This document shows, one piece after another, positions 1 through 64,000 of a stretch of 64,000 nt of DNA. Each line of letters starts with the position of its first letter. Position 1 is the first letter of the stretch. Made by a program: the position numbers and the translations under genes. The DNA is from Photobacterium sp. Ph5. GTDB taxonomy: Bacteria > Pseudomonadota > Gammaproteobacteria > Enterobacterales > Vibrionaceae. The stretch lies in the NCBI RefSeq assembly GCF_022129445.1, contig NZ_JADQAQ010000008.1, positions 58,492 through 122,491 on the forward strand, written 5' to 3'. The notes under the pieces were generated by a model. The model did no database searches, was not told where the DNA came from, and saw only the letters and a list, made by a program, of their open reading frames with translations.

Positions 1-2
1 TC

Positions 3-146
3 TCTCCTGATAAACTTTACATCAAACACTGTGTTGCCAATATCGGGTTACGACGCTATTTGAGCTTGAACACTTCTAGGAAGCTATCCTTGTCCAGATT
101 GCATTGTTGTAAACGAGTACTGGTCTATTTCAAGAGTAGGCGTTGA
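3..146 (+). CDS. possible C-terminal end of a truncated gene
   Basis: The frame starting at base 3 stays open for 47 codons to a TGA at 144-146 and gives a basic tail ending FKSRR. It may be the last part of a gene that begins before the window. I do not recognise it. An open frame of this length can also arise by chance, so this is a weak call. Confidence 0.2.
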   Translation, partial: SPDKLYIKHCVANIGLRRYLSLNTSRKLSLSRLHCCKRVLVYFKSRR

Positions 147-516
147 TATGCTATTTGCAAATACAATAAGACTTTTTTTGTGGGAGAATTCACAAAAGAT
201 ACCATTTTGTTATTGCACATTACATCTATTGTCTAATTGTCATAATTATTAATTAAAATAAGATGATTTATTGTAAAATATCAAAAAGTTGTTGATTGGT
301 TTGTGCGATATTTAAGCGAGAAACATAAGTTGATGTTCATAGAATCATCATTGAGCATTTAATCATGAGTATTGCTTGAGTTTACGAATGACTTTCTGAT
401 ATAACGATTTCAGTAATAAACTGAGACTCGACGGTTATGTACTAGGAAGTGCATTATTTCTATCCCTTGCATTAAATCAGTTTCACAAGGTTTTATTTTC
501 AGACTAAGGACTACAC
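147..516. other. non-coding region upstream of tmaR
   Basis: AT-rich stretch of 370 bases with no convincing ORF on either strand. It should carry the tmaR promoter; the ribosome binding site (AAGGA, 7 bases before the ATG) lies at its end. I could not fix -35 and -10 boxes. Confidence 0.5.
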
Positions 517-828
517 ATGAACAACATCCTTGAACTCGTTCGTCAAACACGTCGTAAAAACAAACTAAAACGCGAAATTCTAGACAACGATCGTAAGATT
601 CGCGATAACCGTAAGCGTGTTGAGTTATTAGAGAACTTGATGGATTACATTAAGGCCGATATGAGCCACGATCAAATTGTTGAAATCGTTGAAAACATGA
701 AAGGCGATTACGAAGATCGTGTTGATGATCATATCATCATCAGCGCAGAGCTTTCTAAAGAGCGTCGTGAAGTAAGCAAGTCAGTAAAAGAGCTAAAGAA
801 AGCTGAGATCGTTGCACATAAACACTAA
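517..828 (+). CDS. tmaR: pole-localizer protein TmaR (YeeX family)
   Basis: A 103-residue, highly charged, helical protein without signal peptide or membrane segment. It follows E. coli YeeX/TmaR almost end to end: the N-terminal RKNKLKREI stretch, [19 protein letters not shown], then [20 protein letters not shown] and [15 protein letters not shown]. In E. coli TmaR forms clusters at the cell pole and controls where the phosphotransferase enzyme EI sits and how active it is. The family is about 105-110 residues, so the gene is full length. AAGGA lies 7 bases before the ATG. It stands alone and is followed by two hairpins. Confidence 0.95.
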
Positions 829-840
829 ACAACACTCAAA

Positions 841-865
841 GCTGAAGTATATAATATACTTCAGC
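841..865. repeat. 12-bp perfect inverted repeat after tmaR
   Basis: GCTGAAGTATAT is followed, one base later, by its exact reverse complement. It begins 12 bases after the tmaR stop. It has no T-tract on the + strand, so it is more likely an mRNA 3'-end stabilising hairpin than the terminator itself, which follows at 887-912. Confidence 0.6.
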
Positions 866-886
866 TTATATAGTTAGTTGAAATTA

Positions 887-912
887 AACCGAGCTTAATG
901 CTCGGTTTTTTT
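887..912 (+). terminator. Rho-independent terminator of tmaR
   Basis: Stem AACCGAGC / GCTCGGTT with loop TTAAT, running into seven Ts. It is well placed to end the tmaR transcript. Confidence 0.85.
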
Positions 913-992
913 GTATCTATTGTAAGTATTAACAATGTCTTATGTGCTAACGTTGTTAATTTGAAAGCTAACGACAACGATGCATTTGAGGC

Positions 993-1076
993 AAAAAATA
1001 GCCCGAAACGACTCCTGTCTCGGGCCTAGGGGAATGGCTCTCGTAAGAGCCTTGCGCTAACTGGTTAGTAAATGGA
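993..1076 (-). ncRNA. sdsR: small regulatory RNA SdsR (RyeB)
   Basis: Read on the minus strand, this stretch carries the blocks I know from E. coli SdsR in the same order: TTAGCGCA, then GGCTCT hairpinned with AGAGCC, then CATT and CCCT, then a terminator hairpin of the type CCGA..ACAGGA.TCGT.TCGG ending in a T-run at 993-998. SdsR is a sigma-S-dependent, Hfq-bound RNA of about 100 nt that represses outer-membrane proteins and mismatch repair (mutS) in enteric bacteria. In E. coli it also lies in the rsmF/yebST neighbourhood, which supports orthology. The 5' end is my estimate, placed about 7 bases after TGTAAT (complement of 1082-1087). The rsmF gene (same strand) ends 107 bases upstream of it. 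Confidence 0.82.
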
Positions 1077-1182
1077 GTTTGATTACACTTTCAATGTTAG
1101 TTGAATAATGTTTATTTTCCAGTTATTGCATTTAATAAAATCATCATTAACGCTGCTTTATGAAATTAACGATATTTTTATC

Positions 1183-2613
1183 TTAAATATCAAATAGGTT
1201 AGTATCGCGAACTAATTCACGAGGTAAGCCATTTTTGATACGGTTGCTCACCCATTTGCCAATACCAATAGGGTAATCACGGTAAGTAACAATCACTTCA
1301 CCTTTACCTGCCGGTATTTCTGGGCGAATATCGCGTCCCATGAACCACTCTTTAGCTTGTTCAACGTTAAGTTCAATGGCTGTAGACTCTTTGCCTGTTG
1401 CCAATGTCATTACCGCTTCATGCTGCCAGCGATAACCTTTCTTGTGTTGTTCTGCGAGCTTAATACCAATACGTTGGAAACGAATTTCACCAATTAAAGT
1501 ACGTAGCTGAGAAGGGAATAGCCAAACTTCTTTATCACGTAACCAAACATCATGTTGCTCAGGTAAGGTAATATCTAAATCTTGTTTTAGCTGTTGGGCT
1601 ATCTCTTGTTGTTCTTTTTCTTTAAGCTGAGTAAATGGGAATTTACCCATACGCTTTTTCACGCTATCGGTTTCAACAGGTGCCAGCTTACGAATACGAG
1701 CAACAAAGAAACCTTCGCTATCAAAAATCTGTGGGTAAACGTGTAGGAAACCATCTTCCGTAAGTGACTTCTCCGCGCCATCAAATAAGGTATTTAATGG
1801 CTCAAATTCTACAGCGTCACCAAATTTTTCTTTTAAAAAATGACAGACTTCTTGGTTTTCACTTTGGTTTAACGTACATGTCGAATACACCATAACACCG
1901 CCAGTTTTCAGAGCCTGGAAAGCGCTAACAATTAGATTTCGTTGTACTTCAGCAATTTCATCAATAGAAGCTAGGCTCCAATTTGCCATGGCATCTTCAT
2001 CTTTACGAATTGCACCTTCACCAGAGCATGGCGCATCTAATAAGATGGAATCAAAAGATTCAGGTGCCCATGTGCCAAATACACAACCATCAAAATGGGT
2101 CAGTGCTGCATTGTGAACACCACAGCGTTGTAAGTTTGAATGGAGTACTTTAATACGGCTAGCGGCTAATTCGTTGGCAACCAGTGCGCCACGATTTTGC
2201 ATTGCACAAGCTATTTGGGTAGTTTTAGAGCCCGGTGCTGATGCCATATCTAATACACAATCTAATGCGTCATTATCTTTAAGCAACGCGGTTACAGGCA
2301 TCATAGAGCTGGCTTCTTGAATATAGAAAAGTCCTGCCATGTGTTCTGCTGTATTACCGAGAGAAACCGTGTCTTCGTCTTCTCGTTCAATCCAAAAGCC
2401 GGTATCACACCAAGGAATAGGTGTTAATGTCCAACCACGGTTAGCAACACGGTCTAAGAAATCCTCAACACTAATTTTAAGTGTATTGACACGAATGCTG
2501 CGACGAAGAGGTGTTTTACAACAAGCAATAAATTCATCGATATCTAAATGCTCAGGCATGGTTTGCTTGATTAAATCGATAAATGCGTCTGGGATGTGAA
2601 TATTCGGATGCAA
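1183..2613 (-). CDS. rsmF: 16S rRNA m5C1407 methyltransferase RsmF
   Basis: 476 residues (E. coli RsmF 479). It methylates C5 of cytidine 1407 of 16S rRNA in the small subunit, using SAM. The SAM motif DMASAPGSK is at 122-130. Motif IV DAPCSGEG is at 193-200, with Cys196, the release cysteine. Motif VI STCTLN holds Cys246, which matches the nucleophile Cys247 of E. coli. The C-terminal third is the PUA-like RNA-binding extension typical of RsmF rather than RsmB. The ATG start gives the family N-terminus. It is followed downstream by the sdsR gene and lies after letB on the same strand, separated from it by a terminator. Confidence 0.95.
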   Translation of the reverse strand: MHPNIHIPDAFIDLIKQTMPEHLDIDEFIACCKTPLRRSIRVNTLKISVEDFLDRVANRGWTLTPIPWCDTGFWIEREDEDTVSLGNTAEHMAGLFYIQEASSMMPVTALLKDNDALDCVLDMASAPGSKTTQIACAMQNRGALVANELAASRIKVLHSNLQRCGVHNAALTHFDGCVFGTWAPESFDSILLDAPCSGEGAIRKDEDAMANWSLASIDEIAEVQRNLIVSAFQALKTGGVMVYSTCTLNQSENQEVCHFLKEKFGDAVEFEPLNTLFDGAEKSLTEDGFLHVYPQIFDSEGFFVARIRKLAPVETDSVKKRMGKFPFTQLKEKEQQEIAQQLKQDLDITLPEQHDVWLRDKEVWLFPSQLRTLIGEIRFQRIGIKLAEQHKKGYRWQHEAVMTLATGKESTAIELNVEQAKEWFMGRDIRPEIPAGKGEVIVTYRDYPIGIGKWVSNRIKNGLPRELVRDTNLFDI

Positions 2614-2716
2614 TGAAAGGATCTCTATTAACTAGCTAATGGCGCTGATTTTATAACAGATTGGTATGAATTGCAGTTTTTGCTAAAACAAAGGGTAATA
2701 AAGGTTTTTTGCTGAA

Positions 2717-2744
2717 TAAAAAAAGAGCACCGAAGTGCTCTTTT
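2717..2744 (-). terminator. terminator of the letAB operon
   Basis: Stem AAAGAGCAC / GTGCTCTTT around a CGAA loop (TTCG on the minus strand) at 2722-2743. On the minus strand it is followed by a T-run. It begins 20 bases past the letB stop and separates letAB from rsmF. Confidence 0.85.
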
Positions 2745-2763
2745 ATCTATTGGTATAATGTTG

Positions 2764-5391
2764 TTAACGTTCAGGAATCGCAGTTCGCCATGCTATCCAT
2801 TTGGGATTTGCTTCTTTGTGAAGCAAGAAATGGGTTCCAGCTTTAACTTGCGGTTCTAATGGTTGTTTTTCTGGTGTTGCAAAGGCAATACCACCGCGTA
2901 ATAGGCTATCAAATGTGCCCGTTTTTACATTTGCTCCTGTAATACCAATATCGACGTTTACACCTGATGTATTCCAGAATACGGTGTTTTTACGGACTAG
3001 ATGACGATATTGCTTTTCAAGTTGGGCTTTGATAATAACGCGGTCAGCCAAGTCACCGAGCGAAACATCAACCACTTGTCCAACTTGAATATCACGATAA
3101 AGCAGAGGAGTTCCTTCGCTAATTGAATCGCGTTCTTCACTTTCTAATACGATAGTCACACGAGAATCGACTAACTCGGCAGAGCCTAGCTTGAAGGTAT
3201 CAGAAAAATTACCTTTACCTGGTTGCACTGCAATGTAAGAGCTTAGTAATGAATCTAGGTTCTCACTGCCGCTTAAGCTGATTTTGGGTTTTACAATCCA
3301 GAAATAGCTGTCTGATTTAGCGATTCTTTTTGCATACTTCGGATATAAACGCGCCTGAATCTTAACATTGTTTTTATAAAAATCAGGTTCGATGTTGATA
3401 ATTTTACCAATCGCGACACCTTGGAACTTTATCTCTGTGTTATTTGAGACTGAGCGGGCATCACTAGCAGTTAACGTGATGAGTTGCCCGAAATGTTGCG
3501 CAGAGCTTAAGCTTGAGTAAAGTTTGTATTTAGAACCCACACGGTTAGTCACCTGTTCCATGTTATCAAAGGCTATACCGCCTTTGATCAGAGTAGATAG
3601 GGGATCGGTGACTAATTTAACACCATTTAAGCCCGCTTCTACTTCAATACCTGAACGGTTCCAGAATACGGTATGATTGGTGATTAAATGACGGTATTTT
3701 TTCTCAATATGTAGCGTAATACTTACACCGTTATCTTTTAAGGCAAAGTTACTTACTTCACCCACTTGCAAATTACGGTACAGTACAGGACTACCTTCTG
3801 ATACAGGTGGTAATTTGTCTGCAAATAAATGAATGCTGCTAAAGCCTTTAAGCTTTTCATCGGCAAGATCAGCAAGGCTACGACTTTTAAATAGGGTGTA
3901 GCTTTTGTTTATTTTGTTGTTTCCAATAGAGGTAAAGCTAATCGCGCTACTGATCAATTGATCGGCCGGTGGAATAGAAACATCAATACCTCTACTGGTA
4001 ATACTGGCATCGACACCGCCATCAACGAAGAAGCGACTACCGCTTCGGATCAAATTGGTGTACTCAGGTTGAACCAAGACATCAAAGTTAACGCGATCAC
4101 CAGATAATTCAACATTAGTGATTCGTCCAACGTCTAGTCCCTTGAAGCGTAATTTGGTGCCACGTTTAATACCAAAACTTTTATCAGCATACAGTTTGAA
4201 GGTTGCTACGCCTGGTTGTTGCTCTTCTAATGTGTCTCGTGTAATTGCTGTAAACTGGCGTGAAGTTTCGCCTTTACCCGGAATTAAACGTAAGAAATTA
4301 CCTCGTACAAGGTTGCCGATATTCTTAACACCATTAAGTGATACTTCAGCTTCTTCGAGTAATAAACGAGAGCCGCTATTTAAGTATTCACGCATGCTAG
4401 GTTCAATTGCCGCATGTGCGATGATTTTATTGGTTTTTTCATCAAGGCTTACATCGGTGATTTTACCTATTTGTAAACCACGATACATGATTGGCGAGCC
4501 TGAATCGCTAATATCATTGTTGTCTGGCAAGGTTATCGTGATAGCAATACCACGACCCGCTGTGTTGATATCAGGGTACAGTTTGAACAGGTGATTTGCT
4601 TCAATGACTTTACCTTTATCTGGCGAATCAAATGCGATAGCACCGGCAATTAATGCTGATAGGCTTTCAAACTGTACGTCAACACCGTTAAAACCGATAT
4701 CAGCACGCATGCCACTGACATTCCAGAAGCGGCTTTTATCTGTAACGAGGTTGGCGTATTTAGGTTTGATTAGTACATCAATAATGACTTCTTTTTTATT
4801 ATCACTAAGGGTGTAATTGAAAACCTCACCGACAGGGATCTTCTTATAGAAAATTTGTGAACCAATACTGATCGATCCAAGATTCGGTGCTTTTAATTGC
4901 AGTTTTAAACCATCTTCTAATGGGGTGTCTGCAGGTTGGTTTTCAAGCGCGGTAAATTTGGTTGCTTCAGGGCCATCACCCGGCAATAAGGCAATGTAGT
5001 TACCTGAAACCAAAGTATCTAAACCTGAAATGCCAGTAATAGACGCTTTTGGTTTCACTAACCAAAAACGGGTGTTTTTTCGAAGGATGTTTACTGCTTC
5101 AGGGTAAATGTCGGCAGTAACGTAAATACTCTTAAGATCTTTTGACAGGCTGACATCACGAACAATACCAACTTCAAGACCTTGATAACGAATAGTCGTT
5201 CGTCCTGCGACTAAACCCACGGCATCATTAAAGTGAATTTGAATACGTTCACCGGCTTCGTTAACTGATTTATACAGTAACCAACTGGCAAGTATTAATG
5301 CTAATAGCGGCAACAGCCACAGTGGTGATAATCCCCGATCACGGCGAATTTTCACCTTATTGGGTTGTTCGTTATTTGGATCGTTGTTCAT
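2764..5391 (-). CDS. letB: MCE-domain lipid transport tunnel protein LetB (YebT)
   Basis: 875 residues, as in E. coli LetB (877). One N-terminal transmembrane helix (about 22-42, after a basic segment) anchors it in the inner membrane. The rest is a chain of repeated MCE domains; each repeat has a motif of the type 'G..V.Y.G..VG.V..V', e.g. TTIRYQGLEVGIV, SPIMYRGLQIGKI, SPVLYRNLQVGEV and TPLLYRDIQVGQV. E. coli LetB has seven such domains, stacked as a periplasm-spanning tube that moves lipids between the inner and outer membranes. It overlaps the upstream letA by 20 bases in another frame, so the two are translationally coupled. Confidence 0.93.
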   Translation of the reverse strand: MNNDPNNEQPNKVKIRRDRGLSPLWLLPLLALILASWLLYKSVNEAGERIQIHFNDAVGLVAGRTTIRYQGLEVGIVRDVSLSKDLKSIYVTADIYPEAVNILRKNTRFWLVKPKASITGISGLDTLVSGNYIALLPGDGPEATKFTALENQPADTPLEDGLKLQLKAPNLGSISIGSQIFYKKIPVGEVFNYTLSDNKKEVIIDVLIKPKYANLVTDKSRFWNVSGMRADIGFNGVDVQFESLSALIAGAIAFDSPDKGKVIEANHLFKLYPDINTAGRGIAITITLPDNNDISDSGSPIMYRGLQIGKITDVSLDEKTNKIIAHAAIEPSMREYLNSGSRLLLEEAEVSLNGVKNIGNLVRGNFLRLIPGKGETSRQFTAITRDTLEEQQPGVATFKLYADKSFGIKRGTKLRFKGLDVGRITNVELSGDRVNFDVLVQPEYTNLIRSGSRFFVDGGVDASITSRGIDVSIPPADQLISSAISFTSIGNNKINKSYTLFKSRSLADLADEKLKGFSSIHLFADKLPPVSEGSPVLYRNLQVGEVSNFALKDNGVSITLHIEKKYRHLITNHTVFWNRSGIEVEAGLNGVKLVTDPLSTLIKGGIAFDNMEQVTNRVGSKYKLYSSLSSAQHFGQLITLTASDARSVSNNTEIKFQGVAIGKIINIEPDFYKNNVKIQARLYPKYAKRIAKSDSYFWIVKPKISLSGSENLDSLLSSYIAVQPGKGNFSDTFKLGSAELVDSRVTIVLESEERDSISEGTPLLYRDIQVGQVVDVSLGDLADRVIIKAQLEKQYRHLVRKNTVFWNTSGVNVDIGITGANVKTGTFDSLLRGGIAFATPEKQPLEPQVKAGTHFLLHKEANPKWIAWRTAIPER

Positions 5392-6568
5392 AATTGTCCC
5401 ATATCAGGCGAGAATCTAAACTTTCTGCTGCTAACATTGTTAATACTACCACGACGGCAAAGGCGATTGCCCCTGGTCCCGGCGTGAAATCAAGAACTTG
5501 TCCACGGTCTATTAATGTGACCATGATGGCGATAACAAAGAGATCCATTACCGACCATTTACCTATCCAGTGTACGGCGCGAAATATTCGCATACGTAGC
5601 AGATGGTGTGTTTTTCGTTTGAATTGAATGGCTAACAGGATGTAAGCCAAACTTAGAATTTTCGCCACAGGGACAATAATACTGGCAATAAAGATAATTG
5701 CAGCAATGCCTGTCATTCCTGTTCTGACGAGCTCCGCGACACCTGAAAAAATAGTATCTTCAATACGCTTACCGTTATTCATAAAAATGGAAATGGGATA
5801 AAGGTTTGCAGGTAAAATAAAAATACTGGCTGAAATTAAATACGCCCAGGTTTTTTGAATGGAATGTGGAATACGATCGTGCAACGCACTGTTACAGCGG
5901 CGGCAATGGGCCAGGTGCTCTTGTGTTAAATGACACGTGGTACAAAGTGTGTCTAACTCATCACTGATATGTTCATTTTCGGGTTGCCACGCATCCCAAT
6001 AACGACGAACACTGATACGGGTTAGTAACACGAGAAATAATATTTGTAAGGTTATTAGACAGTATAGTCCTAGGCCGACGTTGATCTCTGCGACTTCTTG
6101 GACTTTAAAACAAGCAATGGCGAGGCTAACTAAAAAGACATCAAGCATTACCCATTGTTTTAAATGGTGAAGAATCCATATTGATGCTTTAAATAGGGCG
6201 AAATGACGAAATTTAAGTGAATATTGCGCACTAAAAACAGCCCCCATAACTAATAGCGGCGCAATAACGCTACAAAATAAGATTAATGCGGCAACCCCTG
6301 GAAAAGTAGCTGACAGTGTGACGGCACCCGATGGAAGCGTTGCTGGGATCATCTGTCCGAATAATCGTATTGTGATTAACGGTAAAGTAATGGTTGGAAT
6401 AAAAAGAATTAAACCCGCTGCGGCTATTGCTAGCTCCGCATTAAATCTTGCTGTTCCCCCACGATATAAACGTGTTTGGCAACGGGGACAGTAAGCACTG
6501 TGTCCTTGTTGAGCCGCCTCTGGGAGCACGAGTAAATTGCAACCGGGGCAGCGTCTGGCCGTTGACAT
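5372..6568 (-). CDS. letA: inner-membrane lipid transport partner LetA (YebS/PqiA family)
   Basis: 398 residues when started at the ATG at 6568. A TTG 21 bases upstream has no Shine-Dalgarno, while AAAGGA lies 11 bases before this ATG. Two zinc-ribbon-like cysteine pairs are visible, CPGC..CPRC near the N-terminus and CTTC..CRRC in the middle. Each stands in front of a block of hydrophobic helices, which is the duplicated PqiA-domain layout. LetA is thought to load lipids into LetB. The 20-base overlap with letB fits a two-gene operon. Substrate and direction of transport cannot be read from the sequence. Confidence 0.9.
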   Translation of the reverse strand: MSTARRCPGCNLLVLPEAAQQGHSAYCPRCQTRLYRGGTARFNAELAIAAAGLILFIPTITLPLITIRLFGQMIPATLPSGAVTLSATFPGVAALILFCSVIAPLLVMGAVFSAQYSLKFRHFALFKASIWILHHLKQWVMLDVFLVSLAIACFKVQEVAEINVGLGLYCLITLQILFLVLLTRISVRRYWDAWQPENEHISDELDTLCTTCHLTQEHLAHCRRCNSALHDRIPHSIQKTWAYLISASIFILPANLYPISIFMNNGKRIEDTIFSGVAELVRTGMTGIAAIIFIASIIVPVAKILSLAYILLAIQFKRKTHHLLRMRIFRAVHWIGKWSVMDLFVIAIMVTLIDRGQVLDFTPGPGAIAFAVVVVLTMLAAESLDSRLIWDNYEQRSK

Positions 6569-6685
6569 AGTACGTTGTTTCCTTTGCAAAAGAGCGAGAT
6601 ATAAAAACGCTCACGAAATAAAAATTCACATGTTTATAAAAACACAGTGAATGATAGCCCATGAGCGTCAAGGAAGGGTACTATA

Positions 6686-8539
6686 TTATTTTGTGCCGAT
6701 TCTTGCTACTGGAAGTTGTTGATCTGTTTGCTCTATATCATTATTAGGTGATTGAATTGAACCGTAAAGTGTTCGATATAACCCATGTTGGCTCACTAAT
6801 TCAGTATGCGTACCTGATTGACTGACTAATCCATCTTCTAATACATAGATTAAATCAGCTTGTTTTACGGCGGATAAACGGTGGGCAACAATTAAGGTGG
6901 TTTTATTTTTTAAAAAACCATTAAGTGCTTTATGTAATGCGGCTTCTGTTGAAGTATCTAACGCTGATGTTGCTTCATCTAAAATAACAAAATCAGGGTT
7001 AGATAAGATCATTCGGGCAATTGCCAAGCGTTGACGCTGACCACCGGATAAACGAATACCTTGTCGACCAATTTCAGTTTCTAGGCCATGTGTTAAACGC
7101 TCTGTCATGTCTGTAAGTTGAGCAATGTCTAACGCATTCCAGAGCTCATCATCAGTATATTCACCACCTAATGTTAAATTATGACGTAACGTATCGTTGA
7201 ATAAGACAGGCTGCTGGAGCACGACAGCCATACGTTCACGAAGAGATTCATAACTGACTGCTTCAATCGGGTGACCATTAATAAAAATTTCACCTGATTG
7301 CTTTTGGTAAATGCCAAGCAGTAGTTGAATTAAGGTTGATTTACCGCCACCTGAAGCCCCCACAAGAGCAACACGCTTTCCTGCAGGGATATCAATATTT
7401 AAACCACGCAATACTTCTTTATCATTATCATAAGAAAAACGGACATTTCTTACTTTAATATCCAGTGCTTCATTGTGATTAAAAGGATAAACGGTAGCGG
7501 TAGGGCGAACTTCTTCTTCTAAAGCTAACAACGTATTTAAGCGTTGCATGGCGGCAGACGCACTGTACCAAGAAAATTGAATCCCCAATAACTCTTGTAC
7601 AGGCCCTAGCATAAACCATAAGTAACTAAATACAGCCAGCATTTCACCGATAGATAAGCCACTGAAAAGCACCATTAGCATTGCAGCAGCGCGAAACACT
7701 TCAAAACCCGCTAAGAATAATAAGAAAGAGATGCGTCCAGCCGCTTCTGATTGCCATGCAAACTTATCAGCACTGTGACGTATGTCATTTGCTTGTGATT
7801 TTAGTTGGGCTAAAAATTCACGTTCACGATTAGAAGCGCGTAATTGATATATGCCATCTAATACTTCGACTAAACGTTGTTGGAATTTTTCATAAGATTG
7901 ATTTTCTTTACGCTTAAGATTTTTAACGCGGTTTCCCATCATTTTTGATGCGTAAACAACAATAGGGTTAATGACGAGAATAAATAACCCGAGTCGCCAA
8001 TCTAACCATAATAAAACACCAGCCGTACCTACGACGGTGAGCAAACCGATAATAAAACGACTTAACGTATCTCCGACAAATTTATCGATAGTTTCAACAT
8101 CAGTGACAAGATGCGAAGTAATGCCACCACTGCCTTTTTCTTCATATTGGTGCATGCTAATACGCCCTAATTTATCCAATAAATGCTGACGTAAATTAAA
8201 GGTGATTTCTTTTGATACCAGTGTGAACTGGCGGCTTTGTAAAATGTTCAATGCTTGGCTTACGGTACGCATTAAGACAACTAAAAATAATACTAATAAG
8301 ATATAACCAGTAGGCGATTGCCATTGCTCGGGAAGAAGGTGGTTTAAATATTGGATCCCTTCAGCTGGCTTATGTAGTAATACTTCATCGACCATTAATG
8401 GCATCAGTAATGGAATTGGTACGCTAATCAAGGTGGCAATAACAGCAATGATATTCGCGGTGATAAGACGAGGACGATGTTTTTTAGCTTGAATAAAAAG
8501 CCAAGACCAATTAATCATAGTGGGGAATGAATGCTTCAC
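6686..8539 (-). CDS. ABC exporter, fused permease and ATPase
   Basis: 617 residues in the MsbA-like half-transporter layout. An N-terminal membrane domain has about six helices (28-320). The ATPase domain has Walker A GASGGGKST (394-402), signature LSGGQ (497-501), Walker B FVILDE (517-522) and the H-loop histidine 553. It should act as a homodimer exporting a lipid-like or drug-like compound, but the substrate is not evident. It is not MsbA by context, since no lpxK follows. The start is GTG at 8539 with AGGA 12 bases upstream. An in-frame ATG at 8518 lacks a ribosome binding site but cannot be excluded. It is divergent from msrC. Confidence 0.85.
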   Translation of the reverse strand: MKHSFPTMINWSWLFIQAKKHRPRLITANIIAVIATLISVPIPLLMPLMVDEVLLHKPAEGIQYLNHLLPEQWQSPTGYILLVLFLVVLMRTVSQALNILQSRQFTLVSKEITFNLRQHLLDKLGRISMHQYEEKGSGGITSHLVTDVETIDKFVGDTLSRFIIGLLTVVGTAGVLLWLDWRLGLFILVINPIVVYASKMMGNRVKNLKRKENQSYEKFQQRLVEVLDGIYQLRASNREREFLAQLKSQANDIRHSADKFAWQSEAAGRISFLLFLAGFEVFRAAAMLMVLFSGLSIGEMLAVFSYLWFMLGPVQELLGIQFSWYSASAAMQRLNTLLALEEEVRPTATVYPFNHNEALDIKVRNVRFSYDNDKEVLRGLNIDIPAGKRVALVGASGGGKSTLIQLLLGIYQKQSGEIFINGHPIEAVSYESLRERMAVVLQQPVLFNDTLRHNLTLGGEYTDDELWNALDIAQLTDMTERLTHGLETEIGRQGIRLSGGQRQRLAIARMILSNPDFVILDEATSALDTSTEAALHKALNGFLKNKTTLIVAHRLSAVKQADLIYVLEDGLVSQSGTHTELVSQHGLYRTLYGSIQSPNNDIEQTDQQLPVARIGTK

Positions 8540-8602
8540 AGTGATAATGATTCCTATTATTGTTAAGTGTTTTCATTTTAACGATTATGTAAGGCGTATG
8601 CT

Positions 8603-9061
8603 ATGGAAAATACAGGTTCTTTTTATAACCGTCTGACTCAACAAGCTTTAGCGATAGTTGAAGGTGAATCAGATCTTATTGCTAATCTCTCTAATATTAG
8701 TGCGTTGTTGAATATGGAGTTAGAGAGCATAAATTGGGTTGGCTTTTATTTATTAAAAAATGATGAGCTTGTACTCGGCCCATTTCAGGGAAAACCTGCT
8801 TGTGTTCGTATTCCTGTCGGTAAAGGGGTATGTGGTACGGCGGTAAAAGATAACCGAGTAATGCGAGTTGATGATGTTCATGCGTTTCCTGGACACATTG
8901 CTTGTGACGCAGTTAGTCAATCTGAAATCGTTATCCCATTAAATATAGGAGAAAAATGTATTGGTGTACTGGATGTTGATAGTCCAGATTTGTCAAGATT
9001 TGACCAAAATGATGAAGAAGGTCTAGTTTCTTTCGTTACAGAGCTACAAAAAGTACTCTAA
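8603..9061 (+). CDS. msrC: free methionine-(R)-sulfoxide reductase (GAF-domain fRMsr)
   Basis: 152-residue single GAF domain. It reduces free methionine-R-sulfoxide in the cytoplasm with thioredoxin as donor. The three cysteines of the family are present at 67, 77 and 101, with the same spacing (10 and 24) as Cys84/94/118 of the E. coli enzyme. The motifs GPFQGKPACVRIP, GKGVCGTAV and GVLDVDSP are intact. AAGG lies upstream of the ATG. It precedes proQ-prc, as in enteric bacteria. Confidence 0.93.
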   Translation: MENTGSFYNRLTQQALAIVEGESDLIANLSNISALLNMELESINWVGFYLLKNDELVLGPFQGKPACVRIPVGKGVCGTAVKDNRVMRVDDVHAFPGHIACDAVSQSEIVIPLNIGEKCIGVLDVDSPDLSRFDQNDEEGLVSFVTELQKVL

Positions 9062-9097
9062 TTTCATGCTTTCGGTGGTTTTTCCTTATTAGGTAAT

Positions 9098-9103
9098 TAT
9101 AAT
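9098..9103 (+). promoter_or_regulatory. -10 box candidate for proQ-prc
   Basis: A perfect TATAAT lies 69 bases before the proQ start. No good -35 box stands at the right distance, so the promoter is only tentative. Confidence 0.35.
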
Positions 9104-9171
9104 AGCCACCACTATTTCTTTTTGAACAAAGCACTAATAACGAGCAAATCTCGTTTATGTCAGGAAAGTCC

Positions 9172-9804
9172 ATGGAAAACTCTGAAAAGTTAACGAACAG
9201 TAAAGAAGTTATTGCATATATTGCTGAGCGTTTCCCAAAATGTTTTACTATTGAGGGTGAAGCTAAACCACTTAAGATCGGTATTTTTCAAGATCTTGCT
9301 GAGCGCTTAAGTGATGATCCAAAAGTAAGTAAGACTCAACTACGTACAGCATTACGTCAATACACATCTTCCTGGCGTTACCTTCACGGCGTTAAAGCTG
9401 GTGTAAGCCGTGTTGATCTAGATGGTAATGAGTGCGACGTACTTGAACAAGAGCACGTTGATCACGCACTTAAAGCTCTTGAAGAAAGTAAAGCAAAAGT
9501 ACGTACTCGTCGTAAAGAGCAGGCTATCGCAAAAGCTGCTAAAGAAGGCGATGCGAAAAAAACTCGTGCAAAATCTGCTAAACCTAAGAACATTAAGCCA
9601 AAAACAGCTAAAGTTAATAAGAAGCCAGTTGAGACTACACCTGTACTAAAAGCTGACGAAGTCATTGTTGGTAAAAACGTACAAGTGAATATGGGCTCAG
9701 GTAACATGCCGGCAACTATTGTTGAAATTAACAAGGACGATGTGCGTGTTCGCTTAAATAACGGCTTAGTAATGGCTGTTAAAGCGGAGCACCTGCGTTC
9801 ATAA
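9172..9804 (+). CDS. proQ: RNA chaperone ProQ
   Basis: 210 residues from the ATG at 9172. An in-frame ATG at 9157 is less likely because AGGAAA lies between the two, at the right distance for the second. The N-terminal FinO/ProQ domain (to about residue 115) begins [19 protein letters not shown] and contains [20 protein letters not shown] and [16 protein letters not shown] lysine/alanine-rich linker follows (about 115-155), then a Tudor-like C-terminal domain ([12 protein letters not shown].. to the end). ProQ binds structured small RNAs and mRNA 3' ends. It is followed after 18 bases by prc, as in E. coli, so the two are probably one operon. Confidence 0.95.
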
Positions 9805-9822
9805 AGGGAGAATGCGCGACGC

Positions 9823-11826
9823 ATGAATTGTCGATTCCGTTTCTCACTGATAGCTGCCGGCATGATGCTGGCAGCTTCAGCGCAAGCCTCAGAGGCTAAG
9901 TATTCATTAAGTGAGTTGCCGCAGCTAGCACCAGAGCAGCAACATGCCACTGCGAGTAAAAGGGTAGCTTCACGCTTTACCCGATCTCACTACAAGCATT
10001 TTTCACTTGATGATAAATTCTCTGGTCAGGTCTTCGATCGTTATATCGAAATGCTTGACTACAATAAAAGCTTTCTAACTGCTTCTGATGTAAAGCAATT
10101 CGAACGCTGGCGAAATCAGTTTGACGATCAATTGAAATCTGGTGACACATCAGGTGCATTTGATATTTTTAACAAAGTCCTTCAACGTCGTTTTGAACGT
10201 TATCAATTTGCGATATCGCAATTAGATACTGAAATTAAATTCGATAAAGATGAAGACTTTGTTATTGATCGCTCTGAACTTGAGTGGCCTAAAAATCAAG
10301 CTGAGTTAAATGAAATTTGGCGTAAGCGTGTAAAATACGATGCGTTGAATTTAAAACTGGCTGGTAAAAACTGGAAAGAAATACAAGAAACACTAGGTAA
10401 GCGTTATAACAACGCGGTTAAACGTTTAACTCAAACCCATAGTGAAGATGTTTTCCAGTTGTACATGAATGCTTTCTCGCGTGAAGTTGATCCTCACACA
10501 AGTTATCTATCGCCTCGAAATGCTGAGCAATTCCAATCAGAAATGAACCTTTCTTTGGAAGGGATTGGTGCTGTGCTGCAAGTGAAAGATGATTATACGA
10601 CGATTCAATCCCTTGTTGCTGGTGGACCTGCTGCGAGCTCTAAAAAGCTCGCAGCGGGTGACCGTATTATTGGTGTTGGTCAAGATGGCGAAAAAATTGT
10701 TGATATCATTGGTTGGCGTTTAGATGATGTTGTTCAATTAATCAAAGGTCCGAAAGGCAGTAAAGTGATTCTTGATGTATTACCTGAAGGTAAGAATAGC
10801 AAGAGTTACACTGTCACTATCGTTCGAGATAAAATTCGTCTAGAAGATCGTGCAGTTAAATCGGAAGTTAAAACCGTTGAAGGCAAGAAAATTGGTGTTA
10901 TTGAAGTACCAAGTTTCTATGTCGGTTTATCGGAAGATACCAAGAAAGAATTGGTTAAGCTTAACGATCAAAAAGTTGATGGTGTCGTCATTGATCTTCG
11001 TAACAATGGTGGTGGTGCATTAACTGAAGCAACAGCATTAAGTGGTTTATTTATTTCAAGCGGGCCTGTTGTTCAAGTTCGTGATAGCTACGGTCGTGTA
11101 AAAGTAAACAGTGATTCAGATAATCAAGTTTTCTTTAATGGTCCGTTAACTGTTTTAATTAACCGTTATAGTGCGTCGGCATCTGAAATTTTTGCTGCGG
11201 CAATGCAAGATTACGGTCGTGCAGTAGTACTTGGTGAACAATCATTTGGTAAGGGAACAGTGCAACAGCACCGATCACTAAACCATTTATATGATTTATT
11301 CGACAAGCCCCTCGGTCATGTTCAATACACGATTCAAAAGTTTTACCGTATTAACGGCGGTAGCACTCAGAATTTAGGTGTTGTGCCTGATATCTCTTTT
11401 CCTACAGCGGTTGATCCGTCTGAAACGGGTGAGAGTGTTGAAGATAATGCATTACCGTGGGATAGCATTAAGCCTGCTAAATATAAGCAACTTCATAATT
11501 ATTCGTCAATTCTTCCTAAGTTGAATGAAGAGCATCTTGCTCGAATTAAGAGTGATATGGAGTTTGGTTTCATTAATGAAGATATCAAAACCTATAAAAA
11601 GGAAAAGGATATCAATAGTATTTCATTAAATGAGAAAACACGGTTAGCAGAGCAAGACAAAGAAGATGCAGATCGTTTGGTACGTTTAAATAAACGTCAA
11701 AAAGCACTAGGTAAAAAACCGTTTGCTGATTTAGATGCGGTGCCAAAAGCTTATGAAGCTCCTGATGCTTATCTCGATGAAGCTATTGGTATTACTGCAG
11801 ATTTAACGAATATTAAATCATCCTAA
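9823..11826 (+). CDS. prc: periplasmic tail-specific protease Prc
   Basis: 667 residues with a Sec signal peptide (about 1-22, cut after AQA). It degrades periplasmic proteins with non-polar C-termini and, in E. coli, controls the peptidoglycan hydrolase MepS. A PDZ domain (around 235-320) is followed by the serine/lysine protease core. Ser452 in NRYSASASEIF, Asp463 and Lys477 in EQSFGKGTVQ fall exactly on the E. coli precursor numbering of the catalytic residues. The C-terminal helical domain is present. A strong terminator follows. A MatP-site-like palindrome lies inside the gene at 10805. Confidence 0.96.
   Translation: MNCRFRFSLIAAGMMLAASAQASEAKYSLSELPQLAPEQQHATASKRVASRFTRSHYKHFSLDDKFSGQVFDRYIEMLDYNKSFLTASDVKQFERWRNQFDDQLKSGDTSGAFDIFNKVLQRRFERYQFAISQLDTEIKFDKDEDFVIDRSELEWPKNQAELNEIWRKRVKYDALNLKLAGKNWKEIQETLGKRYNNAVKRLTQTHSEDVFQLYMNAFSREVDPHTSYLSPRNAEQFQSEMNLSLEGIGAVLQVKDDYTTIQSLVAGGPAASSKKLAAGDRIIGVGQDGEKIVDIIGWRLDDVVQLIKGPKGSKVILDVLPEGKNSKSYTVTIVRDKIRLEDRAVKSEVKTVEGKKIGVIEVPSFYVGLSEDTKKELVKLNDQKVDGVVIDLRNNGGGALTEATALSGLFISSGPVVQVRDSYGRVKVNSDSDNQVFFNGPLTVLINRYSASASEIFAAAMQDYGRAVVLGEQSFGKGTVQQHRSLNHLYDLFDKPLGHVQYTIQKFYRINGGSTQNLGVVPDISFPTAVDPSETGESVEDNALPWDSIKPAKYKQLHNYSSILPKLNEEHLARIKSDMEFGFINEDIKTYKKEKDINSISLNEKTRLAEQDKEDADRLVRLNKRQKALGKKPFADLDAVPKAYEAPDAYLDEAIGITADLTNIKSS
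10805..10817. other. matS-like MatP-binding site (in prc)
   Basis: GTTACACTGTCAC: one mismatch from the E. coli matS consensus GTGACRNYGTCAC. Confidence 0.6.
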
Positions 11827-11857
11827 TTGGCTGACTGTACCTAGCAACAAATAAATT

Positions 11858-11886
11858 AGCGCTCCTTTCATGGGGCGCTTTTTTAT
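11858..11886 (+). terminator. Rho-independent terminator of proQ-prc
   Basis: Stem AGCGCTCC / GGGGCGCT (one G-U pair) followed by a run of Ts, 32 bases after the prc stop. Confidence 0.85.
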
Positions 11887-12027
11887 TTCTCTCTGTTACT
11901 GTAACGATCTCAATCGTAAGACATGTTGCATATTGAAATGTGATATATCGCATATTTTTCATCAAAAAATAGCTTTACCTACTAGTTTTAAAGTACATGC
12001 ACTTTGTTCTAGTGACAGGGGAAGCCT

Positions 12028-12693
12028 ATGAAAAAGCTATTCTTTATTGTCGTACTCTTCATCTTAAGTACATTTAGCCGTCCAATTATTGCTGACGATA
12101 TTACCGAGTTTGACTACCCATTTTTATTAGGTAATTGGTATTGGTTTAGTTCAACAGAAGCGGGTGTTGAAAGTGAAGGTGAAAGTTATCGTGCAATGCA
12201 TGTAATGTTTAAATCTGACTATGTATTTGCAATGCGGTTGCTTCGTATTGATGGAAAAATAGAGCAGTGGTCTGGTGAGTATAATATTGATGAAACCAAT
12301 ATTACTTTTGTCACTGAAGGCGAAGAAGATCAAATGCATACTTATATGCTTAGTTATAATCAGTTTGTCTTAGACGGTGCAAGGTTTACTAAATTAGCGC
12401 CTGAGAATTTACCAGGAAATTGGAAAACTTCGACAATATCAGGATCTGATGTAGACAATAGTATTTCAGAGCTTTCACTCACGTTACGCCCTGATTTTTT
12501 ATTCTCCGCTGAAGTCTCGAATGACGAGGGAAAATCAAAAGAGCATCGTGGTATTTATTACATTGAAGATAATCAATTGGTCTTATTATATGAAGATGGG
12601 CAACACGATTCTGAATTTGAATTAAGTAGCAATGACACGCTAACACTAACCAATACTCATTTTGGAATGGAAGCGATATTACAACGTGAGTAA
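12028..12693 (+). CDS. exported protein with an internally duplicated beta domain, function unknown
   Basis: 221 residues with a clear Sec signal peptide (about 1-22, ending in PIIA before DD). I do not recognise the family. The mature part looks like two copies of one module of about 85-90 residues. Each opens with LxGNW (LLGNWYW near residue 35, LPGNWKT near 128) and continues with a strand pattern 'F..D..F......DGK....GEY.I....L.F'. This is the look of small lipocalin-like or beta-clip domains. It is acidic and has no cysteine, so it is probably periplasmic. It stands alone between terminators and converges on pncB. Confidence 0.75.
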   Translation: MKKLFFIVVLFILSTFSRPIIADDITEFDYPFLLGNWYWFSSTEAGVESEGESYRAMHVMFKSDYVFAMRLLRIDGKIEQWSGEYNIDETNITFVTEGEEDQMHTYMLSYNQFVLDGARFTKLAPENLPGNWKTSTISGSDVDNSISELSLTLRPDFLFSAEVSNDEGKSKEHRGIYYIEDNQLVLLYEDGQHDSEFELSSNDTLTLTNTHFGMEAILQRE

Positions 12694-12722
12694 TTTTGAC
12701 AAATGTAGAGGTTATGAGTGTA

Positions 12723-12730
12723 GGGAAGGG
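12723..12730 (+). other. KOPS octamer (FtsK-orienting site), pointing right
   Basis: GGGAAGGG on the + strand matches KOPS (GGGNAGGG), which guides FtsK towards dif. dif lies to the right at 40641, so the polarity is as expected. Confidence 0.5.
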
Positions 12731-12762
12731 CTACAATAATTTACAAATATCAAAACAAAAAA

Positions 12763-12784
12763 GCGAACAAGAAATCCTGTTCGC
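12763..12784. terminator. bidirectional terminator between the 12028 gene and pncB
   Basis: Stem GCGAACA / TGTTCGC with A-runs before and T-runs after. It serves two converging genes. Confidence 0.8.
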
Positions 12785-12812
12785 CTTTTTAATTTGAAAA
12801 TATATTAAGCGT

Positions 12813-14012
12813 TTATTCGTTAGCTAACTGAAATGCAGTACGAAGTTGATCTAAATAATCTTCATCACGACAGATGCTCTTACCGGGTTCGTCTGAAATT
12901 TTTGCTACAGGACGACCTTCACATTCTGTTAGTTTCAACACAACATTTAATGTTTTTACATTAGGTAAATCACAAGTTAGTTGTGTACCAATGCCAAAAC
13001 TTACGTTTATTTGGTGGTTGAAGTGTTTAAATATTTTCAATGCCTTATCAAGCGTAAGGCTATCAGAAAATACGAGTGATTTTGTTTTAGGATCAATACC
13101 TAATGATTTGTAATGTGCAATGGCTTTTTCACCCCAAGATATAGGGTCACCACTATCATGGCGTAACCCGATAAAACGTTCAGATAAACGTTTATCAAAA
13201 TCACGCAAGAATGCATCCATGTTGATACAGTCGGTGAGCGCAATACCTAAATCATTAGGGTATTCTTGTAGCCAGCGGTTCAATGCTAATTGTTGAGAAT
13301 CAGCAAGTTCCCCAGCTAATTGCTGATGACCTTGGAACCATTCGTGAGCTTGAGTACCAACAGGTGTTAAATTACGAGTATATGCAAGATAGTAGTTTGA
13401 CGTACCCTTAAACTCTGACATATTTTCTTTTAAGTAATCAACAACTTTGTGATGAACAGCTTTCGAGAAACGACGACGAGTACCAAAATCTACTAGCGCA
13501 AATTCACTTAAATCTGTTTCTTGTGCGTCATGGTAGAAGCGCGAAATTTTTTCTTGTAATTGTTTGATAGCATCTTCAGGCGTTGCATTTGGGTATAAGT
13601 GTGCACAGCGTACTTCACAAATAATCGCTAGAAGAGGGACTTCCCATAAGATCACATCCAACCACTTACCACGAATGGTAATAGAGAGTTGTTCGCCAGA
13701 ATCATCAACGCACACATCATCTGCATTTAGTTGAAATTGGCGTAAATACTCAAGATAGTCAGCACTGAAAAAAGTTAATGTTGATAGATAATTGATTTCA
13801 TCTTCAGCAAAAGAAAGCGCTGCGAGTTTTGCGATTTGATCTTTGATTTCTTGAGAGTATGGGCGTAGATCTTCGTCGCTTCGGCAGTGGAATTCAGCCA
13901 CAGCTTCAACGTCTGGGTATTGATGAAAAATTGCCTGTTGCATATGCAATTTATACGCATCAGTATCAAGCAGGGAATCGATAACCCCAATGTTGTGTCT
14001 GTTATTATTCAT
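12813..14012 (-). CDS. pncB: nicotinate phosphoribosyltransferase
   Basis: 399 residues (E. coli PncB 400). It joins nicotinate and PRPP to nicotinate mononucleotide in the NAD salvage pathway, with ATP hydrolysis through a phosphohistidine. The motif [13 protein letters not shown] places the phosphorylated histidine at 223. The N-terminal [12 protein letters not shown] and the FVDFG-like DFGTRRRFS (about 175-183) are typical of the family. The ATG start fits the family N-terminus. It is transcribed away from pepN; in E. coli pncB and pepN are likewise divergent neighbours. Confidence 0.95.
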
Positions 14013-14784
14013 ATCTGACTATAGATACTTATTAGAAGTGATAATAAATCTATGCGTAATGTAATTTTATTATTATTCAATTGCTTATGTTATTGAAGAC
14101 TAATAAAAAACATAGTTTATTAATGCCTTAAGTTACGACTGATTGTGAACTAAGATGTGATGTTCGTCAAGTATAACCATTCTCATTAGGATTTATGAAG
14201 CCACGAAGTTTGCTTTTTAAATCTATAGGTTATGCATAATTTGTCAGTTTCTAATTTGATTATCGTTATGCGTATTAAATCCAACAACTATTGTTTATTA
14301 GGCATTGGTTTAATTGATATGTTGTAATGTATTGTAAATAAAGAGATATATTTACTAAGTGTCTATGCAGCATATATAAGTTATATGAGCATTGATTGTT
14401 TATTGTCCAATGGTAAATATTATAAGCAGTATTGAGTGTTTAAAAATGAAACACTCATGCATTGTACCCGTACAAAAAATTATTATTAATGGTGAGTAAA
14501 ACTGTATTTCTTTATTTTATGATTCCATTTTAAATTGGAAAATTGATTAATTTATATCCTTCATTTGCTAAATTTAAATAAGCTAATTGAAAGTTGATCT
14601 ATTTTTAATCGTTTAATAGCGAAAACTAAGAAATTGACCGTTAGAGACAAAAACTATCGTATATAGTTGATACTAATTCTTGTTTGAGCGTTATAGTATC
14701 AAACAACAAAATTATTTGTCGGTCTATTAATACCTGTTTATTAATGCAAGGTTTGGTAGAGCCCTTATGGAAGGAAATATAATA
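14013..14784. other. long divergent regulatory region between pncB and pepN
   Basis: About 770 bases, very AT-rich, with no convincing ORF. A 9-bp inverted repeat TTGATACTA / TAGTATCAA (14667-14675 and 14694-14702, 18 bases apart) lies about 85 bases before pepN and could be an operator. TTGACC at 14634-14639 is a possible -35 box. No terminator-like hairpin that would mark a small RNA was seen. Confidence 0.45.
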
Positions 14785-17409
14785 ATGACAGAGCAGGCAT
14801 CTTTACAACCAACGGCTAAACATCGTTCTGATTACCGTAAGCCAGATTATACGATTACAGATATCGATTTAACGTTTGATCTTCATGACACCAATACAAC
14901 GGTGACAGCGCAAAGTAAGGTTATTCGTGTGAGTGATAATGATGATGCCCAACTTGTACTTGATGGTGATGAACTAGCCATTGTGAGTATTTCTGTCAAT
15001 GGCAAAGCCTGGACGTCATATATCCAAGAAGGTAGCCACTTAACACTATCAGATCTGCCTGCCCAATTTGATTTAACGATCGTTACAACTATAAATCCAG
15101 AAGCTAATACTGCATTAGAAGGGTTGTATAAGTCAGGTGGTGGTTTCTGTACTCAATGTGAAGCAGAAGGTTTCCGTCGTATTACTTATTATCTTGATCG
15201 TCCAGATGTACTGGCTCGTTTCACAACTAAGATCATTGCGGATAAAGCAGCATTCCCATATTTACTCAGTAATGGTAACCGTATTGCTGAAGGTGACTTA
15301 GACAATGGTCGTCACTGGGTACAATGGCAAGATCCATTCCCAAAACCTTCATATCTCTTTGCTTTAGTAGCCGGTGATTTTGACGTTTTACGTGATAATT
15401 ACACTACGATGAGTGGTCGTAACGTAGAACTCGAAATCTTCGTTGATAAAGGCAACCTTGATCGCGCAGATTACGCTATGACTTCATTGAAAAACTCAAT
15501 GAAGTGGGATGAAGAGCGTTTCGGCCTTGAATACGATTTAGATATTTACATGATTGTGGCGGTTGATTTCTTCAACATGGGCGCAATGGAAAACAAAGGC
15601 TTAAATGTCTTTAACTCTAAATTCGTTCTCGCGAACCCTAAAACAGCAACGGATACTGATTACCAAGGTATTGAAGCTGTGATTGGTCATGAATACTTCC
15701 ATAACTGGACTGGTAACCGTGTTACTTGTCGTGATTGGTTCCAATTAAGTTTAAAAGAAGGTTTAACTGTATTCCGTGATCAAGAGTTTTCATCAGATCT
15801 AGGCTCTCGACCAGTAAATCGTATTGCCAATGTTCGTATTGTGCGAGGTCCACAGTTTGCTGAAGACCGTGGCCCAATGTCGCACCCAATTCGTCCTGAA
15901 AAAGTTATTGAAATGAATAACTTCTACACATTAACAGTGTATGAAAAGGGTAGTGAAGTGATCCGCATGATGCATACCTTATTGGGTGAGGCAAATTTCC
16001 AAGCAGGTATGAAGCTGTACTTTGATCGCCATGATGGCACAGCTGCAACTTGTGATGATTTTGTTCAAGCAATGGAAGATGCATCAGGTATTGATTTGTC
16101 TCGCTTCCGTCGTTGGTACAGTCAAGCAGGAACGCCAATTGTTACTGTTGATACCTCGTATGATGCAGATACTAAGTGTTACAGTGTCACTATAAAGCAG
16201 CAAACAGCGCCAACAGCAGGGCAAGAGGAGAAGCTACCACTTCATATTCCATTTGATATCGAGCTATACGATAGCAAAGGTGAGGTTATTGCAGTGCAAT
16301 CAGATGGTAAGCCAGTTCACAACGTATTAGATGTAAAAGAAGCAGAGCAAACATTCGTATTTGAGAATGTTGCTGAACAACCTGTGATGTCGATGCTGCG
16401 TGAATTCTCTGCACCTGTAATTTTAGAATATGATTATTCAGATCAAGAGCTGATCTTCTTGATGATCCACGCTCGTAATGAGTTTGCTCGCTGGGATGCT
16501 GGTCAAATGCTATTAGCGAAATACATCCGTAAGAATGTGGCAGCAGTTCAAGCTGGTGAGTCAGTTCAACTACCTGAAGCGGTTATTGATGCTTTCCGTG
16601 GGGCTTTATTGGATGAAAACCTTGATCCTGCATTTATTGCTGAAATGCTGACACTACCGAGTGAAAATGAAATTGCTGGTTGGTATAAGCAAGTTGATGT
16701 TGATGCAATCAATAAGGTTGTTGGCGCATTAACTCAAATTTTAGCGATAGAAATGGAAGATGAGTTAGTTGCGATTTATCGCAGCCTAGCGCAAGGCGAA
16801 TACAGTTTAGATCATGCTGCAATGGCGAAACGTGCGTTACGTAATAAGTGTTTGTCTTACCTAGCACATACAGCAACAGGCAATGACTTGGTTACTGCGC
16901 AATATGCAGCGGCTGACAACATGACTGATACGATGGCTGCTATGTCTGCTGCAAATAATGCGCAATTAGCCTGTCGCGCAGCACAAATGTCAGACTTTAG
17001 TGATAAATGGACGCACGATGGTTTGGTTATGGATAAGTGGTTCATGCTACAAGGCACTAATCCTGCTAATAATGCGTTAGAAAATGTGCGTAATACTATG
17101 AATCACGCAGCGTTTAGCTTGAAAAATCCTAACCGTACACGTAGTTTAGTTGCGAGTTTCTGTGCGAATAACCCAGTACATTTCCATGCGAAAGATGGTT
17201 CTGGCTATGAGTTCTTAACTGAAATATTAACAACGTTGAATACAAGTAATCCACAAGTGGCTTCACGTTTGATTGAACCATTCTTGAAGTTCCGCCAGTA
17301 TGATGAAGCTCGCCAGCAGTTAATGCGAAAAGAGCTTGAGAAGTTAGCAGCACTTGATAATTTAGCTAAAGACTTATTTGAAAAAGTGCATAAAGCGCTT
17401 GAACAATAA
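14785..17409 (+). CDS. pepN: aminopeptidase N (M1 family zinc peptidase)
   Basis: 874 residues from the ATG at 14785. An upstream in-frame ATG (14767) overlaps the ribosome binding site AAGGA, which lies 9 bases before the chosen start; MTEQASLQ also fits the family N-terminus. It is the main cytosolic aminopeptidase, which removes N-terminal residues in peptide breakdown. The substrate motif GAMEN is intact. The zinc site is HEYFH (His302, Glu303, His306) with Glu325 in KEGLTVFRDQEF, equivalent to E. coli 297/298/301/320. The length matches E. coli (870). A two-layer terminator follows. A matS-like palindrome lies inside at 16178. Confidence 0.96.
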   Translation: MTEQASLQPTAKHRSDYRKPDYTITDIDLTFDLHDTNTTVTAQSKVIRVSDNDDAQLVLDGDELAIVSISVNGKAWTSYIQEGSHLTLSDLPAQFDLTIVTTINPEANTALEGLYKSGGGFCTQCEAEGFRRITYYLDRPDVLARFTTKIIADKAAFPYLLSNGNRIAEGDLDNGRHWVQWQDPFPKPSYLFALVAGDFDVLRDNYTTMSGRNVELEIFVDKGNLDRADYAMTSLKNSMKWDEERFGLEYDLDIYMIVAVDFFNMGAMENKGLNVFNSKFVLANPKTATDTDYQGIEAVIGHEYFHNWTGNRVTCRDWFQLSLKEGLTVFRDQEFSSDLGSRPVNRIANVRIVRGPQFAEDRGPMSHPIRPEKVIEMNNFYTLTVYEKGSEVIRMMHTLLGEANFQAGMKLYFDRHDGTAATCDDFVQAMEDASGIDLSRFRRWYSQAGTPIVTVDTSYDADTKCYSVTIKQQTAPTAGQEEKLPLHIPFDIELYDSKGEVIAVQSDGKPVHNVLDVKEAEQTFVFENVAEQPVMSMLREFSAPVILEYDYSDQELIFLMIHARNEFARWDAGQMLLAKYIRKNVAAVQAGESVQLPEAVIDAFRGALLDENLDPAFIAEMLTLPSENEIAGWYKQVDVDAINKVVGALTQILAIEMEDELVAIYRSLAQGEYSLDHAAMAKRALRNKCLSYLAHTATGNDLVTAQYAAADNMTDTMAAMSAANNAQLACRAAQMSDFSDKWTHDGLVMDKWFMLQGTNPANNALENVRNTMNHAAFSLKNPNRTRSLVASFCANNPVHFHAKDGSGYEFLTEILTTLNTSNPQVASRLIEPFLKFRQYDEARQQLMRKELEKLAALDNLAKDLFEKVHKALEQ
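16178..16190. other. matS-like MatP-binding site (in pepN)
   Basis: GTTACAGTGTCAC: one mismatch from GTGACRNYGTCAC. Confidence 0.6.
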
Positions 17410-17431
17410 ATCATAATTCGCTAAATAATAG

Positions 17432-17492
17432 AGCCAAGTACCTTATTACTAAACACTTTCTATGAGGAAGTGTAATGGGGACTTGGCTTTTT
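17432..17492 (+). terminator. terminator of pepN with nested hairpin
   Basis: The outer stem AGCCAAGT (17432-17439) pairs with ACTTGGCT (17481-17488) and is followed by Ts. Inside it a second hairpin, ACACTTTC / GAGGAAGTGT, can form. Confidence 0.75.
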
Positions 17493-17533
17493 CTATATTG
17501 GGCTCTTGAACGAATAACGAGATAAAAGGGATT

Positions 17534-17758
17534 ATGCGCAGCTTTACTTTTCGAGTGAATATTAGTTATCAAGTTTTCTTACAACACTATTCTGGTGCAG
17601 CAAGTAGTGCTGTTGTGGTGACAGAGAATGGATTAAAACTTCAATTGCCCGCTGTGCGTTTACGTCCGTATTTAACGCAAATGGGTGTACAAGGGCGTTT
17701 TCAAGTTGCTGTTGATAGTAATAATAAATTGACGACACTAACTAAATTATCTGATTAG
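17534..17758 (+). CDS. DUF2835 family protein
   Basis: 74 residues. It follows the pattern of DUF2835: a start of the type F.V.ISY..FL.HYSG.A..V.V....G..LQ.PA..LRP(Y/F)LT..G..G.F....D. This is a small beta-rich cytosolic protein found in Vibrionaceae and related orders, with no known function. AAAGGG lies 6 bases before the ATG. It stands between pepN and the large glutamate dehydrogenase on the same strand. Confidence 0.85.
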   Translation: MRSFTFRVNISYQVFLQHYSGAASSAVVVTENGLKLQLPAVRLRPYLTQMGVQGRFQVAVDSNNKLTTLTKLSD

Positions 17759-17870
17759 TGTTTATATCTCTTATCATAGTTAAATTGTCATCATGTATTT
17801 TATTTGAAACTCGGACAGAAAATTGCATACCTATACTTACCTAAGGTAGTAAAAGTTATGGGATTTTCTT

Positions 17871-20800
17871 ATGAATGCACCAGACAATGTGGTTCCTGTA
17901 TTACTTGAAAAAGTATATGGCTTAATAAAATCCAAAGTTGATCATATCCAGCAGCCTTTAGTTGAGGTATTTGCTAAAAGCCTTTTAAATCAATTGGCTG
18001 ATGATGATTTATTACAACGTAACGAATCTGATTTGTATGGTGCTGTACTGAGCTTATGGCATCATTTAGTTAAAAATAATCCGCAACAAATTTCCGTTCG
18101 TGTTTATAACCCCACATTAAGCCGCCATGGCTGGAAATCTACCCACACAGTGGTTGAGATTGTTATGCCAGATAAACCCTTTTTGGTTGATTCTGTCCGT
18201 ATGACGTTAAACCGGTTAGATATTACTAGTCATTTAATGCTAAATGGTCCTTATTACTTTGAGCGCGACAAGAAAAATAATATCGTTAAGGCGTGCTGTG
18301 ATAAGGGAGATCTACAGACACTTTTCCATATTGAAGTAGACCGCCTTACAAAAAAAGATGAAATGGCAATATTGCGAGATGAACTTGAAACGGTGCTTAA
18401 AGACATTGAATTGGTTGTTAACGATTGGCAATTCATGCAAGAAAAAATGCATCAAATTATCAAAGAGCTAAAAACGGCAAAAGTACCTGTTGAGAGTCAA
18501 TACTGCGAGGAGGCAATTGAATTTCTTGATTGGATTGCCAATCATAATTTTACCTTTATGGGCTATCACTGTTATGACCTAAAGCCGATCAAAGGTGATT
18601 ATCAACTGAGTCCAACGCAAGAGGTTGGGCTCGGTTTACTTAAAAAGCCACGTCATGCACGACCACTTAATTTATCAAGTTTACCTGAATCAGCACGTAT
18701 TGAAGCGCAAAATCCCGATCTTCTTATTCTCACCAAAAGTAACGCTAAATCTCGTATTCATCGTCCAGCTTACATTGATTATATCGGTATTAAACGATTT
18801 GATAGTAAAGGTGATGTAATTGGTGAACATCGCTTTATTGGTCTATATGCATCAACGGCTTACCATCAAACAGCAATGAACATTCCATTGATACGTAATA
18901 GAGTAAAACGAATACTCAAAGCCAGTGGTTATTCGGAAGCTTCGCATTCTTGGAAAGCGCTCAATAATGTATTAGAAACCTATCCAAGAGATGAATTAAT
19001 CCAAGCAAAAGAAGAAGAAATGCTTGAGGTAGGCGTGGGCGTAGTACGTATGCAAGATCGTGACATGCTGCGATTATTTATAAGAAGGGATCCTTTTGGG
19101 CGTTTTTTTTCCTGCATGGTATATGTTGCCAAAGAGCGTTATGACACAGAGCTTAGGCGTAAGATCCAAACTGTTTTGAAAGACTATCTTGGTTCATCAC
19201 AAGCTGTTGAGTTCACAACCTTTTTCTCTGTGAGTCCATTGGCTCGAACACATTATATCGTTAGGGTTAAGAACAATAATTTTGATGTAGATGTTAAGTC
19301 AATAGAGCATAATTTAGTTGTAGCAGTTGCCTCATGGGAAGATCGTTTAACCCAGTCGTTAGTGGCTAACTTTGGTGAAAGTAAAGGGATCCCAATTGCC
19401 AAAAACTATGCGCGTGCTTTTCCTCGATCTTATAAAGAGCAAATGTTGCCGGGCTCTGCTGTAGCTGATGTTTTACAACTAGAAGGACTGAATGAAGATA
19501 ATAAATTAGGAATGCTATTTTATCGTCCACAAGAAGAATCTGCTGACTCATCGATTGTGAAATTGAAGCTTTTTCACCGCGATGAACCGATTCATTTATC
19601 TGACGTTATGCCGATGCTGGAAAATTTAGGATTACGGGTCATTGGTGAATCCCCTTATCAAGTGATCACCGCGGATGGTGTCGTTAATTGGATCTTAGAT
19701 TTTGCGATGTTACATCATGTAAGAAATGGATTTGATCTATCAGAAGCAAGAGATCGTTTTCAAAATGCTTTTTCTGATATTTGGCATGGAGAACTTGAAA
19801 GTGATGGCTTTAACCGTTTAGTACTGCGATCCGGTTTGTCTGGTAGAGAAATTACCATATTACGCAGTTATGCTCGTTATATGCGGCAAGTTGGCTTTCC
19901 ATTTAGCCAGCAATATATAGAAGAGACATTGTCTAATCATTGTCAGTTGGCTTGTTATTTGGTGTCGTTGTTTAAATTACGATTCGATCCCAAAGCGAAA
20001 TATAGTGAGAAGGCAGAACAGTTACTGATCAAAAAGATCGTAGATCGATTGGAGAATGTCGAGAGCTTGGATGATGATAGGATCATTCGTCGTTATATGG
20101 ATATGATCTTAGCAACGCTCAGAACCAACTTTTATCAAAAAACAGATACCTGTAAACCTAAAGCATGGCTCTCACTCAAACTCAATCCATCATCTATCCC
20201 TGAAATTCCAGCTCCAATTCCTCGTTACGAGATATTTGTTTATGCCCCCGATGTGGAAGGAGTCCATTTGCGAGGGGGGAAAGTTGCTCGTGGCGGTTTA
20301 CGTTGGTCAGACAGACAAGAAGACTATCGCACAGAAATATTAGGACTAGTCAAAGCACAGCAGGTTAAAAATACGGTAATTGTGCCTGTTGGTGCGAAAG
20401 GTGGCTTTATTTGCAAACGGCAGCCTCAATTAACAACACGTGAAGATATAGCTGCAGAGGGATTACATTGTTATCAACGTTTTATATGTGGTTTGCTTGA
20501 TGTAACAGACAATATCCTAGAGGGTAAACGATATCCACCAGCAAATGTGGTTTGTCATGATGAAGATGATCCTTATTTAGTGGTTGCGGCGGATAAAGGT
20601 ACGGCAACATTTTCAGATATCGCAAATTCACTGGCTGCTGATTATGATTTTTGGCTAGGTGATGCCTTTGCTTCAGGAGGCTCAAATGGTTATGACCATA
20701 AACAAATGGGGATAACAGCGAAAGGGGCTTGGGAGTCTGTTAAGCGGCATTTTAGAGAGATAGGTATAGATTGCCAAACAACGGATTTTAGTTGTGTCGG

Positions 20801-22694
20801 TATTGGTGATATGGCGGGTGATGTGTTTGGTAATGGAATGTTGTTATCAAAACATATTTGCTTATTAGCGGCCTTTAATCATCAGCATATCTTTATTGAT
20901 CCAGATCCAGATCCTGCTGCAAGTTGGTTAGAGCGCAAACGTCTTTTTGAACTTAAACGATCAAGTTGGGAAGATTATGATCGTAATATTTTATCTGAAG
21001 GAGGGGCGATATTTTCACGTAAAAGTAAAGCGATTAAGCTTGTTCCTACTCTACAAACCTTATTGCAAACACGTAAGCAAAGTTGTACACCTAATGAGTT
21101 GATACATCTTATATTACAAATGCAGGTCGATTTATTGTGGAATGGCGGTATAGGAACATACATAAAATCTACTAAAGAGACTCACACTGATGTTGGTGAT
21201 CGCACCAATGATGCTGTTAGGGTTAATGGCTCTCAACTTGCAGCAAAGATTGTAGGTGAAGGGGGAAACTTAGGCTTTACTCAGTTAGGTCGAGTTGAGT
21301 TTGCGAAAGCTGGTGGCCGAGTAAATACCGATTTTATCGATAATGTTGGAGGAGTAGATTGCTCAGATAATGAAGTGAACATCAAGATTTTACTCAATAG
21401 CCTAGTCACCGCAGATGAACTGACATTTAAACAGCGTAATCGTATTTTAGAAAAGATGGAAGATGAGGTTGCTGACATTGTATTAGATGATGCTTATCGC
21501 CAAAGTGAATCTATTTCAGTAACAGAGCAACAGCAAGTACAACTATTGAAAGAACAAACGCGGTTTATTCATTTATTGGAACGACAGGGTAAACTGGATC
21601 GGAGCCTTGAATATTTACCTGATGATGAAACATTAGTAGAGCGTGAGAAAGCAGGGATTGGCTTAACACGACCAGAAATTGCTGTGCTGGTGGCTTACGG
21701 TAAAATGGTGCTAAAAGAAAAACTCGTCAATCACGATATAGCCAGCGATCCTTATCACTCTCGTCTTTTACCTGCTTACTTCCCTCAATTTTTACAAGAT
21801 AACTACAGATCACAAATGGAAAACCATCCATTACGACGTGAATTAATCGCAACATCATTAGCTAATTTGATGTCGAATGAAATGGGATGCAATTTTGTTA
21901 CTCGGCTGCAAGAAGAAACAGGGGCAACGATAAATGAAATTTCAGCCTCTTACTCAATAGGGCGAGAAATATTTAAGTTTGATCAGATTTTTTGTGAAAT
22001 TAGAGCATTAGATAATCAAGTCTCAGCACAAATGCAATATGACATGCTTTATCGTTCAAGGCGTATGCTGCGTCGAGTTACACGATGGTTCCTACGAAAT
22101 AGAGAGCACAAGTTAGGTATTGAACAACAAATTGTGTTCTATCAACCCTTTGTTGAGCAGTTACGAAATGAACTAGATAGTTACCTTGTAACAGAAGAAG
22201 TGGTAGAACACGAAGAGCAAGCAGATGAAATGATCCGTAAAGGCGTACCTGAACTGTTGGCCAAAAACATTTCACGTTTAACCAGTTTATATTCAGCAAT
22301 GGATATAGCGCAAATTGCAAAAGAGATGGACGTTAACATATCGCATATTGCAAGAGTGTACTTTGTACTAGGGGCGCAATTATCACTTCATTGGTTCTTA
22401 AAGCAAATTCAAAACCAAGCTGTTGAGAATAATTGGCAAGCATTAGCAAGAGCTTCATTTCGTGAAGATTTAGATTGGCAGCAAAGACAATTAACAACAG
22501 CAGTGTTAATGACAAGCACCGCTCAGCCAGAACAGAGTATATCGCTATGGATGGAACAACATAAAAAAGCGATTGATCGATGGGAGAGTGTACTTGCTGA
22601 ATTTAAAGTCGGTAATGCTCATGAATTTGCAAAGTTCTCTGTCGCTTTACGTGAATTGACGATTCTTAATCTCAACTCAAGACCGATCCAGTAG
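17871..22694 (+). CDS. gdhB: NAD-specific glutamate dehydrogenase, large 180-kDa type
   Basis: 1607 residues, the usual size of the GDH-180 class (about 1600). It oxidatively deaminates glutamate to 2-oxoglutarate with NAD. The long N-terminal regulatory half contains ACT-like regions. The catalytic core includes GGLRWSDRQEDYRTEILGL (about 806), PVGAKGGF with the substrate lysine, VVAADKGTATFSD and ASGGSNGYDHKQMGIT. The C-terminal helical domain completes it. The frame is intact over the whole length. AT-rich sequence precedes the ATG with only a weak ribosome binding site. The usual gene symbol varies between species; gdhB is used in Pseudomonas. Confidence 0.94.
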   Translation: MNAPDNVVPVLLEKVYGLIKSKVDHIQQPLVEVFAKSLLNQLADDDLLQRNESDLYGAVLSLWHHLVKNNPQQISVRVYNPTLSRHGWKSTHTVVEIVMPDKPFLVDSVRMTLNRLDITSHLMLNGPYYFERDKKNNIVKACCDKGDLQTLFHIEVDRLTKKDEMAILRDELETVLKDIELVVNDWQFMQEKMHQIIKELKTAKVPVESQYCEEAIEFLDWIANHNFTFMGYHCYDLKPIKGDYQLSPTQEVGLGLLKKPRHARPLNLSSLPESARIEAQNPDLLILTKSNAKSRIHRPAYIDYIGIKRFDSKGDVIGEHRFIGLYASTAYHQTAMNIPLIRNRVKRILKASGYSEASHSWKALNNVLETYPRDELIQAKEEEMLEVGVGVVRMQDRDMLRLFIRRDPFGRFFSCMVYVAKERYDTELRRKIQTVLKDYLGSSQAVEFTTFFSVSPLARTHYIVRVKNNNFDVDVKSIEHNLVVAVASWEDRLTQSLVANFGESKGIPIAKNYARAFPRSYKEQMLPGSAVADVLQLEGLNEDNKLGMLFYRPQEESADSSIVKLKLFHRDEPIHLSDVMPMLENLGLRVIGESPYQVITADGVVNWILDFAMLHHVRNGFDLSEARDRFQNAFSDIWHGELESDGFNRLVLRSGLSGREITILRSYARYMRQVGFPFSQQYIEETLSNHCQLACYLVSLFKLRFDPKAKYSEKAEQLLIKKIVDRLENVESLDDDRIIRRYMDMILATLRTNFYQKTDTCKPKAWLSLKLNPSSIPEIPAPIPRYEIFVYAPDVEGVHLRGGKVARGGLRWSDRQEDYRTEILGLVKAQQVKNTVIVPVGAKGGFICKRQPQLTTREDIAAEGLHCYQRFICGLLDVTDNILEGKRYPPANVVCHDEDDPYLVVAADKGTATFSDIANSLAADYDFWLGDAFASGGSNGYDHKQMGITAKGAWESVKRHFREIGIDCQTTDFSCVGIGDMAGDVFGNGMLLSKHICLLAAFNHQHIFIDPDPDPAASWLERKRLFELKRSSWEDYDRNILSEGGAIFSRKSKAIKLVPTLQTLLQTRKQSCTPNELIHLILQMQVDLLWNGGIGTYIKSTKETHTDVGDRTNDAVRVNGSQLAAKIVGEGGNLGFTQLGRVEFAKAGGRVNTDFIDNVGGVDCSDNEVNIKILLNSLVTADELTFKQRNRILEKMEDEVADIVLDDAYRQSESISVTEQQQVQLLKEQTRFIHLLERQGKLDRSLEYLPDDETLVEREKAGIGLTRPEIAVLVAYGKMVLKEKLVNHDIASDPYHSRLLPAYFPQFLQDNYRSQMENHPLRRELIATSLANLMSNEMGCNFVTRLQEETGATINEISASYSIGREIFKFDQIFCEIRALDNQVSAQMQYDMLYRSRRMLRRVTRWFLRNREHKLGIEQQIVFYQPFVEQLRNELDSYLVTEEVVEHEEQADEMIRKGVPELLAKNISRLTSLYSAMDIAQIAKEMDVNISHIARVYFVLGAQLSLHWFLKQIQNQAVENNWQALARASFREDLDWQQRQLTTAVLMTSTAQPEQSISLWMEQHKKAIDRWESVLAEFKVGNAHEFAKFSVALRELTILNLNSRPIQ

Positions 22695-22733
22695 CTAGGC
22701 TCTACATAGTAACTGTCTAATAAGATGATGTGA

Positions 22734-22746
22734 GTTACGCTGTAAC
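22734..22746. other. matS-like site, first of three after gdhB
   Basis: GTTACGCTGTAAC. It fits GTKACRNYGTMAC and differs from the E. coli consensus only at the symmetric positions 3 and 11. Confidence 0.5.
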
Positions 22747-22753
22747 AATAATG

Positions 22754-22766
22754 GTGACAATGTAAC
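22754..22766. other. matS-like site, second of three after gdhB
   Basis: GTGACAATGTAAC, one mismatch from the E. coli consensus. It is the exact reverse complement of the next site, with 18 bases between them, so the two together are a 13-bp inverted repeat. Confidence 0.55.
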
Positions 22767-22784
22767 TTAAGATAATTGGGTTTT

Positions 22785-22797
22785 GTTACATTGTCAC
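22785..22797. other. matS-like site, third of three after gdhB
   Basis: GTTACATTGTCAC, one mismatch from the E. coli consensus; the mirror copy of 22754-22766. The gdhB terminator could alternatively use this inverted repeat, though no T-tract follows. Confidence 0.55.
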
Positions 22798-22973
22798 TAC
22801 TTAAGTGTTAACAACTAGGTTGTAAAAATAATAGTGACTTTTTTCAGAGCTAAAAAGAAAACGATTGCTTGTATGTGTAATAATTTGTGAAACTACGAAC
22901 TTATAACTTATTGTTAAACAAAGCTTTAATTTCTAAGTTACTGTTTTATTGATAATAATCAAAAAAATAACGA

Positions 22974-23034
22974 TTGAAGTTAACAGAATAACTGTGAATA
23001 ATACCATCCCGTTTATTCGGGACTTATTTTGGAG
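22974..23034 (+). promoter_or_regulatory. pyrD promoter and leader hairpin
   Basis: -35 TTGAAG (22974-22979) and -10 AATAAT (22998-23003) are 18 bases apart. The start would fall in ACCATCCCG. The leader begins with a small hairpin TCCCG / CGGGA (23007-23011, 23018-23022), and GGAG (23031-23034) is the ribosome binding site. In E. coli pyrC and pyrD, initiation at C or G in such a pyrimidine-rich start decides whether a 5' hairpin forms and blocks translation. A similar control is possible here but is inferred. Confidence 0.45.
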
Positions 23035-23039
23035 TTACA

Positions 23040-24050
23040 ATGTTATACCGCATCGCACGTTCTGCTATTTTTCAGTTGGATGCTGAAAAAGCACACGACC
23101 TCGCTATTGAGAACTTTTCTCGCTTTACTGGCACTCCATTAGAACTTTTCTACCGACAAAATCTTCCTGCACGTCCTGTTGAAGTTATGGGGCTTACATT
23201 TAAAAATCCTGTTGGCTTAGCGGCTGGTCTTGATAAAAACGGTGAATGTATTGATGCATTTGGTGAAATGGGGTTTGGCTTTGTTGAAGTAGGGACAGTG
23301 ACTCCTCGTCCACAGTTTGGTAATGATAAACCTCGTCTTTTCCGTTTGATTCCAGCAGAAGGCATTATCAACCGTTTTGGTTTTAATAACCTTGGTGTTG
23401 ATAATCTTGTTGAGAACGTAAAGAAAGCAAAATTTGACGGCATCATTGGTATCAATATCGGTAAAAATAAAGATACGCCGATTGAAAAGGGTGTTGAAGA
23501 TTACATTATTTGTATGGAAAAAGTTTATCAATATGCTGGTTATATTGCAGTAAACATTTCGTCACCGAATACACCGGGATTACGTAGCTTACAATATGGT
23601 GAAGCTTTAGATGATCTGCTTTCTCAGCTTAAAGCAAAACAAGCTGAATTAGCGAAACAACATGATAAGTATGTTCCTTTAGCACTTAAGATCGCTCCCG
23701 ATCTTGATGATCATGAAATTCAACAGGTTTGTGATTCTTTAATCCGTAATAATATAGACGGTGTGATTGGAACAAATACCACATTGGATCGCTCTTTGGT
23801 TCAAGGGATGGAACATTGCGATGAGGCGGGGGGCTTAAGCGGTCGTCCTTTGCAAAATAAGAGCACTGAAGTCATTCGTAAAATGGCAGAAGCATTAAAT
23901 GGTGCCGTACCAATTATTGGGGTTGGTGGTGTTGATTCTGCAATGTCTGCTCGTGAAAAGATGATGGCTGGTGCAAGCCTAGTTCAGGTTTATTCTGGCT
24001 TTATTTATCATGGTCCGCGATTAGTAAAAGATATTGTAAATGGTATTTAG
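23040..24050 (+). CDS. pyrD: dihydroorotate dehydrogenase (quinone), class 2
   Basis: 336 residues, the same as E. coli PyrD. This membrane-bound flavoenzyme oxidises dihydroorotate to orotate with ubiquinone in pyrimidine synthesis. The N-terminal amphipathic helix ([20 protein letters not shown]) that docks on the membrane is present. The catalytic base Ser175 lies in [11 protein letters not shown], at the same number as in E. coli. The FMN-binding motifs [10 protein letters not shown] and LVQVYSG close the barrel. It has its own promoter and terminator, so it is probably monocistronic. Confidence 0.97.
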
Positions 24051-24105
24051 TCGCACTAATCATTAATAAGTAAGTATTAAATTTAAACATACCCTGACAC
24101 TTAAT

Positions 24106-24138
24106 AACCCAACTTGGTGAATACTAGGTTGGGTTTTT
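24106..24138 (+). terminator. Rho-independent terminator of pyrD
   Basis: Stem AACCCAAC / GTTGGGTT (24106-24113, 24128-24135) followed by Ts. Confidence 0.85.
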
Positions 24139-24300
24139 AATTATGTACTGAATCAATTGTATCAAACATACATGTTATTTATTCAGTATTGAGACACAAT
24201 TTTCCCCTTTTAATTTATGAAAGCATAAGTAAAATTAAGCTAAAATTTTATCATATGATCACAGATACAAAATAAATCACTGTCTTTCAGGAGTAGCAAC

Positions 24301-24840
24301 GTGTTAAAGCCAGATAATTCATGGAAATGGTATTTTGACGCTGAAATGAATTCACTTATGCTTGAGTTGAATGACGATATGCTTTTCCGTGTATCGTTAC
24401 CAAGTAAGCTACTTACTCCAGAAGCGAAAATAAGTGATATTTTTAATGTTGATGATATTGAAGCCTATCAAAACTTCCAAGAGCAGATCGCTCATCTGCA
24501 AATTTCTGCTGCTAGAAAATGTGAATTAGCGTTAAATGCTACAGCTGCGCGACGTTTTCATAAGCCTGTGATGCCTAAAAGTTGGTACTTTGCACCTCAG
24601 CAAGGTGTAGAGCCTTCACCTGGGCAGGTTATTACTCTAATGACAGCATCTTGTACTGCTCATTATGTTGTGATTGAAAACAGTGGGGTAGCGAGCCTCT
24701 GTATGCTTGCTGATGTTGCTAATGTTGATTTAGACGGGGTTAAAAGCATGGAGTTCTGCGAAACTATTAAGGTCATGAATGATCGAATGGCTCCCTGTTT
24801 TGTAGAAATAGAACAGCGACATTTTGCGCTTGTAGGTTAG
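24301..24840 (+). CDS. zapC: cell division protein ZapC
   Basis: 179 residues; E. coli ZapC (YcbW) is 180. It stabilises and bundles FtsZ filaments at the division ring. The family start LKPDNSWKWYFDAEMNSLML.L is clear, as is the C-terminal ..SMEFCETIKVMNDRM.P. The start is GTG, supported by CAGGAG 7 bases upstream. pyrD-zapC followed by rlmKL is also the order in E. coli. No clear terminator follows. Confidence 0.92.
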   Translation: MLKPDNSWKWYFDAEMNSLMLELNDDMLFRVSLPSKLLTPEAKISDIFNVDDIEAYQNFQEQIAHLQISAARKCELALNATAARRFHKPVMPKSWYFAPQQGVEPSPGQVITLMTASCTAHYVVIENSGVASLCMLADVANVDLDGVKSMEFCETIKVMNDRMAPCFVEIEQRHFALVG

Positions 24841-24939
24841 TTGTTTCTTCATCTCAGTTTTTCGTTATACCTCCTTACCAATCCCTTTATAGATAACGTA
24901 TTTTGTCATCTATTTTAGCAAGTCGCTATTAAACGCAAT

Positions 24940-25083
24940 CTAATTTGCTATCTTTCTTATGCTGTCTAGTACAGCCTCCCTTAGTACATTTGCATGCTTT
25001 TCTCTATTCTGTGGTGAAAAGATATCATCTTTTATTGAGATGGTTTCGTCCAAATCTCTCACTTTTATATCTATTTTCTTCAT
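24940..25083 (-). CDS. small ORF, 47 residues, unknown
   Basis: ATG at 25083 and TAG at 24940-24942, with AAGAG about 7 bases before the start. It encodes a charged, helix-prone peptide beginning MKKIDIKVRDLDETISIKDD and ending in LDSIRKIAN. Composition looks more protein-like than the surrounding frames. It could be a small gene, or a remnant of a larger one. I do not recognise it. Confidence 0.3.
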   Translation of the reverse strand: MKKIDIKVRDLDETISIKDDIFSPQNREKHANVLREAVLDSIRKIAN

Positions 25084-25777
25084 AACAAGCTCTTACAACA
25101 GTTTCTACAAACTACATCATCAGTTTCTGTAATGCGTAATAGTTAGGCTTCCGTATAGGTATTCAAGGTTGGTTAGAGCGTATATTTTTATTGGTTAACT
25201 GACTTAATCACTACTCATTAAGGTATATTCACCACTTTTTGGTTAAAAATTACACTAAAAATAGGTCATAGATCTCAAAATTTTCATATATAGCCAGACA
25301 ATTCTTACTGCTTTACTTAAGGAAAACCTGTTGGGTTATGACGTTAATTTCTTTGTTACATTATGTTTAATTGATACTCCCTTCCTCTTTTTCCTTCGTT
25401 AATAGTTAAATAATGATCATGTAATAGGTTTGGAATAATTTATTCCAGTAAAGATTGGTAAAAATATTAGATAGTGGACTTGAACACTTGTTTTGTTTTA
25501 ATTGATTGAATAAAAAGAATAAAACAAATGTTCAATTAGATGAGCAATTGCTTTGTTGGTGGTTTTTATTATTCCAGATTAATGTTTTGTGCTTTGTTTG
25601 ATGTGAATCGTTAAATATGACTTTTCGCTTCGTATTAATCGTAAGTTTTGCAGGCAAGTGGAGATGTTTTTTGTTACATCCTCTTTGAATGAGAACTCAT
25701 TGATAGAAGAATGAAATTTTTTTCTTAAATGAGCCATTTCATTATGGTTTTGACGAGGCATTTTTTGTGATTTCGGT

Positions 25778-25783
25778 TATAAT
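25778..25783 (+). promoter_or_regulatory. -10 box of rlmKL
   Basis: Perfect TATAAT, 31 bases before the rlmKL ATG. TTGACG at 25750-25755 is 22 bases upstream, too far for a normal -35, so only the -10 box is well supported. Confidence 0.45.
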
Positions 25784-25813
25784 TCGACGCAATATTAGTG
25801 TGAAAAGAACTCC

Positions 25814-27952
25814 ATGAATCAATATCTAGCGATTACTTCCCGCGGCCTTGAAAATTTGCTGGCGGATGAATTAGAACAATTAGGTGCACAGAATATTCAA
25901 GTTGTGCATGCAGGTGTCCGTTTTAAAGCAGAACAAGCAACAGCTTATCGTTGTTGTCTATGGACACGGATCTCATCACGTATCATTCAAGTACTGAGTG
26001 AATTTAACGTTCGTGATGATATGGACTTGTACTTAGGTGCAACAGCTATCAACTGGATGAACTATTTTGATAGTAATACACGTATTGTGGTCGATTTTAA
26101 TGGTACTAACCGTGAAATCCGTAACAGCCAATACGGTGCGATGAAAATTAAAGATGCGATTGTAGACCGATTTACCAAAGCGGATTTACGTCGCCCTAAT
26201 ATTGACCGTGAGCGTCCTGATCTTCGTATTCACATGCGTCTATCTGGTGAGAAAGGTATTCTTGGCCTTGATATGGCAGGTAGCGGTTTACATCAACGTG
26301 GTTACCGTAGTGAAGCGGGTAAAGCACCACTGCGTGAAACCCATGCTGCTGCACTTGTTATGAAAAGTGGCTGGACACCAGAACAGGCATTGTTAGATCC
26401 AATGTGTGGTTCAGGTACATTAGTGATTGAAGCTGCGATGATTGCCGCTGAAATTGCACCAGGACTTAAACGTAAGCGTTGGGGCTTTGAATCGATCAAA
26501 GACTTTGACCAAGAAGCTTGGTTAGAGATCCATGCAGAAGCAACGGTTAAATCTCGTCGTGGTCCTGCAAAAGTAACTACCAAGTTCTTTGGTCGTGAAA
26601 TGGATCGCCGTGTATTAGCGATTGCTCGTGATAATGCTGGTCGTGCTGGTGTTAAAGATCTGATTGATTTTGAATATGGCGATGCAACGCAACTTGTTCG
26701 CCCTGAAGGGTTCGAAACCGGCATTATTCTTTGTAACCCTCCATATGGTGAACGTTTAGGTACAACCCCTGAACTTATTGCATTGTACAAAGAATTTGGT
26801 AACCGTTTAAAACTTGCTTTTGCGGGTTCTGTTGCTGCTATTTATTCAGGTTCGAACGAATTGTTAAGTTGTATGCGTATGCGTGCAGACAAGCAGTTTA
26901 AATTACGCAACGGCGCATTAGATTGTGTACTTAAAACTTACTTGATCACTGCGGGTAGTGTTCAGAAAGAAGAAGGCCAATCTGAAGGTGTCATCGTTCA
27001 AGAAGAGGTGGCGCCTGATTTTGCTAACCGTCTTAAGAAGAACATTACTAAGTTAGATAAATGGGCAAAACGTGAAGGTATCGAATGTTACCGTATTTAC
27101 GACGCTGATTTACCTAACTACAACGCCGCGATTGATAAGTATAAAGATTACTTAATCATCCAAGAATATGCAGCGCCTAAGTCCGTTTCTGAAGAAACAG
27201 CACGTCGTCGTATTATGGATGTATTGCGTGCGACAATTGAAGTAACGGGTGTAGAAAGCAATAAAGTTATTCTTAAAGTCCGTGAGCGTCAAAAAGGTAA
27301 GAACCAATACCAGAAGCTATCAAGTGCAGAACGCCACATGATTGTTGAAGAATACGGTGTTGAACTTAAAGTTAATCTTTATGATTACTTAGATACAGGT
27401 TTGTTCCTTGATCACCGTATTACGCGTCGTATGCTAGGCCAAATGGCAACAGGTAAAGATTTCCTAAACTTGTTCTCATACACCGGCTCTGCAACCGTTC
27501 ATGCAGCTGTAGGTGGAGCAAAGACAACAACAACAGTTGATATGTCGAATACTTACCTTCGTTGGGCTCAAGAGAATATGGAGCTTAATAATCAGATTGG
27601 TCCACAACATGAATATGTTCAGGCTGACTGTTTACAGTGGCTACAAGAAGTTGATGATACTTTTGATCTAATTTTTATCGATCCACCAACATTCTCTAAC
27701 TCTAAGCGAATGAAGCAGACGTTTGATATTCAACGTGATCACATCATGTTAATGGAAAATCTAAAGCGCATGCTACGTCCTGATGGTCAGATTGTTTTCT
27801 CAAACAATAAACGCCAGTTCAAGATGGATTTAGATAAGATCAATGAACTTGGCTTACAGGCGAAGAATATCTCCAATAAAACACTGCCAATGGACTTTGC
27901 TAAGAATAAACAAATCCATAACTGTTGGATTATTACTCACAAGGAAGACTAG
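25814..27952 (+). CDS. rlmL: bifunctional 23S rRNA methyltransferase RlmKL (m2G2445, m7G2069)
   Basis: 712 residues (E. coli RlmKL 702). Two methyltransferases are joined. The N-terminal RlmL half has a THUMP domain (about 45-155), the SAM motif [10 protein letters not shown] (about 195-204) and NPPYGERLG, and makes m2G2445. The C-terminal RlmK half has [15 protein letters not shown] and the [11 protein letters not shown] motif, and makes m7G2069. Together they modify the peptidyl-transferase region of 23S rRNA. Its TAG stop shares one base with the GTG start of the next gene, so a coupled operon with the glutaredoxin-like gene and uup is likely. Confidence 0.96.
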
Positions 27953-28203
27953 TGTTAATCACACTTTATAGCACGGAAGGCTGCCACCTTTGCGAGCAGG
28001 CATATCGTCTGCTCGTAGAGGCTGGACAAAAAGACAACGTTAATGTTGTTGATATTGCATTTGATGATGCACTGTTTTCTCGTTACGGTGTAACCATACC
28101 TGTACTCTCTATTCAAGATCATGATCATAATGTCTCAGAATTAGGCTGGCCCTTTGATAAAGATTCATTAGAAACATGGTTAATAACAAATAACCTTGGT
28201 TAA
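27952..28203 (+). CDS. glutaredoxin-like small thiol protein
   Basis: 83 residues when started at the GTG at 27952, which overlaps the rlmKL stop by one base and has AAGGA 6 bases upstream. It belongs to the glutaredoxin-like family (DUF836/YbbN-like thioredoxin fold): an LYSTEGCHLCE active-site motif (C-x-x-C), a central VDI strand and the cis-proline region YGVTIPVLSI. It lies between rlmKL and uup, as in many gamma-proteobacteria. The substrate is unknown. A matS-like palindrome lies inside at 28082. Confidence 0.85.
   Translation: MLITLYSTEGCHLCEQAYRLLVEAGQKDNVNVVDIAFDDALFSRYGVTIPVLSIQDHDHNVSELGWPFDKDSLETWLITNNLG
28082..28094. other. matS-like MatP-binding site (in the glutaredoxin-like gene)
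   Basis: GTTACGGTGTAAC. It fits GTKACRNYGTMAC, with two symmetric differences from the E. coli consensus. Confidence 0.5.
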
Positions 28204-28208
28204 TTTCG

Positions 28209-30143
28209 ATGGCACTTATAAAAATTAGTAACGCTCAACTAGCCTATGGCGATCATGCTTTACTTGATAAAGCAGAATTTCTTCTTCAGCCACATGAACG
28301 TGTTTGTCTTGTTGGTCGTAATGGCGCTGGTAAATCAACATTAATGAAAGTGATTGCTGGTGATGTATTACTCGATGACGGTAGTATTCAACGTCAAAAT
28401 GAGCTGGTGGTTTCTCGTTTAGAGCAAGATCCACCGCGTAATGCGGAAGGGTCTGTATTTGATTATGTTGCGGAAGGTCTTGCTGATGCAGGTCGTGTTC
28501 TGCGTGAATATCATCATCAATTGGATCTTGTTACCGCAGATCCTAGTGAAGCGAACATTAATAAACTATCGCGTATTCAGGAACAAGTTGACCACCACAA
28601 TGGTTGGCAGTTAGATACGCGTATTGCAGCAGTACTTGAAAGCTTGAAGCTTGAACCGAATACACTTCTGACTGATTTGTCTGGTGGTTGGCAACGTAAA
28701 GCGGCACTTGCTCGTGCGCTAGTGTGTGATCCTGATATTCTGTTGCTTGATGAGCCAACAAACCACCTTGATGTGACAACGATTGAATGGTTAGAAGGCT
28801 TTCTAAAAGACTTCCGTGGTTCAATTATCTTCATTTCGCACGACCGTGCATTTATTCGTTCTATGGCAACACGTATCGTTGATCTCGATCGCGGTCAATT
28901 AGTCTCTTTCCCTGGTGACTATGAAGGTTACTTGGAAGCAAAAGCAGAACTATTGCGTGTTGAAGAAGAACAAAATGCATTATTTGACAAAAAATTAGCA
29001 CAAGAAGAAGTGTGGATCCGTCAAGGTATTAAAGCGCGTCGTACTCGTAACGAAGGTCGTGTTCGTGCACTTAAAGCATTACGTAATGAACGTGCAGAGC
29101 GTCGTGATGTTGTAGGTAAAGCAGATATGCAACTACAAGACGCAAACCGTTCAGGTAAGATTGTCTTTGAAGCGAAGAATATCGGTTATAGCTATGGAGA
29201 TAAGCAAATCGTTAAAGATTTCAGCTTTAATGTTATGCGTGGCGATCGTATTGCCTTAATTGGTCCTAATGGTTGTGGTAAGAGTACCTTAATTAAGCTG
29301 ATGCTTGATAAACTGCAGGCAACAGAAGGTGACTTCCACTGTGGTACAAAGCTAGAAGTGGCTTATTTTGACCAGTACCGTGAAATTCTAGATCCAGAGA
29401 AAACCGTAATGGATAACCTTGCTGATGGTAAGCAAGAAGTGACAATCAACGGCAAAACTCGTCATGCGTTAGGTTATTTACAAGATTTCCTATTTCACCC
29501 TCGTCGTGCTCGTACACCTGTTAAAGCACTGTCTGGTGGTGAGAAAAACCGACTATTGTTAGCAAAACTCTTCCTAAAGCCAAATAATTTGCTGGTTCTC
29601 GATGAACCAACGAACGATTTAGATATCGAAACATTGGAACTTTTAGAAGATATACTTGCCAATTATCAAGGTACGTTACTTTTAGTGAGTCACGATCGTC
29701 AATTCGTTGATAATACTGTGACTACAAGCTGGATTTTTGAAGGTGAGGGCGTTGTTAACGAATACGTTGGCGGTTACCATGATGCACAATCTCAGCGTGC
29801 GAATTCTTATGCCAATCAAGCAAAAGAGCAGGCTGCAAAAATCGAATTAGAGAAGAGCAAGAAAGCTGCTCAAGCACAAAAGCAAAAAGACGTTACACCT
29901 AAACGTGCAGGTAAGAAGCTATCATTTACTCTTCAACATGAGTTAGCAGGCTTACCGCAAAAAATTGAAGACTTGGAAAATGAAATCGCGAAGATTCAGG
30001 AGCAAATTAATGATCCTGCATTTTTCTCCGATCCGAAGAATGACACACAAGCAACCCTTACTGGCTTAGCTAAGTTAGAAGAAGAGTTTGAAGTTGCCTT
30101 TGAACGATGGGAAGAATTGGAAGCGATGCAAAAGGAATCCTAA
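28209..30143 (+). CDS. uup: ABC-F ATPase Uup
   Basis: 644 residues with two ATPase domains and no membrane segment. The first has GRNGAGKST (36-44), LSGGWQRKAALARAL and LLLDEPTNHLD. The second has GPNGCGKST, LSGGEKNRLLLAKL and LVLDEPTNDLD. The C-terminal segment from about 530 is a lysine-rich coiled coil, the DNA/RNA-binding tail of Uup. ABC-F proteins work on the ribosome; Uup also affects precise excision of transposons in E. coli. It is the third gene of the rlmKL cluster, and the DUF3466 gene starts within its stop codon. Confidence 0.94.
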   Translation: MALIKISNAQLAYGDHALLDKAEFLLQPHERVCLVGRNGAGKSTLMKVIAGDVLLDDGSIQRQNELVVSRLEQDPPRNAEGSVFDYVAEGLADAGRVLREYHHQLDLVTADPSEANINKLSRIQEQVDHHNGWQLDTRIAAVLESLKLEPNTLLTDLSGGWQRKAALARALVCDPDILLLDEPTNHLDVTTIEWLEGFLKDFRGSIIFISHDRAFIRSMATRIVDLDRGQLVSFPGDYEGYLEAKAELLRVEEEQNALFDKKLAQEEVWIRQGIKARRTRNEGRVRALKALRNERAERRDVVGKADMQLQDANRSGKIVFEAKNIGYSYGDKQIVKDFSFNVMRGDRIALIGPNGCGKSTLIKLMLDKLQATEGDFHCGTKLEVAYFDQYREILDPEKTVMDNLADGKQEVTINGKTRHALGYLQDFLFHPRRARTPVKALSGGEKNRLLLAKLFLKPNNLLVLDEPTNDLDIETLELLEDILANYQGTLLLVSHDRQFVDNTVTTSWIFEGEGVVNEYVGGYHDAQSQRANSYANQAKEQAAKIELEKSKKAAQAQKQKDVTPKRAGKKLSFTLQHELAGLPQKIEDLENEIAKIQEQINDPAFFSDPKNDTQATLTGLAKLEEEFEVAFERWEELEAMQKES

Positions 30144-32155
30144 TGCCACATAAGATGTTAAAACTATCAACACTTGCAATCCTCGTTGCTGGTGCATCTC
30201 AAGCTAGCGCTGCTGTTTATACTATTCAACCTGTAGAACAACATAGTTCACTCGTTGATCAGCCTTATCCTGTTCAATCGGATCGTGCTTTAACATATGT
30301 TAGTACTGGTATCGAATCATCGGGTTCAGATACAAGTTGTTTTGAAACTGATTGTTCTAATAATAGCTATAAGACTACCGGTCAGGCACTTCGTGGTTCG
30401 CAAGGCAAGCCTATAAATGATACTGTTGCTTATAATGCTAATGAGCAACATGTAAATGATGAAGGCACATTATGGCGTTACTGTAGTGATAATCTAGGGT
30501 ATGAGTCGTGTGAAGATTGGGCAAAACGTGAGTTCTTTGGTGTTGGTTACACAAAAGACGATGAGTTTAATGCGCCTGGCCTTGGTGGATTACAAAAGAA
30601 ATCGGCAGCATGGGTAAAGGGTTATTCATCAAACTCTCAAGGTTTAGTTGATGGATCTCCTATAACGACATTCGCGTCGAATTTAACTAAATATCAAGGA
30701 ACTCAAAAAGACAACCTTGGTAGTTTAGTTGGTGATGGTTCTGCAGCAGACGCTGAAAAAAATATAGATAGTACAGTAAACGGTGTTGTTGGAGATTTTG
30801 TTTACGGTATTACATCATCAGCATTATTTAAGAATAGTCATGGAAATCCTCGGGCATTTGATAAGCGCGGTTTTGTGAATGCTGGTGGTAATGATGTTTC
30901 GCTTGATCCTGTGGCAAAAGATGCGAGTCCACTTGTATCTAATATGGGGCAAACCCAAGCTAATGCAGGTGTTTTATTCAATGATCAACTACTAGTGGTT
31001 GGTTCATCAGCGTATTCTCCAAGTTTTTATGGGAAAGATGGTAATGGTAATCTACGTCAAGATGAAGAAAAGTTACCTAATGCAAAAGATATTCTAAATT
31101 CTGATAATCCATCATTAGATTTTAACCGTTTTAAAATATGTGCTACAGATAACTCAACTAACTTATACGCAAGTTGGGAATGTCAGTTTAGTACATTTGC
31201 AAATGAAGCTGCCTTTTGGTTGGTTGATGCCAATGGAGATATTAAGTCAGGATCTATTTCAAGTGGGACAGGTGAGAACCGTGATGGTTTAGCTGTTATT
31301 GATAGAGATAATGAAGATGTATCATTCCAAGCATCTGCAAAATCAGTAGCATTAAATAAAGCTACTAATTTACCTATTGCTGCTGGTTATTCTACTGGTG
31401 TCGTTGATAATGATTATTACGCGATGCAAGCAGCATACTTCACTGCTGACAATGCTGATTTAACGTCTTGGAAGCGTACATTTGTTCCTGGGTTACCAAT
31501 TGAACCAGATGATCGTGAGTTTACTTATACAATTGCCAATGCTGTAAATAATCAGTCCATGATCGTAGGTGATGCAAAAGGTAATGGTCAGAAACCTTTA
31601 CGTGCTTACGTTTACAAAATTGGTGAATCAAGCGCGCAATTCTTTGATAAATTGGAACCAAAGTTATTCTTTAAAAATTCAAATAGTCATGCTGCCGCGG
31701 TTAATAACCATGATCAAGTTGTTGGTTGGGTTGATACGACGACAGGTATTAATATTGAACGTAAACATCGTGCGTTTACTTACAATCTACTAGGCGACCA
31801 AAAAGCATGGTTACTTGATGATCTGATAAATGCTCCTAAGGAAGGTAATGCATCTATAGCTAATTCATATCGTATTATTGATGCAACTGGCATAAATGAT
31901 GCCGGTGTGATCTCGGCAAATGCACTGTACTGTGAGGGAGGGTATGATAACACTAGCCAAAACTCTTACTGTGGCGGCGGTAATGTAGTTGAAAAATATG
32001 TAGCAGTGAAGCTTGTTCCGATAAACGGTGCAAAGGTGTCAGATATTGTTGAACGTGTAGAGCAAGAAGACGAACCAGTAAAACGTTCTGGTGGTTCACT
32101 TGGCATTTTGGCTTTGACAGCGTTAGGCTTTATTGGTTTCAGACGCCGTAAGTAA
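30143..32155 (+). CDS. DUF3466 exported protein with GlyGly-CTERM sorting tail
   Basis: 670 residues from the ATG at 30143, which overlaps the uup stop (TAATG) and has AAAGGA 6 bases upstream. A signal peptide (about 1-23, ending ASA) is followed by a large region with repeated beta motifs of the type 'A..IN..G.VVG', e.g. IANAVNNQSMIVGDA and HAAAVNNHDQVVGWV. These are the extracellular-repeat pattern of DUF3466. The C-terminus SGGSLGILALTALGFIGF followed by RRRK is a GlyGly-CTERM signal: a Gly-Gly motif, a hydrophobic helix and a basic end, which is processed by rhombosortase in Vibrionaceae. The product is probably surface-linked or released by type II secretion. Function is unknown. Confidence 0.88.
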   Translation: MPHKMLKLSTLAILVAGASQASAAVYTIQPVEQHSSLVDQPYPVQSDRALTYVSTGIESSGSDTSCFETDCSNNSYKTTGQALRGSQGKPINDTVAYNANEQHVNDEGTLWRYCSDNLGYESCEDWAKREFFGVGYTKDDEFNAPGLGGLQKKSAAWVKGYSSNSQGLVDGSPITTFASNLTKYQGTQKDNLGSLVGDGSAADAEKNIDSTVNGVVGDFVYGITSSALFKNSHGNPRAFDKRGFVNAGGNDVSLDPVAKDASPLVSNMGQTQANAGVLFNDQLLVVGSSAYSPSFYGKDGNGNLRQDEEKLPNAKDILNSDNPSLDFNRFKICATDNSTNLYASWECQFSTFANEAAFWLVDANGDIKSGSISSGTGENRDGLAVIDRDNEDVSFQASAKSVALNKATNLPIAAGYSTGVVDNDYYAMQAAYFTADNADLTSWKRTFVPGLPIEPDDREFTYTIANAVNNQSMIVGDAKGNGQKPLRAYVYKIGESSAQFFDKLEPKLFFKNSNSHAAAVNNHDQVVGWVDTTTGINIERKHRAFTYNLLGDQKAWLLDDLINAPKEGNASIANSYRIIDATGINDAGVISANALYCEGGYDNTSQNSYCGGGNVVEKYVAVKLVPINGAKVSDIVERVEQEDEPVKRSGGSLGILALTALGFIGFRRRK

Positions 32156-32180
32156 TTTTTAAAATAAATTACGTTATACC

Positions 32181-32216
32181 AACAAGCTCACATTTTGTGG
32201 GCTTGTTTCGTTTTTA
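32181..32216 (+). terminator. terminator of the rlmKL-uup-DUF3466 operon
   Basis: 11-bp stem AACAAGCTCAC / GTGGGCTTGTT (one G-U pair) followed by a T-rich run. Confidence 0.8.
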
Positions 32217-32327
32217 AATTTGATAAATTGTTCGAAGTAACCCATTTTTATTAGTGGAGACACAAAAACTCCATCATTACTTCATCGTAATGAAAAGTAA
32301 TATACAGATAAGGATGAGGACCGAACT

Positions 32328-32501
32328 ATGAAGAGACAAAAGCGGGATCGTTTAGAACGTGCGCAGGCTCGAGGTTATCAAGCCGGATTAAATGGCCGTT
32401 CTACTGATGCATGTCCGTACCAAGGTACAGATGCCCGTACTAACTGGCTAGGTGGTTGGCGAGACGCAAGAGAAGAGTTACAACAAGGTCTCTATAAATA
32501 A
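32328..32501 (+). CDS. rmf: ribosome modulation factor Rmf
   Basis: 57-residue basic protein. It reads MKRQKRDRLERAQARGYQAG, then LNGRSTDACPYQ and WLGGWRDARE, which is Rmf from end to end (E. coli 55 residues). In stationary phase it joins two 70S ribosomes into inactive 100S dimers. GAGGA lies 8 bases before the ATG. Its position before fabA (opposite strands) is the same as in E. coli. Its own terminator follows. Confidence 0.95.
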   Translation: MKRQKRDRLERAQARGYQAGLNGRSTDACPYQGTDARTNWLGGWRDAREELQQGLYK

Positions 32502-32531
32502 TAACCTCCCTCATGGTTAACCCTATTCTGC

Positions 32532-32557
32532 AGCCCCTTAGGAGAAGGGGCTTTTTT
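32532..32557 (+). terminator. Rho-independent terminator of rmf
   Basis: Stem AGCCCCTT / AAGGGGCT (32532-32539, 32545-32552) followed by Ts. Confidence 0.88.
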
Positions 32558-32754
32558 ATACACAATGGTAATTGATAGCATTGTTGATTTATCATCTTAA
32601 TAAGTGCACGGTAGAGTGCAATCAAATTAACATTATTATTTATTCTCATCTGTTTATGATTGCAAAGTAAGGGTGGGTGATTATTTGGCTACGTTTGAGT
32701 CATGTAACGGATAAGTATGTAGAAGAGGCTAATGATTGTTATGCTGGTGGATAA

Positions 32755-32788
32755 AAGAAGCCCCGAAGCATAAATGCCTCAGGGCTGA
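32755..32788 (-). terminator. terminator of fabA
   Basis: Imperfect hairpin between AGCCCCGAAGCA and TGCCTCAGGGCT. On the minus strand a T-rich run (TTCTTTTAT) follows. It begins 23 bases past the fabA stop. Confidence 0.7.
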
Positions 32789-32810
32789 GTATTTAGGTTA
32801 ATCACGCTGA

Positions 32811-33326
32811 TTAGAAGTTGTCAGTATCTTTAAAAAGACCGACTTTTAAATCTTTCGCAACGTAGATTTCTTTACCGTCTACAAGTACACGGCCATCAGC
32901 AACACCCATGATTAGCTTGCGATTGATAACACGCTTAAGCTGAATTTCATAAGTTACTTTTTTGGCTGTTGGTAGAATTTGACCTGTGAATTTAACTTCA
33001 CCCACACCCAGTGCACGACCTTTGCCTTCACCGCCAGACCAACCAAGGAAAAATCCTACTAGCTGCCACATTGCATCAAGACCAAGACAGCCAGGCATTA
33101 CAGGATCACCTTTAAAGTGACAGTTGAAAAACCATAAGTCAGGATTGATATCTAATTCAGCGACAATAAAGCCTTTACCGTGATCACCTTCTTTATCAGT
33201 GATATTTACGATACGGTCAATCATTAGCATGTTATCTGATGGTAATGATGGGAAGTCAGGACCGTGTAGTTCGCTGTTGCCACAAGCGACAAGTTCTTCG
33301 TGTGTATAAGAATGCTGGCGTGTCAT
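32811..33326 (-). CDS. fabA: 3-hydroxydecanoyl-ACP dehydratase/isomerase FabA
   Basis: 171 residues from the ATG at 33326. A TTG nine bases upstream sits too close to the AAGGAG ribosome binding site, which lies 12 bases before this ATG. FabA dehydrates 3-hydroxydecanoyl-ACP and isomerises the product to cis-3-decenoyl-ACP, the branch point for unsaturated fatty acids. The catalytic pair is His70 (in [15 protein letters not shown]) and Asp84 (in CLGLDAMWQ), exactly the E. coli mature positions. ycbZ lies just upstream on the same strand, as in E. coli. Confidence 0.96.
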
Positions 33327-33394
33327 TAGAATCAATTACTCCTTCAAAAGTATGGGAGCAATTTAGCTTACACGTGTAAGCTAAACAACTCGGA

Positions 33395-35128
33395 TCAGTT
33401 CTGGACAAACCAGTTAGATATACGTAAACGTAGTCGATTAATCAGACCAATCTCATTAGAAAGGTCGCCATGGTGAAAATAATCAATTCTTTCTTCAATC
33501 AAAGATAAAATAGTTTCATCTTCATCATTCTCGCTGCGGAATGGCATATCTGTTAAAAGAGGGATCGCTTCATCAACGTTCTCTATTGCCCAGATATGGA
33601 ACTGTTTGGCTTTGATTGCTTCAATGACTTCATCATTTAAACAAAGGTTGCTCAAGTTAGTCTTCGGTAATATAACACCTTGATTACCAGTTAACCCTCG
33701 ATGAACACACACTTTATAGAAGCCTTCGATTTTTTCATTAATCCCACCAACAGCTTGTACACGGCCAAACTGATCAACAGCGCCGGTTACCGCTATTTGT
33801 TGATTGATAGGCTGTGAAGATAATGCAGACATTAATGCGCATAGCTCAGCCAGTGATGCACTGTCGCCATCGACTTCAGAGTATGATTGTTCAAAAACAA
33901 TAGACGCTGAGTAAGGTAGGGCTTGATCTAAATCTAATGCTGTAGCTACAAACGCTTGCATGATCATCATGCCTTTCGCGTGAATATTTCCGCCTAGTTC
34001 AACTTTACGTTCAACATCAGAAATATCACCATCACCAAAGTGAACCACACAAGAAATACGAGCTGGCTCGCCATAGGCTGTTGGATGCCCAGGCATTTCC
34101 ACCACGGTTAAACCATTAACCTGACCGACTTCTTTACCTTCACTTGCAATGAGGACTTGCCCGTGGTGAATATCAGCAATAGCGCGTTCTGGTAAATAAG
34201 ACTCACGATATTCTTTAGCACGAAGTGATGCTTTGATATTCGTCGCTGTTAAAACTTTGCCGTCTGTCTCTATACTTGCTTCAGACAATAGATTTAGGTG
34301 CCAAAGTAAACAAAGTGGTAAGCGTGTTTGATCTTCAGCATAACGAGCACCGGCACATAACAGTGCAGTTACAGCGTAACTATCGACTAAGTCAGGTAGT
34401 TTATGACGGGTAATGATGGCTTTTATATAGCGAAGATAATCTTCAAGGTTTGATTCGTTCAATAATAGATCTTGTTCAAATTCACCATACATGGCAAAAC
34501 CGGCAGCCAGATCAGGCTCTGCATTATCAAGCTCTGCCATTAAATGGCGATCACCAATAATCACAAGCTTTACATTTACCTTCTCAGGCGCAGGTAACGG
34601 GCATAGTACTTTTTTGTTAGCGGCTTCCCAATCCAACATACCATCCATTAATACACTTTTTAAACGTGGCCATAATGATGGATTACTGAGAAGAGCGGTG
34701 ATTGATAGGATTAAATACCCATTATTTGCTTGGTGTAATAAACCATGCTTAACACTTGGTTTAGCTAAACTATTAGGTTCTAGAACAGGATAGACAGCAC
34801 CAAATAGTTTTTCAGCAGTAATATCATCACCCGCGATGATGATGGGGTGCTCATTTTCATTCGTTTGTAAGCTAGTTGTATTATTATTACTATGAGATTG
34901 GTATTTTTTTATGAGTTCAATAATATAGTCACGATACAACGTGTTATCAGGCGCCGTAATACGTAGAATACGAGGCTGTAAATTAAGCGCGCTGAAACGG
35001 CGTACGGCATCTGATAATCGAGGTTGAAGCGTACCAACGGTCGCGGGTTCAAGATTACTATAATGATCTAGAGTTGTTTGGTACTGGCTATAATCAGGAA
35101 ACATTGTACGCCAAGATTCTTCATGCAT
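33395..35128 (-). CDS. ycbZ: Lon-like protease YcbZ
   Basis: 577 residues (E. coli YcbZ 586). The C-terminal half is a Lon (S16) protease domain with the catalytic dyad Ser423 (VDGDSASLAE) and Lys466 (GGINEKIEGF). The N-terminal half corresponds to the AAA+ part, but no Walker A motif (GxxGxGK[ST]) is visible. It is therefore probably not a working ATPase in the usual sense, as in other members of this family. The physiological substrate is not known. A matS-like palindrome lies inside at 34368. Confidence 0.9.
   Translation of the reverse strand: MHEESWRTMFPDYSQYQTTLDHYSNLEPATVGTLQPRLSDAVRRFSALNLQPRILRITAPDNTLYRDYIIELIKKYQSHSNNNTTSLQTNENEHPIIIAGDDITAEKLFGAVYPVLEPNSLAKPSVKHGLLHQANNGYLILSITALLSNPSLWPRLKSVLMDGMLDWEAANKKVLCPLPAPEKVNVKLVIIGDRHLMAELDNAEPDLAAGFAMYGEFEQDLLLNESNLEDYLRYIKAIITRHKLPDLVDSYAVTALLCAGARYAEDQTRLPLCLLWHLNLLSEASIETDGKVLTATNIKASLRAKEYRESYLPERAIADIHHGQVLIASEGKEVGQVNGLTVVEMPGHPTAYGEPARISCVVHFGDGDISDVERKVELGGNIHAKGMMIMQAFVATALDLDQALPYSASIVFEQSYSEVDGDSASLAELCALMSALSSQPINQQIAVTGAVDQFGRVQAVGGINEKIEGFYKVCVHRGLTGNQGVILPKTNLSNLCLNDEVIEAIKAKQFHIWAIENVDEAIPLLTDMPFRSENDEDETILSLIEERIDYFHHGDLSNEIGLINRLRLRISNWFVQN
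34368..34380. other. matS-like MatP-binding site (in ycbZ)
   Basis: GTTACAGCGTAAC. It fits GTKACRNYGTMAC, with two symmetric differences from the E. coli consensus. Confidence 0.5.
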
Positions 35129-35273
35129 AAATTTAGCTTTCTATTGTTACTGTGAAAAGGAAAGCAGTATAAAACAATCAAAGAGCTCATAATAGAAACT
35201 TATGAGCTATATTTATGTTTCATAAAAACAATCGGTTATTCTATATAGATGATTGTTATTTTAGAATGCTAGG

Positions 35274-35286
35274 GTTACACTGTAAC
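35274..35286. promoter_or_regulatory. matS-like site in the matP promoter region
   Basis: GTTACACTGTAAC, a perfect outer palindrome centred 42 bases before the matP ATG. In this place it could let MatP control its own gene. That is an inference. Confidence 0.5.
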
Positions 35287-35321
35287 GCGTTTTTCGTTGA
35301 CGATGAGAAAATAGTAATTTT

Positions 35322-35786
35322 ATGAAATATCAGCAGCTTGAAAATCTTGAAGCCGGTTGGAAATGGGCTTATTTAGTAAAAAAACACAAGGAAGGCGAAT
35401 CAATTACACGCTTTATTGATCGCAGTGAAGCAGAAGTTGCTGTTGAGGCTCTTTTAGATATAGAACATGAACCAACAAAAGTGATTGAATGGATTAGTGC
35501 TAATATGTCTCCTACGCTTGAAAATAAGCTAAAACAAGCTATTCGAGCGAAACGGAAACGTCACTTTAATGCAGAACAAGTACATACACGGAAGAAGTCG
35601 ATTGACTTAGATTTTCGTGTGTGGGAAAAGTTGGCAGAAAAATCGCAAGAGTTAGGTTCTACATTATCCGATACTATCGAATATTTGATCAGTGAAAGTA
35701 ACCGAACAGAGCGAGCTAACAAACAGGTTAGTGATATCAAAAATAACCTGACAGAACTACTAAACATTGAATCTTTTGATAAATAA
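35322..35786 (+). CDS. matP: Ter macrodomain organiser MatP
   Basis: 154 residues (E. coli MatP 150). MatP binds the 13-bp matS sites, keeps the terminus region compact and links it to the divisome through ZapB. The N-terminal four-helix part begins MKYQQLENLEAGWKWAYLVK. The ribbon-helix-helix follows at about 88-135 (RKKSIDLDFRVWEKLAE..). The C-terminal coiled coil is about 130-150. It is next to ycbZ-fabA, as in E. coli. The dif site and eleven matS-like sites in this window show that it sits inside its own domain of action. Confidence 0.96.
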   Translation: MKYQQLENLEAGWKWAYLVKKHKEGESITRFIDRSEAEVAVEALLDIEHEPTKVIEWISANMSPTLENKLKQAIRAKRKRHFNAEQVHTRKKSIDLDFRVWEKLAEKSQELGSTLSDTIEYLISESNRTERANKQVSDIKNNLTELLNIESFDK

Positions 35787-35838
35787 CGCTTTTTGGTAGA
35801 TGCTGTTCTTTTAAAGGTTACGTTTAAGGAGTAAGCAA

Positions 35839-36144
35839 ATGGAATATGTTCTTGTTTTAGCGGTAGTTGTTATTTTTATCGTCTTTAAAGATCGTCCTAT
35901 TATGGTTTTGAAATTTGAAAATGGCGAACTGATAAAAACGAAAGGGAGTGTACCTACTGGCTTTCAAACAGCATGTAAAGAAATAGCACATAAAACACCT
36001 TTTAGTGGACACATCAAAGTTTATAAAAATCGATTCACTACAAAAATTGATTTTTCAAAGGATATTCCAAGTAAAACCAAACAGCGCATTCGCAATGTGT
36101 TTCCTCATAGTTCTAATCCAACTAAAAAGGGCAAACGTGCTTAA
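35839..36144 (+). CDS. DUF3634 family small membrane protein
   Basis: 101 residues. One N-terminal transmembrane helix (about 3-16, followed by KDRPIMVLKF) is followed by a small basic cytoplasmic domain with PFSGHIKVYKNR and FSKDIPSKTKQRIRNVFPH. This matches DUF3634 proteins of Vibrionaceae as I know them. Function is unknown. AAGGAG lies about 9 bases before the ATG. It follows matP after 52 bases on the same strand and may be cotranscribed. Confidence 0.8.
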   Translation: MEYVLVLAVVVIFIVFKDRPIMVLKFENGELIKTKGSVPTGFQTACKEIAHKTPFSGHIKVYKNRFTTKIDFSKDIPSKTKQRIRNVFPHSSNPTKKGKRA

Positions 36145-36170
36145 TGTACTAGTAGTAGAAAGAGTAAATA

Positions 36171-36569
36171 GTGATTATTCCACACGCATTTCGATTAACC
36201 CAAGGTGTTGATCTAAAAAAGGGCATCTTGCACTTTGTACAAGGTAATAATATTCAAGCGGGAAGTTTACTTTCCGGCATTGGTTGTTTATCTAAAGTAA
36301 TTATACGATTAGCTGATGAATCTAAGACCATAGAAATTGATGGTCCTCTTGAGATCCTTACATTATCAGGCACATTAACACCACAGCATGTTCACCTTCA
36401 TATTTCTGTGGCTGATAAAAAAGGGCAGGTAATAGGTGGACATCTTGTTGAAGGTAGTATTGTTTCTTATACTGCGGAAGTTTGCTTAATGAGTTTTACT
36501 AATTTATCATTTAAACGAGAGTATGATCCGTCAACTCGATTTGATGAATTGAAAATTAGTACGAAGTGA
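36171..36569 (+). CDS. PPC/DUF296 domain protein
   Basis: 132 residues covering one PPC (plant and prokaryote conserved, DUF296) domain: FRLTQGVDLKKGIL, then GIGCLSKVIIRLA, LEILTLSGTL and the metal-site-like region HVHLHISVADKKGQVIGGHL. In plants the domain occurs with AT-hook motifs in DNA-binding proteins. Bacterial single-domain versions form trimers of unclear role. The start is GTG with only a weak purine-rich site before it. A long stem-loop ends the transcript. Confidence 0.85.
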   Translation: MIIPHAFRLTQGVDLKKGILHFVQGNNIQAGSLLSGIGCLSKVIIRLADESKTIEIDGPLEILTLSGTLTPQHVHLHISVADKKGQVIGGHLVEGSIVSYTAEVCLMSFTNLSFKREYDPSTRFDELKISTK

Positions 36570-36574
36570 AATGT

Positions 36575-36614
36575 TTAATAACAAGTTAAAGATAAGTTTA
36601 ACTTGTTATTAAAT
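36575..36614. terminator. bidirectional terminator, 17-bp perfect stem
   Basis: Perfect 17-bp inverted repeat (36575-36591 and 36598-36614) with a six-base loop and A/T-rich ends. It separates two converging genes and touches the stop codon of the minus-strand gene. Confidence 0.75.
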
Positions 36615-36860
36615 CTACTTTAAAGCATTTAATAATGCTTCTTTACTTTTGATATAAGATGTAAATTTTTCTTTTAACTCTTCAAGTTCACTCTCGGCTT
36701 TTTTTCTTTTTAATCGTTCTTCTTCTAACTGTTGGCCTAAATCAACAGCTAAATAGCCACCTTTAATTAAGGCCTTAGTCGTAACATTACTATCTGTTAA
36801 TGATTTAAGAGACTCAATCATATAATAATGCTTATCTATATTTCGAATTGTTATTGCCAT
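36615..36860 (-). CDS. small coiled-coil protein with ribbon-helix-helix-like N-terminus
   Basis: 81 residues, not recognised. The start has a strong ribosome binding site (AAGGAG, 8 bases). An N-terminal short strand and helix region (MAITIRNIDKHYYMIESLKS, then TDSNVTTKALIKGGY) is followed by a long charged coiled coil (about 42-73, EEERLKRKKAESELEELKEK). The layout recalls small DNA-binding ribbon-helix-helix proteins with an oligomerising tail, but this is inference. It lies between a convergent terminator and the ToxR-like pair. Confidence 0.7.
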   Translation of the reverse strand: MAITIRNIDKHYYMIESLKSLTDSNVTTKALIKGGYLAVDLGQQLEEERLKRKKAESELEELKEKFTSYIKSKEALLNALK

Positions 36861-36945
36861 ATTAGATACTCCTTAACTATTTATAATATATCAATTTTTT
36901 ATTTAACCGTCACCTCCTAATGCACTATAACTTTATTATTTACAC

Positions 36946-36970
36946 AAAAATAAACCGGTAAATACCGGCT
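36946..36970 (-). terminator. terminator of the ToxR/ToxS-like pair
   Basis: CCGGTA-AA-TACCGG stem (36955-36968). On the minus strand it is followed by a T-rich run. It begins a few bases past the stop at 36977. Confidence 0.75.
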
Positions 36971-36976
36971 TATTCT

Positions 36977-37417
36977 TTAATATGTTTTCTTCCCTAATAA
37001 TAAGCTACTTAAAGAAACAGACTTACCTGAATCTAACTCTAGAATACCTCTATCATCCGAGATATAAACAGCTTCTTTTGTTCTAAGGGAATCAATATAA
37101 AAGTTCCTGAATGTGAAATCTACTTCACGACTTTTATTTAATCGCTTCACTCCAAAGGTGTAGTAGTGATTTTGTATTTTGAGAAATACACCACTAAATA
37201 ATGACGACGAAACAATTCGATCGCTTTTATCTTTTCTAATTAAATTAATTTTGATTCGTCCCGTATTTATATCTACCTTCATAATTTCAGAACCAAAAGC
37301 AGGGTATTGCTTAGTAAATAAATATGATGATTGCGTATTAACTGCATTAAATACAGCTTGAACAAAAATAAACAATACTGCTAAAAAAATTCCAAGGAAA
37401 GCTTTTTTAAGCATCAC
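36977..37417 (-). CDS. ToxS-like single-span membrane protein, partner of the regulator upstream
   Basis: 146 residues. A basic N-terminus and one hydrophobic helix (about 6-26) are followed by a periplasmic domain with no cysteine, ending SVSLSSLLLGKK. It is not similar enough for me to name it ToxS. Its size, topology and 11-base overlap with the ToxR-like gene are those of the effector partners in ToxR/ToxS, TcpP/TcpH and VtrA/VtrC. It probably stabilises the periplasmic domain of the regulator or shares a ligand with it. Confidence 0.65.
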   Translation of the reverse strand: MMLKKAFLGIFLAVLFIFVQAVFNAVNTQSSYLFTKQYPAFGSEIMKVDINTGRIKINLIRKDKSDRIVSSSLFSGVFLKIQNHYYTFGVKRLNKSREVDFTFRNFYIDSLRTKEAVYISDDRGILELDSGKSVSLSSLLLGKKTY

Positions 37418-38198
37418 ATTGCTCCTGGTTAACTTGTGAAGTTAAATCAATATAGTGTTCATTATGTACACCGATTAATTTATAACGCTCACATAATCCA
37501 CCAATAGGAAATGCATACCATTGACCAATATCACCCGTTTTATGTTCTATTATTGCCTGTGTTACAGGGTTGGGTAACTCAACACCATTATAATTAACTG
37601 AAATACCATCAACATCTACCGTGTTTACAAAGAAAAGATATTGATAACAGGCAAATAGCGTCACTAAAAAGAAAAAACAAACAATAAGAAAGTCAAATAG
37701 ACTGAATGCATTTAATTTATTAAGTAAGCGGCGCTTTTTTTTCTCATTATTTTCACGAGCATCAATGATGACTTCTTGATGTTCTTGTAATTCTAACTGT
37801 TCTGCTATTTCATGTGCTTCTATATGCTTACTGATATCTTCTGGCAATGGAGGGTGAGAACCATCATCAGCTAGTGAAACTGCTCTAATTGAGTAACCAA
37901 GTTTAGGTTCAGTAATGATTATCTTGTGTTCACCTATTTTACTAAATGAAGTGCGCAGATTTTTAATCGCAACAGTTAACGAATTATTCGTTACGATTTT
38001 TCCTTGCCAGCACTCTTTTAGCAATGTTTCTCTATGTACGGTATTATTTGCGGTGTTTGCTAGTAAAGCAAAGATGTGAGTCTCTGATCGTGATACTTTT
38101 AAAACTGCATTATCACTTATACGGGTGATCGTTCTTCGAGAATAATCGACATCAAAACGACCAAAACGTTCGACTCCGTTGTTTACTTCATCGTTCAT
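37407..38198 (-). CDS. ToxR-like membrane-bound transcription regulator
   Basis: 263 residues. An OmpR/ToxR-type winged helix lies at about 12-108: LKVSRSETHIFALLA, VHRETLLKECW, NNSLTVAIKNLR and the wing KIIITEPKLGYSI. A charged linker follows, then one transmembrane helix (about 168-190). The short periplasmic domain of about 70 residues has two cysteines (235 and 261) that could form a disulphide, as in ToxR. There is no receiver domain, so the signal should come from the periplasm or membrane. It is not the main ToxR, whose periplasmic part is longer. Targets are unknown. Confidence 0.85.
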   Translation of the reverse strand: MNDEVNNGVERFGRFDVDYSRRTITRISDNAVLKVSRSETHIFALLANTANNTVHRETLLKECWQGKIVTNNSLTVAIKNLRTSFSKIGEHKIIITEPKLGYSIRAVSLADDGSHPPLPEDISKHIEAHEIAEQLELQEHQEVIIDARENNEKKKRRLLNKLNAFSLFDFLIVCFFFLVTLFACYQYLFFVNTVDVDGISVNYNGVELPNPVTQAIIEHKTGDIGQWYAFPIGGLCERYKLIGVHNEHYIDLTSQVNQEQCDA

Positions 38199-38566
38199 TA
38201 TTTACTTATCAATAGTAGAGTTGTCAAAGGGGATAACCACTAAAAAGAGTGACTATTTTATACAAAAAAGGTATGAAATTCCATATTGATACAACTATAT
38301 GCTTATCTTATTCTCTTTAGTGTATATATCGTTCCATATTTCAATCAAATTGATGGTTAAAATGACTAAATAATCATCTGCAAATAGCTTGTGTTACAAC
38401 GTAACATTTTAATTAAGCGGGTTATATCGCAGTAATTATATTTATTAAAATATATAGGTTTTAATAAACATTACAAATTAGCTTGAAAGTAGGGAGCTTG
38501 ATTTTTTATCTTAAAAGTTTCGAAGTCATTGAAGTTTAATCGTTATTTATTCCTGTTTGGTACAAA
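38199..38566. other. non-coding region upstream of the ToxR-like gene
   Basis: AT-rich, 368 bases. It must hold the promoter of the ToxR-like gene. It contains the matS-like palindrome at 38393-38405. No other feature was seen. Confidence 0.45.
38393..38405. other. matS-like site, nearest to dif on the left
   Basis: GTTACAACGTAAC. It fits GTKACRNYGTMAC, with two symmetric differences from the E. coli consensus. It is 2.2 kb from dif. Confidence 0.5.
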
Positions 38567-38644
38567 ATGCCCGTTGTTGAAACATCAGAACTTAAACGCT
38601 ATGGATTAAAAATTGTTGAATTAGAAGAAGGAGATTTAATGTGA
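38567..38644 (+). pseudogene. short coupled ORF, probably a gene remnant (25 residues)
   Basis: ATG to TGA, 25 codons (MPVVETSELKRYGLKIVELE..). The frame is also open upstream to 38540 without a start. It ends ATGTGA, and the next small ORF starts inside that stop. This suggests the 3' end of a lost gene with its original coupling kept. I do not recognise it. Confidence 0.35.
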
Positions 38645-38793
38645 CAGCATTCCAATTAGAAAAGTTAATCACTTGGTTTAACTCGGATATTAGTGGTTCA
38701 TTGATAGATGCTGACCAAGATAACATTGAAAATTATGAGCAAATCTTTAAGGCGCTTGAAAGTTACAAATCAATTCTGGAGAACGAACAATGA
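38641..38793 (+). CDS. small acidic ORF of 50 residues, unknown
   Basis: The GTG start overlaps the stop of the previous ORF, with GAAGGAG about 7 bases upstream (38626-38633). The product is acidic and helical (TAFQLEKLITWFNSD.. to ..YKSILENEQ). Its stop is ATGA-coupled to a further 11-codon frame. It could be a real small gene of an accessory cassette or a fragment. No family is recognised. Confidence 0.4.
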   Translation: MTAFQLEKLITWFNSDISGSLIDADQDNIENYEQIFKALESYKSILENEQ

Positions 38794-38857
38794 CAACGAA
38801 TGTGTGCCAATATTTTTTACGATAAAAGGTAATCATAAGTTCAAGCTTACACTTTAA

Positions 38858-39028
38858 TTTGTACTTTCAAATATTAGCGCTGAGAACGTTGGAGATGTAC
38901 AACGCAGTACCAACGATACATTCAAAATCGGCATGTGGTTTTTATCAAAACTTATCGAGGTGCACCTGAATTTGATGATGGCATGGATGAGATGAGATGA
39001 GCAGCTTGAAGCACTTAAAACCAAGTAA
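38858..39028 (+). pseudogene. frameshifted gene remnant next to the insertion sequence
   Basis: Protein-like stretches continue from frame to frame: ISAENVGDVQRSTNDTFKIG in one, TYRGAPEFDDGMDEM in the next, then DEQLEALKTK up to a TAA at 39026-39028. At least two frameshifts are needed to join them. This looks like a decayed coding sequence, possibly phage- or cassette-derived. Identity is unknown. Confidence 0.4.
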
Positions 39029-39181
39029 GCAACAAAGCTATCAAGCCAAATCACCATCATTTCAATATCATACTTAACTTATGTTTTCTCTATTTTAAAA
39101 TGTCACTCATTATTCCCCGATTAAAATGTCTCCTTTTAAGGTAGTTCATAGTGGTGAATTTGGGCTTATAGAGTAGGGAAG

Positions 39182-40525
39182 TCACGGCTTTTTCTTGGTG
39201 ATAGGTATAAATTTTTCAGGGTGAACTAACACGGGATTGATGGCTTCAAGTTGACGGATTGCTCGCTGTTGGGCGGTTCGTTTGGGGGCACTTTTACTGC
39301 GACTACGCTTTTGTTGTTGGTCATATTGTTGCTGTTTCGTCTGGGCGAATTTTAATACTGCGCCTAAACGTTTATTATCGACCACCTGACCTTGGTCAAC
39401 ATCTTCGAGCTTATCAAATACCTTAAATTCTAATTTCCGATGACCGTATTGAATAGCGATGGTGCCATCTGGGCGATCTAGAACTTTCACGACTTGATGT
39501 ACAAGTCGTTGATTTTCTTCAGTTGGATCAACTAAATAGATGACTTTGTCATATTGAAATGTCAGTGACTTTGATAATTTTCTTGGCTCTTGCCACGCAA
39601 AAATATCGTGTAACTCATCAGTCGATTCACGTAATGGCCGATGCATGTCTTTAGGATATTGGGCTGCTTTGGCAAAATGTGGGTTAAAATCAGTGATAAA
39701 GTCGGGGAGCCACGCATTAGCTTATCAATGTGTTGTAAACGCATTTCTTTGACTAAGCGATGTTGTAAGGTTTTGTTGGCACGCTCAACACGGCCTTTGG
39801 CTTGAGAGCTGTTTGCGCAAATCAATTCAATGTTTAAGTCACGCAATACACGACCAAACTGAGTCACGCGGTTGGTTTCTGCATCCCGTTTACTGACATG
39901 AAATACCGCATGGCGATCACTGTAAAAAGCAGTGGGGTTGCCATGATGTTCAACATATTCATGCGTGGCAACCATGTAATCAAATGCAGATTCTGTTTCG
40001 CTAAAACGTAAGTTCATCAGTTTGCCGGTGGCATCATCAATGAAAACCAACAAACAACATTTGTTACTGCGGCCTTCAAACCAATCATGATGTGAGCCAT
40101 CTATCTGAATTAACTCGCCATAACAATCACGTCGATGACGTGGTTGATAAACACGAGGCTTACGTTTGAAATGTGGTACCCAAAGGCCATCAGCGATCAT
40201 CCATTGGCGTAAGGTTTCTAATCCAATTTTAATGCCGTGGCGTTCAATCAATTTTTCACGTGCCAATGTGGGTCCGAAGTCTACGTAATATTCGTGGATC
40301 AGATTTAAACATTGATGGCGTATATCAGCATTAATTTTGTTGCCTGGCGATTGTCCACGACGTTGATGTACTAAACCAACAGCACCAAGATCTCGATAGC
40401 GTGTTATTAATCGTTGAACCTGACGAACACTGACATTAAGAAGCTGAGCAGCATCTTAATGTCAGTGTTCGTTTTTCGCAAACATCACGAATTGTACCTA
40501 AGCGAAATATCTCTTTGTCATTCAT
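39182..40525 (-). pseudogene. transposase with two frameshifts (ISNCY/rve type)
   Basis: The reading would begin at ATG 40525 (MNDKEIFRLGTIRDVCEKR..), pass through an HTH (AAQLLNVSVRQVQRLITRYR) and a DDE integrase core, and end in QQQKRSRSKSAPKRTAQQRA..ITKKKP. The core carries the first Asp in ELIQIDGSHHDWFEGR, the second in FYSDRHAVFH and the Glu in ANSSQAKGRVERANKTLQH. The first break is at 40424-40453, where an inverted copy of neighbouring sequence replaces the normal codons and brings a stop. The second is a one-base loss near 39720, after LQHIDK. The enzyme cannot be made as one chain. Confidence 0.85.
40424..40471. repeat. 18-bp perfect inverted repeat inside the transposase gene
   Basis: CGAACACTGACATTAAGA (40424-40441) and its exact reverse complement (40454-40471) flank 12 bases that are themselves nearly symmetric (GCTG-AG-CAGC). 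Only the left arm keeps the transposase reading (LLNVSVRQ). The right arm lies where a different, frame-keeping sequence is expected. Confidence 0.8.
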
Positions 40526-40640
40526 GTTAACAACATATTTTGTTTAACTCACATTGATCAGCAGATACAGATCACTATATAAAAACAGGACATTTTAGCT
40601 TTGCAGAAAAGAGACACTTTACCTTGGGGTCTACACCCTC

Positions 40641-40668
40641 AGTGCGCATTATGTATATTATGTTAAAT
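40641..40668 (+). other. dif: dif site of chromosome 1 (XerCD recombination site)
   Basis: 28 bp in the classic layout: XerC arm AGTGCGCATTA (40641-40651), centre TGTATA (40652-40657) and XerD arm TTATGTTAAAT (40658-40668). It equals the V. cholerae chromosome 1 dif as I remember it and differs from E. coli dif at two positions of the XerC arm. XerC/XerD resolve chromosome dimers here with FtsK. It is also the entry point for filamentous phages and other elements that use host Xer. MatP, matS-like sites and convergent KOPS around it support the call. Confidence 0.95.
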
Positions 40669-40676
40669 AATGTATT

Positions 40677-40793
40677 GTGGTAACTATATCTGATCTTATT
40701 TATCCTAATCTTGCACCTGACATCTCTACTCTACTTGTGGGTTTATTGTTGTATTTAACAGTATTCGCTATTTACCATAAAATAGGTAATTAA
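40677..40793 (+). CDS. possible small membrane peptide starting 9 bases after dif
   Basis: A GTG-started frame of 38 codons ending in TAA (40791-40793). It encodes a short polar start (VTISDLIYPNLAPD), one hydrophobic helix (about 16-33) and a YHKIGN end. There is no Shine-Dalgarno, since the dif sequence occupies that place. It may be the 3' end of a gene once cut at dif, or chance. Confidence 0.25.
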   Translation: MVTISDLIYPNLAPDISTLLVGLLLYLTVFAIYHKIGN

Positions 40794-40857
40794 CATCAAT
40801 TTTAAATACTGCTGCAAATGTTCAGTTTGCCTTGTACTTAAAGCTTGCTGTTAATTA

Positions 40858-40886
40858 CTAGAGATTCGATTAATTCGAATCTCTAG
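40858..40886. repeat. 12-bp inverted repeat at the end of the hybrid kinase gene
   Basis: CTAGAGATTCGA / TCGAATCTCTAG with a five-base centre. It includes the last codons of the kinase gene. No T-run follows on the minus strand, so it is a 3'-end hairpin rather than a proven terminator. Confidence 0.55.
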
Positions 40887-42985
40887 ATCGTACTTTCTGA
40901 TTGCTGATTTTCTTTAAGTTCTTGGTATTTTTCCAGTAACACATCTAACTCGTTTGAACAGATTGGCTTAGCTAAAAAACCATCCATACCGATGTCATGA
41001 TAGATTTTTTGGTCACTTTGCATCGCATTCGCGGTTAATGCGACGATTGGTATGCTTATTTTTCTCTGTCTAAGTTGTTTTGTGGCTTCTAAACCATCCA
41101 AAATTGGCATAGATATATCCATTAATACCAGATCGAACTTATTGTGACCCTGTAACAGTACATTTATCGCTTCCTTTCCGTTGTTAGTTATCGCAACTTT
41201 ATGTCCTCGTCGCTCTAACATCAACTTAGCAACCAACTGATTGGTGTTACTGTCTTCTGCTAATAATATATTTAACGAGCAATCCGATTTATTTTTAAAT
41301 TTAGTGTCGGTTTCACAACTGTGTAGAGATGGATAGATAATTGGAATGGAAATTTTAAAACAGCTTCCCGTTCCTAATTCACTTTCTAGTGATATTGTTC
41401 CATTCATCTTTTCGATTAAATGTTGGCTAATTGCTAGGCCTAACCCTGTGCCACCATATCGTCGAGTAATGCTTCCATCCGCCTGATGAAATGGATTAAA
41501 TATATTTTCTTGTGCATCTTTAGCAATACCAATACCTGTATCGATAACGGCTATTTCAATATTGTCATCAACTTTACGAGCAACAACACGTACCGAACCG
41601 ACGCTAGTAAATTTAACGGCATTACCGATTAAATTAAATAACACTTGAGCAATTCGATTTTTATCACCGTAGATTTGTTTGGGGATTGCATCATCAATTT
41701 CACATTGAAACTGCACACTCTTTTTTGTTGCTTGAGGTGCTAATTGATCAGCGACAAGCCGTATGCTTTCAACAACATTAATATCACTATTAAAAAGTCT
41801 AAAGCTCCCCGATTCTATTCTTGATAAGTCTAATATGTCATTAATAATAGTCAGTAATAAATGTGCTGACTGATCCATTTGTGATAACCAAAGGTTTTGC
41901 TTTTTATTTAAACCAGATAAAGACAGTGACTCCATTAAACCTAATACGGCATTAAGTGGTGTTCTTATCTCGTGACTCATCATTGCTATAAATTGTGATT
42001 TAGCTCTGTTGGCACTTTCTGCTTGTTTTCTCGCTTCTTGCAAATCAAATAAACGTTTCTTTCTACTCGTTATGTTCTTGGCTGTTCCTCGAAACCCTTG
42101 CAATATCGCATACTTATCAAAATAAGGTGTACCACTAAAGCTATACCACTGTTCAGTGTCATCAACATTTAGATTCCATTCTAAATCTTCAAATACAACT
42201 TGCTGTAACAATTTACTCTTAAGCTTATTTTGAAATAATGGGTACTTATTAAAAAATGCGATAAAGTTATCACAGGAAATTTGTGTATTAGCCACATGAG
42301 GTTCTGATATATAGGTAAAGTTATAATCAACATCAATTTCCCAAAACCAATCACCTGCAGTTTTGGCGAAATCTTTAAATCGTTTCTGACTAAACGTTAG
42401 CTGTTGTGTTCGGGCTGCGACTAATGATTGTAACCTTTCGCGATAATCTATATCTATGATCGCTCTTGCAAGTAATGGTCTAAATTTATTAAGTACTCGG
42501 CGACATCTTGGCGTGAACTGGCTTTTATCATGGCTCATTAAAATCATAACAGCATCACTAGAGCTTACTTTCACGCCCGTTAATAATGCAGAATCGTAAT
42601 CATTTAATGCTTCTATTGATTGTGTACTGAACTCAATAATATCTTTTGGGGAATATAGTGCGATACATTCACCATTGATTGCTCGTCTAAATGTACTTTC
42701 CATCAGCCAAGAATTTGTGCCAAAGCGGTTATCAGTACTGACAAGTACATCCAGCATTTCTTGTTCGTCTTCTCTAGTAAGAACTAAAGCTTGATCAAAA
42801 CCGATAAACTTACGTAGGACTTCTAATAAGCTATTGAAAACTTGTCGCTTATCGTTCGCACCCGCCATTGCAGAGATACCTTCTAAGATGGCTTCATTCT
42901 CATCTTGTAACTGGCTCTCTCGTTCTTGACTTCGCAATAAATCAATGACGGTTTCTTGTAGCTTTTCAGATTCAGAACTTATCAT
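40883..42985 (-). CDS. hybrid sensor histidine kinase (VpsS/NosP-associated kinase type)
   Basis: 700 residues, cytoplasmic, no membrane helix. The order is an N-terminal coiled coil, a GAF-like domain (about 40-180), a PAS domain (about 203-310), a HisKA domain with His338 in MMSHEIRTPL, an ATPase domain with NRIAQVLFNLIGNAVKF, DTGIGIA and GGTGLGL, and a receiver domain with Asp623 in LVLMDISMP. The end of the receiver (FLAKPI) is normal. The phosphorelay output (an Hpt protein) is not in the window. It lies 12 bases after the FIST-domain gene. In V. cholerae the same pair is VpsV-VpsS (NosP and its kinase), feeding biofilm control; orthology here rests on context and domain order. Confidence 0.88.
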   Translation of the reverse strand: MISSESEKLQETVIDLLRSQERESQLQDENEAILEGISAMAGANDKRQVFNSLLEVLRKFIGFDQALVLTREDEQEMLDVLVSTDNRFGTNSWLMESTFRRAINGECIALYSPKDIIEFSTQSIEALNDYDSALLTGVKVSSSDAVMILMSHDKSQFTPRCRRVLNKFRPLLARAIIDIDYRERLQSLVAARTQQLTFSQKRFKDFAKTAGDWFWEIDVDYNFTYISEPHVANTQISCDNFIAFFNKYPLFQNKLKSKLLQQVVFEDLEWNLNVDDTEQWYSFSGTPYFDKYAILQGFRGTAKNITSRKKRLFDLQEARKQAESANRAKSQFIAMMSHEIRTPLNAVLGLMESLSLSGLNKKQNLWLSQMDQSAHLLLTIINDILDLSRIESGSFRLFNSDINVVESIRLVADQLAPQATKKSVQFQCEIDDAIPKQIYGDKNRIAQVLFNLIGNAVKFTSVGSVRVVARKVDDNIEIAVIDTGIGIAKDAQENIFNPFHQADGSITRRYGGTGLGLAISQHLIEKMNGTISLESELGTGSCFKISIPIIYPSLHSCETDTKFKNKSDCSLNILLAEDSNTNQLVAKLMLERRGHKVAITNNGKEAINVLLQGHNKFDLVLMDISMPILDGLEATKQLRQRKISIPIVALTANAMQSDQKIYHDIGMDGFLAKPICSNELDVLLEKYQELKENQQSESTI

Positions 42986-42997
42986 TGTATTAACGAC

Positions 42998-44161
42998 CTA
43001 CCCTTTATGGAAAATAGCGGCTGAAATCATTAAGTTACCATGTGCGTTTTCACCACTGATAAATTGTCCTTGTTCGCCAAATGTAAATGGAGAAACATAA
43101 GGTTTATTTAACATTGCAATATTTACACCGACAGCAACATCATCCATGCGATCTTTTATTTTTAACATGCATCCAGCACAAAAAATTGTTATCCCGCCTA
43201 TTGGATTAAGCTTATTGCCATTTGTCGCTTTAACAACTCGACTTGCTCTAGAGATCAACCGTTCATCAGTACCATCCATAAAGTACAGGCGCTCACCTTG
43301 CTTTACTTCGGCAAACATTTCGATACCCTTTCGTTGTGTAATATGCGCAGGATGAGCTAATTTAAAATAAGGTAAATCAAAATATTCTCCAGCAAAACGT
43401 CCTAGAGGATTTAAACTACTTTCACTAATTATGTTGCTATTAATATCAAATGGAATATTCATCCATTGTTGATAGACATCAGCTGCAGGCTTATTATCTA
43501 ACTCTATAACCTCTCTATGTTCAACTTTAGTTGCAATGGCCGATAAACCAGTGCTAGCATAACCTGAATGAAATGAAAGGCTTACCTCGCACGTTGGATA
43601 AAAAACAGCAATACCAATGCCTTGATTCGTTTGTTGTTCAAGATTAAATATTTGCCAATTCTCAGCAATAAAATCATCAGCAGCTGAACCACCAATAATA
43701 GGAACGGTGCGACCTAACTCTTTTTCAATCCCCTGGATAACTTGCTCTTCATAACCTGGTGTTGCATGTAACAATATAAGTGACGGTAATTCGCCAAGTC
43801 GACCACTATTATGAATAGCTTTTAATGTTGCTTGTCTTGCCATTTCATAAGGCGTATCAAAATTTGAAATAATGGCAGTGCCATAGGCTCCGTGATAATC
43901 ATTTATCGCCCATAAAGCTAATCCCGTGCCATTAAAGTAGCCTTCATTTGTCATAAAGCCTTGGCAAGAAGTACAACCTAAAACAGCAGTATCAGGGAAA
44001 AACTTTTTCAACTCAATTTGCAGAATATCGATATCATAATTTTCAGAATAATAGATGAGAAGTAAAGAAGGCGTTGCAATTTTCACATTAAGCTTATCAA
44101 TAGCTTCACTAATTGCTTCGAAAGATGAAGACCGTATTGAGTAACTTGTTGTTATATCCAT
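42998..44161 (-). CDS. FIST-domain sensor protein (NosP/VpsV type)
   Basis: 387 residues made of FIST_N (about 25-220) and FIST_C (about 225-370). Visible blocks are VLGCTSCQGFMTNEGYFNGTGLALW, PIIGGSAADDF and NPIGGITIFCAGCMLKIKDR. FIST proteins are small-molecule sensors. The NosP members bind haem and nitric oxide and pass the signal to the histidine kinase encoded beside them. It is the first gene of a two-gene operon with the hybrid kinase. The haem ligand cannot be assigned from the sequence alone. Nitric-oxide sensing is inferred from family and neighbourhood (cbb3 oxidase and fnr nearby). Confidence 0.85.
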   Translation of the reverse strand: MDITTSYSIRSSSFEAISEAIDKLNVKIATPSLLLIYYSENYDIDILQIELKKFFPDTAVLGCTSCQGFMTNEGYFNGTGLALWAINDYHGAYGTAIISNFDTPYEMARQATLKAIHNSGRLGELPSLILLHATPGYEEQVIQGIEKELGRTVPIIGGSAADDFIAENWQIFNLEQQTNQGIGIAVFYPTCEVSLSFHSGYASTGLSAIATKVEHREVIELDNKPAADVYQQWMNIPFDINSNIISESSLNPLGRFAGEYFDLPYFKLAHPAHITQRKGIEMFAEVKQGERLYFMDGTDERLISRASRVVKATNGNKLNPIGGITIFCAGCMLKIKDRMDDVAVGVNIAMLNKPYVSPFTFGEQGQFISGENAHGNLMISAAIFHKG

Positions 44162-44304
44162 ATCAATAGACTCATCCTGAATTAATTCTTGATTAATATT
44201 ATCAGTAATTTGTACATTTAAGTCATAATATTACCTATCTCTTATTAGATTAGCTTAACTTGTCGTATCATGTTGCAAATATGTGTAACTAAAGGATTAT
44301 TAAC

Positions 44305-45036
44305 GTGGATCTAAGCTCAAATAAAATCGTTATTGTCACCGGTGGCGCCAATGGTATAGGCAAAGGAATTTGTAAATTTTTGGCACAAAAAAACGTTATC
44401 GTAGTAGCGTTAGATATCGATGAACAGGCTGGATTTGATCTAGTAAACGAAGAGCCTCGTATTCGGTTTCGTTTAACAGATGTTACTCAAATATCGGATA
44501 TTAGAAAGACAATAAACTGGATTAGATGTCAGTTTGGCAGAATTGATGCTCTAATCAATAATGCAGCTATTGCTAATCCTTATAATACCCCTTTGCACCA
44601 ACTACCTTTAGATGAATGGCATCGCATTTTAAATGTTAATTTAACATCACCTTTAGTTATGAGTCAGCAGTGCCTTCCCTTACTTACTGAAAGTAAAGGA
44701 CATATTATTAATATCAGCTCTACAAGATATCTTCAATCTGAACCAAATACCGAAGCTTATGCTGCAAGTAAAGGTGGATTGGTATCATTAACCCATTCAC
44801 TTGCTGTTAGCCTATCTCCCAATATTAAAGTCAACTGTATTTCACCGGGATGGATTCATACAGATACCAGTCAATTGCATAAAATTGATCATCAGCAACA
44901 TTTATCCGGACGTGTAGGCAATGTAAATGATATTGCTGAAATGGTTGATTTTTTACTTTGTAGTCAAGGTTTTATAACTGGTCAAAATTTTGTTATTGAT
45001 GGTGGAATGACGAAGAAAATGATTTATTGCGAATAA
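44305..45036 (+). CDS. short-chain dehydrogenase/reductase
   Basis: 243 residues, a complete classical SDR. The nucleotide motif TGGANGIGKG is at about 12-21, NNAA at about 90-93, the catalytic Ser in NISS and the YAASK motif near 155. The family C-terminal DGG(M) is present. It starts with GTG; AAAGGA lies 9 bases upstream. The acidic residue after the second strand (DIDE) suggests NAD rather than NADP. The substrate is unknown. It stands alone, divergent from the FIST gene. Confidence 0.85.
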   Translation: MDLSSNKIVIVTGGANGIGKGICKFLAQKNVIVVALDIDEQAGFDLVNEEPRIRFRLTDVTQISDIRKTINWIRCQFGRIDALINNAAIANPYNTPLHQLPLDEWHRILNVNLTSPLVMSQQCLPLLTESKGHIINISSTRYLQSEPNTEAYAASKGGLVSLTHSLAVSLSPNIKVNCISPGWIHTDTSQLHKIDHQQHLSGRVGNVNDIAEMVDFLLCSQGFITGQNFVIDGGMTKKMIYCE

Positions 45037-45080
45037 ATAGCACTCCATCGCATATATGTATCTTATGAAGTGCTATTTAT
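45033..45080. terminator. bidirectional terminator, 12-bp stem
   Basis: ATAAATAGCACT (45033-45044) and AGTGCTATTTAT (45069-45080) pair perfectly around a 24-base loop. It separates the SDR gene and the converging gene at 45085. Confidence 0.65.
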
Positions 45081-45084
45081 AAGA

Positions 45085-45540
45085 TTATTTAGTAACAGTA
45101 AATTGAGAACTCAATGTTGTATTTTTAGCGGTAATATCTATACCCCACACCATTGTATTATGTGTACATGCAGGAACAGTAAACTCTCCAACCCATGTGT
45201 TTTTATTATGCTGCGTAAAGACAATGGGTACCGTACCCATATTCATTGAAACACCTGAAACCGTGGCTAACGGTTTAACATCTATGTTGGTTATTTGTAA
45301 TCGGATGGGTGCTTGAGCCGATAGTTCTTTTGTTAAAAGTTGTACGTTAACATTCTTATTATCTATCAAATACTGACAGTTTTCAGTATCTAACTGACAT
45401 GTTTTCACTCTATTTTCAACACTTATCTCATCTTCTGAATTAGTGTATGTCACTGTTCTCCAAATAAAAGCTGAAATTAATATGGTCATCAATACCACTA
45501 TTTGGATTAAACGACCACGAGTCAGTTTTTCTGCTGCCAT
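45085..45540 (-). CDS. membrane-anchored protein next to the cbb3 operon, unknown
   Basis: 151 residues. One N-terminal membrane helix (about 11-29) is followed by a periplasmic beta-rich domain with cysteines at about 48, 55 and 124. Segments such as VSGVSMNMGTVPIVFTQ and TWVGEFTVPACTH resemble the FixH/YtkA-like beta-sandwich domain. I do not recognise a named family. It is divergent from ccoN, and a hypothetical gene holds the same place in V. cholerae. A role in cytochrome oxidase assembly is possible but inferred. Confidence 0.7.
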   Translation of the reverse strand: MAAEKLTRGRLIQIVVLMTILISAFIWRTVTYTNSEDEISVENRVKTCQLDTENCQYLIDNKNVNVQLLTKELSAQAPIRLQITNIDVKPLATVSGVSMNMGTVPIVFTQHNKNTWVGEFTVPACTHNTMVWGIDITAKNTTLSSQFTVTK

Positions 45541-45811
45541 TTTTAGATATATTCCTGTGTTACAGAGTTCAAAGTTTTCACATAAATGTTACTTAAGCGT
45601 AAATGTAATATGGTTAGCCATCTGTAAAAACTGTGTTAACTCAAGTATTATGTGCAATGAAAATGCCACTTTTACAAAAAAATAGCAATTTGAATCTTGT
45701 TTTGATGAGTAATCAGTAAGACCTCTTATAAGCTTTGGGTGGTATTGCGACAACTTGTTGTTCGCACAGGGAAAGTAGTGTAGTTAGCATTATATAGTGG
45801 AAGTATGCAAT
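45541..45811. promoter_or_regulatory. divergent regulatory region upstream of ccoN
   Basis: About 270 bases. A near-palindrome GCGACAAC-TT-GTTGTTCGC (about 45747-45765) lies 47 bases before the ccoN ATG. TTTGATGAGTAATCAG (from 45701) resembles an FNR box but has five instead of four bases between the half-sites. The ribosome binding site GGAAG (45799-45803) lies 8 bases before the ATG. Confidence 0.4.
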
Positions 45812-47245
45812 ATGAGCCAAGTTAAGCAGCTTGAACAAAACTATAACTATACAGTCGTTCGTCAATTTGCCCTTACAACCATTTTATGGGGTATTGTCGG
45901 TATGGCTGTTGGTGTTTTTATTGCCGCTCAGTTAGTCTGGCCGGCGTTAAACTTCGATACTCCGTGGTTAACTTATAGCCGATTGAGACCATTGCACACG
46001 AATGCAGTGATCTTCGCGTTCGGCACAAGTGCCTTATTTACCTCATCTTATTACGTTGTACAACGTACCTGTCAAACCCGTTTATTTGGTGGCAAATTAG
46101 CGGCATTTACCTTCTGGGGTTGGCAAGCCATCATTTTATCCGCGGTATTCTCTTTACCTCTTGGTTTTACAACCAGTAAAGAGTACGCAGAACTTGAATG
46201 GCCTATTAGTATAGCTATTGCTGTTGTTTGGATTGCTTATGCTATCGTTTTCTTCGGTACCATGATCAAACGTAAAACATCACATATTTATGTAGCAAAC
46301 TGGTTTTTCGGTGCATTTATCCTCACCGTTGCGGTTTTACATATTGTAAATAACCTTGCAATACCAGTTTCTATGATGAAATCGTACTCGATTTACTCAG
46401 GAGCTGTTGATGCGATGGTTCAATGGTGGTACGGGCATAATGCGGTAGGTTTTCTGTTAACCGCTGGCTTCCTCGGTATGATGTACTATTTCGTACCTAA
46501 GCAAGCCGATCGCCCTATCTACTCTTACCGTTTATCCATTGTTCACTTTTGGGCATTGATCTCTCTTTATATTTGGGCGGGTCCTCACCATCTGCATTAC
46601 ACTGCATTACCAGACTGGACACAGTCATTAGGTATGGTGATGTCATTGATCTTATTCGCACCTTCTTGGGGCGGTATGATTAACGGTATTATGACATTAT
46701 CTGGTGCTTGGCATAAGTTACGTACCGATCCTATCTTACGTTTCCTTGTTGTATCACTGTCTTTCTACGGCATGTCTACCTTTGAAGGCCCGATGATGGC
46801 AATTAAGACAGTTAATGCCCTATCACACTACACAGACTGGACTATTGGTCACGTTCACTCTGGTGCATTAGGTTGGGTTGCAATGATTTCAATCGGCTCG
46901 CTTTACCACTTAATTCCAAAATTATTTGGTCAAGAGCGTATGTACTCGATTAAGTTGATCAATGTTCATTTCTGGTTAGCAACAATCGGTACTGTTCTTT
47001 ATATCGTAGCAATGTGGATTTCTGGTGTTATGCAAGGCCTGATGTGGCGTGCTGTTAACAGTGACGGTACATTAACTTATAGTTTTGTTGAATCACTACA
47101 AGCGTCTTACCCATTCTACTTTGTACGCTTTATTGGTGGTTGTATCTTCTTAAGCGGTATGTTGCTTCTTGCGTATAACACTTACAAAACAGTAACCGCA
47201 CCGCGTGAAAGTTTAAAAGCGATCACTGAGCCACAACCAGCATAA
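45812..47245 (+). CDS. ccoN: cytochrome cbb3 oxidase subunit I (CcoN)
   Basis: 477 residues from the ATG at 45812. GGAAG is 8 bases upstream; an in-frame GTG at 45797 has no ribosome binding site. This is the catalytic haem-copper subunit of the high-affinity terminal oxidase, an inner-membrane protein with about 12 helices. The ligand histidines are visible in [33 protein letters not shown] and [12 protein letters not shown]. It is the first gene of ccoNOQP. Confidence 0.96.
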
Positions 47246-47257
47246 GGAGTATGCACA

Positions 47258-47872
47258 ATGTCTAAGAAATTTAGTCACGATATTGTCGAGAAAAACGTTG
47301 GTTTACTATCGATTTTAATCATTGTGGCGATCAGCTTTGGGGCTCTGGTTGAAATAACCCCACTGTTATATCAAGAGCAAACAACTGAACCTGTTGAAAA
47401 TTTACGCCCTTATACCGCACTAGAAATGGAAGGCCGTGACCTTTACATCGCGAATGGTTGTAACGTTTGTCACAGCCAGATGGTACGTCCTTTCCGCTCT
47501 GAAACTGAGCGTTATGGTCATTACTCAGTAGCAGGCGAAAGCGTATGGGAACACCCATTTTTATGGGGTTCAAAACGCACAGGTCCCGATCTTGCTCGTG
47601 TTGGCGGTCGTTATTCGGATGAATGGCACCGTGTTCACTTAATTGATCCTCGCGCAGTTGTACCCGAATCAAACATGCCAGGCTTCCCTTGGCTTGAAGA
47701 AAATGTACTAACTGGTGAATTAACCAGTAAGAAACTTCAAGTGTTCCGCGATCATTTTGGTGTACCTTACACTGACGAAGAAATTGCGAATGCAGGTAAT
47801 GATGTAAAAGGCAAAACAGAAATGGATGCTTTAATTGCTTACCTTCAATCACTTGGTCATGCAATGAAATAA
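47258..47872 (+). CDS. ccoO: cytochrome cbb3 oxidase subunit II (CcoO), monohaem cytochrome c
   Basis: 204 residues. One N-terminal membrane anchor (about 13-32) is followed by a periplasmic cytochrome c domain with haem motif Cys68-Asn-Val-Cys71-His72 and the conserved [18 protein letters not shown]. It accepts electrons from CcoP and passes them to CcoN. The family length of about 200 is kept. It lies 12 bases after ccoN. Confidence 0.96.
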
Positions 47873-47881
47873 GGAGATATC

Positions 47882-48064
47882 ATGGAAATTGGTACTATTC
47901 ATAGCATTTGGACCGTGATTCTATTTACTAGCTTTATCGGCATCATTGTATGGGCATACAGTAAACGTCAGAAATCACGCTTTGATGAAGCTGCAAATCT
48001 GGTATTTGCCGATGATGAACTGGATAAATCAACGCTTGAAAGTGAGAGGAGCAAGGACGCATGA
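47882..48064 (+). CDS. ccoQ: cytochrome cbb3 oxidase subunit IV (CcoQ)
   Basis: 60 residues. One membrane helix (about 9-26, SIWTVILFTSFIGIIVWAY) is followed by a charged cytoplasmic tail with a FDEAANLVFADDE motif. CcoQ stabilises the complex. AAGGAG stands 6 bases before the ATG. Its stop overlaps the ccoP start (ATGA). Confidence 0.92.
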   Translation: MEIGTIHSIWTVILFTSFIGIIVWAYSKRQKSRFDEAANLVFADDELDKSTLESERSKDA

Positions 48065-49053
48065 CAACATTTTGGAGTATATGGATCACTGTCATTACTC
48101 TTGGCACTATTTTAGGTGTTGCTATCATTCTTACATGGTGCTCACGAGACAAAATGGGGGTCGAAGAAGGTAAAGACATGGGGCATGAATACGATGGTAT
48201 TCGTGAGATAAATAATCCCCTACCTAAGTGGTGGTTCTATATGTTCTGGGCCACAATTATTGGTGGTCTGGTTTATCTAGTTCTGTTCCCAGGTCTTGGT
48301 AATTTCAAAGGCGTACTTGGTTGGCAAAGTTCGGATCAAACAGTTCGTTCAATTGAAGAATCAAATCAATCAATTGCAATGTCACAACGAGAGAAATCAT
48401 TAGACCAATACGCAAAAGAGTTAAATGATGCTGATTCAAAATTTGGCGCGATCTTTAAGCAATTAGCTTATAACCACGCAGGAACGGAATACCTGCCGAT
48501 TCCTGAAATTGCGCAAAATGAAGATGCTATCAAAGTAGGACAACGTTTGTTTCTCCAAAACTGTGCTCAATGCCATAGTTCAGATGCGCGAGGACAGAAA
48601 GGTTTCCCTAATCTTACGGATAATGCATGGTTGTATGGTGGCGAAGCTGAAACCATTAAAACAACGCTTATGCATGGTCGCCAAGGTGTAATGCCGGCTT
48701 GGCAAGATTCTTTAGGAGTTGATGGTGTACGTGAAGTAACAAGTTATGTACTAAGCCTTTCAGGTAGAAAAGTTAATACTAAAGAAGCGCTAGCGGGTAA
48801 ACAACGGTTTGTTGTTTGTGCTGCATGTCATGGTACAGATGGTAAAGGTAACCCTGCTTTTGGTGCGCCAGATTTAACCGACCAAAATTGGTTATACGGT
48901 GGTTCACGTAAAGCGGTTGAAGCAACCATCGCTTATGGCCGTCAAGGCGTAATGCCCGCTTGGTCAGAAATACTGGGGGAAGATAAAATTCAGCTTATCT
49001 CAGCTTATGTATGGAACTTAAGTAATCCAACTGAACAACAACCAACCAATTAA
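48061..49053 (+). CDS. ccoP: cytochrome cbb3 oxidase subunit III (CcoP), dihaem cytochrome c
   Basis: 330 residues. Two membrane segments (about 7-26 and 57-77) are followed by two cytochrome c domains, with haem motifs at 168-172 (CAQCH) and 253-257 (CAACH). Each has a methionine ligand region of the form GRQGVMPAW. It takes electrons from soluble or membrane cytochromes. Translation is coupled to ccoQ by a 4-base overlap. A strong terminator follows, which separates the structural from the assembly genes. Confidence 0.96.
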   Translation: MTTFWSIWITVITLGTILGVAIILTWCSRDKMGVEEGKDMGHEYDGIREINNPLPKWWFYMFWATIIGGLVYLVLFPGLGNFKGVLGWQSSDQTVRSIEESNQSIAMSQREKSLDQYAKELNDADSKFGAIFKQLAYNHAGTEYLPIPEIAQNEDAIKVGQRLFLQNCAQCHSSDARGQKGFPNLTDNAWLYGGEAETIKTTLMHGRQGVMPAWQDSLGVDGVREVTSYVLSLSGRKVNTKEALAGKQRFVVCAACHGTDGKGNPAFGAPDLTDQNWLYGGSRKAVEATIAYGRQGVMPAWSEILGEDKIQLISAYVWNLSNPTEQQPTN

Positions 49054-49107
49054 CACTCAGTAACAAGTTTGTTAACAATAAACTTTTAAAACTGAGACCT
49101 GTATCCT

Positions 49108-49136
49108 AGCCCCTGACCCTTTCAGGGGCTATTTTC
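49108..49136 (+). terminator. terminator of ccoNOQP
   Basis: 9-bp perfect stem AGCCCCTGA / TCAGGGGCT, loop CCCTT, then ATTTTC. Confidence 0.82.
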
Positions 49137-49197
49137 AATCTAATCTTTTTTCTCACTCAATTTATATACTCTCTAAATAGCGATAAGGTGAATTCCT

Positions 49198-49692
49198 ATG
49201 CAAAAACCTTGGTATAAGCAGTTTTGGCCTTGGTTTGTATTTTCTATTCCTGCGATTTCAATTATTTATAGCTTAACGGCTGTTTATATTTTTTCTAATA
49301 ATCAAGTTGATTTAGTCGCTGAGGATTACTACAAAAAAGGCAAAGCAATCAATATTGATCGTTCTCGTTTACGGGTGGCTGATGCTTTAAACATTCACGC
49401 GAACATAACCATTAATCAGGATAAAAATGTCACCATCAATTTAGATAAGGGTGACTTGAAACAACAACCTACTATTCGCGTGACCTTTTCACACCGCACA
49501 CTTGCGGATAAAGATTTTAGCCAAATGATCACAGCCGACTTAAAAGGCACTTATCACTTTGTTACACCTGAGTCTTTAAATGGCCCATGGTTTGTTGAAA
49601 TTGAACCTTTTAAAGGTGATTGGATGTTACAAGGACGTGTAAACGTACCAACATCTTCCCCGATTTCGTTGTACGGGCAGAGTAAGGAATGA
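49198..49692 (+). CDS. ccoH: FixH family cbb3 assembly protein (CcoH)
   Basis: 164 residues. An N-terminal membrane helix (about 10-32), the family motif VDLVAEDYYKKGKAINID at about 36-53, and a periplasmic beta domain with GDWMLQGRV near the end are typical of FixH/CcoH. CcoH is required for assembly or stability of cbb3 oxidase. The stop overlaps the start of ccoI (ATGA), so the two are coupled. Transcription must start after the terminator at 49108-49136 or read through it. Confidence 0.9.
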   Translation: MQKPWYKQFWPWFVFSIPAISIIYSLTAVYIFSNNQVDLVAEDYYKKGKAINIDRSRLRVADALNIHANITINQDKNVTINLDKGDLKQQPTIRVTFSHRTLADKDFSQMITADLKGTYHFVTPESLNGPWFVEIEPFKGDWMLQGRVNVPTSSPISLYGQSKE

Positions 49693-52085
49693 CAAAAGAA
49701 AACCATGCAAATCATGACTGCTACCACTGTGGCGATCCAGTACCGAGTGGTAGCAAATTTGACGTCGAAATATTAGGCCAACTTCGATCAATGTGTTGCC
49801 CAGGCTGTGAAGCTGTAGCAACAACCATTGTTCAAAGTGGCCTTACTTCGTATTACGAGTACCGAACTGAACCTGCCGAAAAAGCAGATTTAGTTCCCGA
49901 ACAGCTTAAGTCACTCTCCCTTTATGATCACGCTGATATCCAGCAAGATTTCGTTCGCACGACAGTTCAAAATTTCAGTGAGGTCTCCCTTTCTGTTGAA
50001 GGTGTATCCTGTGCTGCTTGCGCGTGGTTAATTGAAAAGCAATTAGTGCGCGAAGATGGTGTCATCTCCATTCGTGTCAATACCACCACACACCGCGCAT
50101 TACTCGTTTGGGATACTGAAAAAGTACAACTGAGCCATTTATTAGCGGTTATTCACAACATTGGTTATAAAGCCTCCCCCTTTGAAGCTGATGCTCAGGA
50201 GCTGCAATACCATAACACTATGAAACAGTACCTGTATAAACTCGGGATTGCTGGTATTGCAACAATGCAGGTGATGATGCTTGCTATTGCGTTATATTTT
50301 GAAGTTTTTGGTGATTTAGATAGTGAATTTAAGAACTATCTCCGTTGGGTAAGCCTGATTTTTGCCACCCCCGTTTTACTTTACTCGGCACTGCCTTTCT
50401 ACATTAATGCGTGGAGAAGTTTAAAAGCCTTCACGTTAGGTATGGATGTTCCTGTTTCTATCGCTTTACTATTTGCGTACGGGGCCAGTTTGTATGCTAC
50501 CGTTATGGAAAAAGGAGAAGTATTCTTTGAATCTATTTCAATGTTTACATTCTTTTTACTACTAGGTCGATTTTTAGAAATGCGTGCTCGTCGACAAGCC
50601 GCTGCAGCCAGCGCTAATTTGTTAAAACTTATCCCAAGCATGGCAACGCTTGTTAATGGTGAACAAGTCGCAGCAAAAACACTTAAGGTAGGTGACGTTG
50701 TCACTATTTTACCTGGAGAGCACTTCCCCGCTGATGGTGAAATAGACCAAGGGTTAACAACGGTTAATGAATCGATGCTAACGGGGGAATCTGTTCCTGT
50801 AACTCGCTCGACTGGAGATAAGGTTTATGCTGGAACAATTAACGGTGATGCTAATGTCACAATGACAGTTACAGTAAATAGAAATGAGTCGCTTATCTCT
50901 AATATTGTACGCCTACAAGATGAAGCTCAACTATCAAAACCCAAAGTCGCAGAACTAGCTGATAACGTAGCACGCTATTTTGTCGCTGCAATACTGATAA
51001 TAGCCGCTGGGACTTGGTTTTATTGGCATCAGCATCAACCTGAGGATGCATTATGGATCACATTGGCAGTTTTAGTTGCCACCTGCCCTTGTGCTCTATC
51101 TTTAGCGACGCCGACGGCCATTACTTGTTCAACCTCTACACTCGGAAAATTAGGAATATTACTTCGTAAAGGTCATGTTTTAGAAACACTATGCAAAGTT
51201 AATCGACTGGTATTAGACAAAACTGGCACCTTAACTGAAGGTAACGTTCGTTTAGTTGAAACACGAAGTTTTACTCACATAGAGCAAGATAAAGCGCTGA
51301 TGATTGCAGCGGAATTAGAGCGTTTCGCCAATCACCCTATTGCTCAAGCTTTTAGCCAATATCGCCAACAAAGCGTACTTTTTGATAATGTCGAGAATGT
51401 AATTGGTTGCGGTTTAAAGGCAACACTAAATGGTGATGAGTGGCGCATTGGTAAATATAGTTTTGCTACTGATATGGAAAATAATCAATCGTTTAAAAAT
51501 AGTAATGAATTCTCGGTATGGTTATCTTGCAATCAGCAACCTATTGCAGCATTTAAATTAGACGACCCAATCCGTCAAGAAAGTGCTCTTTTAGTTAAAC
51601 AATGTCAGCAACATGGTATTAAAGTAACAATGTTAACAGGTGATAATACTGTTCATGCCAATAACGTTGCTAAACAACTGAATATTGATGAGGTTATAGC
51701 TAACCAAACACCACAAGGAAAGTTGGCGTATTTAAACGAATTATCAGCAGATGACGTAGTATTAATGATAGGTGATGGTGTCAATGATGCCCCTGTTCTT
51801 GCAGGCGCTCATCTTTCTGTTGCTATGGGGGGGGGAACAGATATAGCTAAATCTTCAGCAGATATGGTACTACTTGGCGATAAATTAGAGCGTATCATAG
51901 AAGCGCGTACTTTAGCCTTGAAAACTCGAAAAATTATTCGTGAAAATTTATCTTGGGCGCTTGGCTATAACTTAATAATCCTACCTCTGGCTGTTTCAGG
52001 ACTAGTAGCGCCATATATTGCCGTTGTAGGTATGTCAGCAAGCTCGATCATTGTTGTATCAAATTCTTTAAGGTTATTAAAATAA
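49689..52085 (+). CDS. ccoI: copper-exporting P1B-type ATPase for cbb3 assembly (CcoI)
   Basis: 798 residues. The N-terminal cysteine-rich segment CYHC..CCPGC (11-40) is typical of CcoI/FixI and absent from CopA. A heavy-metal-binding domain with Cys108/Cys111 (GVSCAAC) follows, then membrane helices with the ion-binding CPC in ATCPCALSLATP, the phosphorylated DKTGT and the MIGDGVNDAPVL hinge. CcoI delivers copper to the oxidase rather than giving copper resistance. A run of nine Gs (51827-51835) codes for Gly-Gly-Gly in AMGGGTD. It is coupled upstream to ccoH, and ccoS starts on the next base. A perfect matS lies inside at 50692. Confidence 0.95.
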   Translation: MTKENHANHDCYHCGDPVPSGSKFDVEILGQLRSMCCPGCEAVATTIVQSGLTSYYEYRTEPAEKADLVPEQLKSLSLYDHADIQQDFVRTTVQNFSEVSLSVEGVSCAACAWLIEKQLVREDGVISIRVNTTTHRALLVWDTEKVQLSHLLAVIHNIGYKASPFEADAQELQYHNTMKQYLYKLGIAGIATMQVMMLAIALYFEVFGDLDSEFKNYLRWVSLIFATPVLLYSALPFYINAWRSLKAFTLGMDVPVSIALLFAYGASLYATVMEKGEVFFESISMFTFFLLLGRFLEMRARRQAAAASANLLKLIPSMATLVNGEQVAAKTLKVGDVVTILPGEHFPADGEIDQGLTTVNESMLTGESVPVTRSTGDKVYAGTINGDANVTMTVTVNRNESLISNIVRLQDEAQLSKPKVAELADNVARYFVAAILIIAAGTWFYWHQHQPEDALWITLAVLVATCPCALSLATPTAITCSTSTLGKLGILLRKGHVLETLCKVNRLVLDKTGTLTEGNVRLVETRSFTHIEQDKALMIAAELERFANHPIAQAFSQYRQQSVLFDNVENVIGCGLKATLNGDEWRIGKYSFATDMENNQSFKNSNEFSVWLSCNQQPIAAFKLDDPIRQESALLVKQCQQHGIKVTMLTGDNTVHANNVAKQLNIDEVIANQTPQGKLAYLNELSADDVVLMIGDGVNDAPVLAGAHLSVAMGGGTDIAKSSADMVLLGDKLERIIEARTLALKTRKIIRENLSWALGYNLIILPLAVSGLVAPYIAVVGMSASSIIVVSNSLRLLK
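50692..50704. other. matS site, perfect match to the consensus (in ccoI)
   Basis: GTGACGTTGTCAC matches GTGACRNYGTCAC at all positions. Confidence 0.75.
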
Positions 52086-52307
52086 ATGGAAAGTCTTTAC
52101 ATATTAATACCTATCGCTATTGTTTTTGTCTGTATTGCTATCGGTATATTTTTATGGGCAGTTAAAAGCGAGCAATTTGATGATTTAGAGCGTCGTGGGT
52201 ACGACATTTTGTTCGACGAAGATGATACTAAACATAAAAACGCAGTTTCCAATTCTGAATCAATAGGAAAAGAACCACGTAACGATCAAGATAGCAATAA
52301 TGGTTAA
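52086..52307 (+). CDS. ccoS: cbb3 oxidase maturation protein CcoS
   Basis: 73 residues. One membrane helix (about 5-25) is followed by the family signature FLWAVKSEQFDDLERRGYDILFDEDD. CcoS is needed to insert haem and copper into CcoN. It begins directly after the ccoI stop and overlaps the next gene by 8 bases, so the unit ccoH-ccoI-ccoS-TauE-like is tightly coupled. Confidence 0.93.
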   Translation: MESLYILIPIAIVFVCIAIGIFLWAVKSEQFDDLERRGYDILFDEDDTKHKNAVSNSESIGKEPRNDQDSNNG

Positions 52308-52983
52308 TTTAGATTTTTATGCTGCCTTTTTAATAGGCTTAATGGGCGCAGGCCATTGCATCGGCATGTGTGGTGGCATTGCTGCTGCAATCACAATTGG
52401 TATACCAGAAAGTTCCCAAAATAGTATACGCTGGATTTATCTATTAAATTATAATATTGGAAGATTAGTCGCTTATACAATTGCGGGGGCTATTATCGGT
52501 GCAATGCTTGCGGGGATTGCTACCATTAATGGTTCTAATAGCCCATTGATATTAATGCGTTTTATTGCTGCCATCATGATGATTATTTTAGCGCTATATA
52601 TTGGACAATGGTGGTTTGGATTAAATAAATTAGAGCGTGTTGGGCAGGTTGCATGGCGTTATATTTCACCGCTAGCTACTTCATTTTTACCACTCAAATC
52701 ACCGATAAAAGCGTTACCTTTTGGTTTTCTCTGGGGATGGCTCCCCTGTGGCTTAGTTTATTCTACTCTCACATGGGCTGCGGTTTCTGGAAGTGCTCTA
52801 AATGGTGCAATAGTGATGCTTGCTTTCGGACTAGGAACATTACCTGCAATGCTAGCGGTTGGCGGTTTTGCGACGCAGTTAAAAATATGGCTAAAGAACC
52901 TCTATTTTAGACGTGTTAGTGCCTTATTATTAATGGCTTATGGCATTCAAACTGGTTATATAGCAATCAAACAAATATTATGA
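52300..52983 (+). CDS. TauE/SafE-family membrane protein linked to cbb3 assembly
   Basis: 227 residues with about six hydrophobic helices. The start FLIGLMGAGHCIGMCGGIAAA, with its two cysteines and histidine, and the middle GFLWGWLPCGLVYSTLTWA are those of the DsbD/TauE-like 'sulfite exporter' family found after ccoS. The cysteine and histidine near the membrane surface would suit metal or thiol handling. The true substrate is unknown; the position argues for a part in oxidase or copper maturation. No ccoG gene was seen in the window. Confidence 0.82.
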   Translation: MVNLDFYAAFLIGLMGAGHCIGMCGGIAAAITIGIPESSQNSIRWIYLLNYNIGRLVAYTIAGAIIGAMLAGIATINGSNSPLILMRFIAAIMMIILALYIGQWWFGLNKLERVGQVAWRYISPLATSFLPLKSPIKALPFGFLWGWLPCGLVYSTLTWAAVSGSALNGAIVMLAFGLGTLPAMLAVGGFATQLKIWLKNLYFRRVSALLLMAYGIQTGYIAIKQIL

Positions 52984-53019
52984 CCTTTTTATTACTCGTA
53001 ATAATGCTTCATAATATGT

Positions 53020-53040
53020 TAAAATATTGACCTACATCAA
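53020..53040 (+). promoter_or_regulatory. fnr promoter with FNR box
   Basis: An extended -10 element (TG-T-TAAAAT, hexamer 53020-53025) is followed by TTGAC-CTAC-ATCAA (53027-53040), one mismatch from the FNR box TTGAT-N4-ATCAA. The box covers the expected start point, which is a repressing position, so fnr probably represses itself as in E. coli. Confidence 0.65.
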
Positions 53041-53057
53041 ATTGGTTAGACAGGCAT

Positions 53058-53822
53058 ATGATTTCAGACAAGCTCACAACAAAACGTATCCAATCAGGCG
53101 GGTGTGCAATTCACTGCCAAGATTGCAGTATTAGTCAGTTATGCATTCCTTTCACGCTGAATGAGTCTGAGCTAGACCAACTGGATCAAATCATAGAACG
53201 AAAAAAACCGATCCAAAAAGGTCAGGAGCTATTCAAAGCAGGTGACGAGCTAAAATCGTTATATGCTATTCGTTCTGGCACCATTAAGAGCTACACCATT
53301 ACCGAACAAGGTGACGAGCAAATTACTGCCTTTCATCTTGCGGGTGATTTAGTAGGTTTTGATGCGATCAATGAAATGCAGCATCCAAGTTTTGCTCAAT
53401 CACTTGAAACATCAATGGTGTGTGAAATCCCATTTGAAATTCTTGACGATCTTTCAGGTAAAATGCCAAAACTTCGTCAACAAATCATGCGCTTAATGAG
53501 CAATGAGATTAAAGGCGATCAGGAAATGATCTTGCTGCTTTCTAAAAAGAATGCGGAAGAACGTCTAGCTGCTTTCTTATACAATCTATCATTACGATTC
53601 TCACAACGTGGCTTCTCCCCTCGTGAGTTCCGTTTAACCATGACACGTGGTGATATTGGTAACTACCTAGGTTTGACAGTAGAAACTATCAGTCGCTTAC
53701 TTGGTCGTTTCCAAAAATCAGAAATGCTAAGTGTTAAAGGCAAGTATATTACGATCATTGATCATGATGAATTAGCTCGTCTTGCTGGTGTGGCTAAAAG
53801 CAACACATTACCTCCACAATAA
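53058..53822 (+). CDS. fnr: oxygen-sensing regulator FNR
   Basis: 254 residues. The [4Fe-4S] ligands Cys20, Cys23, Cys29 and Cys122 have the same numbers as in E. coli. A cyclic-nucleotide-binding fold (about 50-150), a dimer helix and a CRP-type HTH ([24 protein letters not shown], with the E..SR recognition residues) follow. FNR turns on anaerobic respiration when oxygen is low. Downstream of the cbb3 assembly genes it is the likely regulator of that cluster. A terminator follows. Confidence 0.97.
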
Positions 53823-53831
53823 TCGTTTTAA

Positions 53832-53839
53832 CCCTACCC
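53832..53839 (-). other. KOPS octamer, pointing left
   Basis: CCCTACCC on the + strand is GGGTAGGG on the minus strand, matching GGGNAGGG. It lies to the right of dif and points left towards it, as expected. Confidence 0.5.
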
Positions 53840-53852
53840 TTTTTAAATTTTA

Positions 53853-53880
53853 AAGCATCGTTTATAACGGTGCTTTTTTA
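53853..53880 (+). terminator. Rho-independent terminator of fnr
   Basis: Stem AGCATCG / CGGTGCT (one G-U pair) with a seven-base loop, followed by Ts. Confidence 0.78.
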
Positions 53881-54094
53881 TTTCGCTAATCCGCTATTTC
53901 TTCTATTTATTTGTTCAGCGTATCAAAGTTTGCACAATTTTCTCTATTATCATTCCCATATCTTTCTATTCTAGGTTACAGTATTTATAAGGATTTATTT
54001 AGTCTCTTGATATCTAAGTACATAGCCGTTGTTATTTATGTTTTGAATTAAATTCATCAAGAGATAGCCTACACAGTTGTGTAAAGGGGGCATT

Positions 54095-55036
54095 ATGCAA
54101 AAGTATAAAAATATCTTAGTTGTCGCTGATCCTGAAAAAGAACAACAACCAGCGATCTCACGCGCCGTTCATCTTGCCAAAATAAGCAAAGATGTAAAAA
54201 TTATTATTTTCTTAGCTATTTATGATTTCTCTTATGAAATGACATCGATGTTATCATCAGATGAACGTGATGCCATGCGTCGTGGTGTCGTCATGCAGCG
54301 AGAAGAATGGTTAAAAGAGATTGTTCAACCTCACCTTGAACAAGGCATTGATATTGAAATAAAAGTGGTTTGGCACAATCGTCCGTATGAGGCAATCATT
54401 GCCGATGTATTTAGCCAAGACATTGATCTTCTCATCAAAGCTACCCATGAACACGACCGTTTAGGTTCAGTGATTTTCACACCAACAGATTGGCATCTGC
54501 TTCGTAAGTGTCCTATCCCCGTACTATTAGTAAAAGGTAATAATTGGCCAGAGCATGGTAAAGTATTAGGTTGTGTCAATATCTCTACTGATGATGAAAC
54601 GCATGATAAGCTTAATGAAAAAATCGTCAAAGAATCATTGGCATTTGCTTCTATTGCTAATGCCGAAGTTAATTTAGTTAATGCCTACCCTGCAACACCG
54701 GTAAATATTACGATTGAACTACCAGAATTTGATCCTGCTAGTTATACCGATGCCGTGCGTGGTCACCACCTAATGACGATGAAAGCACTCCGCCAGAAAT
54801 ATGGAATTAGCGAAGAACAAACTCATGTACTTGAAGGATTACCCGAAGACATTATTCCTCAGGTTGCTGAAGATATAAAAGCTGAACTGGTCATATTAGG
54901 TACAACGGGCCGTACTGGATTATCAGCTGTCTTTATTGGAAATACCGCTGAAAATACAATTGATAGTCTAGATTGTGATTTACTGGCTTTAAAACCCGAT
55001 GGTTACGTCAGCCCATTAGCTCCTAACATTGATTAA
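54095..55036 (+). CDS. uspE: universal stress protein E
   Basis: 313 residues from the ATG at 54095, preceded by a GGGGG purine run. An in-frame TTG 18 bases earlier has no ribosome binding site. It has two tandem Usp domains, as in E. coli UspE. The first contains YDFSYEMTSMLSSDERDAMR and VVWHNRPYEAIIADV. The second contains NLVNAYPATPVNI and the end motif LGTTGRTGLSAVFIGNTAE. UspE supports survival and aggregation under stress. It follows fnr, as in E. coli. Confidence 0.95.
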   Translation: MQKYKNILVVADPEKEQQPAISRAVHLAKISKDVKIIIFLAIYDFSYEMTSMLSSDERDAMRRGVVMQREEWLKEIVQPHLEQGIDIEIKVVWHNRPYEAIIADVFSQDIDLLIKATHEHDRLGSVIFTPTDWHLLRKCPIPVLLVKGNNWPEHGKVLGCVNISTDDETHDKLNEKIVKESLAFASIANAEVNLVNAYPATPVNITIELPEFDPASYTDAVRGHHLMTMKALRQKYGISEEQTHVLEGLPEDIIPQVAEDIKAELVILGTTGRTGLSAVFIGNTAENTIDSLDCDLLALKPDGYVSPLAPNID

Positions 55037-55039
55037 ATA

Positions 55040-55065
55040 AGAAAGGCCTCATTTGGGGCCTTTCT
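55040..55065. terminator. bidirectional terminator between uspE and the 55081 gene
   Basis: 9-bp stem AGAAAGGCC / GGCCTTTCT, four bases after the uspE stop; converging genes share it. Confidence 0.78.
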
Positions 55066-55080
55066 ATTAAATATTGAATA

Positions 55081-55383
55081 CTATTTTTTCTTCTCACTAT
55101 CTTGTAGCGTTAGCCACTTAGCAAACTTAGTGATATACCATTCGTTGGCTTTTTCTTTACAATATGCTCGGCTTAGCTTACGACGACTCCATTCAGAAGC
55201 AATAGCAGAGCGTGTTTGGTTTGATGTCCGCTCTTTTAAATAAATACTACACAATTCCGCATTTGTCATATTCTGCGCATAGCCATTAACTTGTCCACCA
55301 CCTAACCCTAGCTCTTGCGCTTGATGAGAGCTACAACCAACAATAAGTACAAAGCTCGTTGTGATTAAAATACTGCGTAACAT
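55081..55383 (-). CDS. small lipoprotein, unknown
   Basis: 100 residues from the ATG at 55383. An upstream in-frame ATG (55416) would add 11 residues before the signal peptide and has no ribosome binding site. The N-terminus MLRSILITTSFVLIVGCSS is a lipoprotein signal with the acylated cysteine near residue 17. The mature part is helical, with cysteines at about 46 and 74, a motif TNAELCSIYL and a basic C-terminus. I do not recognise the family. Confidence 0.72.
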   Translation of the reverse strand: MLRSILITTSFVLIVGCSSHQAQELGLGGGQVNGYAQNMTNAELCSIYLKERTSNQTRSAIASEWSRRKLSRAYCKEKANEWYITKFAKWLTLQDSEKKK

Positions 55384-55533
55384 GAATGTCTCTATCGTCG
55401 AAATATTTCCAATCATGTTATCAGCTTCAAAACATAAAGAATATTGTTAAGCATGCGTTGAGATACTGGCTATGTCTTATTTTTGATAAAATGACTTCTT
55501 ATTAACAACCTACTCTTTAAGTTACACAGTTTT

Positions 55534-57279
55534 ATGCTGGTTAACTTCATGAATAGTTATCATTTTTTAAGTCGTTATATATGTTGTCTTACTCTGCTGT
55601 TTTCCACTTCTGCTTATTCATTAGGTATTAACGATAGCAAATACATTGAATTAGGAGGAAATTTAGATCCAAGTGTCGTCAATAATGTTAGTAGCGTATT
55701 AGAACAAAATGCAAATGCTGAACAATTTCGCTCTGTTGGATTAGTGATTGGTAGCGGATATTGTTCTGGTACATGGCTCGGGAGTGATGGATCTCATAGC
55801 TATGTGTTAACAGCTGCGCACTGTTTATCAGGTTCTGATTCAACAGAGTATTCAGGTCAATATGTCTCGTTTAAACAACAAGATGGGACGATTATTGCTG
55901 CAGGTATTTCAACTAACTACTTTCGTACCTTTACTGGCTGCAGTAATGACATCGCGGTCGCAAAGATCCCGAAAGTCTCCGACCCTCTAGATACAAATGG
56001 TGATGTCATCAAACAGCCGTTTGTCGATAACAATTTAAATACTGATTTACTACTTAACCCTACGACCTTCACCGGATTTGGTATCTTCGGTTCACGTTCA
56101 TTAGGTCAACTTGCCTATATCGGTAAGCGGCATGGTGAAGGTCACATTCGCTATTATTACCAAGACTGTTTAATTAATCAGGCTATTGAGAATACAGACT
56201 CTTGGGCATTTGCAAGCCCTGGTGATAGTGGCTCAGCCATTTGGCAAGAGCGTAATGAACAGCCTGTTGCTATTGGTATTTCGTCATGGTGGTATGGCTG
56301 GCAATATGGTTATTCAGGTCATGTCCCTATTGCTTTACATATTGATTGGTTGAAAGAGATTGTGCCTGTACTAAAAACCATAGATGACATTGAAGATGAG
56401 CCGCCTATTGAAGATCCAACATGGTTATTAACCCATGAAGCACCAATTGAAACTGATCCTTTAGAGCAAGGTGTACGTGGCTCTGTTTATTATGTTAAGG
56501 GTGACAATGTTGTTTCTGGGCCTACACGTTTTATTTGGCGTTATCCACGAAACATCACCAAATTTTCCGTTGTATTAACCCAAAAAGAAAATAATACAGA
56601 GCATGAAGTCTGGTTGCGAGGTCAACGTAAAACCCACTGTGGTTGGGGACGGATAAATAATAGTGCTTGGTGCTACCCAGCACCGAACTTAGGTCAACTT
56701 AAACTCGAATTTGTCCAAGCTGATAACCCTAAATTACCCATAGGTACTTATACTGGTGATTTTAATTTAATGGTGAAAAGTCTTTATAACCGTTCTTACG
56801 CTGATGAAATCAATGTTGCTACAAATATTGCTATTACTTCTGAACTCCCGAGTGACGGTACTGTTACAGACTTAACGCCTTATGTTTCTCCACGTTATGA
56901 AAAAGATGTGTATGGCACTGTCTATTACCTTTCTGATCAAAAAATGCATCGTAATCGGGTGGTTTGGCGTCGTTATAACCGTGGCTATAGTCGTTTAAAA
57001 GTTGATGTGACTAACACTGAGACGGGGATGCAACATACCGTTATGTTGCGTGGAGAACGCTACATGGGCTGTGGGTGGACAATCATGAATAATGCCGCTT
57101 ATTGCCGTTACATGCGCCCTGTCTATGGTGAATTACGTGTAAGTTTTATCGCTGATGATAATAAAGATTTACCTATTGGTGAATATATCGGATCTTTATC
57201 AGTTAACGTAAAAGGCTTACATAAACGTAATTTTACGAAAGACTTAAACCTTGATATTAAATTAAATATTACTGAGTAG
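55534..57279 (+). CDS. secreted trypsin-like serine protease with duplicated C-terminal domain
   Basis: 581 residues. A signal peptide (about 6-28, start possibly the ATG at 55549) is followed by an S1 protease domain (about 66-275) with the triad His96 (TAAHC), Asp139 (CSNDIAVAKI) and Ser232 (PGDSGSA). Two related domains of about 130 residues make up the rest (about 309-430 and 446-581). Each has the pattern GxVYY......R..WR......LxV.LT.....H.V.LRG.R..CGW..NN.A.C....LG.L...F..D...LPIG.Y.G, including the CGW and C pair. They may be carbohydrate- or surface-binding; this is inferred. There is no GlyGly-CTERM tail. The next gene starts 3 bases later. Confidence 0.82.
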   Translation: MLVNFMNSYHFLSRYICCLTLLFSTSAYSLGINDSKYIELGGNLDPSVVNNVSSVLEQNANAEQFRSVGLVIGSGYCSGTWLGSDGSHSYVLTAAHCLSGSDSTEYSGQYVSFKQQDGTIIAAGISTNYFRTFTGCSNDIAVAKIPKVSDPLDTNGDVIKQPFVDNNLNTDLLLNPTTFTGFGIFGSRSLGQLAYIGKRHGEGHIRYYYQDCLINQAIENTDSWAFASPGDSGSAIWQERNEQPVAIGISSWWYGWQYGYSGHVPIALHIDWLKEIVPVLKTIDDIEDEPPIEDPTWLLTHEAPIETDPLEQGVRGSVYYVKGDNVVSGPTRFIWRYPRNITKFSVVLTQKENNTEHEVWLRGQRKTHCGWGRINNSAWCYPAPNLGQLKLEFVQADNPKLPIGTYTGDFNLMVKSLYNRSYADEINVATNIAITSELPSDGTVTDLTPYVSPRYEKDVYGTVYYLSDQKMHRNRVVWRRYNRGYSRLKVDVTNTETGMQHTVMLRGERYMGCGWTIMNNAAYCRYMRPVYGELRVSFIADDNKDLPIGEYIGSLSVNVKGLHKRNFTKDLNLDIKLNITE

Positions 57280-57282
57280 CGT

Positions 57283-58041
57283 ATGAAAAGAGTGATCCAA
57301 TATACCGGTTTAGCCCTGATTATTGGGTTGCTCTGTGTCTTTATGTTCAAGCCTGACAAAGCAACAAACATAATACAAGCACCAAAAATAGTAAAAGATA
57401 CGCCACCTGCAATAGATGAGAAAATATTAATACACAACCTTGGTGAGGTTGCTGAAGTGCCCAAAGGATTCAAGATACTGAGTCTTGAAGAGGAACTAAT
57501 GATTAATGATCCCACTTATGTTGCTGAAGAACACCTTGAAGGTAACCCACTACTTCATAGCGATAACCATCAAATCACAACATCCATCGATACACCCATT
57601 AACTTACTAACAGGCGAAGATCTCTGGCTTTACCGACCCTATTTACTAGACAAAGTGAAACAAGAGCAAGGCATATCAATGCTACCGATTGAAAGCATTG
57701 TGGAAATAAATAATGAATTGCTCAGTGATTTAACTATTGGTGATAGCTTAGTTTTTACCATGCCAAATGGTGTTGAACAACAAATAATAGTATCAAAGAT
57801 AAATAAAATAAGTGACAAGGTAACATCTTGGGATCTTCAAAACACACAACGCCAAGATATAGGGAAAATTACACAGATAAGTAACTTAACAGAAGGTTCG
57901 TTTATTACTGACAATAAAGACGAATACCACTTAAGAACCGTGAATAATAAAGGATGGATAACCAGTAAAAGTCAGTTGATGAGTAACAACGATAATACAG
58001 TAAAAAGAAACAGTGAGGCGTTTTCTGAACTTCTTAAATAA
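57283..58041 (+). CDS. membrane-anchored protein encoded with the protease, unknown
   Basis: 252 residues. An N-terminal helix (about 7-22) would anchor it to the inner membrane or act as an uncleaved signal. The rest is periplasmic, with no cysteine after the anchor. The section from about 140 (IGDSLVFTMPNGVEQQIIVSK to DEYHLRTVNNKGWITSKSQL) resembles the beta-rich prodomain-like segment seen in some secreted metalloproteases. With its 3-base spacing from the protease gene it may be an inhibitor, chaperone or partner. No family is recognised. Confidence 0.65.
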   Translation: MKRVIQYTGLALIIGLLCVFMFKPDKATNIIQAPKIVKDTPPAIDEKILIHNLGEVAEVPKGFKILSLEEELMINDPTYVAEEHLEGNPLLHSDNHQITTSIDTPINLLTGEDLWLYRPYLLDKVKQEQGISMLPIESIVEINNELLSDLTIGDSLVFTMPNGVEQQIIVSKINKISDKVTSWDLQNTQRQDIGKITQISNLTEGSFITDNKDEYHLRTVNNKGWITSKSQLMSNNDNTVKRNSEAFSELLK

Positions 58042-58042
58042 A

Positions 58043-58092
58043 GGGCTAAATTCTTTGTCATATTTGACAACGTTATTAGCCCATTATTTTAA
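58043..58092. terminator. bidirectional terminator between the protease operon and ttcA
   Basis: The outer stem GGGCTAA / TTAGCCC encloses an inner hairpin TTGTCA-TATT-TGACAA. It ends two converging units. Confidence 0.6.
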
Positions 58093-58104
58093 TGAATATG
58101 TTTA

Positions 58105-58998
58105 TTAAACGTTAGTCACATCAATAAACATAGACTCATCAATGTTTGTTGAAGAGACTGTCGCCTCAGTAAAGGCATACTCAGCCTTCTCACCTTCGCG
58201 ATCTAATGGCAAGTTAACAAAATCAAACAGGTTCTTATCTGCTAACTGGCTTGGGCTGATATTTTGGATAGATTTAAAGATAGCATCTACACGCCCCGGT
58301 GTTTTCTTATCCCAATCAATTAACATCGCTTTAATGCTTTGACGTTGCAGATTTTCTTGAGAGCCACACAGGTTACACGGAATAATTGGGAACGCTTTAT
58401 GCTCTGCGTATTTAATTAAATCTTTTTCACGACAGTAACTTAATGGACGAATAACAACGTTACGACCATCATCTGAACGTAATTTAGGTGGCATCGCCTT
58501 TAGACGAGAACCGTGGAACATGTTTAAGAACAATGTCTCAACAATATCATCTAAGTGATGTCCTAGTGCAATCTTAGTCGCACCAATTTTTTCAGCAAAA
58601 GAGTACAGCGTACCACGACGTAAACGAGAACAAAGACCACAGGTTGTTTTACCTTCTTCCACTTTCTCTTTCACTACTGAGTAAGTATCTTTATCTACGA
58701 TATAGTATGGAATATTTAAGCTAGCAAAATACTCTGGCAAAATATGCTCAGGGAAACCTGGTTGCTTTTGATCTAAGTTAACCGCAACAACATCAAAATT
58801 GATCGGCGCTGCTTTTTTCAGATTCAATAAGATATCCAGCATCGCAAATGAGTCCTTGCCGCCACTGATACATGCCATCACAACATCATTTTCTTCAATC
58901 ATGTTGTAGTCAATAATGGCGTTACCGACATTACGACGTAGACGCTTTTGCAGCTTATTAAATTCAAGTACTTCTTTACGATTATCTGTCTGATTCAT
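58105..58998 (-). CDS. ttcA: tRNA 2-thiocytidine synthetase TtcA
   Basis: 297 residues from the ATG at 58998. An in-frame ATG at 59016 has no ribosome binding site, while AGAGAAG precedes the chosen one. TtcA thiolates cytidine 32 of some tRNAs, using ATP and a [4Fe-4S] cluster. The PP-loop SGGKDS is at 45-50. The cluster cysteines are in TTCGLC (120, 123) and CNLC (208, 211); three of them hold the cluster in E. coli. The family start [12 protein letters not shown] is clear. Confidence 0.95.
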
Positions 58999-59134
58999 TA
59001 CTACTTCTCTCACCATCGGTAAACCCGACAGTAGAATTGCTGGATAAGAATTTATAGGGCGTGAATTATACGGATTTTAGCTTCAACAGGAAATAGTAAA
59101 CTGCGAAAAGCTTGGTTGGATAAGTAGATACAAA

Positions 59135-59158
59135 AAAGCTCGGCCTTAACCGAGCTTT
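59135..59158 (-). terminator. terminator of dacA
   Basis: Stem AAAGCTCGG / CCGAGCTTT. On the minus strand a T-run follows. It separates dacA from ttcA downstream. Confidence 0.85.
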
Positions 59159-59192
59159 TAACGTATGATTTTAAACTGACAATGTAGATGAA

Positions 59193-60368
59193 TTAACTAA
59201 ATAATCCTGCAAAGAACTTTTTAACGTGATCAACAAGGCGACTGAAAATACTGCCTTCTTCAACGGCCTCTAATGCTACAAGCGGTTGAGATGCGACTTC
59301 TTTACCATCAACCAAGTAAAGCACCTTACCGACTTCTTCACCTTTTGCTATTGGTGCATCAAGCTGACCATTTAGCTCAACACTTGCCGTCAGTTTTTTG
59401 GTATCATTACGTGACAGTGTCACATAACTTGAGCTGTCAACACCTAGCTCAACGTTTTCTTTGTTACCAAACCACACGCGTTCAGATAAAATCTTATCTC
59501 CTGCTTTATGAGGAACAACAGTTTCAAAGAAACGGAAACCGTAATTTAATAAAGCCTTACTTTCACTTTCACGGGTTTTGGTACTTTTTGTTCCCATCAC
59601 AACCGCAATTAAACGCATATCACCTTCAGTTGCAGAACTTGTTAAGCTATAACCTGCACCGCTAGTGTAGCCAGTTTTCATACCATCAACATTCATGCTT
59701 TTATCATGCAATAAACCGTTACGGTTACGTTGAGTAATATTGTTATAAGTAAATGACGTTTCACTGTATAGCGGATAAATAGAAGGCAAGTCGCGAATTA
59801 ACGCCTGTCCTAATAATGCAATATCATACGGCGTAGTATAAAGATCGCTGTGATCTAAGCCATGTGGATTAGCAAAGTGTGAAGAATTCATTCCTAGCTT
59901 TTTAGCCCATGAATTCATTAAACCGACAAAAGCTTGCTCAGATCCTGCAACGTGTTCAGCAAGTGCAACACTTGCATCATTACCTGATTGAATAATTAAA
60001 CCACGGAACAAATCCATCAAAGGGACTTCACTTCCCACTTCAATAAACATTTTTGAAGAATCTGGGAAATTACGTGCCCAAGCATTACGGCTAATAACCA
60101 CAATATCATCTTTATTGATATTACCCTGCTTCATTTCCTGACCCGCAACATAACTAGTCATTAATTTAGTTAAACTTGCAGGATTTAATTTTTCGTTAGC
60201 ATTCTTCTCGACTAATACTTGACCCGTATTGTAGTCCATTAATACATAACCCTTTGCACTTAACGTCGGTGCATCAGGAATAACAGAAGGTGCTGCTAAT
60301 GATGAAAACGACACAGTACAAAGCGCAGTTACACCAACGAGAGAAAAAAGCGGTGATGTCTTTTTCAT
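59193..60368 (-). CDS. dacA: D-alanyl-D-alanine carboxypeptidase (PBP5/6 family)
   Basis: 391 residues from the ATG at 60368; a TTG nine bases earlier sits too close to the AAGGGA site. A Sec signal peptide (about 1-26) is followed by the penicillin-binding core: Ser65-x-x-Lys68 (PASLTKLM), Ser128-Gly-Asn130 and Lys231-Thr-Gly. A C-terminal beta domain and a terminal amphipathic helix (SIFSRLVDHVKKFFAGLF) that attaches to the inner membrane complete it. It trims the pentapeptide of peptidoglycan and helps set cell shape. A perfect matS lies inside at 59411. Confidence 0.95.
   Translation of the reverse strand: MKKTSPLFSLVGVTALCTVSFSSLAAPSVIPDAPTLSAKGYVLMDYNTGQVLVEKNANEKLNPASLTKLMTSYVAGQEMKQGNINKDDIVVISRNAWARNFPDSSKMFIEVGSEVPLMDLFRGLIIQSGNDASVALAEHVAGSEQAFVGLMNSWAKKLGMNSSHFANPHGLDHSDLYTTPYDIALLGQALIRDLPSIYPLYSETSFTYNNITQRNRNGLLHDKSMNVDGMKTGYTSGAGYSLTSSATEGDMRLIAVVMGTKSTKTRESESKALLNYGFRFFETVVPHKAGDKILSERVWFGNKENVELGVDSSSYVTLSRNDTKKLTASVELNGQLDAPIAKGEEVGKVLYLVDGKEVASQPLVALEAVEEGSIFSRLVDHVKKFFAGLFS
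59411..59423. other. matS site, perfect match to the consensus (in dacA)
   Basis: GTGACAGTGTCAC matches GTGACRNYGTCAC at all positions. Confidence 0.75.
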
Positions 60369-60724
60369 TTGAGGCAAAGTCCCTTAAAAATACGATAAAA
60401 CAATCTAATATAACTATTTGCAACGCTGTAATGTCACAAATAAGTTCAAATAGGTATATAGATTGGCGTCCATTATAGCGTTAACAATATGAAAAACTTC
60501 ATTTTGTAACACTGTTTTACGATTTACATGTCATCTTTACATTTATAGCGTTAATGCCAGTAAATATAAACGTTTTATAGCGCTTCTATCATGTTTTTTT
60601 ATTATTGCTCACGTTGTTATAATTTTTTAAACGTTTTAATGAACCTTTATTTTTTTACTGGCTATTCAATAGTTAACACATAAGGTAAATTTGTTTTTTA
60701 ACAGCCAAATATTAGGACAAATCA
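60369..60724. other. divergent intergenic region between dacA and the M32 peptidase gene
   Basis: About 355 AT-rich bases with promoters for both directions implied but not clear enough to mark. No ORF or hairpin of note. Confidence 0.4.
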
Positions 60725-62206
60725 ATGAGCTATTACCAAAAATTAGAACAGCATGCTCGTAAGTTATCGCGATTAGACCATTTAAGCGCAATATGTGGTT
60801 GGGATCAGGCTGCAATGATGCCAAGTGGTGGTGCTGAAGCACGTTCTGAAGCTATGGCTGAACTTGCCGTTCTTGCACATGAGTTATCAACGGCTGATTA
60901 CCTTGCTGATTGGTTTAAAAAAGCAGAGCAAGAACAATTATCTGACGCTGAACGTATCAGCCTCGCTGCGCTAAAACGTCAATGGATGATGCATAATATC
61001 TTGCCTGCCGAGCTGGTGGAGCAAAAGTCCTTATTAGGCTCACAATGTGAACATGCTTGGCGTACCCAGCGTAAAGAAAATGACTGGGAAGGATTTAAAC
61101 AAAACTTAGCTCCTGTCGTAAAACTTGCACGTCAAGAAGCGGCTATCCGCTCTAAAGCAACAGGATTAAGTCTGTATGATGCCCTACTCGATCTTTACGA
61201 ACCAGGAATGACATCTGAAATTCTCGATGGTATTTTTGCTGATGTAAAATCGTGGTTACCGCAACTCATTCAAGATGTACAAAATAAGCAGAAGAATGAA
61301 GCCTTATTGCCTTTAACTGGAACATTCCCAATTGCCGAGCAAAACGCATTAAGTCTCGACGTCATGAAGCTATTAAACTTCGATTTTAATCACGGGCGTT
61401 TAGATATCAGTACTCACCCATTCTGTGGTGGAGTATCAACTGATGTACGTATTACAACCCGTTATGATGAAACTGACTTTACATCAGCGTTAATGGGCGT
61501 TATTCATGAAACAGGTCATGCACGTTATGAGCAAGGTTTACCGCATCAATGGCGAGATCTGCCTGTAGGCCAAGCCCGTTCAATGGGGATTCATGAAAGT
61601 CAGTCACTGTTTTTTGAAATGCAGCTTTCACGCAATATCGACTTTGCAAGAAAACTGGCTCCATTGGCGCAGAAAACATTTAACCGTGAAGTCGATAGTG
61701 CGTTGACGGCTGAAAACCTCAACACAATTAATACTCGCGTCAAACCGGGTTTTATTCGTGTTGATGCTGATGAAGTGACTTACCCTGCCCACGTTATTCT
61801 GCGTTATGAAATTGAACGAGATCTTATTGAAGGCAATATCGAGGTTGATGATATTCCAGAAATTTGGGATCAAAAAATGCAGGCTTATCTTGGTATTGAT
61901 ACTAAAGGTAACTTCAAAGATGGTTGTATGCAGGATATTCACTGGACTGACGGTAGCTTTGGTTATTTTCCATCTTATACGTTGGGTGCTATGTACGCCG
62001 CACAATTTATGGCAGCAATGAAGAAAGTAGTAGATGTTGAAGCGGCAATCACATCCGGTGATTTATCACCTATTTTCACATGGCTTGAAACGAATATCTG
62101 GTCAAAAGGATGTACGCTTTCAACAGATGAATTAGTTAAACAAGCGACGGGTGATACATTAAATCCTCGTTTCTTTAAACAGCATTTAATGGCTCGTTAT
62201 TTGTAA
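60725..62206 (+). CDS. M32 family metallocarboxypeptidase
   Basis: 493 residues, the usual M32 length (about 500). It is a cytosolic carboxypeptidase (Taq type) that removes C-terminal residues with broad specificity. The zinc site is HETGH (His261, Glu262, His265) with the third ligand Glu291 in GIHESQSLFFE. Other family motifs are GWDQAAMMPSGGAEAR near the N-terminus and IRVDADEVTYPAHVILRYE. There is no signal peptide. AGGA lies about 7 bases before the ATG. It is monocistronic with its own terminator. Confidence 0.93.
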   Translation: MSYYQKLEQHARKLSRLDHLSAICGWDQAAMMPSGGAEARSEAMAELAVLAHELSTADYLADWFKKAEQEQLSDAERISLAALKRQWMMHNILPAELVEQKSLLGSQCEHAWRTQRKENDWEGFKQNLAPVVKLARQEAAIRSKATGLSLYDALLDLYEPGMTSEILDGIFADVKSWLPQLIQDVQNKQKNEALLPLTGTFPIAEQNALSLDVMKLLNFDFNHGRLDISTHPFCGGVSTDVRITTRYDETDFTSALMGVIHETGHARYEQGLPHQWRDLPVGQARSMGIHESQSLFFEMQLSRNIDFARKLAPLAQKTFNREVDSALTAENLNTINTRVKPGFIRVDADEVTYPAHVILRYEIERDLIEGNIEVDDIPEIWDQKMQAYLGIDTKGNFKDGCMQDIHWTDGSFGYFPSYTLGAMYAAQFMAAMKKVVDVEAAITSGDLSPIFTWLETNIWSKGCTLSTDELVKQATGDTLNPRFFKQHLMARYL

Positions 62207-62211
62207 GTAAA

Positions 62212-62247
62212 AAACCAGAGCATGATTATATATGCTCTGGTTTTTTT
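62212..62247 (+). terminator. Rho-independent terminator of the M32 peptidase gene
   Basis: 12-bp perfect stem AAACCAGAGCAT / ATGCTCTGGTTT with an 8-base loop and a T-run. The A-run on its left makes it usable from both sides. Confidence 0.9.
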
Positions 62248-62280
62248 ATAAATATATTATTTCAAATATAAACCGTTATA

Positions 62281-63630
62281 TTATTTTATAACTTCCGTTT
62301 TACTATTCCATTCTTTGAAAATAGTATCAGCAAGTTCTTTATTTTCAGTGATGATATATGGCCTTTTAATCGTGTCATTGATTGAACGTCCATGGTTAAA
62401 AATAATAAAATTAGTATCTAATTCTGACGCTGCCGTTTTAGATATAATGAACTCTGTACCATCATCATTAATACCTGAAATTGCTAGATCACCATCACTT
62501 GTTATCTTCCAATCTAATGGATCAGATTCTGCTCCATTTTCTAAAATTGTAACTTTATTAACATCTTGAGAAAATTTGAAAGTTGCGAAGTCAGGGTCTG
62601 GAGTATCTGACGTTGAATCATCCCAAAAATGATAGAATGTTTTTCCTGCAAAATCACTTTCAGTAAGTTTAACGTACTCATTAAGTTTTTCGGTTTTATC
62701 TTTCTCAATAAATAAAGATAGTTCTTTTTGGGTCGTCTTTATTAGCATCCAGTCAGGACTAACATGTACAACGTAATCTAATGGATCATTATCAATCTTA
62801 AAACTATTCTCGTAATATTCGATACTATTTGTTTCTTTTTCACCATTATTTTCCGATGAAACTTCAGTTTCATTAAAGGTAACATTAGCAAAAACGCCTT
62901 CTTCTCCAAACTGAGATTTATAGGTATGAATAACAGTGAATACTTCTGAAATTAAGCGTTCCTTGAGAGATATATCATAAACACTTTCATCTAAATCTTT
63001 ACCATTATTCACATCTTCATCAATTGATTTTTTTATATTCTTTGCTGATTCAATTAACTTAGATGATTCAAAACCATTCGCAATTCGCTCAGTAAGAGCT
63101 CTTGCCAAAGCATGAACTTTTCCAGCTTCAGATTTACTCTCATCTACCAGTTTCTTTGCAACATAATCAGCATTTATATAACCAGAAGGCAAGTCTAATT
63201 CAGTTTGTAATTCTTCCAATGTTTTATCAGTTTTGTATGCCATGGTTGAGAATGGTGAGATAATATCAATGCCAGAATCAGCAACAAAAGTGAAATCTTT
63301 ATCGATTTTACCCTCTTTGTCTGAATCAGATGTTACACCAGCAATTGCTTTAATGATAATGGGATATTTAGTGTCTTTCTCTTCAACACTAAATTCACCA
63401 TTTGTACCTGTAACTTGTTCTAGTTTTTCATCTTCATCGGCAATTTTGTTTTTGTTTCTGTCAACATAGATATCAGCATTAACTAAATATCCATCTATTG
63501 CTTTGTATTCTTTAGTAGTTACAGGGTCATCTGCTGGTGCTGGTGCTGGAGTTGAATCATCACCACCGCCACCACAAGCACTCAGTGTTAATGCCGTAGC
63601 AATCGCTAAAAATACTTTAGTTTTTTTCAT
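62281..63630 (-). CDS. large lipoprotein with EF-hand-like acidic segment, unknown
   Basis: 449 residues from the ATG at 63630 (AGGA 7 bases upstream; an ATG 15 bases earlier overlaps that site). A lipoprotein signal MKKTKVFLAIATALTLSAC precedes a glycine/aspartate and proline-rich linker (GGGGDDSTPAPAPADDP). Next comes AIDGYLVNADIYVDRNKNKIADEDE, whose DxNxNxxxDxxE spacing resembles a calcium-binding loop, and then a transthyretin-like carbonate of beta strands. The middle and end are acidic and not recognised. The opening fold resembles surface lipoproteins of Vibrio and Shewanella. Confidence 0.75.
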   Translation of the reverse strand: MKKTKVFLAIATALTLSACGGGGDDSTPAPAPADDPVTTKEYKAIDGYLVNADIYVDRNKNKIADEDEKLEQVTGTNGEFSVEEKDTKYPIIIKAIAGVTSDSDKEGKIDKDFTFVADSGIDIISPFSTMAYKTDKTLEELQTELDLPSGYINADYVAKKLVDESKSEAGKVHALARALTERIANGFESSKLIESAKNIKKSIDEDVNNGKDLDESVYDISLKERLISEVFTVIHTYKSQFGEEGVFANVTFNETEVSSENNGEKETNSIEYYENSFKIDNDPLDYVVHVSPDWMLIKTTQKELSLFIEKDKTEKLNEYVKLTESDFAGKTFYHFWDDSTSDTPDPDFATFKFSQDVNKVTILENGAESDPLDWKITSDGDLAISGINDDGTEFIISKTAASELDTNFIIFNHGRSINDTIKRPYIITENKELADTIFKEWNSKTEVIK

Positions 63631-64000
63631 TACATATCCTGTCATGTGTTATTTATGAATTAATCATGGATGAAGATTTTAATTTCAACGGAGAGTAATT
63701 ATTTGCGCCCAAAGTTTCAAATTTAATACAAGATTAAACGTATATTTAAAAAACTGAAGCGTGAAGATAAATTGTTATTTTATTTTAATAAAATTAAAGT
63801 CTTAATAATATTCAACTATGTTTATCGAGTTACGTAGAGTTTAAATCAATATTATCAACTTAAATCTAAATTATAAATTACGACTGACTTCACAAAAAGA
63901 TTTAATATGATAAATGATGATTAATTTATCTAACTATTAAATTAAACCTGATTACCACTATTTAACAGCTACTGTTAAATTATCTCCTATACTTCAAAAT
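63631..64000. other. non-coding region upstream of the lipoprotein gene
   Basis: 370 AT-rich bases without an ORF that I can support. It probably carries the promoter of the lipoprotein gene. The next gene to the right is outside the window. Confidence 0.4.

Follow-up and report, generated by a model that had tools for sequence, protein, structure and literature searches.

The 28-bp sequence at 40641-40668 of the 64,000-nt stretch of Photobacterium sp. Ph5 DNA analyzed here (the window) is a well-supported candidate for the dif site of Photobacterium chromosome 1, judged by its sequence and its terminus context, and we found that it is followed on its XerD side by a conserved companion element. 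Chromosomal dif is usually portrayed as a bare 28-bp sequence that needs XerCD and FtsK alone, unlike plasmid sites, which have accessory sequences. The companion follows dif by about 70-200 bp in one fixed orientation and, when the search is made from dif sites alone, is present at 51 of 53 assessable sites. With chances that we put slightly above even, dif and its companion would make up a bipartite site, the companion serving as an accessory element through which XerCD/FtsK are controlled. If true, the companion would be an overlooked control layer in the family of the two-chromosome model V. cholerae, and it offers a short, exact target (Box1/Box2, hairpin, and spacing) for testing the control of dimer resolution on two chromosomes.

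An earlier, sequence-only reading had placed the main-chromosome dif in the window and had split it into a XerC arm, a TGTATA center, and a XerD arm, and both claims were borne out. The site on the + strand is an intact 28 bp, AGTGCGCATTA-TGTATA-TTATGTTAAAT, in the 11+6+11 layout, and it is predicted to be the place where XerC/XerD, under FtsK, resolve dimers of the main chromosome. With as many as 3 mismatches allowed, it is the sole match in the window, and 100 shuffles yielded no match at all. A looser dif pattern matched twice in the whole assembly (4.46 Mb, 116 contigs), on different contigs and with different centers; the second match, on contig C2, is GATGCGCATTA-TGTACC-TTATGTTAAAT, which is dif2. 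The two sites, on separate contigs, fit one dif per replicon in an assembly whose replicons are not closed, and no superior dif candidate was found anywhere in its 116 contigs. The relative G030 likewise carries one strict dif site on each of two large contigs, and among 73 strict sites in same-genus genomes the center is TGTATA in 28 and TGTACC in 23. Taken as a dif, the window site is ordinary and expected in Photobacterium; the exact 28-mer did not occur in the paper texts searched. The E. coli dif differs at two bases in the XerC arm.

The sequence-only reading had further equated the 28-mer with the chromosome 1 dif of V. cholerae, and here it was mistaken. Position 17 is A in the window, giving the canonical center, versus G in N16961 dif1. 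Val et al. 2008 (PMC2533119) describe dif1 as departing from the consensus by A10→T and A17→G, and Carnoy and Roten 2009 (PMC2731167) print it as AGTGCGTATTATGTATGTTATGTTAAAT. The window dif is otherwise like V. cholerae dif1 and dif2, which are XerCD sites dependent on FtsK, in its 11+6+11 layout, T10, terminus position, and replicon-specific centers; it is unlike dif1 in having TGTATA (A17) rather than TGTATG. When G17 was replaced by A, FtsK-independent recombination by V. cholerae XerCD went up, and different dif centers on two chromosomes have already been described (PMC2533119).

We found good support for the further claim that the window is the replication terminus. On the 122-kb contig, cumulative GC skew is maximal at 95,087, about 4 kb from dif at 99,132; skew is clearly positive to the left of dif and weak to its right (-0.007, -0.006, and -0.049 per bin), where there are only 23 kb of contig. 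Within the window, the cumulative curve dips past 41 kb, has recovered roughly its former height by 57 kb, and declines thereafter. G030 gives a clearer skew test than the own contig, with a clear switch: among 20 sampled stretches, the 11 through dif inclusive are positive and the 9 beyond it are negative. KOPS on the 122-kb contig converge on dif, since 5 of 5 to its left point rightward and 2 of 2 to its right point leftward. The window itself holds 3 KOPS, a number that does not exceed chance and is too sparse to serve as a stand-alone signal. The matS-like sites (at most 2 mismatches) number 17 in the window versus 4.6 expected, a count reached by 0 of 100 shuffles, and matP lies close to dif (Table 1), its closest relatives being in Photobacterium sp. 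SKA34 (98%), P. angustum (97%), and Photobacterium sp. GB-56 (96%), which marks the window as Photobacterium DNA. The variable zone that the sequence-only reading had put down to dif is instead explained in part by a decayed IS1202-type element adjoining dif. Among 80 named Vibrionaceae matP loci (up to 10 kb on each side), 40 have a dif-like site, whose orientation is that of matP in 39. The shortest matP-dif distance in Vibrionaceae matP loci was 0.4 kb, in Salinivibrio.

The insertion sequence ends 5 bp (40636-40640) from the XerC arm and carries ISNCY-type transposase pieces, the middle one above and the C-terminal one below the curated cutoff; by these two features, it is of IS1202 type. 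Elements of the IS1202 family (ISAjo2 and others, which target dif) stop 5 bp short of the XerC arm (PMC10132070) and, like the window copy, have an ISNCY-type transposase. The window copy is unlike them in being fragmented. Its right end has the 5-bp CCCTC, and no second CCCTC, as a target duplication would give, was seen in front of the left end, which was placed by eye. In the close relatives L004 and L095, the sequence of the left flank directly abuts dif. ACA stands at the distance of the IS end from dif in 25 of 87 arrangements, compared with at most 9 at other offsets, save offset -27 (25 cases), which lies inside the same kind of IS end. The interval between matP and dif also holds, at 36977-38198, a CadC/ToxR-type membrane-bound winged-helix regulator with a small membrane-protein gene alongside. 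Elsewhere in the window (989-1125), Rfam recognizes the antisense small RNA pair SdsR/RyeB and SraC/RyeA.

Table 1. Coordinates of dif, its companion element, and neighboring features in the window
Feature	Position	Strand	Remarks
matP	35322..35786	+	PF06303, PF17414; ~5 kb from dif
Decayed ISNCY/IS1202-type insertion sequence	39082..40635	-	Transposase in pieces; left end estimated by eye
XerC-binding arm of dif	40641..40651	+	AGTGCGCATTA; T at position 10, like V. cholerae dif1 (PMC2533119)
dif central region	40652..40657	+	TGTATA
XerD-binding arm of dif	40658..40668	+	TTATGTTAAAT
Pyrimidine-rich stretch	40699..40728	+	31-60 bp 3' of dif; pyrimidine fraction 0.67-0.72 in 88 family arrangements
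Companion element (whole)	40753-40859	+	XerD side of dif; two XerD-arm-like boxes, core TTTACCATAAARTA, hairpin
Companion Box1	40753..40763	+	ATTTAACAGTA; 9/11 to reverse complement of XerD arm
Companion Box2	40770..40780	+	ATTTACCATAA; 10/11 to reverse complement of XerD arm
Companion core	40771..40784	+	TTTACCATAAAATA; conserved motif
Companion hairpin	40785..40859	+	From folding and alignment counts
Second hairpin	40860..40884	+	By end of convergent kinase gene; sequence not common to more distant relatives
Hybrid sensor kinase	40883..42985	-	Convergent neighbor of companion

The companion, which was found by comparing dif flanks, starts 84 bp from the window dif. Over 18 positions, 47 of the 51 companions found from dif sites match exactly, 3 have 1 mismatch, and 1 has a 1-base insertion; control stretches on either side show 5-9 mismatches. 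The set of 53 sites comprises named loci and unnamed loci of the same genus after removal of duplicates, with the own genome, the other-family loci L083-L092, and 3 dif sites whose sequence ends 57-103 bp after dif left out. The companion is missing at L012 (P. phosphoreum) and L081 (V. rumoiensis) and is present in V. mimicus (L078), a relative of V. cholerae. Descriptions of V. cholerae dif1 and dif2 lack a companion in the available text of PMC2533119, whereas the window dif has one.

Pairing also held in whole genomes. Across 36 same-genus genomes, the own one included, 65 of 73 strict dif sites (after prior removal of 8 dif-like matches with an altered XerD arm) are followed at 90-200 bp, on their own strand, by a companion, and dif adjoins 65 of the 72 motif copies. 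Of the 8 sites left without a partner, two are those of G005 (one of them at a contig end) and one is the own dif2, whose companion is broken; the rest are the G030 site with a 1-base-insertion copy, one site in the 74%-complete G012, and extra dif-like sites in G004, G007, and G026. Family-wide, 243 of 296 Vibrionaceae genomes, from 11 of 13 genera, have the core motif, often in 2 copies, while a reversed-pattern control gave a few single matches. Adjacency family-wide was counted for gaps of 78-97 bp past the XerD arm only, and here the core was found at 191 sites in 133 genomes. All 24 genomes representing other families of the order (one per family) lacked the motif even with 1 mismatch allowed. 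A query spanning dif and companion had no match to its companion part in 5426 E. coli genomes at E 1e-5, although this search could miss a single copy that has diverged; in 1 genome, the match was to the dif end.

Both boxes resemble inverted XerD arms. Box1 matches at 8.8 of 11 positions on average, and Box2 departs from the arm always at the same base, an invariance that is imposed by the choice of the set, yet is also seen in the 51 companions found from dif. The spacing between the boxes is variable, with a range of only 3 bp in 85 of 88 arrangements. Box2 overlaps a promoter-like hexamer, TAAAAT (40778-40783).

The distance between dif and the core is distributed unevenly, with clusters near 80, 91, 101-102, and 112 bp, about one helical turn apart. 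At a period of 10.5 bp, the Rayleigh R is 0.545 for 88 arrangements and 0.52 for 68 spacer-similarity clusters, a value reached by 0 of 5000 jittered sets. Gaps counted family-wide follow the same pattern: 65 sites at 78-82 bp versus 17 at 83-87 bp in 237 genomes, and 97 sites at 88-92 bp versus 12 at 93-97 bp in 296 genomes. When only the 36 distinct distances are used, R is about 0.3. Moreover, 58 genomes have two sites in range, and the 22 pairs that differ by at least 4 bp do so by 4-7 bp in 8 cases, by 8-12 bp in 10, and by more in 4, so that within-genome pairs alone do not favor whole helical turns. Given these last two results, shared descent could carry part of the spacing signal.

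Evidence for the hairpin comes from folding and from alignments. In the window, its folding energy lies far below that of shuffles (z -7.5), and z is below -2 in 72 of 86 relatives (mononucleotide shuffles). We counted stem pairs in two alignments, one of 23 rows of the genus Photobacterium and one of 9 named Vibrio rows plus 9 rows of the unnamed genus g34, with 12 rows of Enterovibrio, Grimontia, and the unnamed genus g27 excluded. Paired cells amount to 89.7% and 89.8%, versus at most 43.8% and 53.7% when the arms are slid, a control that favors the stem somewhat because the stem was named first and counted afterwards. Cells with both sides changed number 15 and 11 and, like the covariation score, lie above 500 of 500 shuffles. 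In addition, the pairing of 12-nt arms is better with the true partner (mean 10.04) than with a swapped one (8.92) in 85 copies, all with dif upstream, the loci being the first match per genome. The two covariation measures least inflated by kinship did not exceed shuffles: pairs with a double change number 5 and 4 (69 and 86 of 500 shuffles), and pair types gave 139 and 430 of 500. The compensatory changes are therefore few events. RNAalifold alone did not find the outer stem in one alignment, and Rfam places no known RNA family over the hairpin or companion.

We consider it likeliest that a protein binds Box1 and Box2, and the likeness of both boxes to inverted XerD arms makes XerD itself our best guess. 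Acting through a loop or a complex in helical phase with dif, this protein would then tune synapsis or FtsK activation, and the hairpin may be an extruded or single-stranded part of the arrangement. Viewing the companion as an accessory site draws on the analogy with cer (ColE1) and psi (pSC101), in which a Xer core site is likewise joined to a longer noncoding stretch at a defined position and Xer recombination is influenced by accessory sequences about 180-200 bp long (PMC5357621, PMC2533119). This comparison is one of layout alone: the companion lies on the XerD side of a chromosomal dif, whereas cer and psi use ArgR or ArcA with PepA for plasmid resolution that is independent of FtsK (PMC5357621, PMC2533119). 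In E. coli with FtsK, dif1 and dif2 carried on plasmids are good recombination substrates, and Val et al. 2008, in the available text, noted no conserved motif flanking them (PMC2533119). This suggests that the companion is dispensable for the basic reaction. Also counting against the accessory reading are the unvarying mismatch of Box2 to the XerD arm, the variable box spacing, the dif sites without an intact companion (the own dif2 among them), the covariation measures that did not exceed shuffles, the possible inheritance of the phasing, and the stray copy that has no dif remnant. We found no description of the companion in the available portions of PMC2533119, PMC4246890, PMC5357621, PMC6549158, PMC2731167, and PMC3025954.

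Alternatively, the companion could be a promoter with a small structured RNA, a chromosomal analog of Pcer/Rcd of ColE1 whose promoter is phased to dif-bound XerCD. Such a reading draws on the promoter-like TTAACA-17-TAAAAT (10/12), the narrow range of box spacing, the compensatory changes in the hairpin, and the Rcd precedent (PMC5357621), where hexamers resembling a promoter likewise stand with a hairpin at a Xer site. However, unlike in Rcd/Pcer, the companion hairpin overlaps the expected start: the stem begins directly past the -10-like hexamer, and a normal start would remove its base. Stem mismatches in relatives comprise 18 G-T versus 28 A-C, and this lack of strand preference means that a + strand RNA is not favored. 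Terminators behind the core on the + strand are not in excess (4 of 88, 3.5 expected), and the kilobase holds 2 promoter-like sites, below the 4.1 of shuffles. We consider this explanation unlikely.

It is less probable still, and in our view quite improbable, that the boxes are XerD sites unloading MukBEF at the terminus, in the way that XerD acts on SMC in Bacillus subtilis. Two XerD-arm-like boxes beyond dif would suit such a role, and unloading of SMC by XerD has been cited (PMC8669397, PMC12322038), but the own genome has MatP, the unloader of MukBEF in E. coli (PMC8669397), and the hairpin, side, orientation, and spacing relative to dif would all be left unexplained.

The hairpin could also be read as the transcription terminator of the convergent neighbor gene, given that its end is close to the kinase stop codon in the window, that it folds on both strands, and that terminator-like sites behind the core are found on the - strand in 9 of 88 arrangements versus 4 of 88 on the + strand. 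We regard this as very improbable, as the stem is AT-rich, no terminator-like site falls at the hairpin, and the companion also occurs at the dif of second replicons and of a plasmid, where the neighbors are different. The slimmest chance goes to the idea that the companion imitates, or is left over from, the attachment site of a CTX-type phage. An attP of this type carries a pair of dif-like sites, inverted and about 90 bp from each other, which fold when the DNA is single-stranded (PMC5357621, PMC4246890), a geometry like that of dif and an inverted dif-like sequence 68-182 bp apart. However, the companion is conserved at the dif of both chromosomes across much of the family, unlike a relic, and in the best 20 of 52 phage records the match is confined to the dif end of the query (1-40 at most) and leaves out the companion. 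A Tus/ter-type replication fork trap was dropped from consideration, the companion being on one side of dif only; Galli 2019 found no replication fork trap in V. cholerae (PMC6549158).

A wider form of the accessory-element reading holds that Vibrionaceae dif is a two-part site on nearly every chromosome and at least one large plasmid, in which a phased accessory element controls dimer resolution, and that islands cutting dif bring a replacement, much like phages at tRNA ends. We hold this wider form tentatively, at somewhat less than even chances. Stray companion copies bear on its second part. Of the copies distant from dif, we examined 8. In 6 of them, roughly where dif would stand upstream, there is AGTTAAAT, made up of an A and the final seven bases of dif, which close the XerD arm. 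All six genomes with such a remnant also have a complete dif, accompanied by a companion of its own, on the same strand at a distance of 19-43 kb (about 25 kb in G088). The other two copies are one at a contig start and one in G102 without a dif remnant. These six copies suggest that islands splitting dif bring a replacement.

Three islands of 19-32 kb (L215-L219; G009, G016, and G008) lie between an intact dif plus companion and a stray companion plus remnant. They contain adjacent genes with similarity to tyrosine recombinases, all below the curated cutoffs, which stand beside dif in G009 and G016 and within the island in G008. On the simplest reading, we infer that the islands inserted into the XerD arm and replaced both arm and companion; if true, this would argue for selection on the companion. 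The companion also bears on why mobile elements that use dif preserve its flank.

Two further sites depart from the usual arrangement. At the own-genome dif2 (L192, G000:C2:8000-14000), the companion is broken, with both boxes kept and the hairpin replaced, and a second box-like pair lies about 100 bp beyond it. On the 337-kb V. coralliilyticus plasmid p337, the single plasmid of its kind examined, dif is followed 159 bp on by Box1, Box2, and a core altered at its end.
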